Origin: Dictyophora rubrovolvata | Lineage: Eukaryota; Basidiomycota; Agaricomycetes; Phallales; Phallaceae | Direction of reading: 5' to 3' | Assembly (NCBI GenBank): GCA_029959195.1 | Contig: CP114118.1 | Span: 2,630,001-2,694,000, forward strand | DNA: 64,000 bases | Shown here: positions 1 to 64,000 of the stretch, piece after piece | How the letters are laid out: every line of letters begins with the position of its first letter | Position numbering within the stretch: position 1 is the first letter of the stretch | Program-made: the position numbers and the translations under genes | The notes under the pieces: generated by a model | The model's database searches: none | What the model was told of the DNA's origin: nothing | The model's input: the letters and a program-made list of their open reading frames with translations, nothing else

Positions 1-420
1 TACCGCATTTTTGAAGCTATTCAAGTGTCGACTATGCTTGATAGTACTAAGCGCGTTTTCAAGCACTAGTGGTGACTACGTGTCCGAGCGTCTACCGTGT
101 TTTTGAAGCTATTCAAAGTGTCGACCACACTTTATAGTACTAAAGTGTGCTTTTTGAGCACTAGTGTTGACTACACTTTTCATAGTCGAACTGCATTTTG
201 AGGCTCGGAAACACAATTGCGGACACCTTCTATGTTTCGTTGACCACGTTGATAGGGTCTGGTTAAGCGTTCGTCGACCGCATTTTTTCAGAGTCAACTA
301 CATCCGAAACTGCGACCGACCGCTCTGAATGCCCAGGCCTAGGGGCGTACCCCGTGCATCCCTTTCCGTCGTTTTGGAGCTCGAAAACACAATTGTGGAT
401 GCCTTCTACACGGTAAATCG
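1..420. repeat. Diverged tandem and dispersed repeat units
   Basis: Two imperfect units of about 92 bp lie head to tail (1-92 and 93-185). Both start TACCG and share a run of TTTTTGAAGCTATTCAA, then TAGTACTAA and GCACTAGTG. A second pair, AAACACAATTG followed by GACACC/GATGCC and TTCTA, occurs at about 201-235 and 377-412. No coding frame looks convincing. This resembles old satellite or LTR-derived sequence. The family is not recognised. Confidence 0.5.
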
Positions 421-854
421 CTTGCGGGGAACCGCCCCTGCCTCTTTGAGGGGGGGTTTTCACTATCATGGGGGGGAGGAAGAGGAGGCAGAGGGGAAGG
501 GAGGGAGGGGAGTTGGGAATAAAGGGGGAGGGTTTGGGCCTTGGTGGGTTGGAATCTATTGCGGTTTTCGATCCCTGGGGTCGAGGTCTTTCCTGAGTGT
601 AGTCCCTCTACCTTTTCTGACCTCGTTGGTGTTGGGTTGGCTTCGTGAAGAGCGGGCTTGGGCTTTTTGGGCTTTGGAAAAGGGGTGTTTCGGGCCCTCT
701 GGCGTGCTGACCGCTGTCTGAGAGGGGTCCATCGGTATCTGCGACTGTTAAGGGTTTTGTCTTCCGAGATGGAAAATCTCTAGTACTCTCTGTTGACAAA
801 GCTCACTCACGAGCCTGTCACAACCTGTGTGCCTTGTAGTCCAAATCTGGACTT
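421..854. other. G-rich low-complexity stretch without a recognised gene
   Basis: The top strand is strongly G-rich from about 450 to 690 (runs of GGGGGGG, GAGGAAGAGGAGG). An open frame at 329-721 would encode a Gly/Arg/Trp-rich peptide with no recognisable domain, so I treat it as a composition artefact. Nothing else is seen before the S element begins at 855. Confidence 0.5.
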
Positions 855-963
855 TGTCAGGGTACGCTAGTGCCGTCCCCTTTCTTTTCTTCCATTTATC
901 TTCAGTTCCTGTCTATTTTATTCATTTCCATATTTCTCATACTTTATTCCATCCCTTGCTTTT

Positions 964-1824
964 TGTCATGATCCGATTCATGACATCACTAGCGATACGG
1001 ATTCCTTATTATATTCCCTTATCTTATCGTACTTAAACGTTATCTTATCACAATCACTTCATAGACACCACGACCGGAAGTCTTATCAGACTTCATCGCC
1101 GTTTTTACGAAGTCCTAGAGACTGTCGTCTTCCTAGGACTTACAGTAAGCCGCGGATAGACCTTTGGTATAAATTCTAGTTCCAAACCGTGCATGAGATC
1201 ATCTATGATGGTCGTAGGTCCTTATGTGCTTTCCCTTTGTTCTTGTTACCTCATGTTTGCCACATGGCAAACTGACCCTGCATATACCTATGATACTCAC
1301 GAATTGCTATGACATGTATACGTTCTCAAGTTCGTTATCTATTTCGAACTGAGATTCAAACCTCTAGCATACTTGTATATAAAGCCTCCTATACTTCGTA
1401 GCTAGACTTCTCTTCAGACTTAATATCGAACCTAGTTCAATATCTCAATATAGTCTTCATTTCCCAATAGTGCTTCAGTCATTTCCAAACGCTTTAAATC
1501 TAAACCGTCCGTAGCGACAATGCCGTTCCGGCATTGGATCTGCTACTTCTTCCATCTCTTGTTCTTCTGCTTTCTAGTCGACAATCTATTCTACCAGATC
1601 GTTTTAGACTTCTTAGAGCTTCGGCTCAACGAGATTCTACGACGACTCGAAGATCCCGAATGACGTCAAGACAAGTAGAGCCAACGTCCAGAGGACTGTC
1701 GTGGTACAACCCACTCAGGTTGAGACCACGCTCTACGACATTATGGTGATGTTTGTATCATCATTAAATACGATTATTAACGTTTATACATTTGTCGCCG
1801 ATACCCGAGAATCGGTACTTAACA
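964..1824 (+). mobile_element. Solo LTR, family R (copy 1)
   Basis: It begins TGTCATGATCC and ends GGTACTTAACA (TG...CA), 861 bp, flanked by a perfect 5-bp target duplication CTTTT (959-963 and 1825-1829). A TATA-like TTGTATATAAAG lies near 1374. The second family member at 28612-33386 is highly similar over its whole length, so both are fairly young. No internal coding region is present, as expected for recombination between the two LTRs of an ancestral LTR retrotransposon. It is inserted inside the S element. Confidence 0.85.
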
Positions 1825-1962
1825 CTTTTCCCTTTCCTTCCGTATTCCAATTCTTCTCTTCAATGGGTGCTGAGTGCCTGTTCCCATCAGAGCCATGGCC
1901 TAGGCCCCAGCTAAAAGTCTGGGACTGGTGTGTATCTGTGCCCAGTCCATGAACTGAGGGCT

Positions 1963-2532
1963 TGTTGCATGCGAAAATGCTGTACAAGGAGAAACAGTAG
2001 AAATTGACACTTTGGGCTTAGTACTACCCAAGCCGGAATAACCAATACTCGCACAGCCCCTCCCTCTTATATGTACTGACATTGTGTTCCCTAAGACAAT
2101 TATACAGGCCCTGTCATGTTTTTTCTTGGTTTCACATTCCATTTTCATATTTTCTCCCTATTTTACATTTTAATCACTCGGCGAAACCTTTCCCTTAAAT
2201 TCCAATCCCCAGACCATGTATTCATTTTTCCACATGGTTTTACCTCATTTTGTTCACTTTTAGATAACCAGTGTTCCTTTTTTTTTTCACTCAGACACTG
2301 AGCTACCCTTGTATATAAAAATCCGTGGTTTTTAAGACCAAAAATATCATCGAATTCCTTAGTCTTGTATTGCAACTTTTCTCTCCATTTGAATTTGAGC
2401 AGAAAAGCTTTATTTCAACCTCAATTTACATTTACAACACTCTATTCTATCACTTTTCCTCAACTCACACTCATCCTTTGGTTCCCTTTCCTTCCTGTTC
2501 ACTCCTGTTGCACACATATCAGGCTGCATACA
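1963..2532 (+). mobile_element. LTR-like insertion inside the S element
   Basis: The S backbone stops at about 1962 and resumes at about 2533. The intervening 570 bp begins TGTTGCATGC and ends GGCTGCATACA (TG...CA). It carries a TATA-like TTGTATATAAAAATCC near 2309 and is T/C-rich. The flanking bases GGGCT and ACCTC do not form a clear target duplication, so the insertion is inferred only from the interruption of S and the LTR-like ends. Confidence 0.5.
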
Positions 2533-2566
2533 ACCTCCGCCATTTTTTCATAGTATATAGTTAGTA

Positions 2567-3157
2567 TGTTACGCCCACTTAGTGCATACGTAACCTTGCT
2601 TAACTTCCCGAAACTCCGCTCGTTCCCTATTGGGCAACTTCCTGAAGTTGCCATTTCCAAACTTGTCCGTATCATCCTTTTTCATATTTGTCATCACATT
2701 TCATTTCTATAAAAGGATCGATTTAATGTATCTACTTTTCCATTCTGATATCAATAGAAGTTTTGCCTTGTTACTTGTTACACCGAGCTTCTTTGAAACA
2801 CCTTCTCTTCTTCTTAACCTCTCGCTTCATCATGGGCGGTGTTGCAGACACTGCCAACATTTCATCTCAAAATCTTAAACCTTTGTCCCGACATTTGGAA
2901 TGATGTCATAGACATCATCGAAACTCTTGTATTCATCGTGTGACATGGTCATACCATGCATTCTCCTGTCACCCGCACAACAATGTCTTCTGATGTTGTA
3001 ACATGTCATCTGAACCACACGTCAGACATTGTGACCACGCAACTTGAAGTTAACAGATGCACACAGTGAGGGTGCAACTCAAGAGCAAGTTGAAGCCTAC
3101 CATTTACCTCTTGCACTAACCTTGCCAGACTTCGTACGCGCGTTCTGGCGTGTAACA
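2567..3157 (+). mobile_element. Solo LTR, second family
   Basis: It begins TGTTACGCCC and ends GGCGTGTAACA, 591 bp, with a perfect 5-bp target duplication TAGTA (2562-2566 and 3158-3162). Joining the flanks restores the S-element sequence ...TATAGTTAGTAGCCCTAGAGG seen in the other S copies, which confirms the insertion. There is no internal coding region. No other copy lies in this window. Confidence 0.85.
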
Positions 3158-3288
3158 TAGTAGCCCTAGAGGAAGGATCCCTAAGTTTGTTCTCTTAGGA
3201 TCCCCTCCCTCTAGGTGAGTTAGTATTGTTCCCAGAATATATTTTACTTAGGATCCCCTCCCACTAGTCTGAGTGAGTAGTCCTGACA

Positions 3289-3893
3289 CCACCACTGCCG
3301 CCCACGGTTTGAGCCAGCAGCCAATGAGATGTGTTGGAAGCAAATTTTGTCTGATGGTTGTGTGTAGATTAATGTTAAATTAACAATAAATTAAAAGAAA
3401 AATATATACTCATAGTTTAATGGTTACTGGTCTTATTGACTTTGTGGTGGGTGTTGGTCCGATTCCCATGTGTTACAATTTTTTTTGAATTTTTTCACAT
3501 AACATGGAAAAAAAAGGTATGAGTATGAATACAGTGACTGTTTTCGCTTTTGAGAATAAGCATCACCCAAATAACAGGCACAATCTGATAAGTAATTCTT
3601 ATTATTTACTTACAACTTACATTACAAGTTATTGAATTTCAATATTGTAAAATGGACGGAGCACAATAACACATGCTCAGAAACTGCAGGCACCTAACAC
3701 AGACAATGACACAAATACGGATAGTATAAGACAATATTGTTTATTAGTAATTATGGATGATACAATAAATAGCTGAGCTACAAACTTAACACAGACCATA
3801 GCTTCTCCAAACTGTTGCAGGTGACAGGGGAGAACTCAATGCTTTTGAATATAATATTACTCATAGCTCTTAGAGATCTTTGAAAGCTGCACT
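3289..3893. other. Spacer between S elements with a tRNA-like SINE candidate
   Basis: There is no gene here. At 3408-3477 an A-box-like TAGTTTAATGGTTACTGG is followed 32 nt later by a B-box-like GGTCCGATTCC, at tRNA spacing, and then by a T-rich run. The acceptor stem does not pair, so this is not a functional tRNA. It may be the head of a tRNA-derived SINE or a decayed tRNA. The rest is A/T-rich. Confidence 0.35.
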
Positions 3894-4053
3894 TGTCAGG
3901 GCTACTCACTCAGACTAGAGGGAGGGGATCCTAAGTAAAATATATTCTGGGAACAATACTAACTCACCTAGAGGGAGGGGATCCTAAGAGAACAAACTTA
4001 GGGATCCCTCCTCTAGGGCTACTAACTATATACTATGAAAAACGGTGAAGGCC
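3894..4053 (-). mobile_element. S-family element, terminal fragment
   Basis: It begins TGTCAGGGCTACTCACTC and continues through two copies of the subterminal motif CTAGAGGGAGGGGATCCTAAG and on to CTATGAAAAACGG. It stops abruptly at 4053 where a second S terminus begins. It is the inverse of the right end of the element at 855-3288, so the two fragments face each other across the 0.6-kb spacer. Confidence 0.7.
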
Positions 4054-4942
4054 TGTCAGGGTACGCTAGCATCATCCCTGTCAGGGCTACTCACTCAGAC
4101 TAGAGGGAGGGGATCCTAAGTAAAATGTATTTGGTAGAAATACTAACTCACCTAGAGGGAGGGGATCCTAAGAGAACAACTTAGGGATCCCTCCTCTAGG
4201 GCTACTAACTATATACTATGAAAAAACGGCAAAGGCCATACACGGCCTTCGGTTCATGGACTGGGCGTGGATACGCGCCAGTCCCAGACTTTTAGCCGGG
4301 GCCTAGGCCATGGCTCTGATGGGAACAGGCACTCAGCACCCGTTGGAGGGAAAGAAGGGAATACAGAAGGAAGGGGGAATGCAGGAAATGGGATAAAATA
4401 TGAGAAATAAGGAAATAAATAAGATAAACAAGAACCGAAGATAAATGAAGGAAAATAAGGGGACGACGCTAGCATACCCTGACAGTCCCCTTATTTTCCT
4501 ACATTTATCTTCGGTTCTGGTCTATTTTACTTACTTCCATATTTCTCGTATTCTATCCCATCTCTTGCGTTTCCCTCTCCTTCCATATTCCCATTTTCCC
4601 TTCAACGGGTGCTGAGCGCCCGTTCTCATCAGAGCCATGGCCTAGGCCCCGGCTAAAAGTCCGGGACCAGTGCATATCCGCGCCCAGTCCATGAACCGAA
4701 GGCCGTGTATGGCCTTTGCCATTTCTCATAGTTTATAGTTAGTAGCCCTAGAGGAGGGATCCCTAAGTTTGTTCTCTTAGGATCCCCTCCCTCTAGGTGA
4801 GTTAGTATTTCTACCAAATACATTTTACTTAGGATCCCCTCCCTCTAGTCTGAGTGAGTAGCCCTGACAGAAATAAATAAAATAGATAGGAACTGAAGAT
4901 AGATGGAAGAAATGAAAGGGATGATGCTAGCATACCCTGACA
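4054..4942. mobile_element. Nested palindromic S-family elements
   Basis: The outer ends are TGTCAGGGTACGCTAGC (4054) and GCTAGCATACCCTGACA (4942). Inside, 4079-4869 is nearly one long palindrome: left arm TGTCAGGGCTACTCACTC..., right arm its inverse, with arms of about 390 bp around an asymmetric centre near 4470-4490 that holds the other S terminus. Both arms carry the subterminal GGATCC hairpins and CATGGCCTAGGC-type blocks. No coding frame. The structure is that of a fold-back element formed by two head-on S units. Confidence 0.7.
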
Positions 4943-5028
4943 GGTGGCTTATGTTGTGGGAACCCAATCGAACTTGCTGTGCCTTTAGCATTTAGTGGCA
5001 ATCGGATGCACATTCAATAGACACAGCT

Positions 5029-5465
5029 CGGGAAGACTTGACCTCGATTGTATTTGTTTGACATTTTGTGGACTTCCAAGGAATAAACCCCAGTAAACGA
5101 GATGAATTTGTAGTCATAGTGCTTATAAAATTGGACTGCTTGAGCATCGTGTCACTGAAAAATCTTGAGGATACTACACATGATAGGGGCCCGGGCTACT
5201 AGGTTAAATAATCTGAAATGGGGGCGGATGAATGGTTCACTAGTATAGAATTTATTATCCGAGTAAGGATGTATGTATACTCTCCCATCTCTGTTGTTTT
5301 TAAATCATTCGAATCATTTGTTCACCAGAGCCGACGTTCAGCAAATCCTAGGTATACCGTATAACTTGAAGGTTCCCGTCTAAGCGGTGACGCCAGGGTG
5401 ACGTGCACGCGTGACACATGGGCTCGGAACCGGCGCCGGCGCGGCATCAACGTCTTGTCCACTGG
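5029..5465 (+). promoter_or_regulatory. Dispersed 430-bp upstream module (copy 1, at SVF1)
   Basis: About 437 bp is duplicated in the same orientation at 35794-36218. Landmarks in both copies are GGGAAGACTT, GAATTTGTAGTCA, GTGCTTATAAAA, GATAGGGGCCCGGGCTACTAG, GGATGAATGGTTCACTAG, GCCGACGTTCAGCAAATCC and GGCATCAACGTCTTGTCCAC. This copy ends 46 bp before the SVF1 start codon; the other ends 50 bp before the WSS1 start codon. It therefore probably supplies the promoter and much of the 5' leader of both genes. A TATAAAA lies at about 5126. It directly follows the S-element cluster (85-bp gap). Confidence 0.65.
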
Positions 5466-5511
5466 CTCGAGTCTACTTGGTCACTCGCCGTCTTGAACAT
5501 CTATCATGTCC

Positions 5512-6985
5512 ATGTTTTCTTCCCTTTTTTCGTGAGTTTATACAATATTCCACCACAGTGTTGAATCGTGAAGTTACGTTCGGAGCAGATCCGGACATCC
5601 TCCAAATGCGCCGACGTTTCATCCAGCAACATCAGCATTTCCTCCTTCGGAGTCTTTCGGTGAACTAGCACCTACCGATACAGAATGGACCTGTGCTGGA
5701 GGGTTCGTTACCGAGACTCAGGTTTGGTACCAGATTTTAGAAGATGACACGTTCGTCTTGTGCCAAATCATACATTCATCGATTGGGTGAATATCTGCAT
5801 TTCAATCAGAATTTGACTGGTTCATTCATGATCTAACACAGCCTGTGGTCTCCAACGATACAGTTTACTTTCAAACATTATAATCCAAAAACAAAAGAAC
5901 AGATCTGGAAGTCTGTTAATGTCTCTAACTTTACGACACCACCGCCGCCTCAAGGAGGCGTCAAGTACGATAAACGATCTTGTAAATCAGACGAATTCAC
6001 CATCACTCACAAGGACGCTGATCCTGCAACCAACACTAACGAATCTTACACAATTAATGTCCGTCTTGGGAAAGACATTCAAATTTCATTTGTTTCTTCG
6101 AGACTTAGCACTGTCCCTGGGTTCAAACTAGGAAAGGGACCGTCGGGGGGTTTCTCAAATTTCGGCGTCGATCCGTCCCCGAATAAAAGAGATGGTTACG
6201 TTATCCATCGCTTTTGGCCTAGAACTTCCACTTCTGGTCTCATCGTCTGTAACGGAAAGGCGATCCAAGCAGATGGAATGGGCATGTTCGTGCATGCCAT
6301 CCAGGGAATGCGGCCCAACCTCGTTGCTTCTCGATGGAACTTCGCTAATTTCCAAAGTAGAGAACTCGGAGGAGTTTCTGCTATTCAAATGGAATTTACG
6401 ACGGTAGATCAATTCGGTCGCAAGGGACCCGGTTCAGGTGGTGTGAAGGTCAATATCGGCTCGTTGGTCATTGGCAGTAAACTTGTCACAGTCACTGGGG
6501 AAACGTCGTGGCCTGATGAACCACTAAAAGATGACGCGCCTGTCAAATCGCGCGCAGCTCATTTTGATACACATAAAGATTCGGACACGGGATATAATGC
6601 TCCGAGCCGAATCGTCTTTGAATGGTCTGGTCAGGATCTTTTAGAGAATTCAGGACCTGTTTCGGCGAAGCTGGAGGTTGATGTGGGTACTTTTGAGTCG
6701 CCAAAGGGACTAATTGAGAAGGTTGATGTGTTGGCGGAAATTCCGAAGGTGCTGAAGAGTGTTGTGAACTATGTTTCTGGAGCAAAACCATACATCTATC
6801 AGGTGCGTTCTGGCTATGACTCGACGCACTAATATGTGATTCTGAACTGTCATCAATAGTGGCTTAATGCTACTTCGTTAATTGTTACGGCGCCTGCGTC
6901 AGTCCTGTCCGAAGAATCTAGTAATGAGCCGAAGACCCTTTCGGTAAATGGTTGGCTGTTCAACGAAGCCTCGTTTGTTTCGTGA
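5512..6985 (+). CDS. SVF1: Survival factor 1 (Svf1 family)
   Basis: Four exons read as one continuous Svf1 protein of 434 residues: 5512-5531, 5589-5786, 5842-6802 and 6860-6985, all with GT-AG introns. The 20-nt first exon gives MFSSLF, and exon 2 continues NAPTFHPA, the usual Svf1 N-terminus. Family landmarks follow in order: TEWTCAGGFVTETQVWY, IQFTFKHYNPKTKEQIW, YVIHRFWPR, GMFVHAIQGMRPNLVASRWN and the C-terminal LFNEASFVS. Svf1 proteins have two lipocalin-like halves. In yeast Svf1 acts in ceramide transport from ER to Golgi and in survival of oxidative and cold stress; that role is inferred here from the family. An upstream frame from 5411 was rejected because it lies in the repeated upstream module. 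Confidence 0.93.
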
Positions 6986-7259
6986 AATTGGCAATTTAAT
7001 TCTGGAGCTTAAGGAAAACCTGTTTTTGCCTGTAGATTGTAGCGATATTGGATGAATAATATCAAACATTGCATTTTGTCATGACGTCTTGTTTTATTTT
7101 TTTCTTTCTCAAAACTCTGCGCCACTAATATCACGAGCCTGCGGCTCCGAAAGTCTGAGTCGTTTCCATGCATAAACGAGACATCTTCGGAAAAAGCCGT
7201 GACACCTTCACTTACAAAGCAGGAAATCCCTCGTTTACAGAGGTCATGATTCTACCATA

Positions 7260-9173
7260 ATGTTCAGAGCTATTAACAGAGCTCATTTGTGTCCATATCC
7301 ATCTATTTTATGTTCAGGTCTCAGAGCCTCAACATCTGAGAAGAAGAACATTCGTACACTATTAACTTCGTCGCGTCCTCCTACCACCGAAGATCAATTG
7401 TTACGGCGACAATTGACTCAACATAACTTTCTCCTTCCTGATGATTCAAACACAACAAGGCGATATTTTCATGCTACAAATCCAAATAATGGTTGGCCGG
7501 TAGTACTCCTAGCTGCTCTCAAGGTAAAGCAAGGCGAAAATGTGCGATCAATAGTTTTGCACTAACATAAACACCATATAGTCTACAGGCTTTGTAAATG
7601 CTATGCAAGTTACCGTACGAGTAGTCCTGACGTTGCTACCAGTCGTCCTGTTTCGAAAGCATGCGGGCCGCAAGTTTCTTAAGAAGTTGGATAAACACCC
7701 TGGCAAGTTTCCAGAATGGGAGAAATATCGACATCGTATTGTCAAAGGGATAAAAATCAATACCGTAGCTGCTAAAGTCCTTCTTTTTGTTCCGTTTGGT
7801 CTTGTCGGTCTTGTCGTTTTTGCTAGTCTGGAACGGACACCGATAACGGGAAGGTATGTCGATATCAATTTGAACATCTCATAATAAAGAAAGCGTTGTA
7901 ATGTGTTCTTTTTTCAAGATTACGATTGATGGTTATCTCTCCTGATGAAGAGGAATCCATCGTTCATGAGCTATCTGGAGGTGGGTGGTTCCAGGCGGTA
8001 CGCAATGTCTTAGCTACCCATAGAGCACCTCCTACCTTCGTCCCGCCCTCCGATTGGCGCTACCAATGGGTCGAGAAGGTTTTTCGGAGATTGGAGAGTG
8101 TAGTCTCATCTCTTCAAGACCAAGAACAGATGCAAAAAGTTTGGCTTTCGCATATAGACAATGAATCGCCATTCCCACCGCCTCCCAATTACCCACTACT
8201 CCCTCGACCCAGTGCGTCACGGCGATTGCACTATCTCGAACCACCCGGAAGTGGATCTGAGCATCGTCAACACCACGCGACGATTGATGTACCGCCACGT
8301 TCTGTGCTGGGTCCTCCTTATTCGTTGCTAGTTACGAATGATCCAGAGCAGTGCAATGCATTCTCTTATGGATTCGGACCGAATGGAAGTGGTGGTATTG
8401 TCATTTTCTCAGGATTAATCGACGATATTCTTCGCAACGGCACTCCAAACACAACACCCTCGGAAGCTGCAAAACAGCCGACAACCCTTTTATCGTATTT
8501 TCGTTCCTTGTTCATTCCTACGCCTCCGCCAGCGACACCGGTACCATCGTTAGAACAAGAAGCTCAGCTTGCTGCGTTAGTGGCACATGAGCTGGCTCAT
8601 CTTCTTCTCTCGCATCATTTGGAAACGCTTTCTTCCACAACCGTTTTCTGGCCCAACATGGTCTCTATCCTTACGGATTTACTGAGGGCCATTCTGTTCC
8701 CAATCACTATGATTGGTGGGCCGTTCCTCAACGATGCATTAGAGCAGGTCGGCGAAGCCGGTAAAAGAGAATTCTCTCTTGCTGCAGATACATGCTTTAG
8801 CCATAAACTGGAGTTAGAGGCCGACGCCGTTTCTATGAGGTTTGTTTATTGTCATGTTCTAGGAGATGCTGATTTCTGATTTCTTTTTTGAAACAGATTG
8901 CTCGCTCTAGCAGGCTGGGATCCTCGTGCAGCTGTTGATTTCTGGGAAACAAAATTGAGGTCGGCCTCACAAGAGTCAAACCAGACACCCGCTGTTCATG
9001 GCGTTCTCCCTGGCGCGCTATGGGTGTCTCAAGAAAGAGATGAACGGTCAAGTCACCCCATCGGCGAAGTTCGAATTACAGAGCTTCGGAAAGAATTAAG
9101 AAACTGGCAGTTGGCTAAAGAACATGTCCTGACGCAACAGGATGCAGCGCCTTCAAGTCATATTTGGTGTTAA
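7260..9173 (+). CDS. OMA1: Mitochondrial inner-membrane metalloprotease Oma1 (M48)
   Basis: Four exons (7260-7523, 7582-7853, 7919-8839, 8897-9173) encode 577 residues. The N-terminus is basic and rich in Ser/Thr/Arg, as in a mitochondrial presequence. A hydrophobic segment (about residues 145-165, FVPFGLVGLVVFA) would be the membrane anchor. The M48 zinc site is visible: HELAH at about 402-406 and LELEAD near 476-481 supplying the third ligand. Family knowledge: Oma1 degrades misfolded inner-membrane proteins and cooperates in mitochondrial quality control and stress-induced cleavage of fusion factors. The gene is intact, with a loop of about 40 residues rich in Pro/Thr before the active site. 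The next gene starts 0.9 kb downstream on the same strand. Confidence 0.92.
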
Positions 9174-10095
9174 AAAGTTATTCCATCGGCATCCCTTCCT
9201 CTCTGTCTTTGTCTTTCTATGTCGCAAATTGCTTTAAAATGTAACAGTATTAGTATTGTAAAATTATTATTTACCCGGGATATTTCTATAGAAATATACA
9301 TGATCTTTACCACCTCTCTGCAAGATCTCAGGTCTCAAGTCTCAGGCTCTGTATCACTTGGTCGGGTAGCATCTGATAAACATAAAAATGTATTTTACAC
9401 TTATGTCTGACACTGAGAGTGTCATGGATCTACCTGAATCCGTCGACACGAAGACTCGATCAACGTTGACAGGCAAAACGTGATCGACCCCAAATTCAAA
9501 ACTTTTCTCCTGCCGTGAACAAAGGCCATCCGGAGCTTGAGCTCAAAGGTACAAACTCCAATTTGACCTGCCAAAAAATGCCATGGCGTTCAGAACGAAT
9601 CTACGCAATTCAGCCAAGTCTCAACTTTGTCTTCGACAAACAAAAAAGACATGAGGGACAAACCATTTCGATTCAAATCCGTACATAACCGGGATTATGT
9701 TGTACTAGTACGGGATCGTCACTTTGCGGCCCTAAGTCATGTCCGAATTTCAATGATGTGAACTCGAGGTCACTTTGAATTTACCCAGCAGGTCCGGGTC
9801 GGAGAAGTTGTTGTATCCTGTCTTGACGCACGCCGAATAACTCGGATAGCTATAGTCAGAGGAAACTCCTTATAGAAGATAATTCGGAAAGATCAGATAT
9901 TAGTGGCTCCTGCGAACGAGATGTCGCGGAGTTGCAATTACATACCAAGTCTATCTCTAACCCGGGATTATTATTTACTGATTGTCCAGGTCATTCTTTG
10001 GTCATTCTTCAACGTTTACAATAGTCTGCATGATGTGCAGAATGCAACGCGTGTAACGTCAACGTTTCCACTGTGACGGTCTCTTTTTTCACGTG
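9174..10095. other. Intergenic region between OMA1 and SELO
   Basis: No coding frame, RNA gene or repeat of known family is seen. A short run of related words (CTCAGGTCTCAAGTCTCAGGCTC, 9326-9352) is the only local repetition. The SELO promoter should lie in the last few hundred bases; no element can be assigned with confidence. Confidence 0.5.
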
Positions 10096-12770
<2,675 letters not shown>

Positions 12771-12877
12771 AAGAACATCAATGTTTGAATATCTCAGTGT
12801 ACGATAACAAAGCTTTGCCCAAATAGAAATCGGAAGGATAACCTTTACATGGAGACCCCGAGCCAAAGAAGAGGAAT

Positions 12878-15212
12878 TTACACTTGATATCTAAATCCAC
12901 TCCATTTATCACCTTTCTTTCTTCGAGCATCTTCCACAGTCTCGAAAACACCATTCCTCTTGTTTCTTGCTTCCTTTTCGGGGTTAAGCTTCTGCTCCTC
13001 TGATAGAATCAACTCATCTCGTTCGCCCCGCTCTCGTTTTTTATTCTCCTTGTGGAGGATTATCATGAGAAGGAGAGTCGATATGAAGCCCAGTGACATA
13101 TATCCCAGTTGGACGGCATGTCCGATGGTATAACGTGGAGCGTCCTTTGCAAGATACTAAGCGAAGAATGTATCAATTCGGCATTAGATGAAAGAAATCC
13201 CCGAAGAGAATTGTAAAAATTACCACATTAGAACTGACGACCCCTTGAAGGTTTCCACTAATTCAAGAAATTATAATCATTCCATAATCAAGACATTCGA
13301 AACTCACAGCCCGATTGCCATAGCCATTGTCACCCCACGTTTATAACTTCCTTCTGTGTTGGTCCCGAACCATGTCCTAGCAAAACTCGTGAAGGGGGAA
13401 AACTGCATTCCTCATGATGTATTAACTCACGTCGAGTTTGCAATAGCAGGATAAATTCCCGATGTCGCCAGATATATTGCAATATATGACAGGGTGGCGT
13501 TATGGGATGTGATGAGAATGATGTATCCTATTATCCCTAATGCAAAACAACCGAGGTTGAAGAACCCACGGCGACCTAGTTTATCGGCGTAATAGCCCAC
13601 AAGACAAGTTTGAATTGCTGCGAATACGTAAATCGGGACGCTTAGGAGGTTGGCTGGAGTTGCTTCGAAGCCTGGTTCGTTGTTGTTATTTTTCAAACTA
13701 GAATTGATGTGTATTGTACTAACCTAACTAAAACATACGTCAACCAGGGGTTGATATTTCTACTTTTTTTTCGTGGAAACTTACCTCGTTGATTATGGTT
13801 GGGGTGAATAGCGAAACCGCATAGAGAGGTCCATCGCTGCAGGTAAACGTTGATATTTTTTAAAACAATTCAAGAGCACTTACTATCCTGCGGCGACCAA
13901 CACTTCGAACAAATAAATCAATTTCTGCGCCATAGCAAGGAGCAAAACATTTATCGCACTGAATAGCCACGTCTTATAATCCCGGAAAGCCACTAAAACA
14001 TGCTTCACCGTGAACGGTTCACCCTCAGCACTGAATTGACCGTCGTCTCTCATCTTCTTGACGATATGCCTGCGCTCAGCCTCTGTAATGAATACCGTGG
14101 TATCAGGAAAATCAACGACCATCCAAAATGATACAACTCCGGCGACAACAGTGGCTAACCCTTCCAGAATGAATATCCATGCCTACCGACGAAGCTGATT
14201 TAGAGTGATGACGAGAAGATATAATCAGATTAGTTACCCAGCCTGGTTTACCACCGACTCCTTTCATATTGGATATAGCCGCTGCGAGTAAACCACCGAA
14301 TGCTCCCGAGACAGTAGCCATGGAAGAAAATATTGCAGTTCGAAATCCAAATTCGGAGCGTTTATACCAGCTAGTAATGTTGGTTCGATGTTCCTTATAC
14401 TATGCAACAACTAAAACAACATACATACCAACTGAAGAAATATGCGACTCCCGGAAAAAGTCCGGCTTCAAACATACCAAGGAGAAATCGCACCGCTTGT
14501 TTTGTCAGAATAGATCCTTCGAGGAAAGTGAAAGGGAAGTAAATACCCAGGATGCCACTGTAATTTCGAACTAATCCCTGGGCAGTCTGTACTCCGAGTC
14601 AGCATACAGTATCACTGCAGAGTCGGGATGTTTACCATAATAATTCCCCATATGATCATGGATATGGGTATCCATATAGAAGGACGAAGTTTCTTGAGAA
14701 AGATGTTACTTGGGACCTACCACAAAAGATCAAACGTCTGTAACAATGTTTCGGGAAACTCATTACTTCGAAGGCCCAGTAACCTTGTTCAAGCATTTAG
14801 ACCAACATAAATACAGCGAAAGACTATGAACTCAACTAATGAAGAAAATCGTCAATGCGGTCAAGTACTGACGATCCGTGATATGAATGTCTCCTTCCAG
14901 ACCATACAACTAATAAGGTTACAGTTCAATTGAACTTTCCATGCGGAATAGATGTGGAGCACTGACCTTAGCATTCCCAATAGAAGTCCGGTCGAGGAAG
15001 CTCAGAAAGTACAGAAAACTGAGCCATGGGATAAATCGAAGGTCCATTTTTCGAAGAAGAGCTTTGGGGTCTACTTCCAACTGAATGCTCTGAGTCTCGC
15101 CGTCGGTATTAGAACCATCCTCAATACCCTTTTCCACGACTTGGATATCCGTTGTCTCCTTCGTATGTTTCATGACTTGGTCCATATCCATATCGTCTTT
15201 GGGCATTGTCAT
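12878..15212 (-). CDS. MFS transporter, anion:cation symporter type (Tna1/Dal5-like)
   Basis: Thirteen exons on the minus strand (15212-14967, 14909-14837, 14783-14767, 14716-14636, 14586-14547, 14495-14429, 14370-14238, 14182-13884, 13836-13785, 13723-13431, 13376-13308, 13257-13224, 13156-12878) join in frame to 560 residues. Family marks are FLDRTSIGNAK after TM1, YLTALTIFFISYWAFEVPSN, RFLLGMFEAGLFPG, SCWYKRSEFGFRTA, GWAWIFILEG, YDGPLY and LVGYYADKLGRRG. The acidic N-tail precedes 12 membrane segments. Relatives carry nicotinate, allantoate, pantothenate or vitamins with protons; the substrate cannot be told. Two stretches are odd: a longer TM7 region (about 13945-13890) and an Asn-rich insert before the TM8 loop (about 13720-13680). 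They may be unspliced introns or real insertions. It converges on SELO with a 107-bp gap. Confidence 0.88.
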
Positions 15213-15997
15213 GGGAAAAATGGGAGCTGAGGTAAAGATAAGATCCACCTAAGGCTACTACTAATAACGTAATGATCCACATTATTAGCATCCGGTATAT
15301 ATATGTTCCACGAGAAGAAGCACCGGCCTGAGAACAGTCATATATTAGATAAAGTGAGAGAACGGAGACTAGATATACAGTGAGTGCCTGCGAATTAGAA
15401 GCGACCAGTCAAGTAGACGCAGAAACTTGCCTTTTCTGGTTGTCAGTGGCGTGTGCCCATGCTTCTCTTGGTAATTGGGAATATCCAAATGAAGAAAGTC
15501 GTATATTTCGGTTACTGGTTTGTTTAATTTGCTTTCCTTCTCTTTTCTCAGTTCTCGAAACCGGCCCAGTCATCGTCATCGTCACCATACATATGTAACA
15601 GCGCTCGAACTTGAAGTTAGAAATAAAAGCTTTGTTTGAAGTCGACGAACAACATATATATGCAGCGCCGGTGATCGATGGTATTGCGTGTCGGCTGTTT
15701 TAAATGATATCTATTATGGGGCGAAACCCAAATTATTAAAGTTGGGCCACTGTGAGTTGTGTCAATGGTTTTGAACGCATTAATGTGAATTAATTGACGG
15801 ACAGCGCGCAAAGCTTACGTTGGGTCAGAATGGCTCACTGGTCTTCTGTTGGCACTGATGCCTGGCGGAGTTTCACAATACTACGTGTCAAGCTAACTCT
15901 AGTTTCTCCGTTACATCCATGTGAATATAAATTCTACGTGTAAGTGATGTGATTATGCACTTCGAGTTTGCACCCCATTTTTTTCTTACTATAGACA
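15213..15997. other. Divergent intergenic region
   Basis: This 785-bp gap separates the starts of the MFS transporter (minus) and the EF-hand gene (plus), so it should hold both promoters. I see no third gene, RNA or repeat. An AT-rich TATATATATG near 15295 could belong to the transporter promoter. Confidence 0.5.
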
Positions 15998-18900
15998 ATG
16001 AAGAGAGCCCTTCATTTGTTTAGTCCAAATTATCGCCAGCGACAGCCTGACTCGGAGAAGGTCCAAGTTGGCGATAACAATCTGACCTCGTCCACTGGAA
16101 ATCAAACGAAAGGATCAGCGAAAACTCGGGATGTACCTCGAATCACGATAATAGGTCCAGATGATAGCCAGAATAACCAAAAGAATCAAGCACTCGCACC
16201 AGGCTCCCCGAGAATAACATACTTACCGTCCAGTCCGAGTGCCGCGCTGAATCCAGATGATGACCGTGCCTCGACATCTTCAGCGGAAGGCGCCTTGGAA
16301 AAATTGCGCAACTTGTCTGTTTTCAGAAGCTCACCAAAATCACCACGCAGATTTCGTGAGGGTTAGTGTACTTGTTATTGCTGTTGCTCGTTCTCTGAAA
16401 GATTTGTGCATGTCGCGTGTAGAGATTCCAATTAGTCCCGAAGTTATCAAATCGGAATCAATCAGGAGTGTGGAAATGATTGTGGAAAAAAGTCTCGTGT
16501 CCAATCTGAAGAGTTTGAACATCGTCCAAGAAGGCGTAAATTACTTTCTTTCTGGAAATGATCAACTTATCGGCTTCCTTGACGATATCTCGAGAATTCA
16601 CCCAGCAGTGGCAGGTAAGTTAACATATTTCTATGGAGCTTATCTTTTTTATATCAATCGCTTTTCACTAGTGGTAGTTGTTGCTTTTAAGGCGCGTCTC
16701 AAATAAGGATAACTATATTTTCCCTAGACTCATGCTCCTCATTTCGATGGTCCTAGGTTGCGTGGAGGCTGGGGAAAACACATCAAGAAAACGATAAACG
16801 AATTGTTGCATTGTACGTCAGTATGACAAACATGGTGGCTGTACTCCGAAGGTGAGTGCATATCAATAATATGAAGACACATGTTGAACAAAAATGTACA
16901 GACTACGCGGCATTCCTAAGGAAAAGACGGAAACCAATGGCAACCAAGTCAAGGAGGTTGTGGATTTCACACTGACGGAGATATCTGAACGCGCAGCCAA
17001 GGATATCCAGCAATGTGCCAATATGTGTGATACATACTCGAAAAAGAAGACCATAGGTGCGCTATATTCTTTTCAAATTAGAATTTCCCTGACATTATAA
17101 TAAAAAAAGTGAAAGTGCTCAATGGCAGTTTCTGGCAGACGGAATTCTCAAAGTATCTGAAGATATTTGTAACCCACCGTCAAAACTTTGAGTTCGCCCT
17201 TACGATACATATTGCCGGTGGCGTTGAAAACAGTCTGGAGCTTCAGAAGAAACACGGGGAGGCGATCGCTCAGCTTGACGAGAAGCTGAATAACATATCG
17301 AGTCTGCTCATGAAGCTCGCAAGCCCCGCGGAGAAAGATGCTGCCCAATTGATCGATAGGAAGGGCGGTATCGAAAAAGTTGTCCAGACAATCAAGTCAA
17401 ATGATTCTCAAAGCGATGCTCTTTTGCGGGAGTTAAATAAGTACGAGCGAGGGAAGTTTTCTTCGCAGCAACCTGGACCAGGGGCTGGTAAACCACGGAA
17501 TCTGCAAGATGCTATGGAAGACTTGCGCAAAGAGATAGAAATGGATCAAAATCAAGCCATCAAAAAAAATCTTGAAAGCTTTCAGCGGAAATTCGATGTC
17601 CAACAGAAACAATTTCGCGAAGAAATTGAACAGGTCGTTCGAAAAGTGGGAGACAATATAATTCGATCCGTGGCAGCTGGCTCGTACAGCCGCATTCTTG
17701 ACGAGGTGGGTATGCCTTATTCGTGGACATGCCAAAACTCGTGTTTATTGACACAACTTGTACTTTTATCAGGACGTTCAAAAAGTTTGGAAAGAAATGG
17801 TATTAAGATTCTCGTTATCCCTGTCGCAGCAATTTAATCCAACTACTCACAGAAATGGGGAGGAAGTGTAAAAGCACGGTACTTTGTGATGGCTCTACAC
17901 GATTACGTCTGTGGGAAGTGGGGTTTGGATGAACCTGAATCACAACCTAAAGACGGCGGAATACCATTCAATAAACTACGAAATGTATTTCAACATTCCG
18001 CAAAAAAAGGACCCGAAAATGACGATGATGATAGCCCTGGTCTTGCCAACGACACAGAACCTGAGTGGGCGGTTAGGTACCTTAATTTCACCAATGCCCA
18101 AGCCCTTAGTGAAGCTTTCGATGAAGATGCTTCCGGCTTCATTACGATCAGAGAAGTAAATGAGTTTATTCTTTTAAAACCAGGTGGTTGGAGGTATGTT
18201 ATAATTTATGATTTTTCTTGGCTCTGCTGAACAATGCGAGCGACGTCTATCTAATAGTCTTCTTCATTGGATTGCATACTGGGTCATAGGTCCGTGCGCA
18301 ATTCTTGTTTACGAAAGAGGAAAATGCTAACTACATTATCCTGTATAGGATGGTATCAGTCACTAGGACACTATCGGAATGAATTACTGAACCTGATTGC
18401 AAAGCTTCTTCGGCACTTACCTTCCGTTCGCCAGGAAAACAGACGTGCTGCCGATGAATATTTTGAGAGAATGTTGACTTGTATTCTACCACTTGTTCAT
18501 TCTCTCAATGCAGTCGAAGAAGATGATATTTTGACGGCAAAATTTGAAGATTACAACAAGCAGGTGGAACGGCGATTAAAAGACATGTTAGAAAAAGTTC
18601 ACTACACGATAAATGGTAAAGATGGTGTTAAGATGGTTATTGAGAATGAACGAGTGGAGAAGGTGCGTACAATTGGTGGGCTGTCATACACATGTGCTTC
18701 AAGTTAATGCGAAAAATTGTCCTTTAGCGACTCTTTTATACCTCCTCATAGGAAGGCATCTAGACATCTTGAAGGTTGCAATGAAGAAAGTATTGCATCC
18801 TTCGGAACTAGAGGTGATTGAAAAAATATTAATCATCGTTTCTACACTTCAGTCCTCATTTATATCAGGACGCGAAACAGTCGATTGAGGCAATCACCGA

Positions 18901-20849
18901 AGTAGTCTCAGATCGAGTTAGGAAATTAGAAGGTAATTCTTTCCTTCATAGGCCGTATATTATACGAACTACTTCGTCAGTCATTTTTACACAACAGAAG
19001 CTGCGCGTAAATGAATATTTTCGAGGATTTGCAAACGGGATGGTAAGTAGATTCTGATGTCGGTCATACAATTCTCAACCTGTCTGGCACTTTAAATAGT
19101 TTGAATACACGAATGAACCCTCTAGGTTCTGGTCAGTTGAGACACTCCGCCGCATTGATCCTTATCGACCCTATTCCTATTTCTTTTTCTTGGATGACGA
19201 TGACACCGACCCAGCAGAATTGGATCCAAATGTTATTTGCAACTACGAACCCAGCGAGGTACCATTCTGGACTTTGGAAAAGGCCTTTAAGGAGGCTTAT
19301 TCGAGCAACGTTGAAAGCTCAGAGCCGAATCCAGAAGAGCCCGATAATAAGAACGCAGGTGATGGTGATGCAGCGGACGAAAAGAACCCTAGCGCTTCAG
19401 GCGTAGACGATAACCCGGAGTGGATCTCTAAGCTATCGGACCAAGAATGGAACGGCTTCTGCGACAGCGACAACTCAGATGTTAAAGTCCAGTTGTTATC
19501 ATTTACATTTGTCGTCAACAACGAGACTCCAGCTGAGGGTCATCGGGACGTAGAAGTAGAAGGTTCTATTTCAACGCAATCGCTACAGTACTCTTCCCGA
19601 GGGAAATGCAAGGCCATGCGATCTATCCAAAGAATTGTCCTTGAACCCGTCGCCGACGAGGGTTTTCAGCTTGCTGGCAATATTTCTTCTACAGATAGCG
19701 GGATTATGACAGGAAAAATAGCGATCCGAATTTCCCCCACAGAGACGATGACATGCGCCTTCTTTATGGAACAACGCTTGCATGACACGGATTTTTACGA
19801 CCAGTATCGACCACCATCTTCAGAATTCAATCGGTCAAAACCTAGGGCTTTGTGGAAATTCGCCTTCACTGCTGTCGTGGCTCAAGTTTCGGCTGGAAAT
19901 CCTTTCTGCCTTGCATTTTGGGACGAAAGAAAGAGAGTTAGGGGGCGATTCGTGGACCTTTCACTTGAACGAAAAGTGGGAGGGTCTCTTGGAGATGAGT
20001 CAGATACGTATTGGTCCAGAGCCTTAGTGACGAAGATAAAGAATATTATGAAGCTTTGGCAGACGATAAACTCTTGAGGCAGCCAAAGCATTGGTGCGTA
20101 GCAGATTATTTGCTCAGGGTCTAATTTTACCCTAATTAAATAATTTCATTAGCGGGTATAGTTGTGACCACTGCGATTGTATAATTTACGGGGCCCGAAC
20201 ACTCTGTATAACCTGTATAGAGAACAATGGTTTCAATACGGTGGATTTCTGTGACAGAACCGACTGCGTCACCGCTCAAAAAACTCCCCTGAGGAATTTA
20301 GCCATCCCACATTTGTCTTCCCACAACCTTCTCAAGGCCCGACGAATGGTCTTTCAAGCGACGCTGGGAAGAACCGTTAAAAATGCAAACAGAACTCAAG
20401 ATACAATCAAAAACCTACTTGCCGACTCTCGATCGGAATTAGCGAACAGTACCAGAAAGCAACTGAGCGCTTGTAGTACGGATTTGACTTGCACTTTCTG
20501 CGGAAACAAAGTTTCGCCGCCATTTTGGGCATGTATCGAATGCGGTAATGAATTCATTGTTACCTTCCCTGTTAGAAGGCAATTTTTAACGTTTTTACCG
20601 ATAGACACTACTTGCGTTTGTATGGAATGCGACAAAGCGGGTAAAGCGGCTGTTCCGAAGGAATATGATGGGGAACACAATTTTGACGAACACGTACTTC
20701 TCAAATGGTCACCAGGTTTCGCGGTCCCAACAATGGAAGAGAGGTTGGCTAGGATAGAAGCTAACTTAGCCAAGACAGCTGAGCTCGTTGCTGCCTTGAG
20801 CAAGAACGGACTGCAAGGCCTAGAAACGGTGACGTGGAATTCTATCTAG
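15998..20849 (+). CDS. Large EF-hand/zinc-finger protein with STAND-like N-terminus (copy A)
   Basis: About 17 short-intron exons. In order: a Ser/Pro-rich head (15998-16363); a helical region (NYFLSGNDQLIGFLDDISRIHP, about 16.5 kb) like the N-terminal module of fungal STAND proteins (FWQTEFSKYLKIF, EFALTIHIAGGVEN); a long coiled coil (17.24-17.70 kb); a conserved block KWGGSVKARYFVMALHDY; one EF-hand with calcium-loop residues DEDASGFITIREV (about 18.12 kb); a helical block with LLHWIAYWVIGWYQS; a beta-rich part (19.2-20.0 kb); and a C-terminal ZZ-like zinc region (CDHCD, CITC, FCDRTDC, CTFC, CIEC, CMEC) with a short coiled coil. The function is unknown. An alignment by eye with copy B suggests one base is missing near 20008, which would cut off the zinc region. 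Exon joins at 18.66-19.10 kb are unsure. One intron before GTTGCGTGG (16741) may start GC. Confidence 0.75.
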
Positions 20850-21281
20850 TTTTGTTTGAGAAAAGTTCACCATGTGTTTGTGTTGTACATATTTGAATTC
20901 TTGTGTAGCAATAAACCGCAACGCATTTTCATGATGTATAATGTCGCAACGCCGCACGAGAAGAGTCTCCGTTTTCAAACGTATAAGAGTGATTAGATCT
21001 GAGACTAGTTCGTGTATGTATTTTAAACCACTTTGCAACCGATGCTGATGGACTAACATCGGGGTGTTCAAAAAGAACTAGTATGATATTCCTGCGAGGT
21101 CATCTCTTAATGGAGCTATGACGACCGTGCGAGTAATGAATAGTTGCTGACAAAATGGGTATATATTGAATATATTTATGTACATAAGGTTAAACCTCAG
21201 CGTTAAAGTGCAAACATACGACGATCGAAGAAAAAAAATGAAAATAATAATTCACGCAAGAAGCTTTTTGTGAAAGAAAGT
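20850..21281. terminator. Shared 3' intergenic region of the tail-to-tail gene pair
   Basis: This 432-bp A/T-rich gap lies between the stop codons of copy A (plus) and copy B (minus). It must contain both polyadenylation regions. No further gene is seen. It is not itself palindromic, so the inverted pair does not look like a fresh inversion duplication. Confidence 0.45.
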
Positions 21282-24218
21282 TCAGATGGAATCCCATGTT
21301 AGAGCATCCTGGCCTTGCAGTCCGTTACCCATCGAGGTGGACAGGGCAGCAAGAAGCCGATCAACCTTTCGGCTCAAAGAGGCGTCCAACTCGGTCATTT
21401 TAGATTCCATCCTAGCTAGCCGCTCTTCTGCAGTTGGCACCACGACACCTGATAAAGAACTCGTTTGCCATTTGACAAGCACGTGTTCGTCAAAATTATG
21501 CTGCGTATTGTAGTCCACCGGAACAGCCGCTTTACCTGCTTCGTCGCATTTGAAGCAGACGCAGGTGATGCCTATTGGTGAATGGTGAACACTGAACATT
21601 GAGAAATGGCCTTAACGAGGTAGCGAAACGTACCATCACAGTCAATGCAGGCCCAAAATGGGAGCAACACCTTGTCCCGGCAAAAGGTACAAGTCAATTC
21701 ATCAATACCTTGCGGCTTTCTCATACTGCTCGATAGCTTAGAGGAGTCGTCGAGAAGCTTTTTGATCGTATCTTGAGTGATCTTCGCATCTCTAACGATT
21801 CGTCCCAATATTGTTTGAAAGACCACTCGTCGAGTTTTAAGGAGAGTATGTGAAAGCAGATGCGGTGTGGTTAGCACCCTGTCAGGTGTTCCTTGAGTGG
21901 CAACGCAGTCATGTCTGTCGCAGAAATCGACTGTGTTGTAGCCATTGTTTTCTACACAAGTCATGCAAAACGTTCGGGTGCCATAAATTGTACGACCGCA
22001 GTTATCACATGTATAGCCGCTAGCAAATTTATTCAATAATGGTGAAGGTAAAGGTGGGTATCAAAACACTGCGTGTTACTCACCCATGTCTTGTCATACA
22101 CGAGAGCTTATGCTGTACCAAGGCCTCATAGTATTCCTGGTCATCATGTCTAAGGTTCTCCTGAAGAGACCTATATACACCCCATTCTTCATCTTCTAAG
22201 GCCTTCCCTAGTTTTCGTTCAAGTAAAATGTCTACAAAGCGCCCCCTAGCTCTCTTTCTCTCGTCCCAAAATGTACGAGAAAAAGGTTTCCGTGCCGAAA
22301 CCTGGGCCATGACGGCAGTAGCGGCGAATTTCCATAAAGCCTTGGGTCTTGAATGACGGAACTCTGAAGGTGGCGGTCGGTATTGATTGAGAAAGGCCGC
22401 GTCATGCAAACGTTGTTCCAGAAGGAAGGTGCACCTTGCCATCTCTGTCGCAGAGATTTTGATCGACATCTCTCCTGTTATGATCCTTTGCTCGCTAGAA
22501 GACATACTTCCATGTAATCGAGATTCATCATCACCGGTTGGTTCGAGTTTAATTCCCCCGTCAGTTGGTACGACCGTGCATGTCTTAGATGTCGAGTACT
22601 CTTGCAATTGTGTTAAAACGGAACCTTCTAGCGTTACGTCCCAATGCTCATCCGTTTGAGCCTTATTGTCCACGTTAAATGTGAATGACAATAACTGTCC
22701 CCGGAAATCTGAATTATCACTATGGAAGAATCCGTTCCACTCTTGACGTGACAGCTTCGAGATCCACTCATGGGCAGCAGTATCGTTTACGCCCACAGCG
22801 ACGAGCTCTACAATGTTCAAGGCTGCGGCGTTTTCTGTATCCTCTTCGTTGGGCTTTGGATCTGAGTCCGACGCTTCTGCTTTGTCCGAGTACGCTTTTC
22901 TAACGGCATCTTCCAGAGTCCACAGTGGTACCTCGCTGGGGGTATGGTTGCAAACGCGTAGGTCCAGCTCTTTCAAATCGTCTCCTTCGTCGTCGGAAAC
23001 AGAGAAGTAAGAATGGGGTGGAGAAGGGTCGATGCGAAGGAGAACCTCTGTGGACCAGAACTTGGAAGGATCGTTCACGTATTCAAACTGAGGTGCCGGA
23101 TTGTGTGAAAATGGCTGGGGAACAGTTGATCCAGTTGATCAATGCAAAGCAGAGGTAGTTATGGGGCACTTACATTCTAGTCTCCAGACCCGATCCGAGA
23201 CTGCCTCAGTGATTACCCTAATCGATTCTCTTGCTTCCTACGTAGGTTCAGTTAGAGCTCAATAGGCAGTAACACGGTGTTTCCTTACTTACCTCTAGAT
23301 CGGGAGGATGCAACACCTTTTTCTCAGCGACTCTGAAAATGTCTAGGTGCCTTTTAAGTAGCAGGTATAGAAGAGGAAAGAGTTTCTAAGTTAGAAAGGC
23401 AACGTTCCCTATTTAGTTCGTGACATCTTTTATAATAGCGCACATACCTTCTCTATTTACCCAGTGCCAGTTACCAGCTTCACGCCGTCTTTACCATCGA
23501 TCGTGTAGCGAACTTCAACCAACGTATTTTCCAACCGCTGTTCCTCCTGTTTATCGTAATCCTCGAATTTGATACTCATGACCTCATCGTATTCAATTGT
23601 ATTAAGGCCGTAAACAAGTGGAAGAATACAGCTCAACATTGTTTCGGTATACTCATCGGCAGCGCTCCTGTTTTCGCGACGGACTGAAGGCAGAGGTTGA
23701 AGAAGTTTTGCAATCAAAGCTTGTATTTCGTCTCGGTAGCATCCTTGTGAGTGGTGCCATCCTATTCCAAGTACTGTAATAAGCATTTGCATTTCAGAGA
23801 CTTGACGAGCAAGACAAACCTATGACCCAGTATGCAATCCAATGAAGAAGACTAAACGAGTCGCTCTCAGCCCAATTAAGTGAGAAATTATGGGAGTGTA
23901 ATGACATACCTCCAACCATTTGGCTTTGAGCTTATAAACTCATTGACTTCCCTAATCGTAATAAAGCCAGAAGCGTCTTCGTCGAAAGCTTCGCTGAGGG
24001 CCTGAGCATTGGCGGGATTAAGGTAGCTAAGCGCCCAAGCGTCGGCATCTCGCTTTGCCGCCCGAGATTTGCCACCGTGACGCAGTTTGTTGAATGACAA
24101 ACCCTCCGATTTGAGCTGTGAGTCGTGGTCGTCCAAGCCCCATTTCTCAGTGAAGTAGTCGTGTAGAGCCATTACGAAGTGACGTGCTTTTACACTTCCT
24201 CCCCATTTCTGTAAAGTA
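21282..24218 (-). pseudogene. Truncated paralogue of the EF-hand/zinc-finger gene (copy B)
   Basis: Reading leftwards from 24210, it matches copy A exon by exon: KWGGSVKARHFVMALHDY, the EF-hand DEDASGFITIREVNEF, LLHWIAYWVIG, RENRSAADEY, the beta-rich block (EVPLWTLEDA, QEWNGFFHSDNSD), then the zinc region (CDNCG, CMTC, FCDRHDC, CTFC, CIDC, CFKC) and LTWDSI at the stop. Intron positions are conserved. Everything upstream of the KWGGS exon (the STAND-like region and coiled coil) is missing; sequence stops within the preceding intron at the Copia LTR. An in-frame stop sits at about 23457-23459 where copy A has coding sequence. It is most likely a pseudogene, unless a shorter product starts inside it. 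The zinc region here lacks the frameshift of copy A. Confidence 0.75.
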
Positions 24219-27200
24219 TGTTGAGTAACAGTCACACTGTGACGCAGTCACAGTGTATATAGTTACATACGCGCACCGCGCCTATTTCCTCACTCGTGTT
24301 GAGTACACGTAGTGAGCAATATTCTTTAGGTTATGGGCCCCGCGTTCCAGTTATTTTAACTGTGTAGCCCGCTAGCTAAAAAACGAAGAAAAAGCTCATA
24401 CTAGACCGAACCTGACCAAACTGTGTGAAGAGTGATGCCATCTGATCCACCACCCTCTCAGTCATCCTCGACTCAGCCATCTGACCCAAAAAGTGCAAAG
24501 CCATTTGAGCCTCCGAACTGGATCAATAAATATCAGCCCAAGGTGCCTCTACAAGGAGATGAAAATTGGCTGACATGGAGCATGCTGATGAAACAGCTGC
24601 TCACATGTGCTCATGTCTGGAAAGTTGTCCTTGGCGAAGAAACAGCACCATCAATGCACTCACCAGACTATGAAAATTGGGAACTCAAAGATGGCTATGC
24701 AAGAATAGCCATCACCCACAATGTTGATGAGAAGCTCATCCTAATGCTTGAAGACATGACTGCACACAAGATGTGGACCCACCTACAAAGGCAGTACCAG
24801 CAAGTCGGGATGGGTTCCATCATGATGTGGTTTCGAAAGCTCAATCGAATTGCAGATGCGTCTACAGATATTACCAAGCATGTAGAAGAGTTCAAAACAA
24901 CATTGAGATACCTTGTCAATGCTGGTGTCAAATATCCCAAGCACATTCAAGCCATGATCCTTTTATCAACTCTCCCAGATAGTGGTGCCAGCCCCGAGTC
25001 CTGGATGGGATTCATGTCCACCATGCGAGTGGATGAATCCACAAAGCTGTCTACAGTAATAGCAGCAATCCTTGAAGAAGCTCGAATCCACAAAGCGAAG
25101 GACCCATCCGAGGCGAACAAGAATGCCATGGCTGCTTGAGAACATCTAGCCAAAAGCAGTGGCAAGAAGTTCTGCTGAAACTGCAACAAGGAAGGCCACG
25201 ACACTTTGAGCTGCTGGGCGAAAGGCAGTGCTAAGGAAGGTCAGGGTCCGAAGCGAAAGCGCAAGAAAAAGAAGAAGGAAGATGCAAAAGCTGCAGAAGA
25301 GTCCGGCAGCGATAGTGATGAGAATATGAACCTGATCCAAGAGTCTTGCTTTGTATCCACAACTTCTGTCAATAAATTCCCTGTTACTGCTTCGCATTGC
25401 ACGTGTGAACTGCTGAAGAATCAATTCGAGAAAGTGTTTAATACCCTTCAAACTCGCACGATCATCGATTTGGGATCAACCACCCATATTGACAATGACT
25501 GTCGTAATTTTGATAAGATATCTCCTTCCTCCTCAAGCCGCATCAATGGCATTGGAGGAAATGGTGTCGAAATTGTTGGCCGAGGAAAATCAAATCGACA
25601 AATCAAACTGCCAAATGGCAAACCTGCAAAGCTTAAACTGAAGAACACCTGCTATGTCCCTAGCATGTTGTTAGGATTAGTATCCGTATCACGAATGGAT
25701 GAAGCTGGTTGCTACACCTTGTTTGGGCAAGATAAGGCTGTATCATTCAAAGCAAATGACAGCGGGAAGCTTATGTAGAATATCCTGAAGAAGGAAGATG
25801 TTCAGTTCACTGTGAGCAAAAGATCCGATAGATTATATCACCTTGATGAAGCTGAAGACTCTGAAATTGTGAATGTTGCTGAAATATCAAAACTTGAGCA
25901 ACTACATCGGAGACTTGGTCACTTGAACTATAACCATGTCAAGAAGATCGCTAACAAGGAGATGCTTACCGGTATCAAGCTCAGCAAGAACGATTTAATG
26001 AGCACGCCACCCGTTTGTCCCTGCTGTGCAGTTGGCAAGATCACGCGCGCAACACACCCTCGATCGACGAAATGTGCCGATGAGTATCTTGGTCGTGTTT
26101 TCTCGGACTTGTGGGGGCCAGCCCCTGTTCAAACCTCGAAGGGAAGCCGATACATGGTTACCTTCACCGATGACCATACACATTATATGTGGGTCTACTT
26201 CCTGAGACATAAGAACGAGGTCTTCAAGGCTTTTATCGACTGGAAGCAGAAGGCTGAGAATCTGTCTGGGAAGACCCTAAAAATTTTCCATTCAGATAAC
26301 GGGACTGAATTCATAAGCAAAACGTGGACCGACTACTTTTCGAAGCATGGCATTGCATTTGAATCTTCAGCCCCATATACACCTGAGCAAAATGGCACTG
26401 CAGAGCGACTGAACCGAACCATAATTGAAAGGGTCAGAACAGTTCTGTATGATGCTAAGTTGCCGCTCTCACTTTGGGCAGAAGCAGCTGCCTATGTTGC
26501 TTACACAAAGAACTGAAACTACACTCGATCCTTAAGCCAATTCAAGACCCCGGTCGAGATGGTCTCTGGTCTGAAACCCGAAATTTCACGTTTGCATTGA
26601 TTTGGTTGTGTAGCATATGTGTTAGATGAAAACCCTCATCGAACCAAGCTCCAGCCAAAAGGAAAGGCCAGAATATTTGTTGGATATTCGACAATGCAGA
26701 AGGCTTGGAGAATCTATGATCCTGAAACTCGCAAGATCATAATGTCGACAAATGTTATCTTTGATGACAATACCTGTTGGAAAGAACAGTTGGCTGCTGA
26801 GGGGGAGTATAGGTATGAAGATTTAAAAATCGACTTACAAGATGACACCAGCAGCGAACCACTTGAACAGGAAGACCTGTCTGATGATGATCTACCTCAT
26901 AGATCAACTCCTATCCCTGACACTCGTGCCATTCCCAATGTCCACAACATTCCCACTGATCTTGACGTCCATGATGTTCCTGACATCCACGTCCCTATAC
27001 CTGATCCTGTACCTCAGGATATTCCAAATCTGCATAGAGCACAACGTCAATGTCATGCCGATGTAGATAGAGGGAATATCTTACCTGAAGGATCACAGCG
27101 TCACACGAAGCAACATGCCAAGGATGTTATTCGCACGGCCACCCGGAACTTGGGCAAAACCTCTGCAAAACAATATGAGGCCATGCCCGAGGCTCCTCCC

Positions 27201-27659
27201 AATCCTCCTGTAGATCCTCCTGCTGCCGACGAGCAAGATGTCCCAGATCTCACTAATGACATAGAAGAGCCTGACAGAGATGAACCCAATGGCCCTGGTC
27301 TCGACCATGCGAACCTTGCATTGCAAGTCATCCCGCGAACGTATTCTGAAGCAATGGAGTCTGCCAATCAGTCAGAATGGCTCAGCGCAATGGAAGACGA
27401 AATCAGTTCAGTCCAATCTCTTGGTACTTACAAGTTGGTACCACCTCCTGAAGGTCATGAGGTTATTGGATCGAAATGGGTCTTCAATATCAAGAACAAC
27501 AATGAAGGGCGTTTACTCAAATATAAGGCCCGCATCATCACACTTGGATACCGCCAGAAGCCTGGTGTTGACTTCAGCGACACCTTCGCCCCTGTTACCA
27601 AGATCGAGTCCATTCGCCTACTCTGTGCAATGGCTGCATCCCTTGACTTCGAGATCCAT
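24219..27659 (+). mobile_element. Ty1/Copia LTR retrotransposon fossil
   Basis: This is an old, broken copy. Parts seen in order are a short 5' LTR remnant (about 24219-24330, TG start), a gag-like region (about 24.4-25.1 kb), a zinc-knuckle stretch, a protease-like segment (IIDLGSTTHID), the pre-integrase domain (LHRRLGHLNYNHV), an integrase core (HSDNGTEF, PEQNGTAERLNR) and the first part of reverse transcriptase (SKWVFNIKNN, KARIITLGYRQ). The order gag-protease-integrase-RT marks it as Copia rather than Gypsy. There are several breaks, and the RT is cut short where an S element begins. RNase H is absent. It lies against the truncated end of gene copy B. Confidence 0.9.
24234..24256. repeat. 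Perfect 10-bp inverted repeat in the Copia LTR remnant
   Basis: ACACTGTGAC and GTCACAGTGT flank a 3-bp GCA spacer, forming a perfect hairpin or dyad. It lies just inside the LTR start, in the position of U3 regulatory sequence. It could be a transcription-factor dyad of the old element. The role is inferred only from position. Confidence 0.5.
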
Positions 27660-28380
27660 TGTCAGGGCTACTCTCTCAGACTAGAGGGAGGGGATCCTAA
27701 GCAAAATATATTCTAGGAATAATACTAACTCACCTAGAGGGAGGGGATCCTAAGAGAACAAACTTAGGGATCCCTCCTCTAGGGCTACTAACTATATACT
27801 ATGAAAAACGGCAAAGGCCACACATGGCCTTCGGTTCATGGACTGGGCGTGGATACGCGCCAGTCCTGGACTTTTAGCCAGGGCCTAGGCCATGGCTCTG
27901 ATGAGAACGGGCACTCAGCGCCCGTTGGAGGAAAAATGGGAATATGGAAGGAGAGGGAAATGCAAGAGATGGGATAGAATACGAGAAATATGGAAATAAA
28001 TAAAATAGACCAGAACCGAAGATAAATATAGAAAAATAAGGGGATGATGCTAGCATACCCTGACAATCCCATCTCTGGCATTTCCCTCTCCTTCCGTATT
28101 CCCATTTTCCCTTCAACGGGCGCTGAGCGCCCATTCTCATCAGAGCCATGGCCTAGGCCCCGGCTAAAAGTCCGGGACCGGTGCGTGTCCGCGCCCAGTC
28201 CACGAACTGAAGGCCGCGTGTGGCCTTCGCCATTTTTCATAGTATATAGTTAGTAGCCCTAGAGGAGGGATCCCTAAGTTTGTTCTCTTAGGATCCCCTC
28301 CCTCTAGGTGAGTTAGTATTTCTACCAAATACATTTTACTTAGGATCCCCTCCCTCTAGTCTGAGTGAGTAGCCCTGACA
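27660..28380. mobile_element. S-family palindromic element (best preserved copy)
   Basis: It runs from TGTCAGGGCTACTCTCTC to GAGTAGCCCTGACA, 721 bp, with long inverted arms. Each arm holds the subterminal motif CTAGAGGGAGGGGATCCTAAG twice, a GGATCC hairpin and the CATGGCCTAGGC block. The centre (about 28050-28070) contains GCTAGCATACCCTGACA, the other S terminus, so it looks like two S units joined head-on. No coding frame is present. It lies at the broken edge of the Copia RT. The flanks (CCAT and ATTT) give no convincing target duplication. Confidence 0.75.
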
Positions 28381-28611
28381 ATTTACGTAGTTCCGCTCCC
28401 TCCTGTATTTAAACCCCAGCTCCCTCAGCTGTGGATCCTCAGTCTGAATATAATCAGTTTAATCAGGTACTCTCTCATATCTAGTCCGTCTCATACTCTT
28501 AATCCGTATTGCATAGTTGACTCGGACTTAACGTTCGAGTCAACTCGTACTTGTCATTCATGTTGTCTTTGACAACGTGGACTTGTACTCCGTTGTTGTA
28601 TCACACGTCAT
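28381..28611 (+). mobile_element. LTR remnant, left part
   Basis: T/C-rich sequence with a TATA-like CTGTATTTAAACC near 28410, typical of the transcribed part of an LTR. It is directly continued after 33387 once the R solo LTR is removed, because the 5-bp duplication GTCAT ends here. It may be the 3' LTR side of the Copia fossil to the left, but it no longer joins Copia coding sequence. Confidence 0.45.
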
Positions 28612-28725
28612 TGTCATGATCCGATTCATGACATCACTAGCAATACGGATTCCTTATTATATTCCCTTATCCTATCGTACTTAAACGTTATCTTATCACA
28701 ATCACTTCATAGATGCCACGACTGG

Positions 28726-29208
28726 TGTAACAATCCGAAGATAATAGCTAAATGTCGTAGCTATATATACAATTGGAAAAACTACAAAGATATTTTGTTT
28801 GAGGCCGTCTAGTCTCTGTGGAGCAGGTCCTGGTGCTGATTTCGTAAGAAGGAGGGTGGGGGAATAATATGATATTTAGCGAGTGTGTGTGCGTCGATAT
28901 AAAACCAACAACAACAAAAAAATGATGATCCTAAGATCGTGTGTGTGTGAGGGGGATGACAAATGTGAGTTGCGAAAAAAATGGTGAGTCAATACGCCGT
29001 CGATAATACAGCAATGATAATCTGTTTAAAGTTAGTAAGGCTTCAACGACAATACGAATCGTTGAGTTTATACTCCGAGGCCTCACTCAGAGTAATCCAA
29101 AGAAATAGACGTGAGCGTAGAAATAGACTAGAGACGAAACTTGACTTGAACTTGACTTAAACTGAACTAAACTTGAGACAACCGTTCCGGTAGATTGCTG
29201 CTGTTACA
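28726..29208 (-). mobile_element. LTR-like end block of the 3.9-kb insertion
   Basis: This 483-bp block begins TGTAACAATCC and ends GCTGCTGTTACA, so on either strand it starts TGTAACA and ends TGTTACA, like a whole LTR. Both families of basidiomycete LTRs and some TIR elements end this way. No matching block is found at the right end of the insertion, so it cannot be proven to be an LTR. Microsatellite-like GTGTGTGTG runs lie at about 28883 and 28941. Confidence 0.4.
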
Positions 29209-29552
29209 ATTATTTACATGCAGTATATATACCATTTGGAAACATAAAAGAAAGCAGAATGATCACTCATCATTCGCCATGATAACAAAAGGAAACAAAA
29301 AGAGAACAAAGAAACAAAAGAAAAAGGAGAAAACGATGGAGGATACAATTACAGAAAAAAGGGGAATCGCATATGTGGTTAGGGGGAATAGGAGAAATAT
29401 GTTGAAACAAAAAGAGAAACAAAAAGAGATCAAAAGAAGACGATGAAACTGGATTCCCAGCATAGCTTTACCAAAATCACCATCTGGCACTTCTCACGCT
29501 ACCTCTTACCCAAAACTATAATCTTACCATCCCAAACTTCTTACTGATCTGG
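29209..29552. other. Purine-rich spacer in the insertion
   Basis: Mostly A/G on the plus strand, with repeated GAAACAAAAAGAGA words at 29289-29430. A frame of 83 Lys/Arg-rich codons exists but looks like low-complexity sequence. It is probably the 3' region of the type-a gene, which ends at 29553 on the minus strand. Confidence 0.4.
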
Positions 29553-30119
29553 TTATTGTTGACGAGATCTTCTTCTTCGTGGCTGTGGCGCAATAATAAT
29601 GGCTATGGCAACGCTTAACAATACCAGATCTTGAACGAGATTGGATTGGAGATCGGAATAGGAAGGGAGGGTTTGATTTCCAACAGAGTAGTCGGGAGGG
29701 GATGGGATGGCAGATAGGGGTGCGTCTATGAATAAGAATTGAGTATAACTTCGAAATTGATGACGAAAGACCAGTCTCCAGATTGATTCTTCTTGACGAT
29801 TTGTTGAAAGGAACTCGACAAACTCATACGATTCGTCCATGACATTGACGTTGGTTCGTTCGTACAGGGTTAAAGCTCGTGGATATCCTATCTCCAGATC
29901 GTCATAAGGAATAGTAATCTCCATTAGTGGCTGTGGAGTAATCGGAAGCATTGTGGAGGGGTCGACATCAATTTCAGAAACAAGAGTATTGTAAACGCGA
30001 AGTCGTGAGAGGAAATTAGGGTTGGGTCCGAATCTGAGAGAAGAACGATATTCAAAAGGGAAGAAAGGGAGTTGAAAAAGGGGAATAGGGGAAGTAGGAG
30101 TATCGTTATTGTCCGACAT
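29553..30119 (-). CDS. Unknown cassette protein, type a (module 1)
   Basis: An intronless frame of 188 residues starting at an ATG. I do not recognise the family. The core (about residues 35-130) has alternating hydrophobic and charged residues suggesting beta strands, with EIDVDPSTMLPITPQPL and YDDLEIGYP followed by SYEFVEFL. The C-terminus has a short hydrophobic stretch (DLVLLSVAIAIIIAP) and a basic tail PRRRRSRQQ, compatible with a tail anchor. A decayed relative lies at 31491-31751 (IDVNEETLLPFHDGY, YYNDLRLPPILRLYDQ, SYELAAYL). It sits 105 bp downstream of the type-b gene on the same strand. No cysteine pattern or catalytic motif is seen. Confidence 0.55.
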   Translation of the reverse strand: MSDNNDTPTSPIPLFQLPFFPFEYRSSLRFGPNPNFLSRLRVYNTLVSEIDVDPSTMLPITPQPLMEITIPYDDLEIGYPRALTLYERTNVNVMDESYEFVEFLSTNRQEESIWRLVFRHQFRSYTQFLFIDAPLSAIPSPPDYSVGNQTLPSYSDLQSNLVQDLVLLSVAIAIIIAPQPRRRRSRQQ

Positions 30120-30224
30120 GATGATATGAGTTAACCAAAATTTTTAAGCGCTAATGAAATGTCCAGAAAGAAAGAAGGAGATGAAATACAAATCTAATCG
30201 CTTATCCTAATCAAGCCTTTTGTC

Positions 30225-30857
30225 CTAATTTCGTCCAAGAAGGTTTGAGCAAACACGTCGGATCTTTCGGAAGGATCGTTTGGATGGAGAAGAGGGGAGA
30301 GATATTGGTTCTGGCGAATGGGGTGAAAAACGAGACATTTGAGGATCTACAGGAACAAGATTGGCTGGTCTATATGGGCTATGTTTTTGTGTTTTTATGT
30401 TTTTCATGACAACCCAACGACTTGGCACATCTAAAACCAGGAATGTAAATTCGAACCCTTCTTGTGTCACTAACCAAATCCGATATGAGTCTTTAACGGC
30501 TGATTCGGGTGTAGAATAAACGTTAATAATTGTAAACCAGTCTAATCGTTCCTCGATATAAACCTTTTCTCCAAACATGAGACCGGGGTGAACCAAATCC
30601 GAACTTCTGCATTGACGAATAATAAGAGGTGGAGGGAACTTCGGGAGGTACGTTTCTTCGTCGATGTCAAGACTCGCATATTGGGAACTATAGATATAAA
30701 GAGTCGTATGCAGATCCAAATCGTATGTCCTTGGACTGGAAGGCGAAAAACGAAAAGGTGATATAGATTCATTGTCGGAGGGGGGTAATGACTCGGTGGG
30801 AGATGCTGGAATGGGCAAAGAAATTGATGATGTATAGTGAAATGAAAATGCGGCCAT
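30225..30857 (-). CDS. Unknown cassette protein, type b (module 1)
   Basis: An intronless frame of 210 residues from ATG 30857. I do not recognise the family. After a Ser/Pro-rich head come LDLHTTLYIYSSQ, DIDEETYLPKFPPPLIIRQC, FGEKVYIEERLDWFTIINVY, STPESAVKDSYRIWL and FTFLVLDVPSRWVV. The tail is Ser/Pro-rich and basic (SPSKRSFRKIRR). The second-module relative at 32040-32510 keeps VYIEKELRWFT, STPESALQDSYRVWL and VLDIPSRW, so protein sequence was probably under selection before decay. The phrase '[L/I]D-x-ETxLPxF' also occurs in the type-a proteins, suggesting that a and b are distant paralogues. An upstream sequence at 30960-30980 is shared with module 2. Confidence 0.55.
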   Translation of the reverse strand: MAAFSFHYTSSISLPIPASPTESLPPSDNESISPFRFSPSSPRTYDLDLHTTLYIYSSQYASLDIDEETYLPKFPPPLIIRQCRSSDLVHPGLMFGEKVYIEERLDWFTIINVYSTPESAVKDSYRIWLVTQEGFEFTFLVLDVPSRWVVMKNIKTQKHSPYRPANLVPVDPQMSRFSPHSPEPISLPSSPSKRSFRKIRRVCSNLLGRN

Positions 30858-31384
30858 TTTTTGTAAGGGTTTTGATTTCAAGAGGCTGTGGTGTATCGGT
30901 TAAGTTTTTGGTAGTTTGAAACTCCGCTTTGAACCAAAATTCGGAACGTTTCCTTATTAGGAAGATTTTGGTGCGCGACAACGGGAACATGTCTAAAGGG
31001 GCATCAAGGAATAGGACTTGTCTGGCTAAAAGCACAGTGTTGAGGACCGGAACGGCTTACACGGAGATCACGTGGAAATAGACTAATTAGCAATGGCGTG
31101 TTTGGTCAGCATTTGACTATATTGCAATTAGTATTTGATTCGTATTGAGTGCAGTTTCTCGCCTTTCCTTCATACTTATTAGACACTTAAGTCCCTTGTT
31201 CCTGCTTACTCATAAACCATGTATATAATAACCAATAGTTAAACAAAAATATCATCAGAGAGAGAGTTTCCCCCCATTTTTCGCAACTTTTCCCTCAGTT
31301 TGAGCCTTAAGAAATATATCTTCTATCCATGGATTATATTATACAATTCTCTCTATCTATCTAAAAATCCCTTATTTTCCCTCG

Positions 31385-31440
31385 ACACACATAAACACTG
31401 GTTCCCTGGATCTCTGCGTACTCCTGAGCGGCGCATATCA
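31385..31440 (-). repeat. 56-bp repeat shared with 33724-33779 (copy 1)
   Basis: Starts ACACACATAAACACTGG and ends GAGCGGCGCATATCA; 55 of 56 bases match the copy at 33724-33779. That copy lies in the 3' end of a minus-strand frame (ICAAQEYAEIQGTSVYVC). Here it sits between the two cassette modules. See the finding on this repeat. Confidence 0.7.
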
Positions 31441-31490
31441 ACAGATCGTTGGAAGATGAGTTGCCATGCTAGCTGTCCATCTCGATGCAT

Positions 31491-31751
31491 CTATAGATAT
31501 GCGGCAAGTTCATATGAATGTCCCTTTACTCTGATATGATATTGATCATATAAACGAAGTATTGGCGGTAACCTTAAATCATTGTAGTAGAGCGTATGTT
31601 GGATGTACCCATCGTGAAAGGGTAACAAGGTTTCTTCATTGACATCAATTAGTCCTTTTCGGCGGAGGACATATTCTCGTATGACCGTTTTGAAATCACC
31701 ATGTGGGCGATTGGATGATGCCATGGTGTAAGAGGCTGTGAGGTCGATCAT
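31491..31751 (-). pseudogene. Remnant of a type-a cassette gene (module 2)
   Basis: A short frame from ATG 31751 resembles the middle of the type-a protein at 29553-30119 (IDVNEETLLPFHDG against IDVDPSTMLPITPQ, then YYNDL and a YEL/YEF motif). The C-terminal part with the hydrophobic tail is missing. It is a decayed second copy in the same relative position and orientation as the type-a gene of module 1. Confidence 0.5.
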
Positions 31752-32039
31752 TATGGTAGTGAAGGGATAGAGTAAGGCTGAAGAAACTTGGAGCTCCGAA
31801 ACAAAAAGAGACCAGATGATTAAAATAGATGTTTACCCTTATACGTTATTTTTGTTCTTTATTATGTTCCAAACTGATCAAGCTCATTCTAGGAATCCAG
31901 AACAAACACGTCAAAGTGTGCAGATTGTTTGTTGATATCAAGGAGGGTGTATTGTTAAATCGGAAGAAGTCGGAGATAGGGGAGGCGAATTATGATTAGA
32001 CGAAGAGTTTGTTGGTTCTTTGGGAAGGGGATTGGCAGG

Positions 32040-32510
32040 TCAATAGAATCCTAAGACCAGTTGGTGATTGCATGATGATAGGATCCATCGACTAGGAATG
32101 TCCAGAACCATTATCATGTATTCTAACCCAACTTGTGTCGTTAACCAGACACGGTATGAATCTTGTAAGGCTGATTCTGGCGTAGAATAAACATGAGTTA
32201 CTGTAAACCATCTTAGTTCCTTCTCGATGTAGACTTCTCTTCCGAATACCAAGAAGGGATGTACGATATCTGAACTTCAACATTTATGGATACTTCTAGG
32301 AACCTTGTGCGAGTAGACTGGGAGAAGAGTCATGGGGTCAATTTGGAGGATAGGCATCGGGGAATAATAAGTGAACAATGTAGTCTCGATATCCAGATCA
32401 TGAGTACAAGGACTATCATGAATATAACGAAATATCGGAGGGATAACATCTTCTGGGGAAGAGGTAGGATTTCTAATTGTGAATGTGGATGAGAGACGAA
32501 GATTGAACAT
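32040..32510 (-). pseudogene. Remnant of a type-b cassette gene (module 2)
   Basis: Sequence similar to the type-b protein of module 1 runs through this region: FNLRLSSTFTI near the start, HDLDIETTLFTYYSP, FGREVYIEKELRWFTV, STPESALQDSYRVWL, VLDIPSRW. It is eroded. Its upstream flank (about 32540-32634) also resembles the flank of the module-1 gene (TCCGCTTTG, then GGTTTTGGTGCGTGACA), so gene and promoter were duplicated together. Confidence 0.55.
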
Positions 32511-33386
32511 TTTATTGTTATTTGAATAAGGGAATTTGGGTAAGTTGATAGTCGCTTTCTAGGAAGGGAGGATTTGAATGTCCGCTTTGGATAAGCAGCC
32601 TAATCACCAAATGAGGAAGGTTTTGGTGCGTGACACTGGAAGTCTTATCAGACTTCATCACCATTTTCACGAAGTCCTAGAGGCCGTCATCTTCCTAGGA
32701 CTTACAGTAAGCCGCGGATAGACCTTTGGTATATATTCTAGTTCCAAACCGTGCATGAGATCATCTATGACAGTCGTAGGTCCTTATGTGCTTTCCCTTT
32801 GTTCTTATTGCCTCATGTTTGCCACATGGCAAACTGACCCTGCATATACCTATGATACTCACGAATTGCTATGACATGTATACGTTCTCAAGTTCGTTAT
32901 CTATTTCGAACTGAGATTCAAACCTCTAGCGTACTTGTATATAAAGCCTCCTATACTTCGTAGCTAGACTTCTCTTCAGACTTAATATCGAACCTAGTTT
33001 GATATCTCAATATAGTCTTCATTTCCCAATAACGCTTCAGTCATTTCCAAACACTTTAAATCTAAACCGTCCATAGCAACAACGCCGTTCCGGCGTTGGA
33101 TCCGCTACTTCTTCCATCTCTTGTTCTTCTGCTTTCTAGTCGATGATCTATTCTACCAGATCGTTCTAGACTTCTTAGAGCTTCGGCTCAACAATATTCT
33201 TCGATGACTCGAAGATCCCGATTGACGTCAAGACAAGTAGAGCCAATGTCCAGAGGACTGTCGTGGTACAACCCACTCAGGTTGAGACCACGCTCTACAG
33301 CATTACGGTGACGTTTGTATCATTATTAAATATGAGTATTAACGTTTATACCTTCGTCGCCGATACCCGAGAATCGGTACTTAACA

Positions 33387-33723
33387 GTCATTGGACTTGT
33401 ACATACTTGCGTACTTCCTCATATTCCGAAATCGAGGGATATCGTAAGCTGGGCGAGTGGGCGCAATATATAAGTTGAAGCCAAGTCCCTCACCCCGTAC
33501 TTCAGTACTCCATCTCCTGTCTGACCCCGTGGTCTGGACTTCTCCAGAACTATCTGGAATAGCTTCGGGCCACCGTACGTAACATGAGTACACGTAGTGA
33601 GGTACGTTCCTTTTATAGTTTAGTTTCTCTTTCTATTATTAATTACTGTACCTAGCAATATTCTTTAGGTACGCTAATATTATATCACTCGTGTTGAGTA
33701 CACGTAGTGAGCAATATTCTTTA
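33387..33723 (+). mobile_element. LTR remnant, right part
   Basis: Continues 28381-28611 after removal of solo LTR R2. It holds a TATA-like GCAATATATAAG near 33463 and three related words GAGTACACGTAGTGAG / GCAATATTCTTTA at about 33591, 33654 and 33695. The last one, 33686-33723, matches the end of the Copia 5' LTR remnant (24291-24328), so it is probably Copia-related and marks the right border of this nested block. Confidence 0.5.
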
Positions 33724-33975
33724 ACACACATAAACACTGGTTCCTTGGATCTCTGCGTACTCCTGAGCGGCGCATATCACGCCATCAACCAGTGCCAGTG
33801 TACCCGATGACAGAGGCGCCTGTGAAGCTACTTTGCTCACTATCCTTGAAGATACCGGCCAAGGCGCAGGCGAGTAAATCCTAGGGTCTGCAGGAGATGC
33901 CGGTGCAAATAATGAACCAGCGCCTGGTACCGTTAAAAACCCTGTTACGTCAATAACCTGCGGTAAGTCAACCAT
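33721..33975 (-). CDS. Small hypothetical frame at the transposon border
   Basis: A frame of 84 residues from ATG 33975 (MVDLPQVIDVTGFLTVPGAG, later PADPRIYSPAPWP), ending TSVYVC. I recognise no family. Its last 18 codons are the 56-bp repeat also found at 31385-31440, and its stop falls in the end of the LTR remnant, so the true 3' end of this gene was probably removed by transposon activity. It could be a fragment of a larger host gene. Confidence 0.3.
   Translation of the reverse strand: MVDLPQVIDVTGFLTVPGAGSLFAPASPADPRIYSPAPWPVSSRIVSKVASQAPLSSGTLALVDGVICAAQEYAEIQGTSVYVC
33724..33779 (-). repeat. 56-bp repeat shared with 31385-31440 (copy 2)
   Basis: Same 56 bases as 31385-31440 with one mismatch, immediately after the LTR remnant border. 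On the minus strand it encodes ICAAQEYAEIQGTSVYVC. Confidence 0.7.
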
Positions 33976-34733
33976 TTCTTTCTTCCTTCCTCTTTCCCCG
34001 TCGCCCTTCGTGTTCTTCTACAAAGGCCGGGCGCCCAAGAACTCAGGAAGTTGAGGAGCGGCACTATAATCATACAAACAATTGTCTTTGGATCTAAAGT
34101 ATATAACACAAATATAGAGCAAACATACCCTCTATTTCTTGAGTCGTTTTTCGGTCTTAGCTTTCCCGATGTCTTGTCATGGAATCTGTGAGTGAGAACT
34201 GCACAAGCTTCTTTTGGCGTCCGAATCATTTTCCGTTGTTCATCAGAGCCTCAGGCTCTAAGTAAACGTCCGGTGCAAGGTCAGAAAATGAGTGTGAGGC
34301 CAAGCTTGAAATTCTTCGTGGTTTCCAAAAATAACCATCTTACTAGTACTGGTTTAAGAGACATGATACTATTCTCAAAATTTACGGTTTTACGGTGACC
34401 GACGGGATCACAATGTAAAAGTTTGAGGAACTTTTACAATAGAACTTTAATTAACTTAGATCACAAAACTAATGAGTGTTGTAATTCTTCGTCGAATTAA
34501 AAGATAAAGAGCATTTGGCTCTCACTCAACTTTATATACAAAAAGAAGATTATCTAATTCTTACTTGGGAAGAGAAACTAAACGTTAAAAAGATTACTAA
34601 GAAAAAAAAGAAACTAAAAGTAATTAAACGTCCGCCGCGGTAAGGTCCCAGACCCTTACAGTCAAACATCAAATAACAACTCCCGTCCTTGTTGATATAT
34701 TGACGACTGAAAGAAACGGTTACTACGTTGTTA
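33976..34733. other. Gene-poor stretch with a possible small solo LTR
   Basis: No convincing gene. At 34414-34660 a 247-bp segment begins TGTAAAAGTTTG and ends GACCCTTACA, has a TATA-like CTTTATATACAAAAAG near 34531 and is A-rich, so it resembles a short solo LTR. The 5-bp flanks (CACAA and GTCAA) match only in part. A minus-strand frame at 33945-34229 shows no recognisable domain. Confidence 0.35.
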
Positions 34734-35770
34734 CTAAAATGGAATCAAAATGACGAACCATTTGTCAGCCGTGGAACTGGAGAGTAACCAGAAGGCTTGG
34801 GTCCTGGGCATGTCTCCTTCGACTGGGAGAACCGATGTCTCTATGTGATCCGAATGCAACACAAACCCGATCGACTTGCGACTAAATATCTTTCTTTTTT
34901 CATAAAGAGAAATATTAAAGGACACGACGACACCCCCTCTCGAACTGATTTGAGAAGGCTTCAATGTACACAGTACAATGTCCCAGCCTAGCGGACCGAG
35001 TTGGCCGCGCTGAGTTCGGATGTACAATCCCCAGACTTGACCTGAAAAGAAATAGGGAGAGTTTCAGAAATTATTCATAAAACCAGAGCTTAATTACCTT
35101 TGGCCACAAATTCCCTACCAACGGCGAGACCCGACTGCAACCTTTGTAACATGTCGGGGACAAACCAATTCAACTTGAAACCGCGCTTAGTGTGAACAAC
35201 CGTCAGAGTTTCTGCGGGATAAACGGGCAACCTTAAGCTATGTCCAACCTCCATATGTCTCGCAGGAGTTTCAGGACGAGCTTGAAGTTGTTTTAAGCTT
35301 GCTATTCGAACTCGGTTAAAAAAGTTGTTGAAACCCGTGTCGGCGCACGCTGAATACAATTCATCTCGGATAGCCGGAGGTAAAGGAAGTTCGTCCAGAA
35401 ATGTTTGAAGTAGGAGATGTCGTGTGCTGGCTTCTGACAGGTCGTCCGATTGTGGCGAATCGAGAATAATCCAGGCTGGTAGTGATTTCCTACACCTCCG
35501 AAACTCATACAACTCGACGACGGGACCAATGGGTGCTTTTGTTCGTTTACAAGCCTCAATGCATTCACGAACAGCCTCTACCATGCACGGTATCAGCTTT
35601 TGTTCGTAAGAAGCAATCAAAATAAGCCGAAACTTGAGTAAGGAGGTTCACTCAGTGTGAAGTGAAATCCTGTCACCAGTCATCAAATACTCACTAGATC
35701 AGCAACTTCGGTTGCAAATACACTCCGAGATTCGGTGGCGTTGAGCCTTTCCGCAAAACCATGGAGGGAG
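34734..35770 (-). CDS. Conserved-looking protein of unknown family
   Basis: Three exons can be joined with good GT-AG sites: a first exon ending at 35695 (FAERLNATESRSVFATEVADL), exon 2 at 35632-35098 and exon 3 at 35041-34734. The protein is at least 300 residues. I do not recognise it. Exon 2 contains YEQKLIPCMVEAVRECIEAC and ends GLAVGREFVAKG; exon 3 begins QVWGLYIRTQRGQLGPLGWD. There is no signal peptide or membrane segment in what is visible. The start codon is uncertain: the open frame runs upstream into the repeated module at 35794-36218, so the original 5' end may have been replaced. It is divergent from WSS1 across that module. Confidence 0.55.
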
Positions 35771-35793
35771 CACGCACATTTATAGGACACCGG

Positions 35794-36218
35794 CTGGGAA
35801 GACTTCACCTTAATCGTATTTGTTCGACATTTTGTGGATGTCCAGGGAATAAACCCTAGTAAGCGGGATGAATTTGTAGTCACAGTGCTTATAAAAGTGC
35901 CCCGCTTTAGCGTCGAGTCACTGAGGATACTACTACACATGATAGGGGCCCGGGCTACTAGGTTAAATAGTCTGAAAAGGGGGCGGATGAATGGTTCACT
36001 AGTATAGAATTTATCATCCGAGTAGGATGTATACTCTCCCACCTCTGTTGTTTTTAAATCATCCGAATTATTTGTTTACTAGAGCCGACGTTCAGCAAAT
36101 CCTAGGTATAACTTGAGTCTTGAAGTTGACTTGAAGGTTCCCTTTTAGGCGTGACATGCACACGTGACACATGGGCCCGGAACCGGCGCCGGCGCGGCAT
36201 CAACGTCTTGTCCACTGG
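35794..36218 (+). promoter_or_regulatory. Dispersed 430-bp upstream module (copy 2, at WSS1)
   Basis: Second copy of the module at 5029-5465, same orientation relative to the downstream gene, about 85-90% identical by eye with a few small indels. It ends 50 bp before the WSS1 start codon and lies between WSS1 and a divergent unknown gene. A TATAAAA is at about 35890. Confidence 0.65.
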
Positions 36219-36268
36219 TTGGTAGTGGTTCGCATAGCAGACTCAATCAGGTTCACATACCACCTCAA

Positions 36269-37501
36269 ATGTCGACGACGACTTTGGTAAAGTCATTTAC
36301 GTGCTTAAAAAGCATGCCTAAAGCTCATCAAGCTCTCGCACTTCTTCAACGGATTGCGAGTCTTGTCAAGCCAATTATGCGCAAGCACAACTGGACCCTC
36401 CCGGTCCTTGCTGAGTTTTTTCCTCAAAATGATAATCTATTAGGTATGTTTCTCTCTCTTTGAACTGGGGCTTCTGAAGACAATATTCAGACAGGAATGA
36501 GTATGTATTATTAATAACCTATGCTAGGCTGTCTTTTCCTGAGCGCTTTATACAGATGTAAATAGAGGGCAGAAGATATTGATACGACTTCGCCCCGCCT
36601 CTGCACCTGATACCTTTTTTGAGGATGAAGACCTGATTGGAACAATGCTGCATGAAGTATTTCATTTTTTCTGTTATCGGGATGCTTCTTATTAACGACC
36701 AGTGCAGTTGACTCACAACGTTCACGGTCCACACGACACCAAATTTTATCAATTCTTATCTAAATTGGAACAGGAATATTACGAACTAAGGGCTTCGGGA
36801 TTCGCAGGTGAAGGATTTTTCTCAGAAGGGAGTAGACTGGGCACGGGGGTCAGCCATAATGTCCCGCCGCACGTTGCCAAGCAGAAAGCCCTGGAAGCCG
36901 CTGAAAAACGAAAGCGAATGTCTGCTGTCCTTAGTGGTGGCGGAAGATTGGGTGGAAGATCTAACATGGCTGGCAAGTCTCTGCGTGAATTGGCTGCAGA
37001 GGTACGTCCGATGATTATCATTCTTCGTGTGCCTCTAAGGACGTTTAGGCTGCTGAGAGACGTGCACGAGACGAAAAATCTTGTGGTACGTTACGTGGAG
37101 ATGAGATTAGAAAAGAAGCTTCAAAAGTAATGGAATCCGATACCATTGAGGTTATTGACGTGGACAGCGATTCGCCGATTACGACGCAGAACAAGAAACG
37201 ACAACGATCGCCATCCGCTTCTATTGAGCCTCCCTGTAAACGGGAAACAAATCCCAAAGGAAAAAAAGCAGCAAATACTACAACGACGGCGAAATCTCAT
37301 ACAGAGTCGAAACCTGATACCTGGACTTGCGGAATATGTACTCTAATCAATGAGCCCATGGCCCTGCAGTGCAGCGCTTGCTCGTCGATACGTCCCCAAG
37401 ACCTCAATTTAACCTGGATATGCTTCAATTGCGGGGAAGATGATACTTCACAACAGTTTTGGACATGCAAGAGTTGCGGTGAATTGAGAGTGGATGTTTG
37501 A
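36269..37501 (+). CDS. WSS1: DNA-dependent metalloprotease Wss1 (WLM domain)
   Basis: Four exons (36269-36443, 36556-36656, 36708-37001, 37049-37501) encode 340 residues. The WLM metalloprotease domain carries HELTHNVHGPHD at residues 91-102, the zinc-binding HExxHxxHGxHD pattern; intron 2 splits it after HE. The C-terminus has two RanBP2-type zinc fingers (WTCGIC...CSAC at about 281-303 and WICFNC...CKSC at about 312-334), preceded by an acidic stretch IEVIDVDSD that looks like a SUMO-interacting motif. Family knowledge: Wss1/SPRTN proteases cleave proteins crosslinked to DNA. A frame extending upstream to 36164 was rejected because it lies in the repeated module and shares its peptide with the SVF1 upstream region. 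Confidence 0.93.
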
Positions 37502-37949
37502 CCAGATTCCTAATATTATTGATGATTAAATGATTCCCACCCATGTTGTATATCATAGTATACCAATGTAGGTAATCTTTACAATGCTTCTCTAGATTTC
37601 AAACAGATGAAATTATGACTTTTGAAATATGTATAAGCAACGGGCAAATGAAAGCGCCATTCCATCTCGACATCTCCCTCTTGGTCTTCCCAAACATCGT
37701 CATCGTTGTTTATATCTTGTTCCTGCTTTGGTGTTGGCTGTATACCAAACGACAGACAACTCCGCAGTTAGTTCCTTAGCATGTTCATCCAGATGTCTTT
37801 GACTTCTTGCCCGGCGCGAAGTGTCACGCGCATCACGGTTGTCACTGGCTTCGCGGTCTAAAAATAGCCTGAGTGTATCTCGATGATCTCACGATTTACG
37901 AAAGCTGCACCTTGTTTCAAACCCTCGCTACCGTGACACTCAGGCTATC
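37502..37949. promoter_or_regulatory. WSS1-SDR intergenic region with a 12-bp inverted repeat
   Basis: No gene is seen. Just before the SDR start codon (37950) a perfect 12-bp inverted repeat, TAGCCTGAGTGT (37865-37876) and ACACTCAGGCTA (37936-37947), encloses 59 bp. It could be an operator-like dyad or a leader hairpin; function is not known. Confidence 0.45.
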
Positions 37950-39097
37950 ATGTCCCAATACGATCCTTCAAGCCTATTCTCTACTAAAGGTTAGATCTTA
38001 CTACTCCCCTAGGTTTCTGATTAAGATCCTCAATACTTATCATAATAGACTTAGTAGCGGTCGTTACAGGCGGTGGCTCGGGCATTGGATTAATGATTGC
38101 AACCGCGCTGGAAAATAATGGTGCAGTAGCATATATCATTGGGAGGAGGTAGACTTTTTGAGTCTCATGATTCACCGAGTCGGCTTTGAGAGCTTTCGTA
38201 GAAAAGAAGTGCTTGAGAAAGCCGCTAAAGAACATGCCGTAAGCTTTATCTTGTTTCATCGCCGCTGTGTATGGGCTAACATGCATATATATATATCCTC
38301 AGAAATACAGAAAATTGATTCCTTTAGTCGGTGATGTCACTTCACGAGACTCTCTCCTTTCCGTGGTCAAAACCATCCAAGAACAAGTAGGGTACATAAA
38401 CCTCCTCGTCAACAATGCTGCAATCTTTGGTCCAATAATAACACCGCCTACCTCAAATGCAGGCATAAAAGACTTGCAGAGGATGCTTTGGGATATCCCT
38501 GTAACGGAATTCCAACAAACGTTCAATTCCAATGTTACAGCTGTCTTCTATTGCACTGTTGCTTTTCTGGAACTTTTGTCTAAAGGGAATGATCATGGCA
38601 TTCCAGGCGTTTCAAGTCAAGTTATTACTGTTTCTTCTATTGCTGGGTATCGAAGAGATGCCAAGCAGGCTGGAATCGCTTATTCCACGAGTAAAGCAGC
38701 AGCGATACATCTCGGGAAGATGATGGCCAATATGCTCATAAACTATCGGATTAGGAGCAATGTTATTGCTCCTGGCATATATCCCAGTGGTTAGTTTTTT
38801 GAATTTAATTTAAAAATTCCCCTTCAACTCACCGAACGTCACCGGATAGAAATGTCAGATTCAGCTGGCATGATGAACAAAGAGTTCACAAAAGACATGA
38901 TTCCAGCTGAAAGGCCCGGAACGCCGGAAGATATGGTAAGTACAAAAAGCTGAGCATGCAACGTTCATCGTTCCGATACTCCCGCTTCTCAGGGTGGTCT
39001 TGTTCTCTATTTAGCAACGAGAGCTGGAGCGTACGTCAGTGGAAACGTTTCTATCACAGATGGGGGACGGCTTAGTTTGTTCTCTGCAACTTACTGA
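37950..39097 (+). CDS. Short-chain dehydrogenase/reductase
   Basis: Six exons (37950-37989, 38049-38148, 38202-38238, 38303-38789, 38850-38935, 38993-39097) give 284 residues. Classical SDR motifs are all present: cofactor loop TGGGSGIG, DV after strand 4 (GDVTSRDS), NNAA, the catalytic Ser in VSSIAG, and YSTSK for Tyr and Lys. The C-terminal GGLVLYLATRAGAYVSGN and TDGGR are usual for the family. The ending IGRRKE after strand 2 suggests NADP(H) preference by its arginines. The substrate is unknown; similar fungal SDRs act on small alcohols, ketones or polyketides. It converges on POP5 with a 279-bp gap. Confidence 0.9.
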
Positions 39098-39376
39098 GAA
39101 TTCTGGGAGTAGAAGACACGAATGGTTATTTGGTGTTCCAACAGAGACATGACAATTTGAATTAGATAAAAACATTCGAATTCAAATACGGATTGATTAA
39201 GGTTTTCGGCAGTTTCCCGTTAACAATACAGTGGCAGCGTAATCAAGACGCTAATCTTTCAATCTAAGGCGAAATTCCCTCGTAGGGGAAGAAATGGGCC
39301 TGTTCAGAAAATCATAGACTGAACTTGTTCGATCTCGGGTTGAACTAATCAGCGGTGCTGAGGATGTCCAAGGAAA

Positions 39377-40067
39377 TCAGTCTTGCATCGCTTGAATTTC
39401 CTTTTCGCTCTTTTCGAGATAATCGTCGTAACTGTCGCTCTTTCGGCCTGATGATGTACATGTTTGTCAGCGAAAGCCATTGACCCGAGAAGATTTACAT
39501 GCCTTTCTCTACAAAACGTGCTCTGTAACGAGCTATAATTTCTTTGTCGTATTTTATAGCCGCCAGTTGTGCATGCTTGATTGTTCCTACGACAAACATC
39601 AATGACTTATATGAAGCAAGACATCTGCAAATAAAGTAAACCTGATAAGTGAACTAAACGAGGAATATAGTTCCTTCCTTCAATGGACGTAAGTAGAGTA
39701 ACAGCACCCCATGCTATCTTGTGATGATCTCGTGCAACACGGATAATACATAAATTCGTAGTCGGAGAGAAATATTTGACTAGGAATAGAATATCACTGG
39801 CTTGTTAATCTTTCGAAATAATAAGTCGCTTACTAGTCATGGATGACGCAACAGCACCCCAGCCAACTTCACCGAAATTTTTGACAACGCTCTCTCTGAG
39901 CGCCTGCGATACGTGTCTCGAGAGTAGCTCTGGACCTGTAGACGAAGGGACCTGATTATTACATGATATGAGCTCAACCAGGAGCCATCGATTCTGCGAA
40001 GACAAAAATGAATTAGAAACACCATTGGAGACGGCAAAAAAGTTCGACAAACCTTGAAGCGGACCAT
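39377..40067 (-). CDS. POP5: RNase P/MRP subunit Pop5
   Basis: Five exons (40067-40053, 39993-39834, 39779-39642, 39586-39503, 39447-39377) encode 155 residues. Family signatures are MVRFK-NRWLLVELIS, NFGEVGWGAVASS, KYFSPTTNLCIIRVARD, WGAVTLLTSIEGR, IPRLVHLSGTIKHAQ and an acidic end SEKEIQAMQD. Pop5 is a protein subunit of the nuclear ribonucleoproteins that process tRNA and rRNA precursors. The first exon is only 15 nt. The last intron appears to begin with GC (AAAG|GCATGT); a GT alternative four bases on also stays open but gives an atypical Arg-rich end. The start is 84 bp from that of the divergent NIF3-like gene. Confidence 0.9.
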
Positions 40068-40151
40068 CAAAAGGATCCTGAATGACGTAATCGAAATTTG
40101 TCATTTACCATCTGAACTCCAACTAGGCTCCGAGTCGTTACTATATCTGAC
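40068..40151. promoter_or_regulatory. Compact divergent promoter (POP5 / NIF3-like gene)
   Basis: Only 84 bp separate the two start codons, so both promoters and 5' leaders overlap or extend into the neighbouring gene. No TATA box is obvious. Co-regulation is likely but not shown. Confidence 0.5.
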
Positions 40152-40686
40152 ATGCCACGCTTTTGCCTAGTTTTCTACAGTCCGATTAACTCAACCCAGA
40201 AAATACTAGGGCAAATATTTTCTTCTTTCCCAGATGCCGCGGGAAAAATAGGGAATTATCGTGGTTGTGGTTTCGTTTCCAGAGGGACAGGTAAGCAATG
40301 CGTTATCACTTCATTGGTTGCTTAGTAGTAATTTCTTTCACTCGCATTCATATCCTCATTCATGATTTGACTTTGTAAATCAGGTCAGTTCATACCGCAA
40401 GATGGAGCAAATCCCACAATAGGCGAAGTTGGAAAGCCAGAGTTCGTGGAAGAAGATCGGGTAGAAATTGTCATGAATGACGGCGAAGATAAAATTGAAC
40501 TTCGGAAAGTCGTTGAGAAACTAAAGCAGGTACATACCTGTTTGAGCTTTAATCACGCACTGGGCACTATCAATTGACTCTCCCGCCAATATCATATTCT
40601 ATCTTCGGGATCATTGTTCATTCAATTAGGTGCATGAATACGAAGAGGTTGTATACCATGTATTTCGATTGGAAGAAGGAATATAA
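40152..40686 (+). CDS. Stand-alone NIF3-type small domain protein
   Basis: Three exons (40152-40290, 40384-40529, 40630-40686) encode 113 residues. The sequence FYSPINSTQKILGQIFSSF, AGKIGNYRGCGFVSRGTGQF, PTIGEVGKPEFVEEDRVE and VHEYEEVVYHV matches the CutA/PII-like insert domain found inside bacterial YqfO/NIF3 proteins, here as a complete small protein. The metal-binding NIF3 core domains are not present. Such short fungal proteins are usually labelled NIF3 or NGG1p-interacting factor 3 related. Biochemical role unknown; the fold suggests a trimeric ligand-binding or regulatory protein. Confidence 0.8.
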
Positions 40687-41051
40687 GAAGAAAAGGAGAA
40701 GGAAAAGGCCAATCCATTGTATGTATATTTAATGCTCCCTATCATCGGCGCTCGCTGTTTGTTCAATGCTCCATAGGAAATTTCGCGGTGATTCAGTACA
40801 TTTCAATACTTATTTATTCAGTATTTGAATAACCATTTTATCCAAAGGTTTTTCTTCCCCATCGCCATTGAGTTTTAGCTCGACCTGTCATCATAATACA
40901 GACTTTTGACCGGCTTAGTCAGGGAGCTCTGAGCTGAATTCAATTGGATCCGATGACCTCCTAAACCTTCTCAACTTCCCCCGTCACAATTTGAATCTGA
41001 ACTTTTAAAGGTTTGACAGCCATTGACGTTTGGTTGTCAAAACACACCACG
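40687..41051. other. Intergenic region
   Basis: No gene, RNA or repeat is recognised in this 365-bp gap between the NIF3-like gene and the PhoD-like gene, both on the plus strand. Confidence 0.5.
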
Positions 41052-43470
41052 ATGAACTCGCCTCTCTCGCCTCTCAGTTGCGGTCCGTTGTTACGGTAAG
41101 CATCCAAGTCACTCCCAGTTGTACAAAGTAAATCTCAACATTCCTTGTGAATGCAAACAGCTACAAAGCCTTGAACTACGACATCTTGACTTGGCATGGT
41201 TCACTCTTAATCGTAACCTTATCAGATGTCGCGCCTTCCTATCTGAACTTGACTCCAAAACCGACCGAAGCATCTTATCCAGTCTGCATTTACAGTGGCG
41301 ATGAACATAAATTCTGGCTATATAATATAACCATCGGACTTCGTGAAGAAGAGCAGATGATCAAGTATCAATTAGAGACGCCGCAAGTGAATGGTTCGTT
41401 TTGGATCCCTGGCAAGGATCAGACTATGCGGACTATGTTTTATTCTTGCAATGGGTTTTCGGTTAAAGTTCCTGCCGATGCGTTTGCTGGACCGGCTCTC
41501 TGGAATGACGTACGTCTTGGTTGATAATGTCACAACTCCCTTTTGTTAAACCATCCATTTTAGGTCCTCCGTCGTAAGGCGTTCATCCTCGGATTCATTT
41601 TTCAACAGCAAATAACATACGTTTTTAGACCATGCAGAACATCCTTTACATGTCATGATTGGTAAGGCTAAACCTGAGATTCGAGCTTTCGCGGCGGTAA
41701 CTTTCTTTTCAGGAGGAGGCGACCAAATCTACAACGACAGGGTAACAATAACCGGTCCCCTCCAATCGTGGTCAAGGCAAAAAAGTCCAAGACGTCGTGC
41801 CGAAACTCCGCTTACAGAAAAATTGGAAAAGGAACTTGATGAGTGGTACTTGCGGAATTACTTGGACTGGTTTACCACTCCTCCGTTCAAAGATGCTCTG
41901 GCTTCTATTCCTGGAATTCAATTATGGGATGATCACGAGTATGTTTGCACACCATATAACAATACTAGTCTAAAACCTTTCCAAGCATCATCGACGGCTA
42001 CGGCTCATACAAAGACCGCTTCATGAGAACTCCCATCTTTTTGGGTATCGGAAAAATAGCCTATAAATATTACATGCTTTTCCAAAATCACACCAACCCG
42101 GACACATCTGCCTTCGAAGCGGCTGAACCGACGTTCATACTTGGAGACGAAGTCGGTCCTTACATTCAATACAGATCGGTATCGTTATGTACGAGTCTGG
42201 GTCCTAGAACCGTCTTTTACGGTCTAGAAGGCCGCGTTGAGCGAACCAGAGAGCGTATATGCTATGAATCGACCTATGATAAGATGTTTTCTCAGTTGGA
42301 CGAGGTCGTCAAAAAAGGAGTAACAAAACATCTTGTGGTGTTGGTTGGAGTGCCTATCGCCTATCCTCGCTTGGTTTGGCTAGAAGGGTTACTGAGTAGT
42401 CGATACATTACAGGCCCACTAAAACTGATGAACAAAATTTTTGGTGTCGGAAGTGGCTTGTTCAACAAGTTTGATGGCTCCTCGGAGCTCTTGGATGATT
42501 TAGACGATCACTGTAAGACCCATTTCCTCCGGGTCGTTCCCCGGTTATTGAACTGACATTCCTTTCACTATAGGGTGCGCAGTCCATCATAAATACGAAA
42601 GAAACGCCTTTGTGCGTCGCCTTCAATCATTTTCAGAACATAAATCTGTCCGAATTACAATTTTGAGCGGTGACGTCCATCTCGCAGCTGTCGGTCGGTT
42701 CTATTCCGCTCCTCGGCTCAACATTCCACAAGTAACGTCCTTTTTTTTTCCAAAAAAAAGCTTGTTTTCCATACCGATCAAAATTTAAATAGAATAAAGA
42801 CTTTCGATACATGGTGAACATCATTTCTTCCGCAATAACGAACGCCCCACCTCCAACAACCGTCTCAAACATGATGCACAGACGCAACAAAATTCACATC
42901 CTAGGCACACACACTCACGAAAATCTCATGGCACTTTTTCGCGAAACGCCAGACGGTAAAAAAAGAGCCAAGAATACAGTCATGCCGGCTCGGAATTATG
43001 TGATTATCACAGAACATACGGGTCCCACGAAAAATCGACATCATCATCAAGAACTCGAACTATGGCGACGCCGGGAAAACTCACAAGCACAAACGGTGCC
43101 GGTCCGACAGGAAAATAGTGATCGGACGGAGCAAAATCTTTTTTCGACTAATGGCCCAACTGGCGCCGCAGTCCAGGAGACTCAAAATAGAGTTGCCAAT
43201 GGTGCCCCACCCCAGCGTTACCCTGACGGTGAGGTTAGCCAAGAAAAAAAGCTTGCCCCCCAGGGTACTGATGATATGCCTATTGCAAAAAATGAGCGAG
43301 GCGGTGTAAACGTAGAAGAAAATATTTCCGCCGTTGCTCCTGCTATGGGCACAACTAGACCCCATGCGTTAGATGTTGCTTTTAAGGTCGAGATAAACCC
43401 GAAAGATCCGGAGGGAAAAACGACTAGCTACGGATTTTCAATTCCTGCCCTAGATTTATCAGATGCCTAG
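41052..43470 (+). CDS. PhoD-like metallophosphatase
   Basis: Eight exons (41052-41095, 41161-41509, 41564-41573, 41629-41661, 41713-41938, 41986-42512, 42574-42731, 42793-43470) join in frame to 674 residues. Exon 3 is only 10 nt. PhoD-family metal-site motifs are visible: IGGGDQIYND, LWDDHDIIDGYGSY, and LSGDVHLAAVGRFYS, with ITNAPPP and the HILGTHTHEN region after. Between them lies an all-alpha/beta stretch typical of the fungal branch. These proteins are predicted phosphodiesterases or phosphatases using iron or calcium; no signal peptide is seen at the short N-terminus, so a cytosolic or peripheral membrane location is likely. The C-terminal 150 residues are polar and variable. Confidence 0.87.
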
Positions 43471-43732
43471 AAACGTTGCGTTATATTTACGGATGTAGAT
43501 GAAAAAAATAATCTTCATATTAATTTTAATTTGGCTGCTAGTTGCCAGTTTGCCCAATGCGATGCAATATGCAATTCCTTTTTGACTTTGTAGAATACAA
43601 CAATTATGCACTAATTATGAATACAAAGAAAAACGAGTGTTTATGTTCCTTCCTTTCGAATCTGAGATTCAAGTGAAAATAAGATATGCTTTTGGAAAAA
43701 GGCTGAAGAGAAATGGAGTTCAATAGTTCCAA

Positions 43733-46700
43733 TCAGCGTTCAAAATAGGCTCGTCTTCTTAGACCTCTTAACACCTCGCGAATAACACGTAGCCAGACGT
43801 GAGCTTTTTGAATATCCGCAAGGAGATGACGAACATCTTGATCGATTCTATTCACCAGAAGATCCCTTAAGTGATAGGATTCTTCAACAGGGTCTAATAT
43901 TTGAAGACTAAGCATAGTCGTAGGTGCCAGATCTGTAACCGTGGATATTGAAGAAGGACTAGTGTGACCGCCATCGGAAGATCTTTCAAGTATGGGAGAA
44001 AGACGTGACGAATGAAGAAGGTAATCGAAGCCATGATATGCACGTAAAATGATAGATAGTTGATCCTCTCTTGACTGAAAGGATACGTCAAAAAAGGAGC
44101 ACAACAAGAGTGTCATCTCTACATACCTTGATGGCTTCGTTCACTAACTCGTGAGCTTCGGAGATGGCTTCTTCAACATACTTGAATAGTTTTCCCATGG
44201 TTAACGAGTTTGCTTCGATTGCACGAAGATCTACATTGGCTCGCTGCAGAATTTTAGGCGCCGTTTGCAAAACCGACGTTTTCTCGAAGCGATGTTTTTG
44301 ATCATGTCGTCGTTTTTCTGCTGGCTTTGACTCGTCGCTTTCAGCATGTGAGCGCATTTCAGTATCGGTGTGATGATCCACATAGGTGCTGAGGTCGAAT
44401 CGCAAACGACCACTTTTGGAGGTGACGGAAGTAGTACCACTTGGCTGAGTATGATTTGTCATACTCGACCGGCTGTCATTAGTCTCCAAAGAAGCCCGAG
44501 GGTCGCTTTCCGACATAGTAGCACAATCGTCGCGGTCCGGGTTCATTTTTGAGCCCGCTCGTGTTGAATGAGATTTAGTCTCTCGAAGTGACTTGTATAG
44601 CTGTTCTCGTTTATGAGGTCGGCTGACAGCAAGCTCAATGTCGGCGGTTACCCGCTTCAACAGGTCTTCGGCTTTGCGTGTTTGACTGCTTATAAGATCG
44701 TATTCAGATCTCGCCGCTTCTAGCTGAGATAACCAATGGTCCAAAACGTGCGTGGCTAGGTCTCTACTAGTGGACAATGTCTCCGATATCGTGAGGAGAT
44801 CCGGCACGTTATTCTCATCGGTTTGCGGTTGGGAATATGATTGAAGAGCGGACGCGCTTAGGGAGAGATTATATAGCACATTCATGGCAGAAGCAGAGAC
44901 GTCAAAGGACCCATTGAGTTGGTCTATTGTCGAAGCAGGTGAACCCGAATAAGAAGATGGAGGTGATGGATAAGGGTTCGCGTGCATACCATGAATCGCT
45001 AACGGTTTGTGCCATTGTCGTGTGGCGGATCTATGGGAAACAGATGACGTTTGAGACCGCTCGCCGGACGACTTCGATGAAGAACCAGACGATTTTGACT
45101 TTATACTCATATCCGACGCCTTTTTAACCAATGTGAATGACGCACTGGGACGAGGAGATCGAGGAGTGTTGTATGCAGATGCACCGACATCTCCTGTCCT
45201 TGGCGGTAGTTTTAATGGAGGCGGACGAGGTGGCTTTTTTAGGATGTCTGGTAATTCTCCCATAAAGATGGAGATGAACTCAGTTTTGGCAACATCCACA
45301 GGACGTAGACTGTACAGTCGGTTCAGTTATAGTTAACAATAAAGAAATTGGATAGAGTTGTTCATACCCTCTTTCATTTCGCATTTCTCTGACGGATTCC
45401 TTTCCGAAATACTCTTTGTCGCATTCCAACATCGCTTTTAGTACAGCGACACTAGCACCGTGCTCAGCAGCAGCGTGTAATGGAGTTTCGCCCCGACCAT
45501 CCGTTGCTCGGAGTGGTGCGTGTAGGTGCCGGATCAAGTGAAGGGTGAACAAATACAAAGGAGTATCTTTATCTGTTTGAATTGGCCCCAATGATGGCCC
45601 CAATTCTTTAATATCTTTTTTAGGATCTCGTGCAGTACGCGCCAGATGATGAAGAGGCGTAAAGCCCAGAGTTGAATAGAGTCCCATGTCAGCGCCTGCG
45701 TAGTACAACGCATCTGCGATCTCAATGCTCGGAGAGTACCGTTGAGAACAGACATAATGAATTGGTGCCAGACCAGTCTCATCAGAAAAATTCACAAGAA
45801 TAGGCGATGCGTGCGACTGAGACCCATGCAAATTTGAAAGAATCCTGATAGCTTCGCCAGTATCTTGGCTGCGAATGACTTGCAATAGGCTACCAAGGTT
45901 ACGTCGAATGCCAATTACATCGAGCTCCGGAGGACTGAGAAGGTTTTTCCCACCCACATAGAATAGTGAGCTCAGAAACTTGTCGGGAAATGGTGTACTA
46001 GGTCGGAGCTTTCTTTTGCGCGGCTGCATTGTCGATGAGATTTCCAGCTAGAAAGGTAAGGTTAGAATATATTATACCACCCAGAGGTACCAAAGGCAAT
46101 TGAATGCGGAAAGCATCGGGGGTCTCAACTGATACTTACTTTAGTCCTTCTCGTTATTCTCAATGTTTCTTCGCATAGCCATAAGATCTCGGGATGATTA
46201 AGGGAGTATTGAATAGTCGACTTTTGACTAAGACATTTGATATCCGGCTTTGCACCTTGTCCCAACTGCAGGCATTTGTATGAAGCGCCAATCAGGGTTT
46301 AGAAATGACATTCTCACCAGTCGTTGCACTACTTGCATATTGCCATCTCTGGCCGCATCTAACAATTAAGTTAAGTTCAGAATATTCGATATTATCATAA
46401 CAAGACACATACACATTAGAGGTGTCGCGCCTTGCTCGTCCATCGCATTGACATCCAGTAAACCAAACGTGAACTCAAAAAGATACGTAATTTCCGCCGA
46501 CATGTTTAACCAAGACATCAATCCTAGCAAAGTTGCACCACCTGCCCAAGGAAGGGGCGCGTTCAAAGAATATAAAGAAAGTTGGTCGTGCTGGCAGATT
46601 AATCTCAGCACCTCCAATTGAGGCTCTGACAGTCGAATCTGATGCTGAGTGTCGAAAGCATTGACTCTATTCAATGAAAGCGACTAAATGGTTATGGAAA

Positions 46701-46871
46701 GAGTGCTCAGTAATATCTAACTCACGCGGGACCTAAAGCTGCATAATGTAAGGCATTACGACCTAGTTCATCTGTAGCATTGACATCGGCATCAGACGCA
46801 AGACTTTCTTGAACAGCAATGGTGTCGGCTGCTGCAACCGCTTGGAGTAGTTGTTGGGTTTTCAGAGTCAT
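43733..46871 (-). CDS. Ankyrin-repeat protein
   Basis: Seven exons (46871-46726, 46666-46413, 46358-46318, 46265-46140, 46047-45368, 45309-44127, 44074-43733) join to 923 residues. Ankyrin units are recognisable: ADVNATDELGRNALHYAA, LLDVNAMDEQGATPLMYAAR, SDETGLAPIHYVCS, STLGFTPLHHLAR and DGRGETPLHAAAEHG. The unit order is N-terminal repeats, a basic linker (QPRKRKLRP), a second repeat cluster, then a long Ser/Pro-rich disordered region and a helical C-terminal part (LLADIQKAHVWLRVIREVL). It resembles Swi6/Mbp1-type cell-cycle cofactors in general plan, but no DNA-binding domain is seen, so I leave the function open. It converges on the PhoD-like gene with a 262-bp gap. Confidence 0.85.
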
Positions 46872-48294
46872 TTGGGCAGCACCTCAGACATCGAGGTTTT
46901 TAAGATGTCTCGGATACTAGTGAACAGGAACGTTATATAGGCAAGCGAAATGAGACGCCTTCCACATGGGCGTTAAGCTTGTTCATCGTACGGACACTGG
47001 AAGCCGCTAAGTACCCGATCGGATGATCTATTGAGAATGATGAACAATGGTTCTTGGATCAACCTGAGATTATTCTAAATACCTTTTTTGACTTCCAAGT
47101 TACAACCCAAGCTATAATAGAAGGCTGTCCCGATTTCATAGGAGAACTTCTGGAACGTCATCGCGAACATATGATCGGTTATCGAGGCAAACCAGATTGT
47201 ACCCGAAAAGGTATTTCATATAGCGGCCTTAACTATAAATATGACAATATTGCCACGGACTCTATTTTGAAAGCCCAATATAGGTCGCATTTATAGATCG
47301 AGTTAGATCTCTTTTTCTCCTGGGCATCTCTCAACAGGCGAGATAGGTGCTCGGTCATATTGAATTTGGAGGCGTGCGACCATTGGCAAGCATTGGCAGA
47401 CGAAGTTTTAGTTTCAAGGCGACCTCATGGTAGTAGGAACATCCGAAAAAGCTGAGGTTTGATTACATAGTACCTTGAGAAGTCGGAAAGGTGAAAATTT
47501 CCAGCGCCTAATTGCATACTAGGTTCTGTCTGAATTGAGAAGGTTTTACGCAATGATAAATCTTTGTGTCAAGCCTGTGGCGGAGAGCGCTCGGAACATT
47601 CGGGTCCCTGCCAATCAAATACAGGATCCATTGCTGAGGTTGTGCGTTAAAGGGTCGTTGAACCAGTCAGGGTAAGCAGAGGAAGTCTTAGTTTCATTCT
47701 AACGCCGTCCACGGGCCCTGTCATGACATGGGTCTTTGAAATCCGTGAAGCTTGAGAACGTAAACTTCCAGGGAATTATGTTACTTTGGCCCATTACCAT
47801 TGCATGAGAAGACTCAAGAGGAAGGCTGGTCCTTGAATATGAATGTCATTTGAAAATGAAAACGAAGGATGTCAATGTTAATGCTATCACGGACGACCAT
47901 GCATCATGTTGAATCTTGTTGAATCTTGTTGAATCTGCTGGTTGAGACAAAAGAACCTAGTTGAGTGTTCTTTGACAGCTCGAACAGTATGACACCTTGT
48001 TCCTTTCTTGGTGCGAAAGTTTGGCAAAGCCCAAGTATATGCACACACAGACGTATCCTTATGCAGCACGCCTTTAAAGAAAACGAGTGAAAAGATGATG
48101 GAAGAATGGGAATAAGAACCAATACTGTAAGCGCTCAAAGCAAGCAGGGTATGACGCTTGTTGAGCAAGGCAGTGCAAGGCGTTTAAGGGCGTTTATTAA
48201 CTCCAATGATAATTCCCGCTTACTTCAAATTGTTCAGGCATTTTACGTGTAATGAGTATAATTAGCCTATCACGCCAATCGATTAATTGACAGT
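46872..48294. other. Intergenic region without a recognised gene
   Basis: 1.4 kb upstream of the ankyrin gene. Several short frames exist but none shows a domain or plausible splice continuity. A short direct repeat of GAATCTTGTT (three partial copies, 47910-47932) is present. It may contain a decayed element or non-coding transcript; nothing specific is supported. Confidence 0.45.
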
Positions 48295-50211
48295 CTAGTA
48301 AGGGTAATGTTCCACCGTATCATCTTCCTTTATTATTCCGTTGATAATTTGCTTCTGGTGCAGGTCATCAAGAATGGGAAGCAGGGTTTCTGCAAAAAGA
48401 TCTTTGGCTTTCGCTTCCGCGATTGGTTCAGGCCAGCTCTAAATGAGAACAAACCAAGTCCTTAGTTGGGAGCATGGAAGAATTATTCTTAGACGTACTC
48501 TAATTGCCGCCGCCAGTCTTCCTGGCACACCGGGTTCTTCCAACATTTCCGTCACAGGAAAGAAATAAGTCCGGATGGTAAAACAGATGCACCCCGTTTT
48601 CGGCATTCTTCTAAGACTCTGTCTTTCACTCCTAAAATATACCTGGTTCATGCTGAAGGAAGCCGTTAGTAGACTCATCGAAAATTATCTTGTAATAAAT
48701 TTACTCCGTCGTTGCTTTGGGGGACTGCCAGTGACCATCATACAAGCACTCTGGACGTGGTGTATGCGTGGATTGGTCGAACTTGTCTTCGGCTCCGTGA
48801 TGAATAGTAGCCCAAGCAAGATCAGGATCTATCTATACCAATGTGAATTATCAGTAAAATTGCAGAAGATAACCAGGCGACGAACATAATCCCACCTGAA
48901 AGAAATACTAACAGAAACTCGGGCACATGAATGAAGAGGTACAACACGCCAAATGAGATGAGCTTACATTATTTCTTAGGACTGGTTTATCGACAGGAAG
49001 TTTGCGAAAGAACCTACTTTCATTTAAATGGAATTCACCTCGAAAGAGAACAGACGCCTACCGATTCAAAGAGAGCTCCAGCTTCTCTTTGTACTGATAA
49101 ACTCCACCTCTCAAGTGTATTTCTTTCAATGGAAGACCGATCTTGTCTTCTAATCTCCAAAAGCCTTATACATTTACAAGTCAATTGGACAATCAATTCA
49201 CTCAAAATATGCGTTTTACCTGGTACACATATGGCTCCAGCTTGGAGGTAATATTGTCCATCCGGGCCTTCCATCATGATGGCTAAATCTTCTGAAAGAA
49301 GATTTGCCACGAGCATCGGATCGTCTTTATCTAAGTCCCACACGTCTCCTACTGGAATCACCTCGACAGTCTTGACTCTCCCGCCGTTTTTGCCAACGAT
49401 ACTATCTCCTTCTGCCAAGCCTTTGCCATCGTATGCTCGTGTTACTCGGAAAACTTGGGGATATCGTTTAGCCACTATGAAATAGCAGAAATGAGAACCT
49501 CATTTCACAGGAGAAAGGGATATTAAAGAATATGTCGTATTAGTTCACTTACAATATGAAGCCAATTCTGTACAAACTTCTAGTGCGGCCTTCTCAGCTC
49601 CGGGAAGTGTGCGAATTAACTTTGATCCTCTAAGTTTACATTAATTTAGCGACGTGCGTGATATTCAATATGGATCGCATGAATACCTTTCCAAAGCCCG
49701 CCTTTTCTTTATCGCGTAGGTTTCCAGATATCTGAAGGAGTGAATCAGGTGACTAATTCTGATAAGGCTAATAGTCTGAGACTCTGGTTTTACGTGTTAT
49801 CTAGCTCTATCCATGACTCCCACGACATTGGGCGGATTCCCATCGTCACATTGTACTTCGGTCCCCAACTGTAAATGTAAGTCGGTGAACTCGATATGAA
49901 CGACTCTCCTACTATTTCATCCCACTTACCGGAATGGTCGATAACGAATAGGCGGTGACGTGTGAATGTCAAAATCAGAAAGTGGTCCGAATGACGGATA
50001 CACGAAATCTCGGGGGGCCCATTCTACAAGTTATTCCTGTTAACAACAGGGGAGTCGGTTTAAGACATAGGGTTCCAAACACACCTCCTAGGGGTCTTTC
50101 ATCCTCAGAACCCTTTTCAGCTTCTTGCTTCCTTGGAAAGTACCAGACAATGAAGGCGGTTATCGCACTCCCGAATAACAAAAGAATGTCCACCGGGGTC
50201 CAAGCTGACAT
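48295..50211 (-). CDS. Membrane-anchored DUF3445 protein (heme-dependent N-demethylase-like)
   Basis: About ten exons from ATG 50211 to the stop at 48295. Residues 7-23 ([19 protein letters not shown]) are a membrane segment at the very N-terminus. The rest matches the DUF3445 family: [144 protein letters not shown]. Bacterial relatives are subunits of a heme-dependent oxidative N-demethylase; for the fungal members the substrate is unknown. Exon 1 must use a donor at GGAG|GTGTGT (50085) to stay open. It is divergent from the FHA/G-patch gene. Confidence 0.88.
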
Positions 50212-50617
50212 AGTTTAAGGAAAAGAACTGCAACTACAAATTGCCAGCAACAAGCCTCATAGCGGTATTTATGTGATGTTCTTGCTAAATGATAAGCGTT
50301 GGGCTTCTGTCAACGTGTTTACAGCGTTAAAAAAAGCGATTAGATAGTAGTTTTATATAATTACATCGCGCGTATAGAAGTATTACCTCCCAGTCGTAAT
50401 GTCGTCTTTATGTAATGTTTTTGCATGCTTGAACGCCTCACCATCGTGTAATTGCTTTCACGAAAAAAAATTGTAGAAACATAATTTCGCCAGGAAGTTT
50501 GCAGGAAGTGGCGGTATTGAACGGTGTCGTTTATTGGGTCGTCATCGAGCGTCTAAGTATTAGTCATCATGAACATCTTCAAGCTCATGCATGCCTAGGG
50601 CGACCTTGGCCTAATTT
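50212..50617. promoter_or_regulatory. Divergent promoter region
   Basis: 406 bp between the start codons of the DUF3445 gene (minus) and the FHA/G-patch gene (plus). No further gene is seen. A run of A (CGAAAAAAAATTG) lies near 50461. Confidence 0.4.
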
Positions 50618-51823
50618 ATGGACCTCCCGCCAAAACTCGAGGACGACCTTGATCTTGAAGAGGGCGAATACGGTCCTTTCGACGAGTATGATCCCGCTTT
50701 TGAATTTCCCGGCGACGATTCTCAGCCTCAGGTTAGCGAGCACGCATCCTATCCTCGTTTCTCTTCACCACCTCCCACAGCACCTTCTTTGAATAGAACA
50801 ACGACTTTACGTCTTATCGCTCTGAGATCATCCGTCTTATCTTCTTCAAAACGTGTTGCTGTTCTCGATGGACATGCGGAAGTGTCTATTGGTCGAGATG
50901 TCGCCCTTACGGCCCGTATTCGTCTAAAAGAAATGGCCGTTTCTAAATTCCACGTTTCGATTTACTGGGATGGTGCTAAGCGTGAATGGGGTATAGTAGA
51001 CCAAGGCTCGATGCACGGCACGTATGTCCGGTCCACTCGGGATGCATCGACTTCGACAATGCGATCGGTGGAACAACCTCAAGGCATTAGACTCTCGCCA
51101 CCGAGAACGGCAAGTCTTCCAAAGGTTTTAAAACACCTCGACGAGATCACCATCGGTGGTACGACATTCCGTGTTCATGAACATGCCAATCGTCGTCCTT
51201 GCCCCGAGTGCAGCATCGACGACAAGGGCGAAATCCCTTTGTTCACGTCATCGTCGTCATCCTCAAAGCAATCTACTCAACCTTCAACTCAGGAACCAAA
51301 AAAACGCAAGCTAGCTGTGGATGAGAATGTACGAAATCCCAGAAAAGCTATGGCTAAGCTCAAAAGCAGCTTGATGTCCCGTCACCAAGTTTCGAATACC
51401 AAAGTTTCAACTTCCTTGTATAAAGACAGATCTGCTCTTCGCCGCGAGTTACACCCTGAGCCTAAACCTCCGATTCCACTTATTCCCCAACCACTCGTTC
51501 CGCCTCCAATACATCGTCGCGCACTATCGTTACCTGACCCTTCTCCGCCACAACCGGAACCGCCTGCTCCACCACCACCTATATCGTCTGATACCATTGG
51601 CCACAAGCTTCTACTTTCACAAGGATGGAATCCGGGCACTGCTTTGGGCGAAAATCCCACAATCGGACTAATAGAACCACTCGAAATCCAACAACGGCCC
51701 CATAGAGCAGGATTAGGTGTTCAGTCTTCGTCGAAGCCACTTTCTTCCGAAATATTAAAATGGACGCCAGACTGGCAAGAAGAGGCGAAAAGACGACGCT
51801 GGAATGACGCTGGGCAGAAATAG
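50618..51823 (+). CDS. FHA and G-patch protein (AGGF1-like)
   Basis: A single exon of 401 codons plus stop, unusual among its intron-rich neighbours. The acidic N-terminus (LEDDLDLEEGEYGPFDEYD) is followed by an FHA domain at about residues 60-195 with the usual phosphothreonine-binding residues (SIGRD, KFHVSIYW, DQGSMHGTYV). A Pro-rich linker leads to a G-patch at about 326-375 (IGHKLLLSQGWNPGTALGEN). This order is that of AGGF1 and fungal relatives, thought to act with RNA helicases in splicing. Role inferred from domains only. Confidence 0.87.
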   Translation: MDLPPKLEDDLDLEEGEYGPFDEYDPAFEFPGDDSQPQVSEHASYPRFSSPPPTAPSLNRTTTLRLIALRSSVLSSSKRVAVLDGHAEVSIGRDVALTARIRLKEMAVSKFHVSIYWDGAKREWGIVDQGSMHGTYVRSTRDASTSTMRSVEQPQGIRLSPPRTASLPKVLKHLDEITIGGTTFRVHEHANRRPCPECSIDDKGEIPLFTSSSSSSKQSTQPSTQEPKKRKLAVDENVRNPRKAMAKLKSSLMSRHQVSNTKVSTSLYKDRSALRRELHPEPKPPIPLIPQPLVPPPIHRRALSLPDPSPPQPEPPAPPPPISSDTIGHKLLLSQGWNPGTALGENPTIGLIEPLEIQQRPHRAGLGVQSSSKPLSSEILKWTPDWQEEAKRRRWNDAGQK

Positions 51824-52266
51824 CTTGTCCCTCGAGTTGTATGTGTGTAATTAGTAACTCCATGAGTACATACATATATATTTATATTTACACAATTAAC
51901 TTGTTTTGATTTTTGTGACAATTCAAGTTAGATTCGAGATTGCTTTTCAAGAATCATAACGCATGAAGTATTGGTGTGACGGCGTTGAAAAAGTGAAGTG
52001 TAGGATGGATATCAGGAATCAGCGGAACATTCCAGCATGCCATCCCTCTGATTATTATGCAAAATCCAAATACACGACATTAAATTGTTTTGTGACGTTA
52101 TTTAAGGATATATAGATCAGTGTAATACAAGTTATTTGATGATGCGATGTGTTTATATGGATAAGAGACATAATAATATAATCAACAAAACGAATAGTAA
52201 CCAATGAAGAAAATCACAAGAATGCTTCTCGAGGCAATTGCATCTAGACATTGTTACATTATCAAT
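51824..52266. terminator. Convergent 3' region
   Basis: 443 bp of A/T-rich sequence between the stops of the FHA/G-patch gene and MEX67. TATATATTTATATTTA near 51870 may belong to the poly(A) region. No gene recognised. Confidence 0.4.
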
Positions 52267-54485
52267 TCAATCCCTTCTATTAAACGATAAGAAAACACCC
52301 ACTCGAACAGCCTCAAAGTTAGCCACTGCTTTCTCCCCATCCCATCCATTACCGTCAAGACATTGAATAGAAAACGAAGCGTTCAACCCAGTTCGGTTGG
52401 ACAAAGTTATTACAAATAGCCTCTGTTGTTCCGAAAGAGGTAGCAACGAAGGGTCGTTCAACAATTGTTGCTGTTGTTGGGGGGATAGATTTGTGAACGC
52501 AACGGGGACGGATGGTTGTTGGGGTTGCAATGGTGTTTGCTGAGGTAGAGATGTACCACTGGGTACGGTCGACCGTGTTTCTTGGGCTGGCATACGAATA
52601 GGACCCGGCTTCCAAGCTTCGTGACTAGAGTACGCTCGGACAACAAACTGGTCTGAGAGGATGACCACTTGCCACCCTGCTAGTTTAGCTCTTGAGCCGT
52701 CCAATGCCGGTGCAAGTATAAACGTCCGATCGAATGAACGAACACCATGCGAAGGTTCTACAAATTATCAGCACGAGAACACATTTAAAATGAGAACTTT
52801 TCCCAACCTTCTTCGAATTCTCCATGTACAGAAACGAACAGTACGGTGCTCGCATCTCCGGGCATGGGTAAAACACCAGCCACGGGCCAAGCATCTACGA
52901 CAAATTTGTCCTGCGCTGAAAGATCATGTTTCGTGCGCGGCAAAGTCGCCAATTTTTTTACGATCTCGTCCGTCCCGACGTGTAAACTCTGTTCGGCACG
53001 GGCTGCGTTATGAACTCTGCTCAGGTTTCGGGAACCTCCGCTCATATACGGTGTCCACTCTAGCTTCTTTTGATTAGGCATTGTGTTGTGATGGCCTTGA
53101 ACTCGAGCGCGAGGTGGGATAGATGTATTGGCTGAGAAGGAAAATGTGGCAGCGGGGCCATAGACTTCCGAAAGACTAGATCTACTTGAATCGTACACCA
53201 TTAAAAACCTGAATCCAGAAACGTAAGAAGAGATCCTGAAACAAACTGACTTCACAAACCTAGTAAGGAAATCTGCCACTAAGCTCTCTAATCCAGGAGC
53301 TATCAAACTTCCGGAGATCTCCACAGGAAATGAAGTTGGACCCTCGTTGGGCAGTGTTGATGATGAAGATGAAGGGTTTGGCGCATCAAAGGTGATTTTG
53401 GTAATTACTTCAGAGTCCAGTAGTTCCAAAGTTGGGAACCGACGAAGGATCTCACTGGGCGTGTATCAGCTACACAGCGATGCCGTTCGAGAAGAAATGA
53501 CTCACGTCCGATAACGGTCCAGCCTTGCTGGAGTCATGTCAGCCTCTCTCATAGGATTCCCTGCCAATACTAGTTCCTTTAAGTTCAGCAGCCGTTCCTT
53601 TCGACTGGTCAGATTCTCCAAGTCCTTCCAGTAGCGTAACTTATTATTTGCTAAGGAGAGATTCTTCAAGCCTGGCAAATAAAAACCTAGCGTTGAGAGT
53701 GATTGGGTAGTTGATAGGTCATTGTTGGCTAAGGAAAGAGAAAGGACCTAGATGGGGTAACGGTCAGATGGCGCTGCCGAAAGTCTGTAGTTCATACCAA
53801 TGCCTACTTGTGGGTTGAGCTGAGATGCAATTTTGAAAACCACGGCGGCTTCTTTCATGGATAAAGGACCAGACATTCTATTCAGCTTCTTCAGGCTTTC
53901 TTCGGAAGCTAAACGCTGAAGAACAAAAAAAATTAGTACAGGATGAACCATTCAAGAAATGCCACCAGCAAACCTCCAGATTTAAAAACTGCGCGTCTGG
54001 ATTCCAACGCCGTTGAACGATCTCTCTCCAAACATCAATGGTATTCGGTGGAGTTTCAGCAGTCAATGATGCCCGGGACTCGGTTGACCTTCTTGGTATT
54101 CTGCTGGCGAGAGCCAATCTCGAAGCTCCTCGAATGTTAACAGGAAGAGAAGACCCACGAGTCTTCGTGGCTAGCTGAATGATAGAACCCGTGGGTGACT
54201 TGGTAAGCGTTCGTTCTAAATGTAACAAATGTGCCAATTAGGGCCTGTAAGAACAAGAATTACCAGAGTAGTCCTGGAAGTTGTGCCAGGATCCTTAATG
54301 CCGTCCACTGGTCGCGACTTTCCCGACCGAACTTTATGGGTACGTTTTACACCGCCAGAAGTTGCATCTGCCATCTTGGTATCCTTGTCGGAAACTGCAG
54401 GTTCCTTGGTTTTGTCGAGAAGACCAGCGCCTTTGAGTGCGACGGCAAAGGTGCGTCGAGGTTGCCCGGAGGTAGCAGAGGACAT
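52267..54485 (-). CDS. MEX67: mRNA export receptor Mex67 (NXF1 family)
   Basis: Several exons from ATG 54485 to the stop at 52267. Domains in order: a basic N-terminal region (KRTHKVRSGKSRP), a leucine-rich repeat region (LSLANNDLSTTQS, LPGLKNLSLANNKL, LLNLKELVLAGNPM, RFPTLELLDSE), an NTF2-like domain (FPVEISGSLI, VYGPAATFSFSAN, FVVDAWPVAG, VLFVSVHGEFEE, RSFDRTFILAPA) and a C-terminal UBA-like TAP-C domain (LSEQQRLFVITLSNRTGL then ALANFEAVR-like). Mex67 heterodimerises with Mtr2 and carries mRNA through nuclear pores by binding FG repeats. The TAP-C domain is preceded by a Gln/Pro-rich linker. It diverges from the PTPA gene with 191 bp between start codons. Confidence 0.9.
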
Positions 54486-54676
54486 TGCAAGTCCTTTACA
54501 AGACAGAAACTATAAAAGAAACGAAGAAAAAACTTTGATTAAAACACGCAAAAGTGGGGCGGAACACGGAGGAGATGATGGTGAAGAATGAATGAGGAAA
54601 GCGTCACACCTTTGTCACAATAGCATCAGTACTTGTGGCGGCGTTCGGAGCGTCAAAATTGACTCGACGTCGGAAG
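54486..54676. promoter_or_regulatory. Compact divergent promoter (MEX67 / PTPA gene)
   Basis: 191 bp between the two start codons. Both are core genes in opposite directions, so a shared bidirectional promoter is likely. No TATA box is obvious. Confidence 0.5.
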
Positions 54677-55974
54677 ATGTCCACACCGAGTCCGACGTTA
54701 CCGCGGATTGCCGCAGCAACATTGGCCGAAATACAACCTCCGTCCTTGCGGATTCGGACTGACGAAGATGTTGAGCTGTGGAAGCTGACGTCCGGCTACG
54801 GGGCCTACGGATTATTTCTTCGTCGACTGAATGAGTCTGTCGTCGGCTATGAACTTCCGCTGCAAGATGATTCTCCTGATAGTGAGGTAGGAGGGTGACC
54901 ATATGTCGACGATGTTTATTGGAACGGTTGTCAGGCAATCGTAAAAACATTGGCTTTGTTGGATGATTTGGATTCCTGGATAGAAGACATTCCCCCACGG
55001 CCTACGCCACAGCGGTTCGGAAATCTTGCCTTCCGTGACTATGGAGCACGACTGCAAGAGGTTATTCGTGTTTAACTTCCAATCTCTGTATGACGTGTTA
55101 ACTTCTGTCTCAGAGGGCCTCTTCACTACTACAAGATCTAATACCACGGCCCTTGCATATTGCTATCCCCTTGCTTTTGCCCTACTTTTTGACCTCTTTC
55201 GGCTCTTTCCAACGAATAGATTATGGATCGGGCCATGAAACATCCTTTATCATGTTCTTATACTGCTTGACCGTTATACGATTCTTTGATCCCCAGCCAT
55301 CTGAAGAACGTCGCCTTGTTCTCCGCGTATTCGAGAGGTGATGACGAATCCTTCTCGTCACGTCCTTTGCTTATCCTAGTTCAAAGGTATATTCGATTGG
55401 TTTGGAAGCTGCAGGATGTATACCGTCTAGAGCCCGCTGGAAGTCATGGTGTTTGGGGATTAGACGATTATAGCTTTTTAGGCTACTACTTCGGTAGCGG
55501 TCAGTTACGAGGTAAATCGCATCTTTGTATGTATGTCATTTACAATCTATTAGCTCGTCTTTCAGATAGAAGCGATATCTCTCCCTCCATTGTCCTAAAG
55601 CCTCCGCTTCCACTTGACAACCTATATTATATCTCCATAATGCGCATCCATCGACTAAAGCACGGACCCTTTCATGAACATTCTTCTCAACTGTATTCTA
55701 TCGCTCAAGGGGTGCAACGATGGTCCAAGGTTAACAGTGGGATGCTGAAGATGTATGAGGTAATTGCGTTTTATGTCATATATACCAATTGAAAACTGAA
55801 CTTGGAAAGGCTGAAGTGTTAGGCAAACGTGTAGTAGTTCAGCATCTGCCATTGGGTGGTTTGCTTCCTTGGGACCCTCCTCAAAGTCCCCAACAAAACT
55901 TACCCTACCCAGCAACCTATCGCCCTTCAGACAACCAAGAGCCTATGAGAACTGCGAGTGCACGTACTCATTAA
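54677..55974 (+). CDS. PP2A activator, PTPA family (Rrd1/Rrd2-like)
   Basis: Six exons from ATG 54677 to the stop at 55974. PTPA landmarks: DDLDSWIEDIPPRPTPQRFG, NLAFRDYGARLQE, PLHIAIPLLLPYFLTSFGSF, RIDYGSGHETSF, RLEPAGSHGVWGLDDYSFL, YYFGSGQLR, then SDISPSIV, HGPFHEHSSQLYSIA and a final LGGLLPWDPPQ. These proteins are peptidyl-prolyl isomerases that activate protein phosphatase 2A. The C-terminal tail after LLPW is short, so either Rrd1 or Rrd2 class is possible. The intron before GTATATTCG uses the acceptor TTCAAAG. It converges on the methyltransferase gene with a 131-bp gap. Confidence 0.9.
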
Positions 55975-56105
55975 GATCCCATCGGGACATGACCATGACA
56001 TCATCACGCTTAATGGCTCTCACACTTTGCTCAAAAGCTATGTCCATAAATTATTGCTTTGTAAATGAATGTAGAAAATCTATTTCATACATTAGCGCCA
56101 GTCTA

Positions 56106-57189
56106 TCAGAGCCTTGTAACACTCCAAACAAGAAACAAGATATTGCCCCATCTTTCGTCCGTATCATTGCCATAAAATTCGTCTGTATTTTCTTTGACTG
56201 CTTTAGAAGGCTGTATTTCATTCGTCGGGACAAGTTTTGCGTCGATTTGCACCGTGCCTTTTGGAAAGACCTCCTGCCACATCTCGCTCCACGTCTGCGG
56301 AGAATGACAAAACATCCGTATACCGCTACTATTCCTGGTATGAATACCAGCTTCCGCCAGGCCGATATGATTCCCTAAGATGATTGATCCCGGAACTGAT
56401 GATAGCAAGGTCCCAAGTTTTTTAGCAATCTTAAGTTGATCACCTTCCGAGAATAAATGGAAAAGCATAGAGACTTGGATTCCACAAACTTGACCGCGAA
56501 GTTCCGTCAATGATTGGAGGTCTTGTAAACTCGTATCTCTGGAAAATGCCGTCGGTGAATCCTGTAAAGAGGTATCCAAAAATTCATCGTCGAAAATGTC
56601 TCCTTCAATAAAGTTTATAGGCTTTTCATTTTCTGCTGCCTGGAAGAGCTGCACCCCCAAATTCCAGAGTTCTATCTCTGTTACTCCGTTTGTCGACTAT
56701 ATGAAGAGAATCATAACAAACCTCGTTTCAAATCCACTCCAAGGACCCACTCATTAGGATATCCAGCAGCTACAAGTGCACGAAGATCATGTCCAAACTG
56801 GATATGAAAGAGTCTCAGTGTACACGCTACGCGGAATGATAATTAACCAAACCATACACAACATCCCACGTCCAAAAAAATCGGCTTTTCGAAGGTTTTC
56901 CCGATGTTCAGGACATGTTCATACTTCGGGAAGCGAGTTATCTGTAAACTAAGCAATTGGAGTAAATGCGCAAACTAAAGCCTAACAGTCCATACTTAGT
57001 GAATAAAAATCTCCGGATGCATGGGTACGGAAACTGCTGGTACGCTTTTTCCTGAATATCGCATATGTGTCTTTTCAGCTCCTCCACGTCATGGATACCT
57101 GTCTGTTTTCTGAAAAATGCAAGCTGGTTTTCGTCTAGAGACAATAAACTTTTGTCGAGAGGTGACTTGATCAAAGTGGTAGGAGTCAT
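56106..57189 (-). CDS. SAM-dependent methyltransferase
   Basis: Several exons from ATG 57189 to the stop at 56106; total about 290 residues. The N-terminus (ENQLAFFRKQTGIHDVEELK) and RRFLFTK are typical of a basidiomycete family of small methyltransferases. SAM-binding motif I is FLDVGCC with DLRALVAAGYP after it, motif II is VLGVDLK, and INFIEGDIFDDEFL is the post-II acidic loop. SMLFHLFSEGDQ and SIILGNHIG follow. The acceptor substrate is unknown; relatives are often found near secondary-metabolite genes, but none is seen here. Confidence 0.82.
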
Positions 57190-58633
57190 CGTGGGACGTT
57201 GAAGTGCGAAAAAAAAAGGCTGGTATCAGCTGTCCTTTTTGAGTTTTTTCTATAAGCAAGCCGCGTTGTTCGCTTCCCAAGGAAAGAGCTGTCCACTAAT
57301 AAAAGGGAGACGGGAAGTTCAAGGTGCCGAGCTTATCCACTGTTTCGCTAAAAACTTCCCATTAGTCGTTATATGTACTTACCTTAAAACATCCAGAGAA
57401 GTAGCGGAGCTTCAATGGCTCAACATCATCTACAACATTCATTCACGTCCTTTTCTAGTTGGCTTTATCGGTTGAGCCTAGTTTGCCCACCTCTCCCTCA
57501 TCCTTCCTTATCTCATTCCCATTTATGTAAACCGCGTATCGAGGCTGGACTTCAGGCTCATTCTGGAAATCAGTTAATTGTATCGCCTATCTGAAGCCAA
57601 GCCGCCGACCATTGAAGCATTGCCACGCGCGGCGTGCGTAAACTTTCTTGCGCTTATCTTGAAAAAAAAGACTAGACCAAATAAGCAAGCTTCAATTTAG
57701 ACAATACATACGTACATATTCGCTCCGTCATGTCAATGTTACTGTCAACACTGCATTGGGTCATCCTCTTCATTTAAAATATTACTTCGCTAAGGAGTGA
57801 TTCCGACAATTTGGTACGAGAACGTAGTCGGATAAGCCCACCTCCAATTTGCATAGTTCCAAACCCTGTGAGAGCAATTCTAGTAACCATAACCCCAATC
57901 GAAGCTGTGAGTCTGTGTTGAAGTCGTCAGCTCAGTGGCGAAAAGTACTTATTTCGGTTTTCGGCCCAGCAATAGAGGTTTCAAGTTCAGTGACAGAGTT
58001 GTTGAGTTCGGTGACAGGTCGGTTAAGCGAAAGAAAATTCGAGAATTCTCGGAGACTTCCTATAAAGCTTACAGACGTAGAGTCAGGCCATTGCTCTTCC
58101 GAAGAAAAAATAGTAGTGGAAGTGAAAATTCCTTCGTTGACGTTGTAGTGTTGATGTACGTCAAACGTACATTTGATTTGGTGGCATCGCCGATCCAAGC
58201 GATACAGGCTGCGCACGCACACGCGCCACACTGTGGCGCTTTATTTTCGGAACACCGTTCGTCATGAACGAATGACCAAAGACGTGCCTAGTTAATGAAT
58301 TTTCAGGGTGAAGACCATGACGTTTGGGATTTCATGTCCAAAGGGTCCAAACTCGGAAATTCCGATCGCGGTGCACACTGGGAAAAGAAGTATCAACCAA
58401 TCTGTGATGGTAAATTTACTCAAATTGATGATATCTGATACGAAATTGAACGACAAAAAATGGGCTCAATCAGAAATGCTTATAATTGCTCATAGTAATG
58501 GAGGAAGCGGAGACGTCACATGTCACGCTCACGTGTGACGGACATTTTCTTTTCATCGATCGTTTTCGCTCTTTGCACACTAACTAAACACTGTCGTCGA
58601 GATGGAAACCAATTGTTACAGTATAAAAGCCAA
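57190..58633. other. Intergenic region without a recognised gene
   Basis: 1.44 kb. Short frames on both strands lack domains or codon continuity. A small repeat of TTCRGTGACAG-type words occurs at 57985-58020. Palindromic TGTCACGCTCACGTGTGAC lies at about 58521. No RNA gene is seen. Confidence 0.45.
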
Positions 58634-60596
58634 CTACTCGGGGCATCCGCCAGGGAAATGATACAAGAATTTATCATGGTAGCTATACCACTCTTTCTTG
58701 TCTGGCATTAGCGCGTGTAAGCGGTCCAGCTCCTCTTTGTGAGCTGTCTCTGGCAGCTCCGCGTGCACCGTTTCCAGGTGGTCTCTGATATTAACGTCCC
58801 GGAACACCAAGGAGGTTTCCGTAGAACAGAGTGAACATTTAATCTCATTCACCTCCTTTCGTGCGTATGCAAACTGAGTCTTTGTCGTCAGCAGGTGCTC
58901 GGGAGCTTTCTCCAAAGCTTTGCCATCGAAAGTTTCCACGTTTTTCACTATTTGCAAAACATGCGAAGAGACCAGATGCTCCAATGCGCGGTCGTTCCGC
59001 CATTTGCCTCTTTTCGCCATTCGCGGATAGGGAAATTTATACTTTTTACCCTCCTTCTCGCACAATATGCAAGGTCGCCTGTTAGGAAAGAATTTGTCGA
59101 TCCAATTCCGACTCCGTATCTGGGCACGCCCATTGGGCGATTTCCTCTTTCCTATTTGTTTCTGACTGGTCGCGGGGGTGAGGGCTGGTTTTTTAGATGC
59201 CCGAGCGCGTTTTCTGTTCGGAGGCGAAGGAGAAGGATGAGTTCTTTTCAAGGTGTGATGGGCGAGACGAGGAGCGGGGTTAGAGACCGAAACGGTGGGC
59301 AGTGGTATGCCGTCGAGGGGGGTAACTGGAGAGGAAGAGACTAATGAATCTGGAGAAGTTATTGGGGATATAACGGTTGTTGATAGTGGAGAATTATAAA
59401 AATGGGGTATCTGCAATTGGACATCCGGTGCCGAATCGTGCTGGAAAACGGGGTATGACTGGGTGGAAAGATGGAAAGAAGGGAAAGAAGGGGCATAAGG
59501 ATTGTTCGAACTGAATGGCGCGGGGGGTATGTTGGTTGTGATCGCAGTCTCCGGATGAGGGTATTGGGGTATAGTGGCCTCCGATGACTGAGAGATGTAG
59601 GTGACCGGTTCAAATTCTGAGTTGTATTGAGGAGGGTATAAGTTCGGCCCAGAAGACTGGGCGGACTTGTGACCAGAAGTGGGCAAGAAGCCCAGCTCCT
59701 CGAAGGTTCGCCTCACATGGAACTGAGAAACATTGCAATTCAACGTTTCCGTGTTGATGTGACAAATAGGTGAAGTGTTCTGGGAGTTGGCATGTAGATG
59801 CCTTTGAAATTGATAACATTAACAATACATTTATTTGTATTATAAAAAAAATCTTACGTTTGCAACCCCCAGTCCGTGTGGTACGTGGACCTGTTCAAGT
59901 CCTCGAGCTGCGACGCGTCGTAGGATTGCGTCGTAGGTTCAGTGGTGTCTCTGTTAAATATCGTTAGTGGCTGTTATGTAGAGAGGAATAATTGAATTAC
60001 TCACAAGTCCAGAGGTATCGAGTACGGACCTTGGTCGCACTGAGTCGCCTGTGCATCGCTTTGGTACAAACTCGGACTAGGCAAAGACCGTTAGAGGGCA
60101 CGATCCCTTTCACAGGCAATTGAGACTCACCTCTTGTGACCTGGGCCGTGGGACTTGACTCCGGGGAAATAGAGTTGGCCGGAGTCCATCGATAAGCTGC
60201 AGCTGGGGTTTAAATCTGATGATGAGACCGCACCACCCAGAACGTGGGTGGCATATATATCTTCTGTTACATTGATGTCTGTCTCATTTCTAGATCGATT
60301 TTTATTCAATCATACGCCCTACGTCGGAAGCAATGTTGACTCACAAAGGTCCCAGGTCCGACGGTGGAGTTAGGCTGAACTGTACAAAACTTGGAAGTCC
60401 GAGCTCTTCGAGGAAGTGTTGGGGAAAATATAATTCAGAGTCAGGATAGCTCATGGCGTAAACTGCAAAAGCAAGGGGGGAATACGAGTGAGAGGTGTCT
60501 CAGGATAAGCGCGAGTGTGGGGGGCCTTTTTATGTGCACGAGAGGAGCGTGAGTATTGAATGCAGGGCTAACGCACTTACTTAGTTCGAAAGGCAT
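58634..60596 (-). CDS. C2H2-like zinc-finger protein
   Basis: Six exons from ATG 60596 (first exon 16 nt) to the stop at 58634. The N-terminal half is Ser/Pro/Tyr-rich (YPDSELYFPQHFLEELGL, YNSEFEPVTYIS), typical of activation regions. A basic stretch (PPNRKRARASKKPA, KQIGKRKSP) could be a nuclear localisation signal. Two zinc-finger-like units follow: CILCEKEGKKY...HLVSSHV and CSLCSTETSLVF...HLETVH, with the usual Cys2...His2 arrangement. It is probably a basidiomycete-specific transcription regulator; targets are unknown. Confidence 0.75.
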
Positions 60597-61898
60597 GGTC
60601 TTGCCTCGTGTTTTCGTCACGATTGTTTCGACTAGGAAGAGGGAATTTTGTTCGTGTCCAGTAAGGGCTGATGATAATAAATTAAACGATGCCCGAAGCC
60701 CCGGGAACGTTGAGGTCAACACTGAGATGAACGAAAGAAACCTGGTTTCGAAATGTAGTGAAGGATCTACACTATGCGACTCATACTTCCTTGTACCCTT
60801 ACTTATGCATCTCTGCAGTACGTTCAAAGTTGATACTTCAATGAACACGAGTTACTTCGGAGAATACTTCACCGCAAGGGTCAACTGGCACCTCAAACGC
60901 TCAATAAATTAGCGGGAACGTCGATAATCAAATCTTGACGCGTTGTAACAGGCTGGAAGGTCCTTGTTTACCTCGAAAAGGAAAGTGCTTAGCGCAAGCC
61001 CGGCGATAAGTATAAGATGCTGTGCTCTAAGCCATGAATGGATCCCGGCCGCAAGTAGCAAGTACGTACGTACACGGTACGTCATATTACCCATTTTGAT
61101 TAAATAGGTATTACGCGTCGTCCTGCCACCCTAGAAGAGGAAGTCTTGCTCTCCAGGTTGAAAGAAATCGTGTCGTAGGCTTGCGCGTATTCTTCGGGAA
61201 GAAAGGTAGAGTGGCTCTATATTCCCATATTCCTGAGAGATATATCACTGGTGCTTAATATTTATGTCAATCCACGAGTTATCTGTGCTTAAACTTTGAG
61301 AGCACTGCCGCTGGTTACTTGTGCATATTAGGCTAGTGACTCAGTGCGCCGGTAGTCTCCGCCCACAGTCTGAAGGTTCATAAGATTGGAAGTTAAACGA
61401 TAGGACGAAAGAGAGCTTCGCAGCATTAAGGAAGCAAACGCATCGGGCAGCCGAGTCGAAAACAGCCATTGCCCGTCCGATCCAGTACAGGCGTTTGGAC
61501 CATACTGCTGAGGTGTTTCGGTTGATTATTGGTCTGAAATACAGAATACGATACAGACAATTGGAAAATGAATTAAAAAAAATGGAAGTGAATAATCCAG
61601 ATGGTTTGAGTTGATCCTGAAGATACAAGACAGTCACGATAATCCGAATCTCGACTTTACATTCCGACGGATGACTATAGGACTCATTCGTCGCGTCATC
61701 GAATATGAGTTTCAGAACGAAGAAATTAATTATTGCCAAAGGGCGCAAACAGAAGATGATTTTAGAAAAACACAGTAGTCCGAGAGGCGGCGGGTTGATG
61801 CCGACTTCACGCGTATACGGAACTACTTCTGAAAAGCCGCAAGAACGGATGCCGTATTCAAGAAGTCGATCTTTCCTTTGTCGAAATCTATAAAAATT
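60597..61898. other. Intergenic region without a recognised gene
   Basis: 1.3 kb between the zinc-finger gene start and the carboxylesterase stop. A tract of alternating GTACGTACGTAC lies near 61062. A minus-strand frame at 61341-61748 has no recognisable domain and is probably chance. Confidence 0.45.
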
Positions 61899-64000
61899 TT
61901 AGCCGAGATGATTCTCAATTAAAATTGTGCAATGATTACCGTCAGTAATGATAGTGATATTATTTTTCATCCATTGTATCATTTGCCTCTCATTTATATC
62001 ATAAAGCGGCCAAAAAGCTATTAAAAAAACAAAGTCAAAGATACGTACATATCATGATCCTGCTTGAGTAGTACTTACACCCAGGGTTAAGACCTACAAT
62101 AAAGTTGATATATGCGTCGGTGAATGCAGTGGCAAGCGATTCTTCAGAACTTGGTGCTCCACCATATATGAGTAACAGTTCTGAGCCATGGAAAACTCGA
62201 ATCATAAATGAGTTAGGGGTGTCTACACGAAAGTCACCAATTTCACTTACCACCCAAAGCTGGATTACCACCGGGATAAAACTCGTCGAACAAATAACCA
62301 TAAAGTGGCTGCAGAGACGCTGCATGCTCAAAGAAATATCTTCGTGGAGAAAGATAAACCTGGTCAGTATACCAGGCTTCTGAGCGATCATAAAGGGAAT
62401 CTCCAGTGTTGAAGCGACCGCCCAGGGAGGAGTCATTGGCAGGATACAATTCGTCCATTTGAGAAAGAAGCGTGGAAGAGAGTGTAATGTCACTGGGAAT
62501 GTTTTGTGTTATGAATTCGTTGAAACGAGCCTTTTCTGCAGATGCATTCATCTTGGGCAGACCGAAAACGGATTGACTGAATACCGTTCCATCATTCAGC
62601 TAATAAATTGAATAGGATGTCAGTAGTTGACCCATAATGTATACAGTGTAGGTCATACATTCGTACCCATAATCATTGGGATATGGAAGAAATCTCCAGA
62701 AGCAATTTTGACAGACGCTCTTTCAGTTACAAAACTACCCCGAGGACCAACGGCGGGATACCAGAGTTGTGAATTCAGAGTTATACTAATCAGAAAATTT
62801 GTCGCGTTAAGCACATCCTATAAAAGAAGTCAATAGCAGAATAGTTTTAAATTTACAAATAAATATTACTTCGAATGGAGCAGTCGTCAAACATTGCAAG
62901 GATTCTGGACCAGACGGACATCCCACCAAGTCAATAAGTCGACCATAAGGCATGTCAGGCTCATCGTACTGAGAGGCCAAGGGTGCAGAATGGCTACAGA
63001 TCGATGAATTTTTTTACCCCCTCGCGTGTAGTGGAACTCACAAAGGACCGGCTGAAGAATCCGCAATGGCAGCTCGAAACAGCGGTTTCTCAGCAGGATA
63101 CACAACTTGAGCTTCCACGCCACCTCCCCCGGCCGACTAAACCCCCTTAGCATGCGGCTCCAAAAGCGCCTAGGAGCTAGCACTCACCTGGCCCCAGATA
63201 GTAACCTTTTTATACATGGATTTATTAATGTATTCGAGCTGACTGATCTCAAAGCTTATTTACCTTGTCAGGATCTCCACCGAAAGCGGCGATTTCATTT
63301 TGAACAAACGTAAAAGCGGCTCGTTGATCTAAGCCACATCAACGCACGTACACCAACAACTTAAACCAGTTTATTTACCTAGCAAGCCGGCGTTGAGATC
63401 TTCGGGAGCCATGAATGAATTGGCGAGCTTGGAGGTGTTTTAGACCGCTACATACATAAACTTTATTATCACCGAAGAATTGACTTACGAATCCGAAGGT
63501 ATTGATACGGTAATTACTAAAGTATAATCAGCCTACTACACGAGATATGGATATGTATACTAAGTGACACAAATGACGCACAAGGATACGTAAATGATGG
63601 GCTTTTTTATCTGAACGCTCCTATTAATCAACACTAGGATGAAGTTTGTGTTATGCTAATAGATATATTTGCAGCTGAGACTTACGTGTGGGATTGAACT
63701 CGGGGTTTGATGCAGCTCTGCGTACAATGTGTCGTCATTTTTTGTACCTGGGTTATGATTTATGATGCCTACCCCGTATTATATGACCCTCCCTTTCTGA
63801 GAGATTCGATAAGGATTAGGATACTACATTGCTTCACTCACATAGATCCAAACTACAACCGGTAACTTGTCTTCTGAAGTGGTACCTGCAGGGCGAAAAA
63901 TCTAGAAAAATGATATACATAATAGGGATAACGATTACTCTCAAAAGTAAAGTCACGTACATTCAACACTAAACAATCTTCGCTGATCGACACATTTCCT
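61899..64000 (-). CDS. Type-B carboxylesterase/lipase, 5' end outside window
   Basis: A multi-exon gene whose start lies beyond 64000. From right to left: [70 protein letters not shown] (nucleophile elbow, catalytic Ser in GQSAG), [71 protein letters not shown] (catalytic His) and [11 protein letters not shown]; the last exon ends [13 protein letters not shown]...HLG before the stop at 61899. The family acts on carboxylic esters and many fungal members are secreted; the signal peptide would be in the missing part. Substrate unknown. Confidence 0.87.

Follow-up and report, generated by a model that had tools for sequence, protein, structure and literature searches.

Probable solo LTRs of a Ty3/Gypsy lineage with two genes in U3 form a nested 3.9-kb block in Dictyophora rubrovolvata

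The window analysed here, a 64,000-nucleotide stretch of the Dictyophora rubrovolvata genome, contains a 3.9-kb block with two modules, each made of a gene b and a gene a in the same order and on the same strand (Table 1). A first-pass annotation of the sequence had described this arrangement, and our results agree with it: the frames of module 1 are open, module 2 is eroded by stop codons, and motifs are shared between the copies, the two b proteins being 42% identical over a 214-residue alignment. No transposition enzyme was found within the block. The reported flanking duplication is also present, but as 4 bp (CTGG) rather than 5 bp (ACTGG), the fifth base being the element's terminal A.

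Table 1. Features of the block, in window positions.
Feature	Positions	Strand	Remarks
Left target-site duplication copy	28722..28725		CTGG, read as that of unit B; matches 32636-32639
Unit A	28726..30980	-	Complete solo LTR, 2,255 bp; minus-strand reading TGTCGCGCACC...TTACA
Core promoter, R and U5 part	28726..29253	-	87-95% identity to those B copies in which this part was read
TATA box of LTR promoter	29224..29231	-	TATATATA in this copy, TATAAATA in L052 (B) and L055 (D); sequence match, putative promoter function
Gene a of A	29553..30119	-	188 aa, in U3, open frame
Gene b of A	30225..30857	-	210 aa, in U3, open frame
Target site of A within the a gene of B	30981..30984		ACGG; right copy, left copy lost
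Unit B remnant	30981..32635	-	Diverged LTR: U3 start, b2 and first part of a2; promoter/R/U5 end missing
Element C	31038..31440		403 bp, TGTTGAGG...GCATATCA; flanked by its own ACAG duplication; a further solo-LTR-like repeat inserted in B
a2 of B	31494..31751	-	Open N-terminal piece before stop; gene further cut by C and A
b2 of B	31890..32510	-	Interrupted by stop codons
Right target-site duplication copy	32636..32639		CTGG

Unit A is a member of a family with at least 41 genomic copies of at least 1.9 kb (the window and 40 other places, 94-99% identity), and two further families, B and D, are present in the genome. A 19-base pattern of the 5' end (up to 2 mismatches) gave 106 genome matches against 0 for a reversed control, and an 18-base pattern of the 3' end gave 168 against 2, so that chance is excluded for the recurring ends. 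Among the 100 listed of the 106 5' ends, 47 have a same-strand 3' end at 2,184-2,294 bp, 18 have one at 2.4-13.4 kb and 35 have none among the 3' ends listed (100 of 168); judged from the pairing at 2,184-2,294 bp, the unit is discrete. Duplications were read in 23 A copies: 12 are exact 4-bp duplications, all NCGN, seven more differ only as CpG decay predicts, and four are mismatched. Elsewhere we found ACGG/ACGG in B copy L052 and GCAG/GCGG in D copy L055. The ends thus recur with different flanks and duplications of their own, which bears out the earlier suggestion of mobile DNA. When the 23 A copies were aligned, no gap column appeared across 29476-30825. Of the 100 listed 5' ends, those lying within 15 kb of one another form 15 opposite-strand and 11 same-strand cases. 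Inverted pairs of A had raised the idea that larger transposons use A as a long terminal inverted repeat; we rejected it, since 12 of the 23 copies are each flanked by an exact duplication of their own and the pairs face both ways.

Read on the minus strand, the unit has the anatomy of an LTR, with a U3 that contains gene b and then gene a, followed by a TATA box, a promoter/R/U5 part and a TTACA end. The LTR length is about 2.2-2.36 kb; TGT...ACA ends are found in the A copies read and in B copy L052, and D copy L055 ends in ATA. A 191-bp stretch of the promoter/R/U5 part of A has 73% identity to D. A and B are close in this part although their genes differ strongly, and template switching would account for a common promoter-R-U5 combined with a different U3. 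For crapaud of Podospora, template switching has been named as a possible source of LTR variants, which likewise differ in the 5' half (U3) and have the rest in common, with many solo LTRs (PMC10787394). However, the 339-443 bp given there is apparently the LTR length, the divergent U3 is below 200 bp, and U3 genes go unmentioned in the passages on these variants (PMC10787394).

The link to gag-pol comes from one copy, L033, in which A ends in TTACA and is followed by a 4-nt spacer (AAAG) and then by TGGCTGCCCCAGTGAGGC, 18 nt perfectly complementary to the 3' end of a tRNA with its added CCA. This exact primer-binding site is present at a single place in the genome; allowing up to 3 mismatches gives 11 matches (control 2), two of them the tRNA genes, and its 13-nt core occurs three times, at the L033 site and in the two tRNA genes. 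About 138 nt past the primer-binding site lies the first ATG of a 755-codon frame, which we call gag from its place, Pfam giving no hit. Downstream of this frame, in L032, RVT_1 is followed by RT_RNaseH, Integrase_H2C2 and rve, the order of Ty3. The flanks of the L033 copy mismatch (CTTT/CCGC), and this fits, because one LTR of a longer element should show it. A second leader copy (L056) adjoins a b gene of B type, the junction there being broken; the intact junction between LTR and primer-binding site is known from one copy only. At L032/L033, another A copy with the opposite orientation interrupts pol within its integrase region, the two A copies being identical except in 1 of 2,257 columns, and the sequence beyond the inverted copy is not clearly readable as pol. 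No complete element was seen in the genome, that is, no LTR-internal-LTR pair and no 3' LTR, and the 3' side of the sole gag-pol copy is disrupted. Nor was a polypurine tract seen; none was found by eye beside the left copy (L060) of the single same-strand D pair inspected (C8). Six distant gag matches (20-29%) exist in the genome and might belong to B or D.

From the LTR anatomy, the tRNA primer-binding site and the adjoining gag-pol, we conclude that the units, most of them solo, are LTRs from a Ty3/Gypsy lineage, and we give a probability of about 0.8 to the reading of the 3.9-kb block as a nest of solo LTRs from one such lineage with two U3 genes. As in other Ty3/Gypsy elements (Metaviridae), the ends are TGT...ACA, the duplications are 4 bp, the primer-binding site stands 4 nt past the LTR, and reverse transcriptase, RNase H and integrase follow in this order; unlike them, the LTRs here measure 2.2-2.36 kb, carry two U3 protein genes and are mostly solo, and the 3' half was not seen. 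Integrase would insert both LTR ends at NCGN, and recombination between the very long LTRs would delete the internal region and leave solo LTRs. Very long LTRs together with a fast-evolving extra ORF of unknown function are also a feature of the plant elements Retrosat2, RIRE3 and RIRE8, but there ORF0 is upstream of gag-pol and, in the passages that describe it, not placed inside the LTR (PMC3485330).

The abundance of lone units could also be read in another way, namely that a 2.25-kb LTR with both integrase ends spreads by itself as a DNA or RNA copy, with integrase supplied in trans and a and b helping. The LTRs of this lineage would then be self-sufficient, with both integration ends plus a promoter and two accessory genes, and would outnumber the internal region of their parent by tens to one; selection on a and b would act on the LTR itself. 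The extreme ratio of 150 genome matches to D's b gene to three places with close gag agrees with this, as do the single exact primer-binding site and the apparently young L029 pair, which is already solo with 1 difference in 2,256 columns. However, solo units of just this kind would also be left by recombination between LTRs, which should be frequent at an LTR length of 2.25 kb, and the part of the crapaud report that treats a burst in another fungus describes solo or fragment copies only (PMC10787394). We consider self-sufficient LTRs improbable.

A non-autonomous DNA transposon of Ginger1 type with two genes, moved in trans by a Gypsy-like transposase, was our leading idea at first. Ginger1 duplications are CCGG in 75% and CCGT/ACGG in 24% of cases, with TGTNR ends and inverted repeats of 40-270 bp (PMC2836005). 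The units here resemble this in that their ends fit TGTNR on both sides and their 4-bp duplications are CG-centred, although broader (NCGN). They differ in that the two ends have three leading bases in common and, over 40, 100 or 200 bp, match as inverted repeats no better than shuffled sequence; moreover, the primer-binding site and gag-pol adjoin one copy without an intervening duplication, and among units with these ends none with a transposase was recognised (18 longer end pairs were not read systematically). On the primer-binding site and the missing inverted repeats we rejected this explanation, which now seems very unlikely.

Returning to the solo LTRs, the block is made of nested leftovers from two retrotransposon ends, A and B, and not of one insertion. 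The two flanks of A disagree (CTGG on the left, ACGG on the right), CTGG pairs with the right end of B, and the remaining tail of the block, searched alone, is a separate repeat in the genome. The first-pass annotation had taken the second module for a duplicate of the first and the whole for a cargo cassette that moved as one unit; the CTGG on either side of the block fits such a cassette, but we rejected it as barely credible, since A recurs alone at 40 other places (matches of at least 1.9 kb), none of 46 other matches to the block covers both modules, the tail is its own repeat, and A interrupts the a gene of B with its ACGG flank inside that gene. The apparent duplicated cassette very probably reflects insertion of A into the a gene of B and later loss of the remaining B, not a tandem duplication. 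In the proposed order, B would have inserted first, making the CTGG duplication; C and A would later have entered B, the site of A being ACGG in a2; and A and B, being alike in R/U5, would then have recombined there with loss of the rest of B, because of which A now ends at the duplication of B. At the position of the ACGG site other B copies read ATGG (L046 and L037) or ATGA (L052), readings that CpG decay would largely give. Compared with copy L029, the A of the window has 8 differences in its first 125 positions against 18 in the remaining 2,128 (P = 5e-5), and a B origin of these 125 bp is carried by few sites, with only 2 of 46 diagnostic columns before position 484. An older A copy (L041) also has 9 differences in its first 125 bp.

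The two U3 genes are kept open in at least three divergent families (A, B and D). Every frame compared among A, B and D is open, with protein identities of 28-46%. All 6 comparisons show the strongest conservation at codon position 2, and 5 of the 6 follow the order 2 > 1 > 3. Gene b is under purifying selection in family B, where 18 copies gave a pN/pS of 0.43-0.61 by all six counting ways (P 0.0024 or less), against 0.97-2.9 in two shifted-frame controls. The values within family A should be interpreted with some caution. One count gave 0.55 for b and 0.81 for a, and these are weak because transitions dominate (256 vs 25 transversions, as post-insertion decay) and because one shifted frame of a (0.49) scored lower than the true one. 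Clear selection on gene a was absent within family A (pN/pS 0.70-0.94). The case for gene b is thus made by the family-B test with its shifted-frame controls, and that for gene a is confined to the open frame and the codon pattern across families. A protein-coding gene conserved as a protein does lie inside U3, above all in the case of b.

The proteins have no convincing match in Pfam, NCBIfam or PDB, in line with the earlier annotation, which had called them unknown. Pfam gave no family at E up to 1 for four window pieces or four b proteins, and for three a proteins a single weak match (DUF6887, E 0.2, in one); NCBIfam gave for four pieces a single weak match (trmU, E 0.2, to the 86-aa module-2 piece); and PDB gave nothing for b and E 0.33-0.84 for a. 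An AlphaFold2 model of b with five window rows reached a mean pLDDT of 52, and its best Foldseek matches (FERM, Ran-binding, and lower PH/PTB chains; E 0.08 or worse) were treated as no result. Comparison of a with b by BLASTP of the two alone gave E 2e-5, and profile comparison a probability of 6% (E 0.007); that they are paralogues is unproven. Rfam gave nothing at E up to 1 across 28600-32800. The first-pass annotation had seen cargo apart from ordinary transposon genes and had named frames of a described LTR family as a refutation; half of this applies, since a and b are U3 genes of a Ty3/Gypsy LTR, but we found no published description of this family among the open-licence papers searched.

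Mouse mammary tumour virus (MMTV) sag and lentiviral nef are accessory genes within or overlapping U3, and are hence present in LTRs. They belong to animal retroviruses and each is one unrelated gene; the likeness to a and b is in U3 position, and no sequence relation is claimed. In the genomic RNA, pol precedes the U3 of the 3' LTR, so that production of a and b probably resembles that of nef or MMTV sag. By this analogy, the two genes would be expressed from genomic or subgenomic RNA, with products that serve as accessory proteins.

The best-known examples of genes inside LTRs are those of animal retroviruses. The present Ty3/Gypsy lineage, which is apparently fungal and has two fast-diverging U3 genes, suggests that LTR retrotransposons are another setting in which accessory genes can arise in the position of nef and sag. 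Our results also carry a warning for annotation, insofar as any solo LTR of this kind can leave behind two plausible orphan genes, and the 150 b matches could pass for a lineage-specific gene family although they are the remains of LTRs.

The 3.9-kb block is a nest of solo LTRs from an unusual LTR family, the surprising feature of which is a conserved pair of genes, a and b, in U3. The first-pass annotation regarded the block as one insertion; the block is real, with CTGG on either side, but it is composite and not one unit. When the genome (28.24 Mb, 11 contigs) was searched with the block, at least 47 matches were obtained (40 of the 243 first-look candidates scored), among which the window alone matched over the whole length. 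Forty others span at least 1.9 kb of block positions 1-2259, corresponding to unit A, at 94-99% identity, and the remainder comprises one match over positions 1-1668 at 85% and five short pieces. Searched separately, the rest of the block turned out to be part of a distinct repeat, B, with the element C nested inside. Full B copies read with that part start, in A's orientation, with approximately 525 A-like bp (87-95%), and a B piece cut by the end of its locus (L040) shows 78% identity to A over this start. The sequence that ends C is found again further along the window, perhaps as the end of the LTR previously named as the block's host.

Coordinates of the block, its components, and neighbouring or related loci (window positions unless a contig is given)
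Feature	Position	Strand	Description
3.9-kb block	28726-32634/5		~3.9 kb
Unit A	28726-30980	-	LTR, 2,255 bp
B remnant	30981-32635		diverged relative of A
Element C	31038-31440		403 bp
Repeat of C end	33724-33779		last 56 bp of C, 98%
Foldback repeat	27721-28320		arms 255 nt, 93% complementary, spacing 90 nt
Two inverted ORFs	19103-20074; 22083-23135	+; -	without known function, 54% identity over 303 columns
Inverted repeat holding B copies (L038/L039)	G000:C1:880600-895200		arms 5.9 kb, 100% identical, ~2.8 kb apart
Inverted pair of A copies (L032/L033)	G000:C4:2490300-2501600		1 difference in 2,257 columns

The end patterns of the unit recur across the genome, with 106 matches to the 5'-end pattern (none for the reversed control) and 168 to the 3'-end pattern (2 for the reversed control). 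Among the ends listed (100 of the 106 and 100 of the 168), 47 of the 100 5' ends have a same-strand 3' end 2,184-2,294 bp away, 18 have one at 2.4-13.4 kb, partly owing to nested insertions, and 35 have no same-strand partner. Both flanks were tallied for 23 different A copies, after removal of an incomplete copy and of repeated entries for the same place. Exact 4-bp duplications, all NCGN, were present in 12, and in 7 more the mismatches were all of the kind that CpG decay explains; thus 19 of the 23 carry matching or CpG-decayed duplications, as solo LTRs should. The four with non-matching flanks are the composite window copy, a 5' LTR (L033), a copy one base off (L035) and L048.

The conclusion that A, B and a third related family, D, are LTRs, as judged from sequence, draws on three features. 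First, A in the window and B in L052 are ∼95% identical over 525 bp at one end and 35-63% identical, in 150-bp steps, elsewhere, and the boundary coincides with a sequence match to a minus-strand TATA box; D keeps part of the conserved stretch (73% over 191 bp). Read on the minus strand, this predicted layout is that of an LTR, with a variable U3 followed by promoter, R and U5. Secondly, in L033 an A copy adjoins gag-pol, and TTACA is followed by AAAG and then TGGCTGCCCCAGTGAGGC, the 13-nt core of which occurs three times in the genome, in L033 and in two tRNA genes that share their 3' part (ARAGORN: Asn-gtt, L057; Ile-tat, L058). Once CCA is added to the tRNA end, the 18 nt after AAAG complement it perfectly; this 18-mer has a single exact occurrence in the genome, and with 3 mismatches allowed it is found in 11 places, including both tRNA genes, versus 2 for the reversed control. 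A 755-codon frame, whose first ATG lies approximately 138 nt past this primer-binding site, has no Pfam match and is called gag from its position; downstream of it Pfam recognizes RT in one frame and, in the next, RNase H, H2C2 and rve. Thirdly, a second leader copy (L056) stops near the primer-binding site, where the sequence passes into a b gene of B type (90% over 172 bp). No complete element was seen in this genome. In the L032/L033 pair, one A is the 5' LTR and the other, which has matching CCGA duplications at its two ends, interrupts the integrase region.

The arrangement in the window probably arose in steps, beginning with insertion of B at CTGG. A then inserted at ACGG into B's a gene, whose frame (...LDAPLD(V/M)FP) is interrupted there in the window; the counterpart in other B copies is ATGG (L046, L037) or ATGA (L052). 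The window B has no promoter-R-U5 of its own; it may have been lost when B recombined with A across their matching R/U5 parts, leaving A's end beside B's duplication. Compared with the least-changed A copy, the window A carries 8 differences in its first 125 bp and 18 in the remaining 2,128, an excess at the start that fits such recombination. However, since an older A copy (L041) shows 9 differences in the same 125 bp, and few positions there are diagnostic of A versus B, we can only infer this step.

U3 carries genes b and a in the sense direction, and D (L055) contains both in the same order as A and B. Protein identities between families are 28-46% for b and 28-32% for a, and the compared frames are open. 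Codon position 2 is best conserved in all six between-family comparisons, and the order 2 > 1 > 3 holds in five, the exception being b of B versus D, where the value for position 3 (0.42) is slightly above that for position 1 (0.41). Selection on family-B b was tested with 20 rows and then with 18, leaving out one arm of each of two inverted duplications. The 18 rows gave pN/pS of 0.43-0.61 by six ways of counting (P at most 0.0024), compared with 0.97-2.9 in the two shifted frames used as controls, and this rerun strengthens the case for b. The coding stretch of 23 A copies contains no gap columns, its variation is mostly decay, and clear selection on a was not found among these copies. Searches of Pfam, NCBIfam and PDB with both proteins returned nothing at a meaningful score, and structure prediction for b (mean pLDDT 52) gave no usable fold. 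Judging from flanks, A seems to have inserted at the identical site of D's b gene in L036 and L043, in opposite orientations. The D unit of L055 itself sits inside another open frame, which by its motifs resembles a Plavaka/KDZ-type transposase; Pfam found nothing in the first part of that frame.

Genes in U3 with which this pair can be compared are sag of MMTV and nef. Searches of largely open-licence literature turned up no account of comparable U3 genes in fungal Ty3/Gypsy elements, which is weak evidence for novelty. Published accounts consulted on known elements were those of Ginger1 (PMC2836005), IS481EU (PMC10045372), crapaud (PMC10787394) and Retrosat2 (PMC3485330).

With part of D's b protein as query, at least 150 genome matches were obtained, fragments included (150 of 175 candidates scored), versus 16 for the gag frame. 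Ten of the latter fall at three places that hold close relatives (on contigs C4, C7 and C6), and the other six, at 20-29% identity, may in part come from internal regions of B or D. Set against so few gag places, the abundance of b matches indicates that the lineage survives mainly in the form of LTRs.
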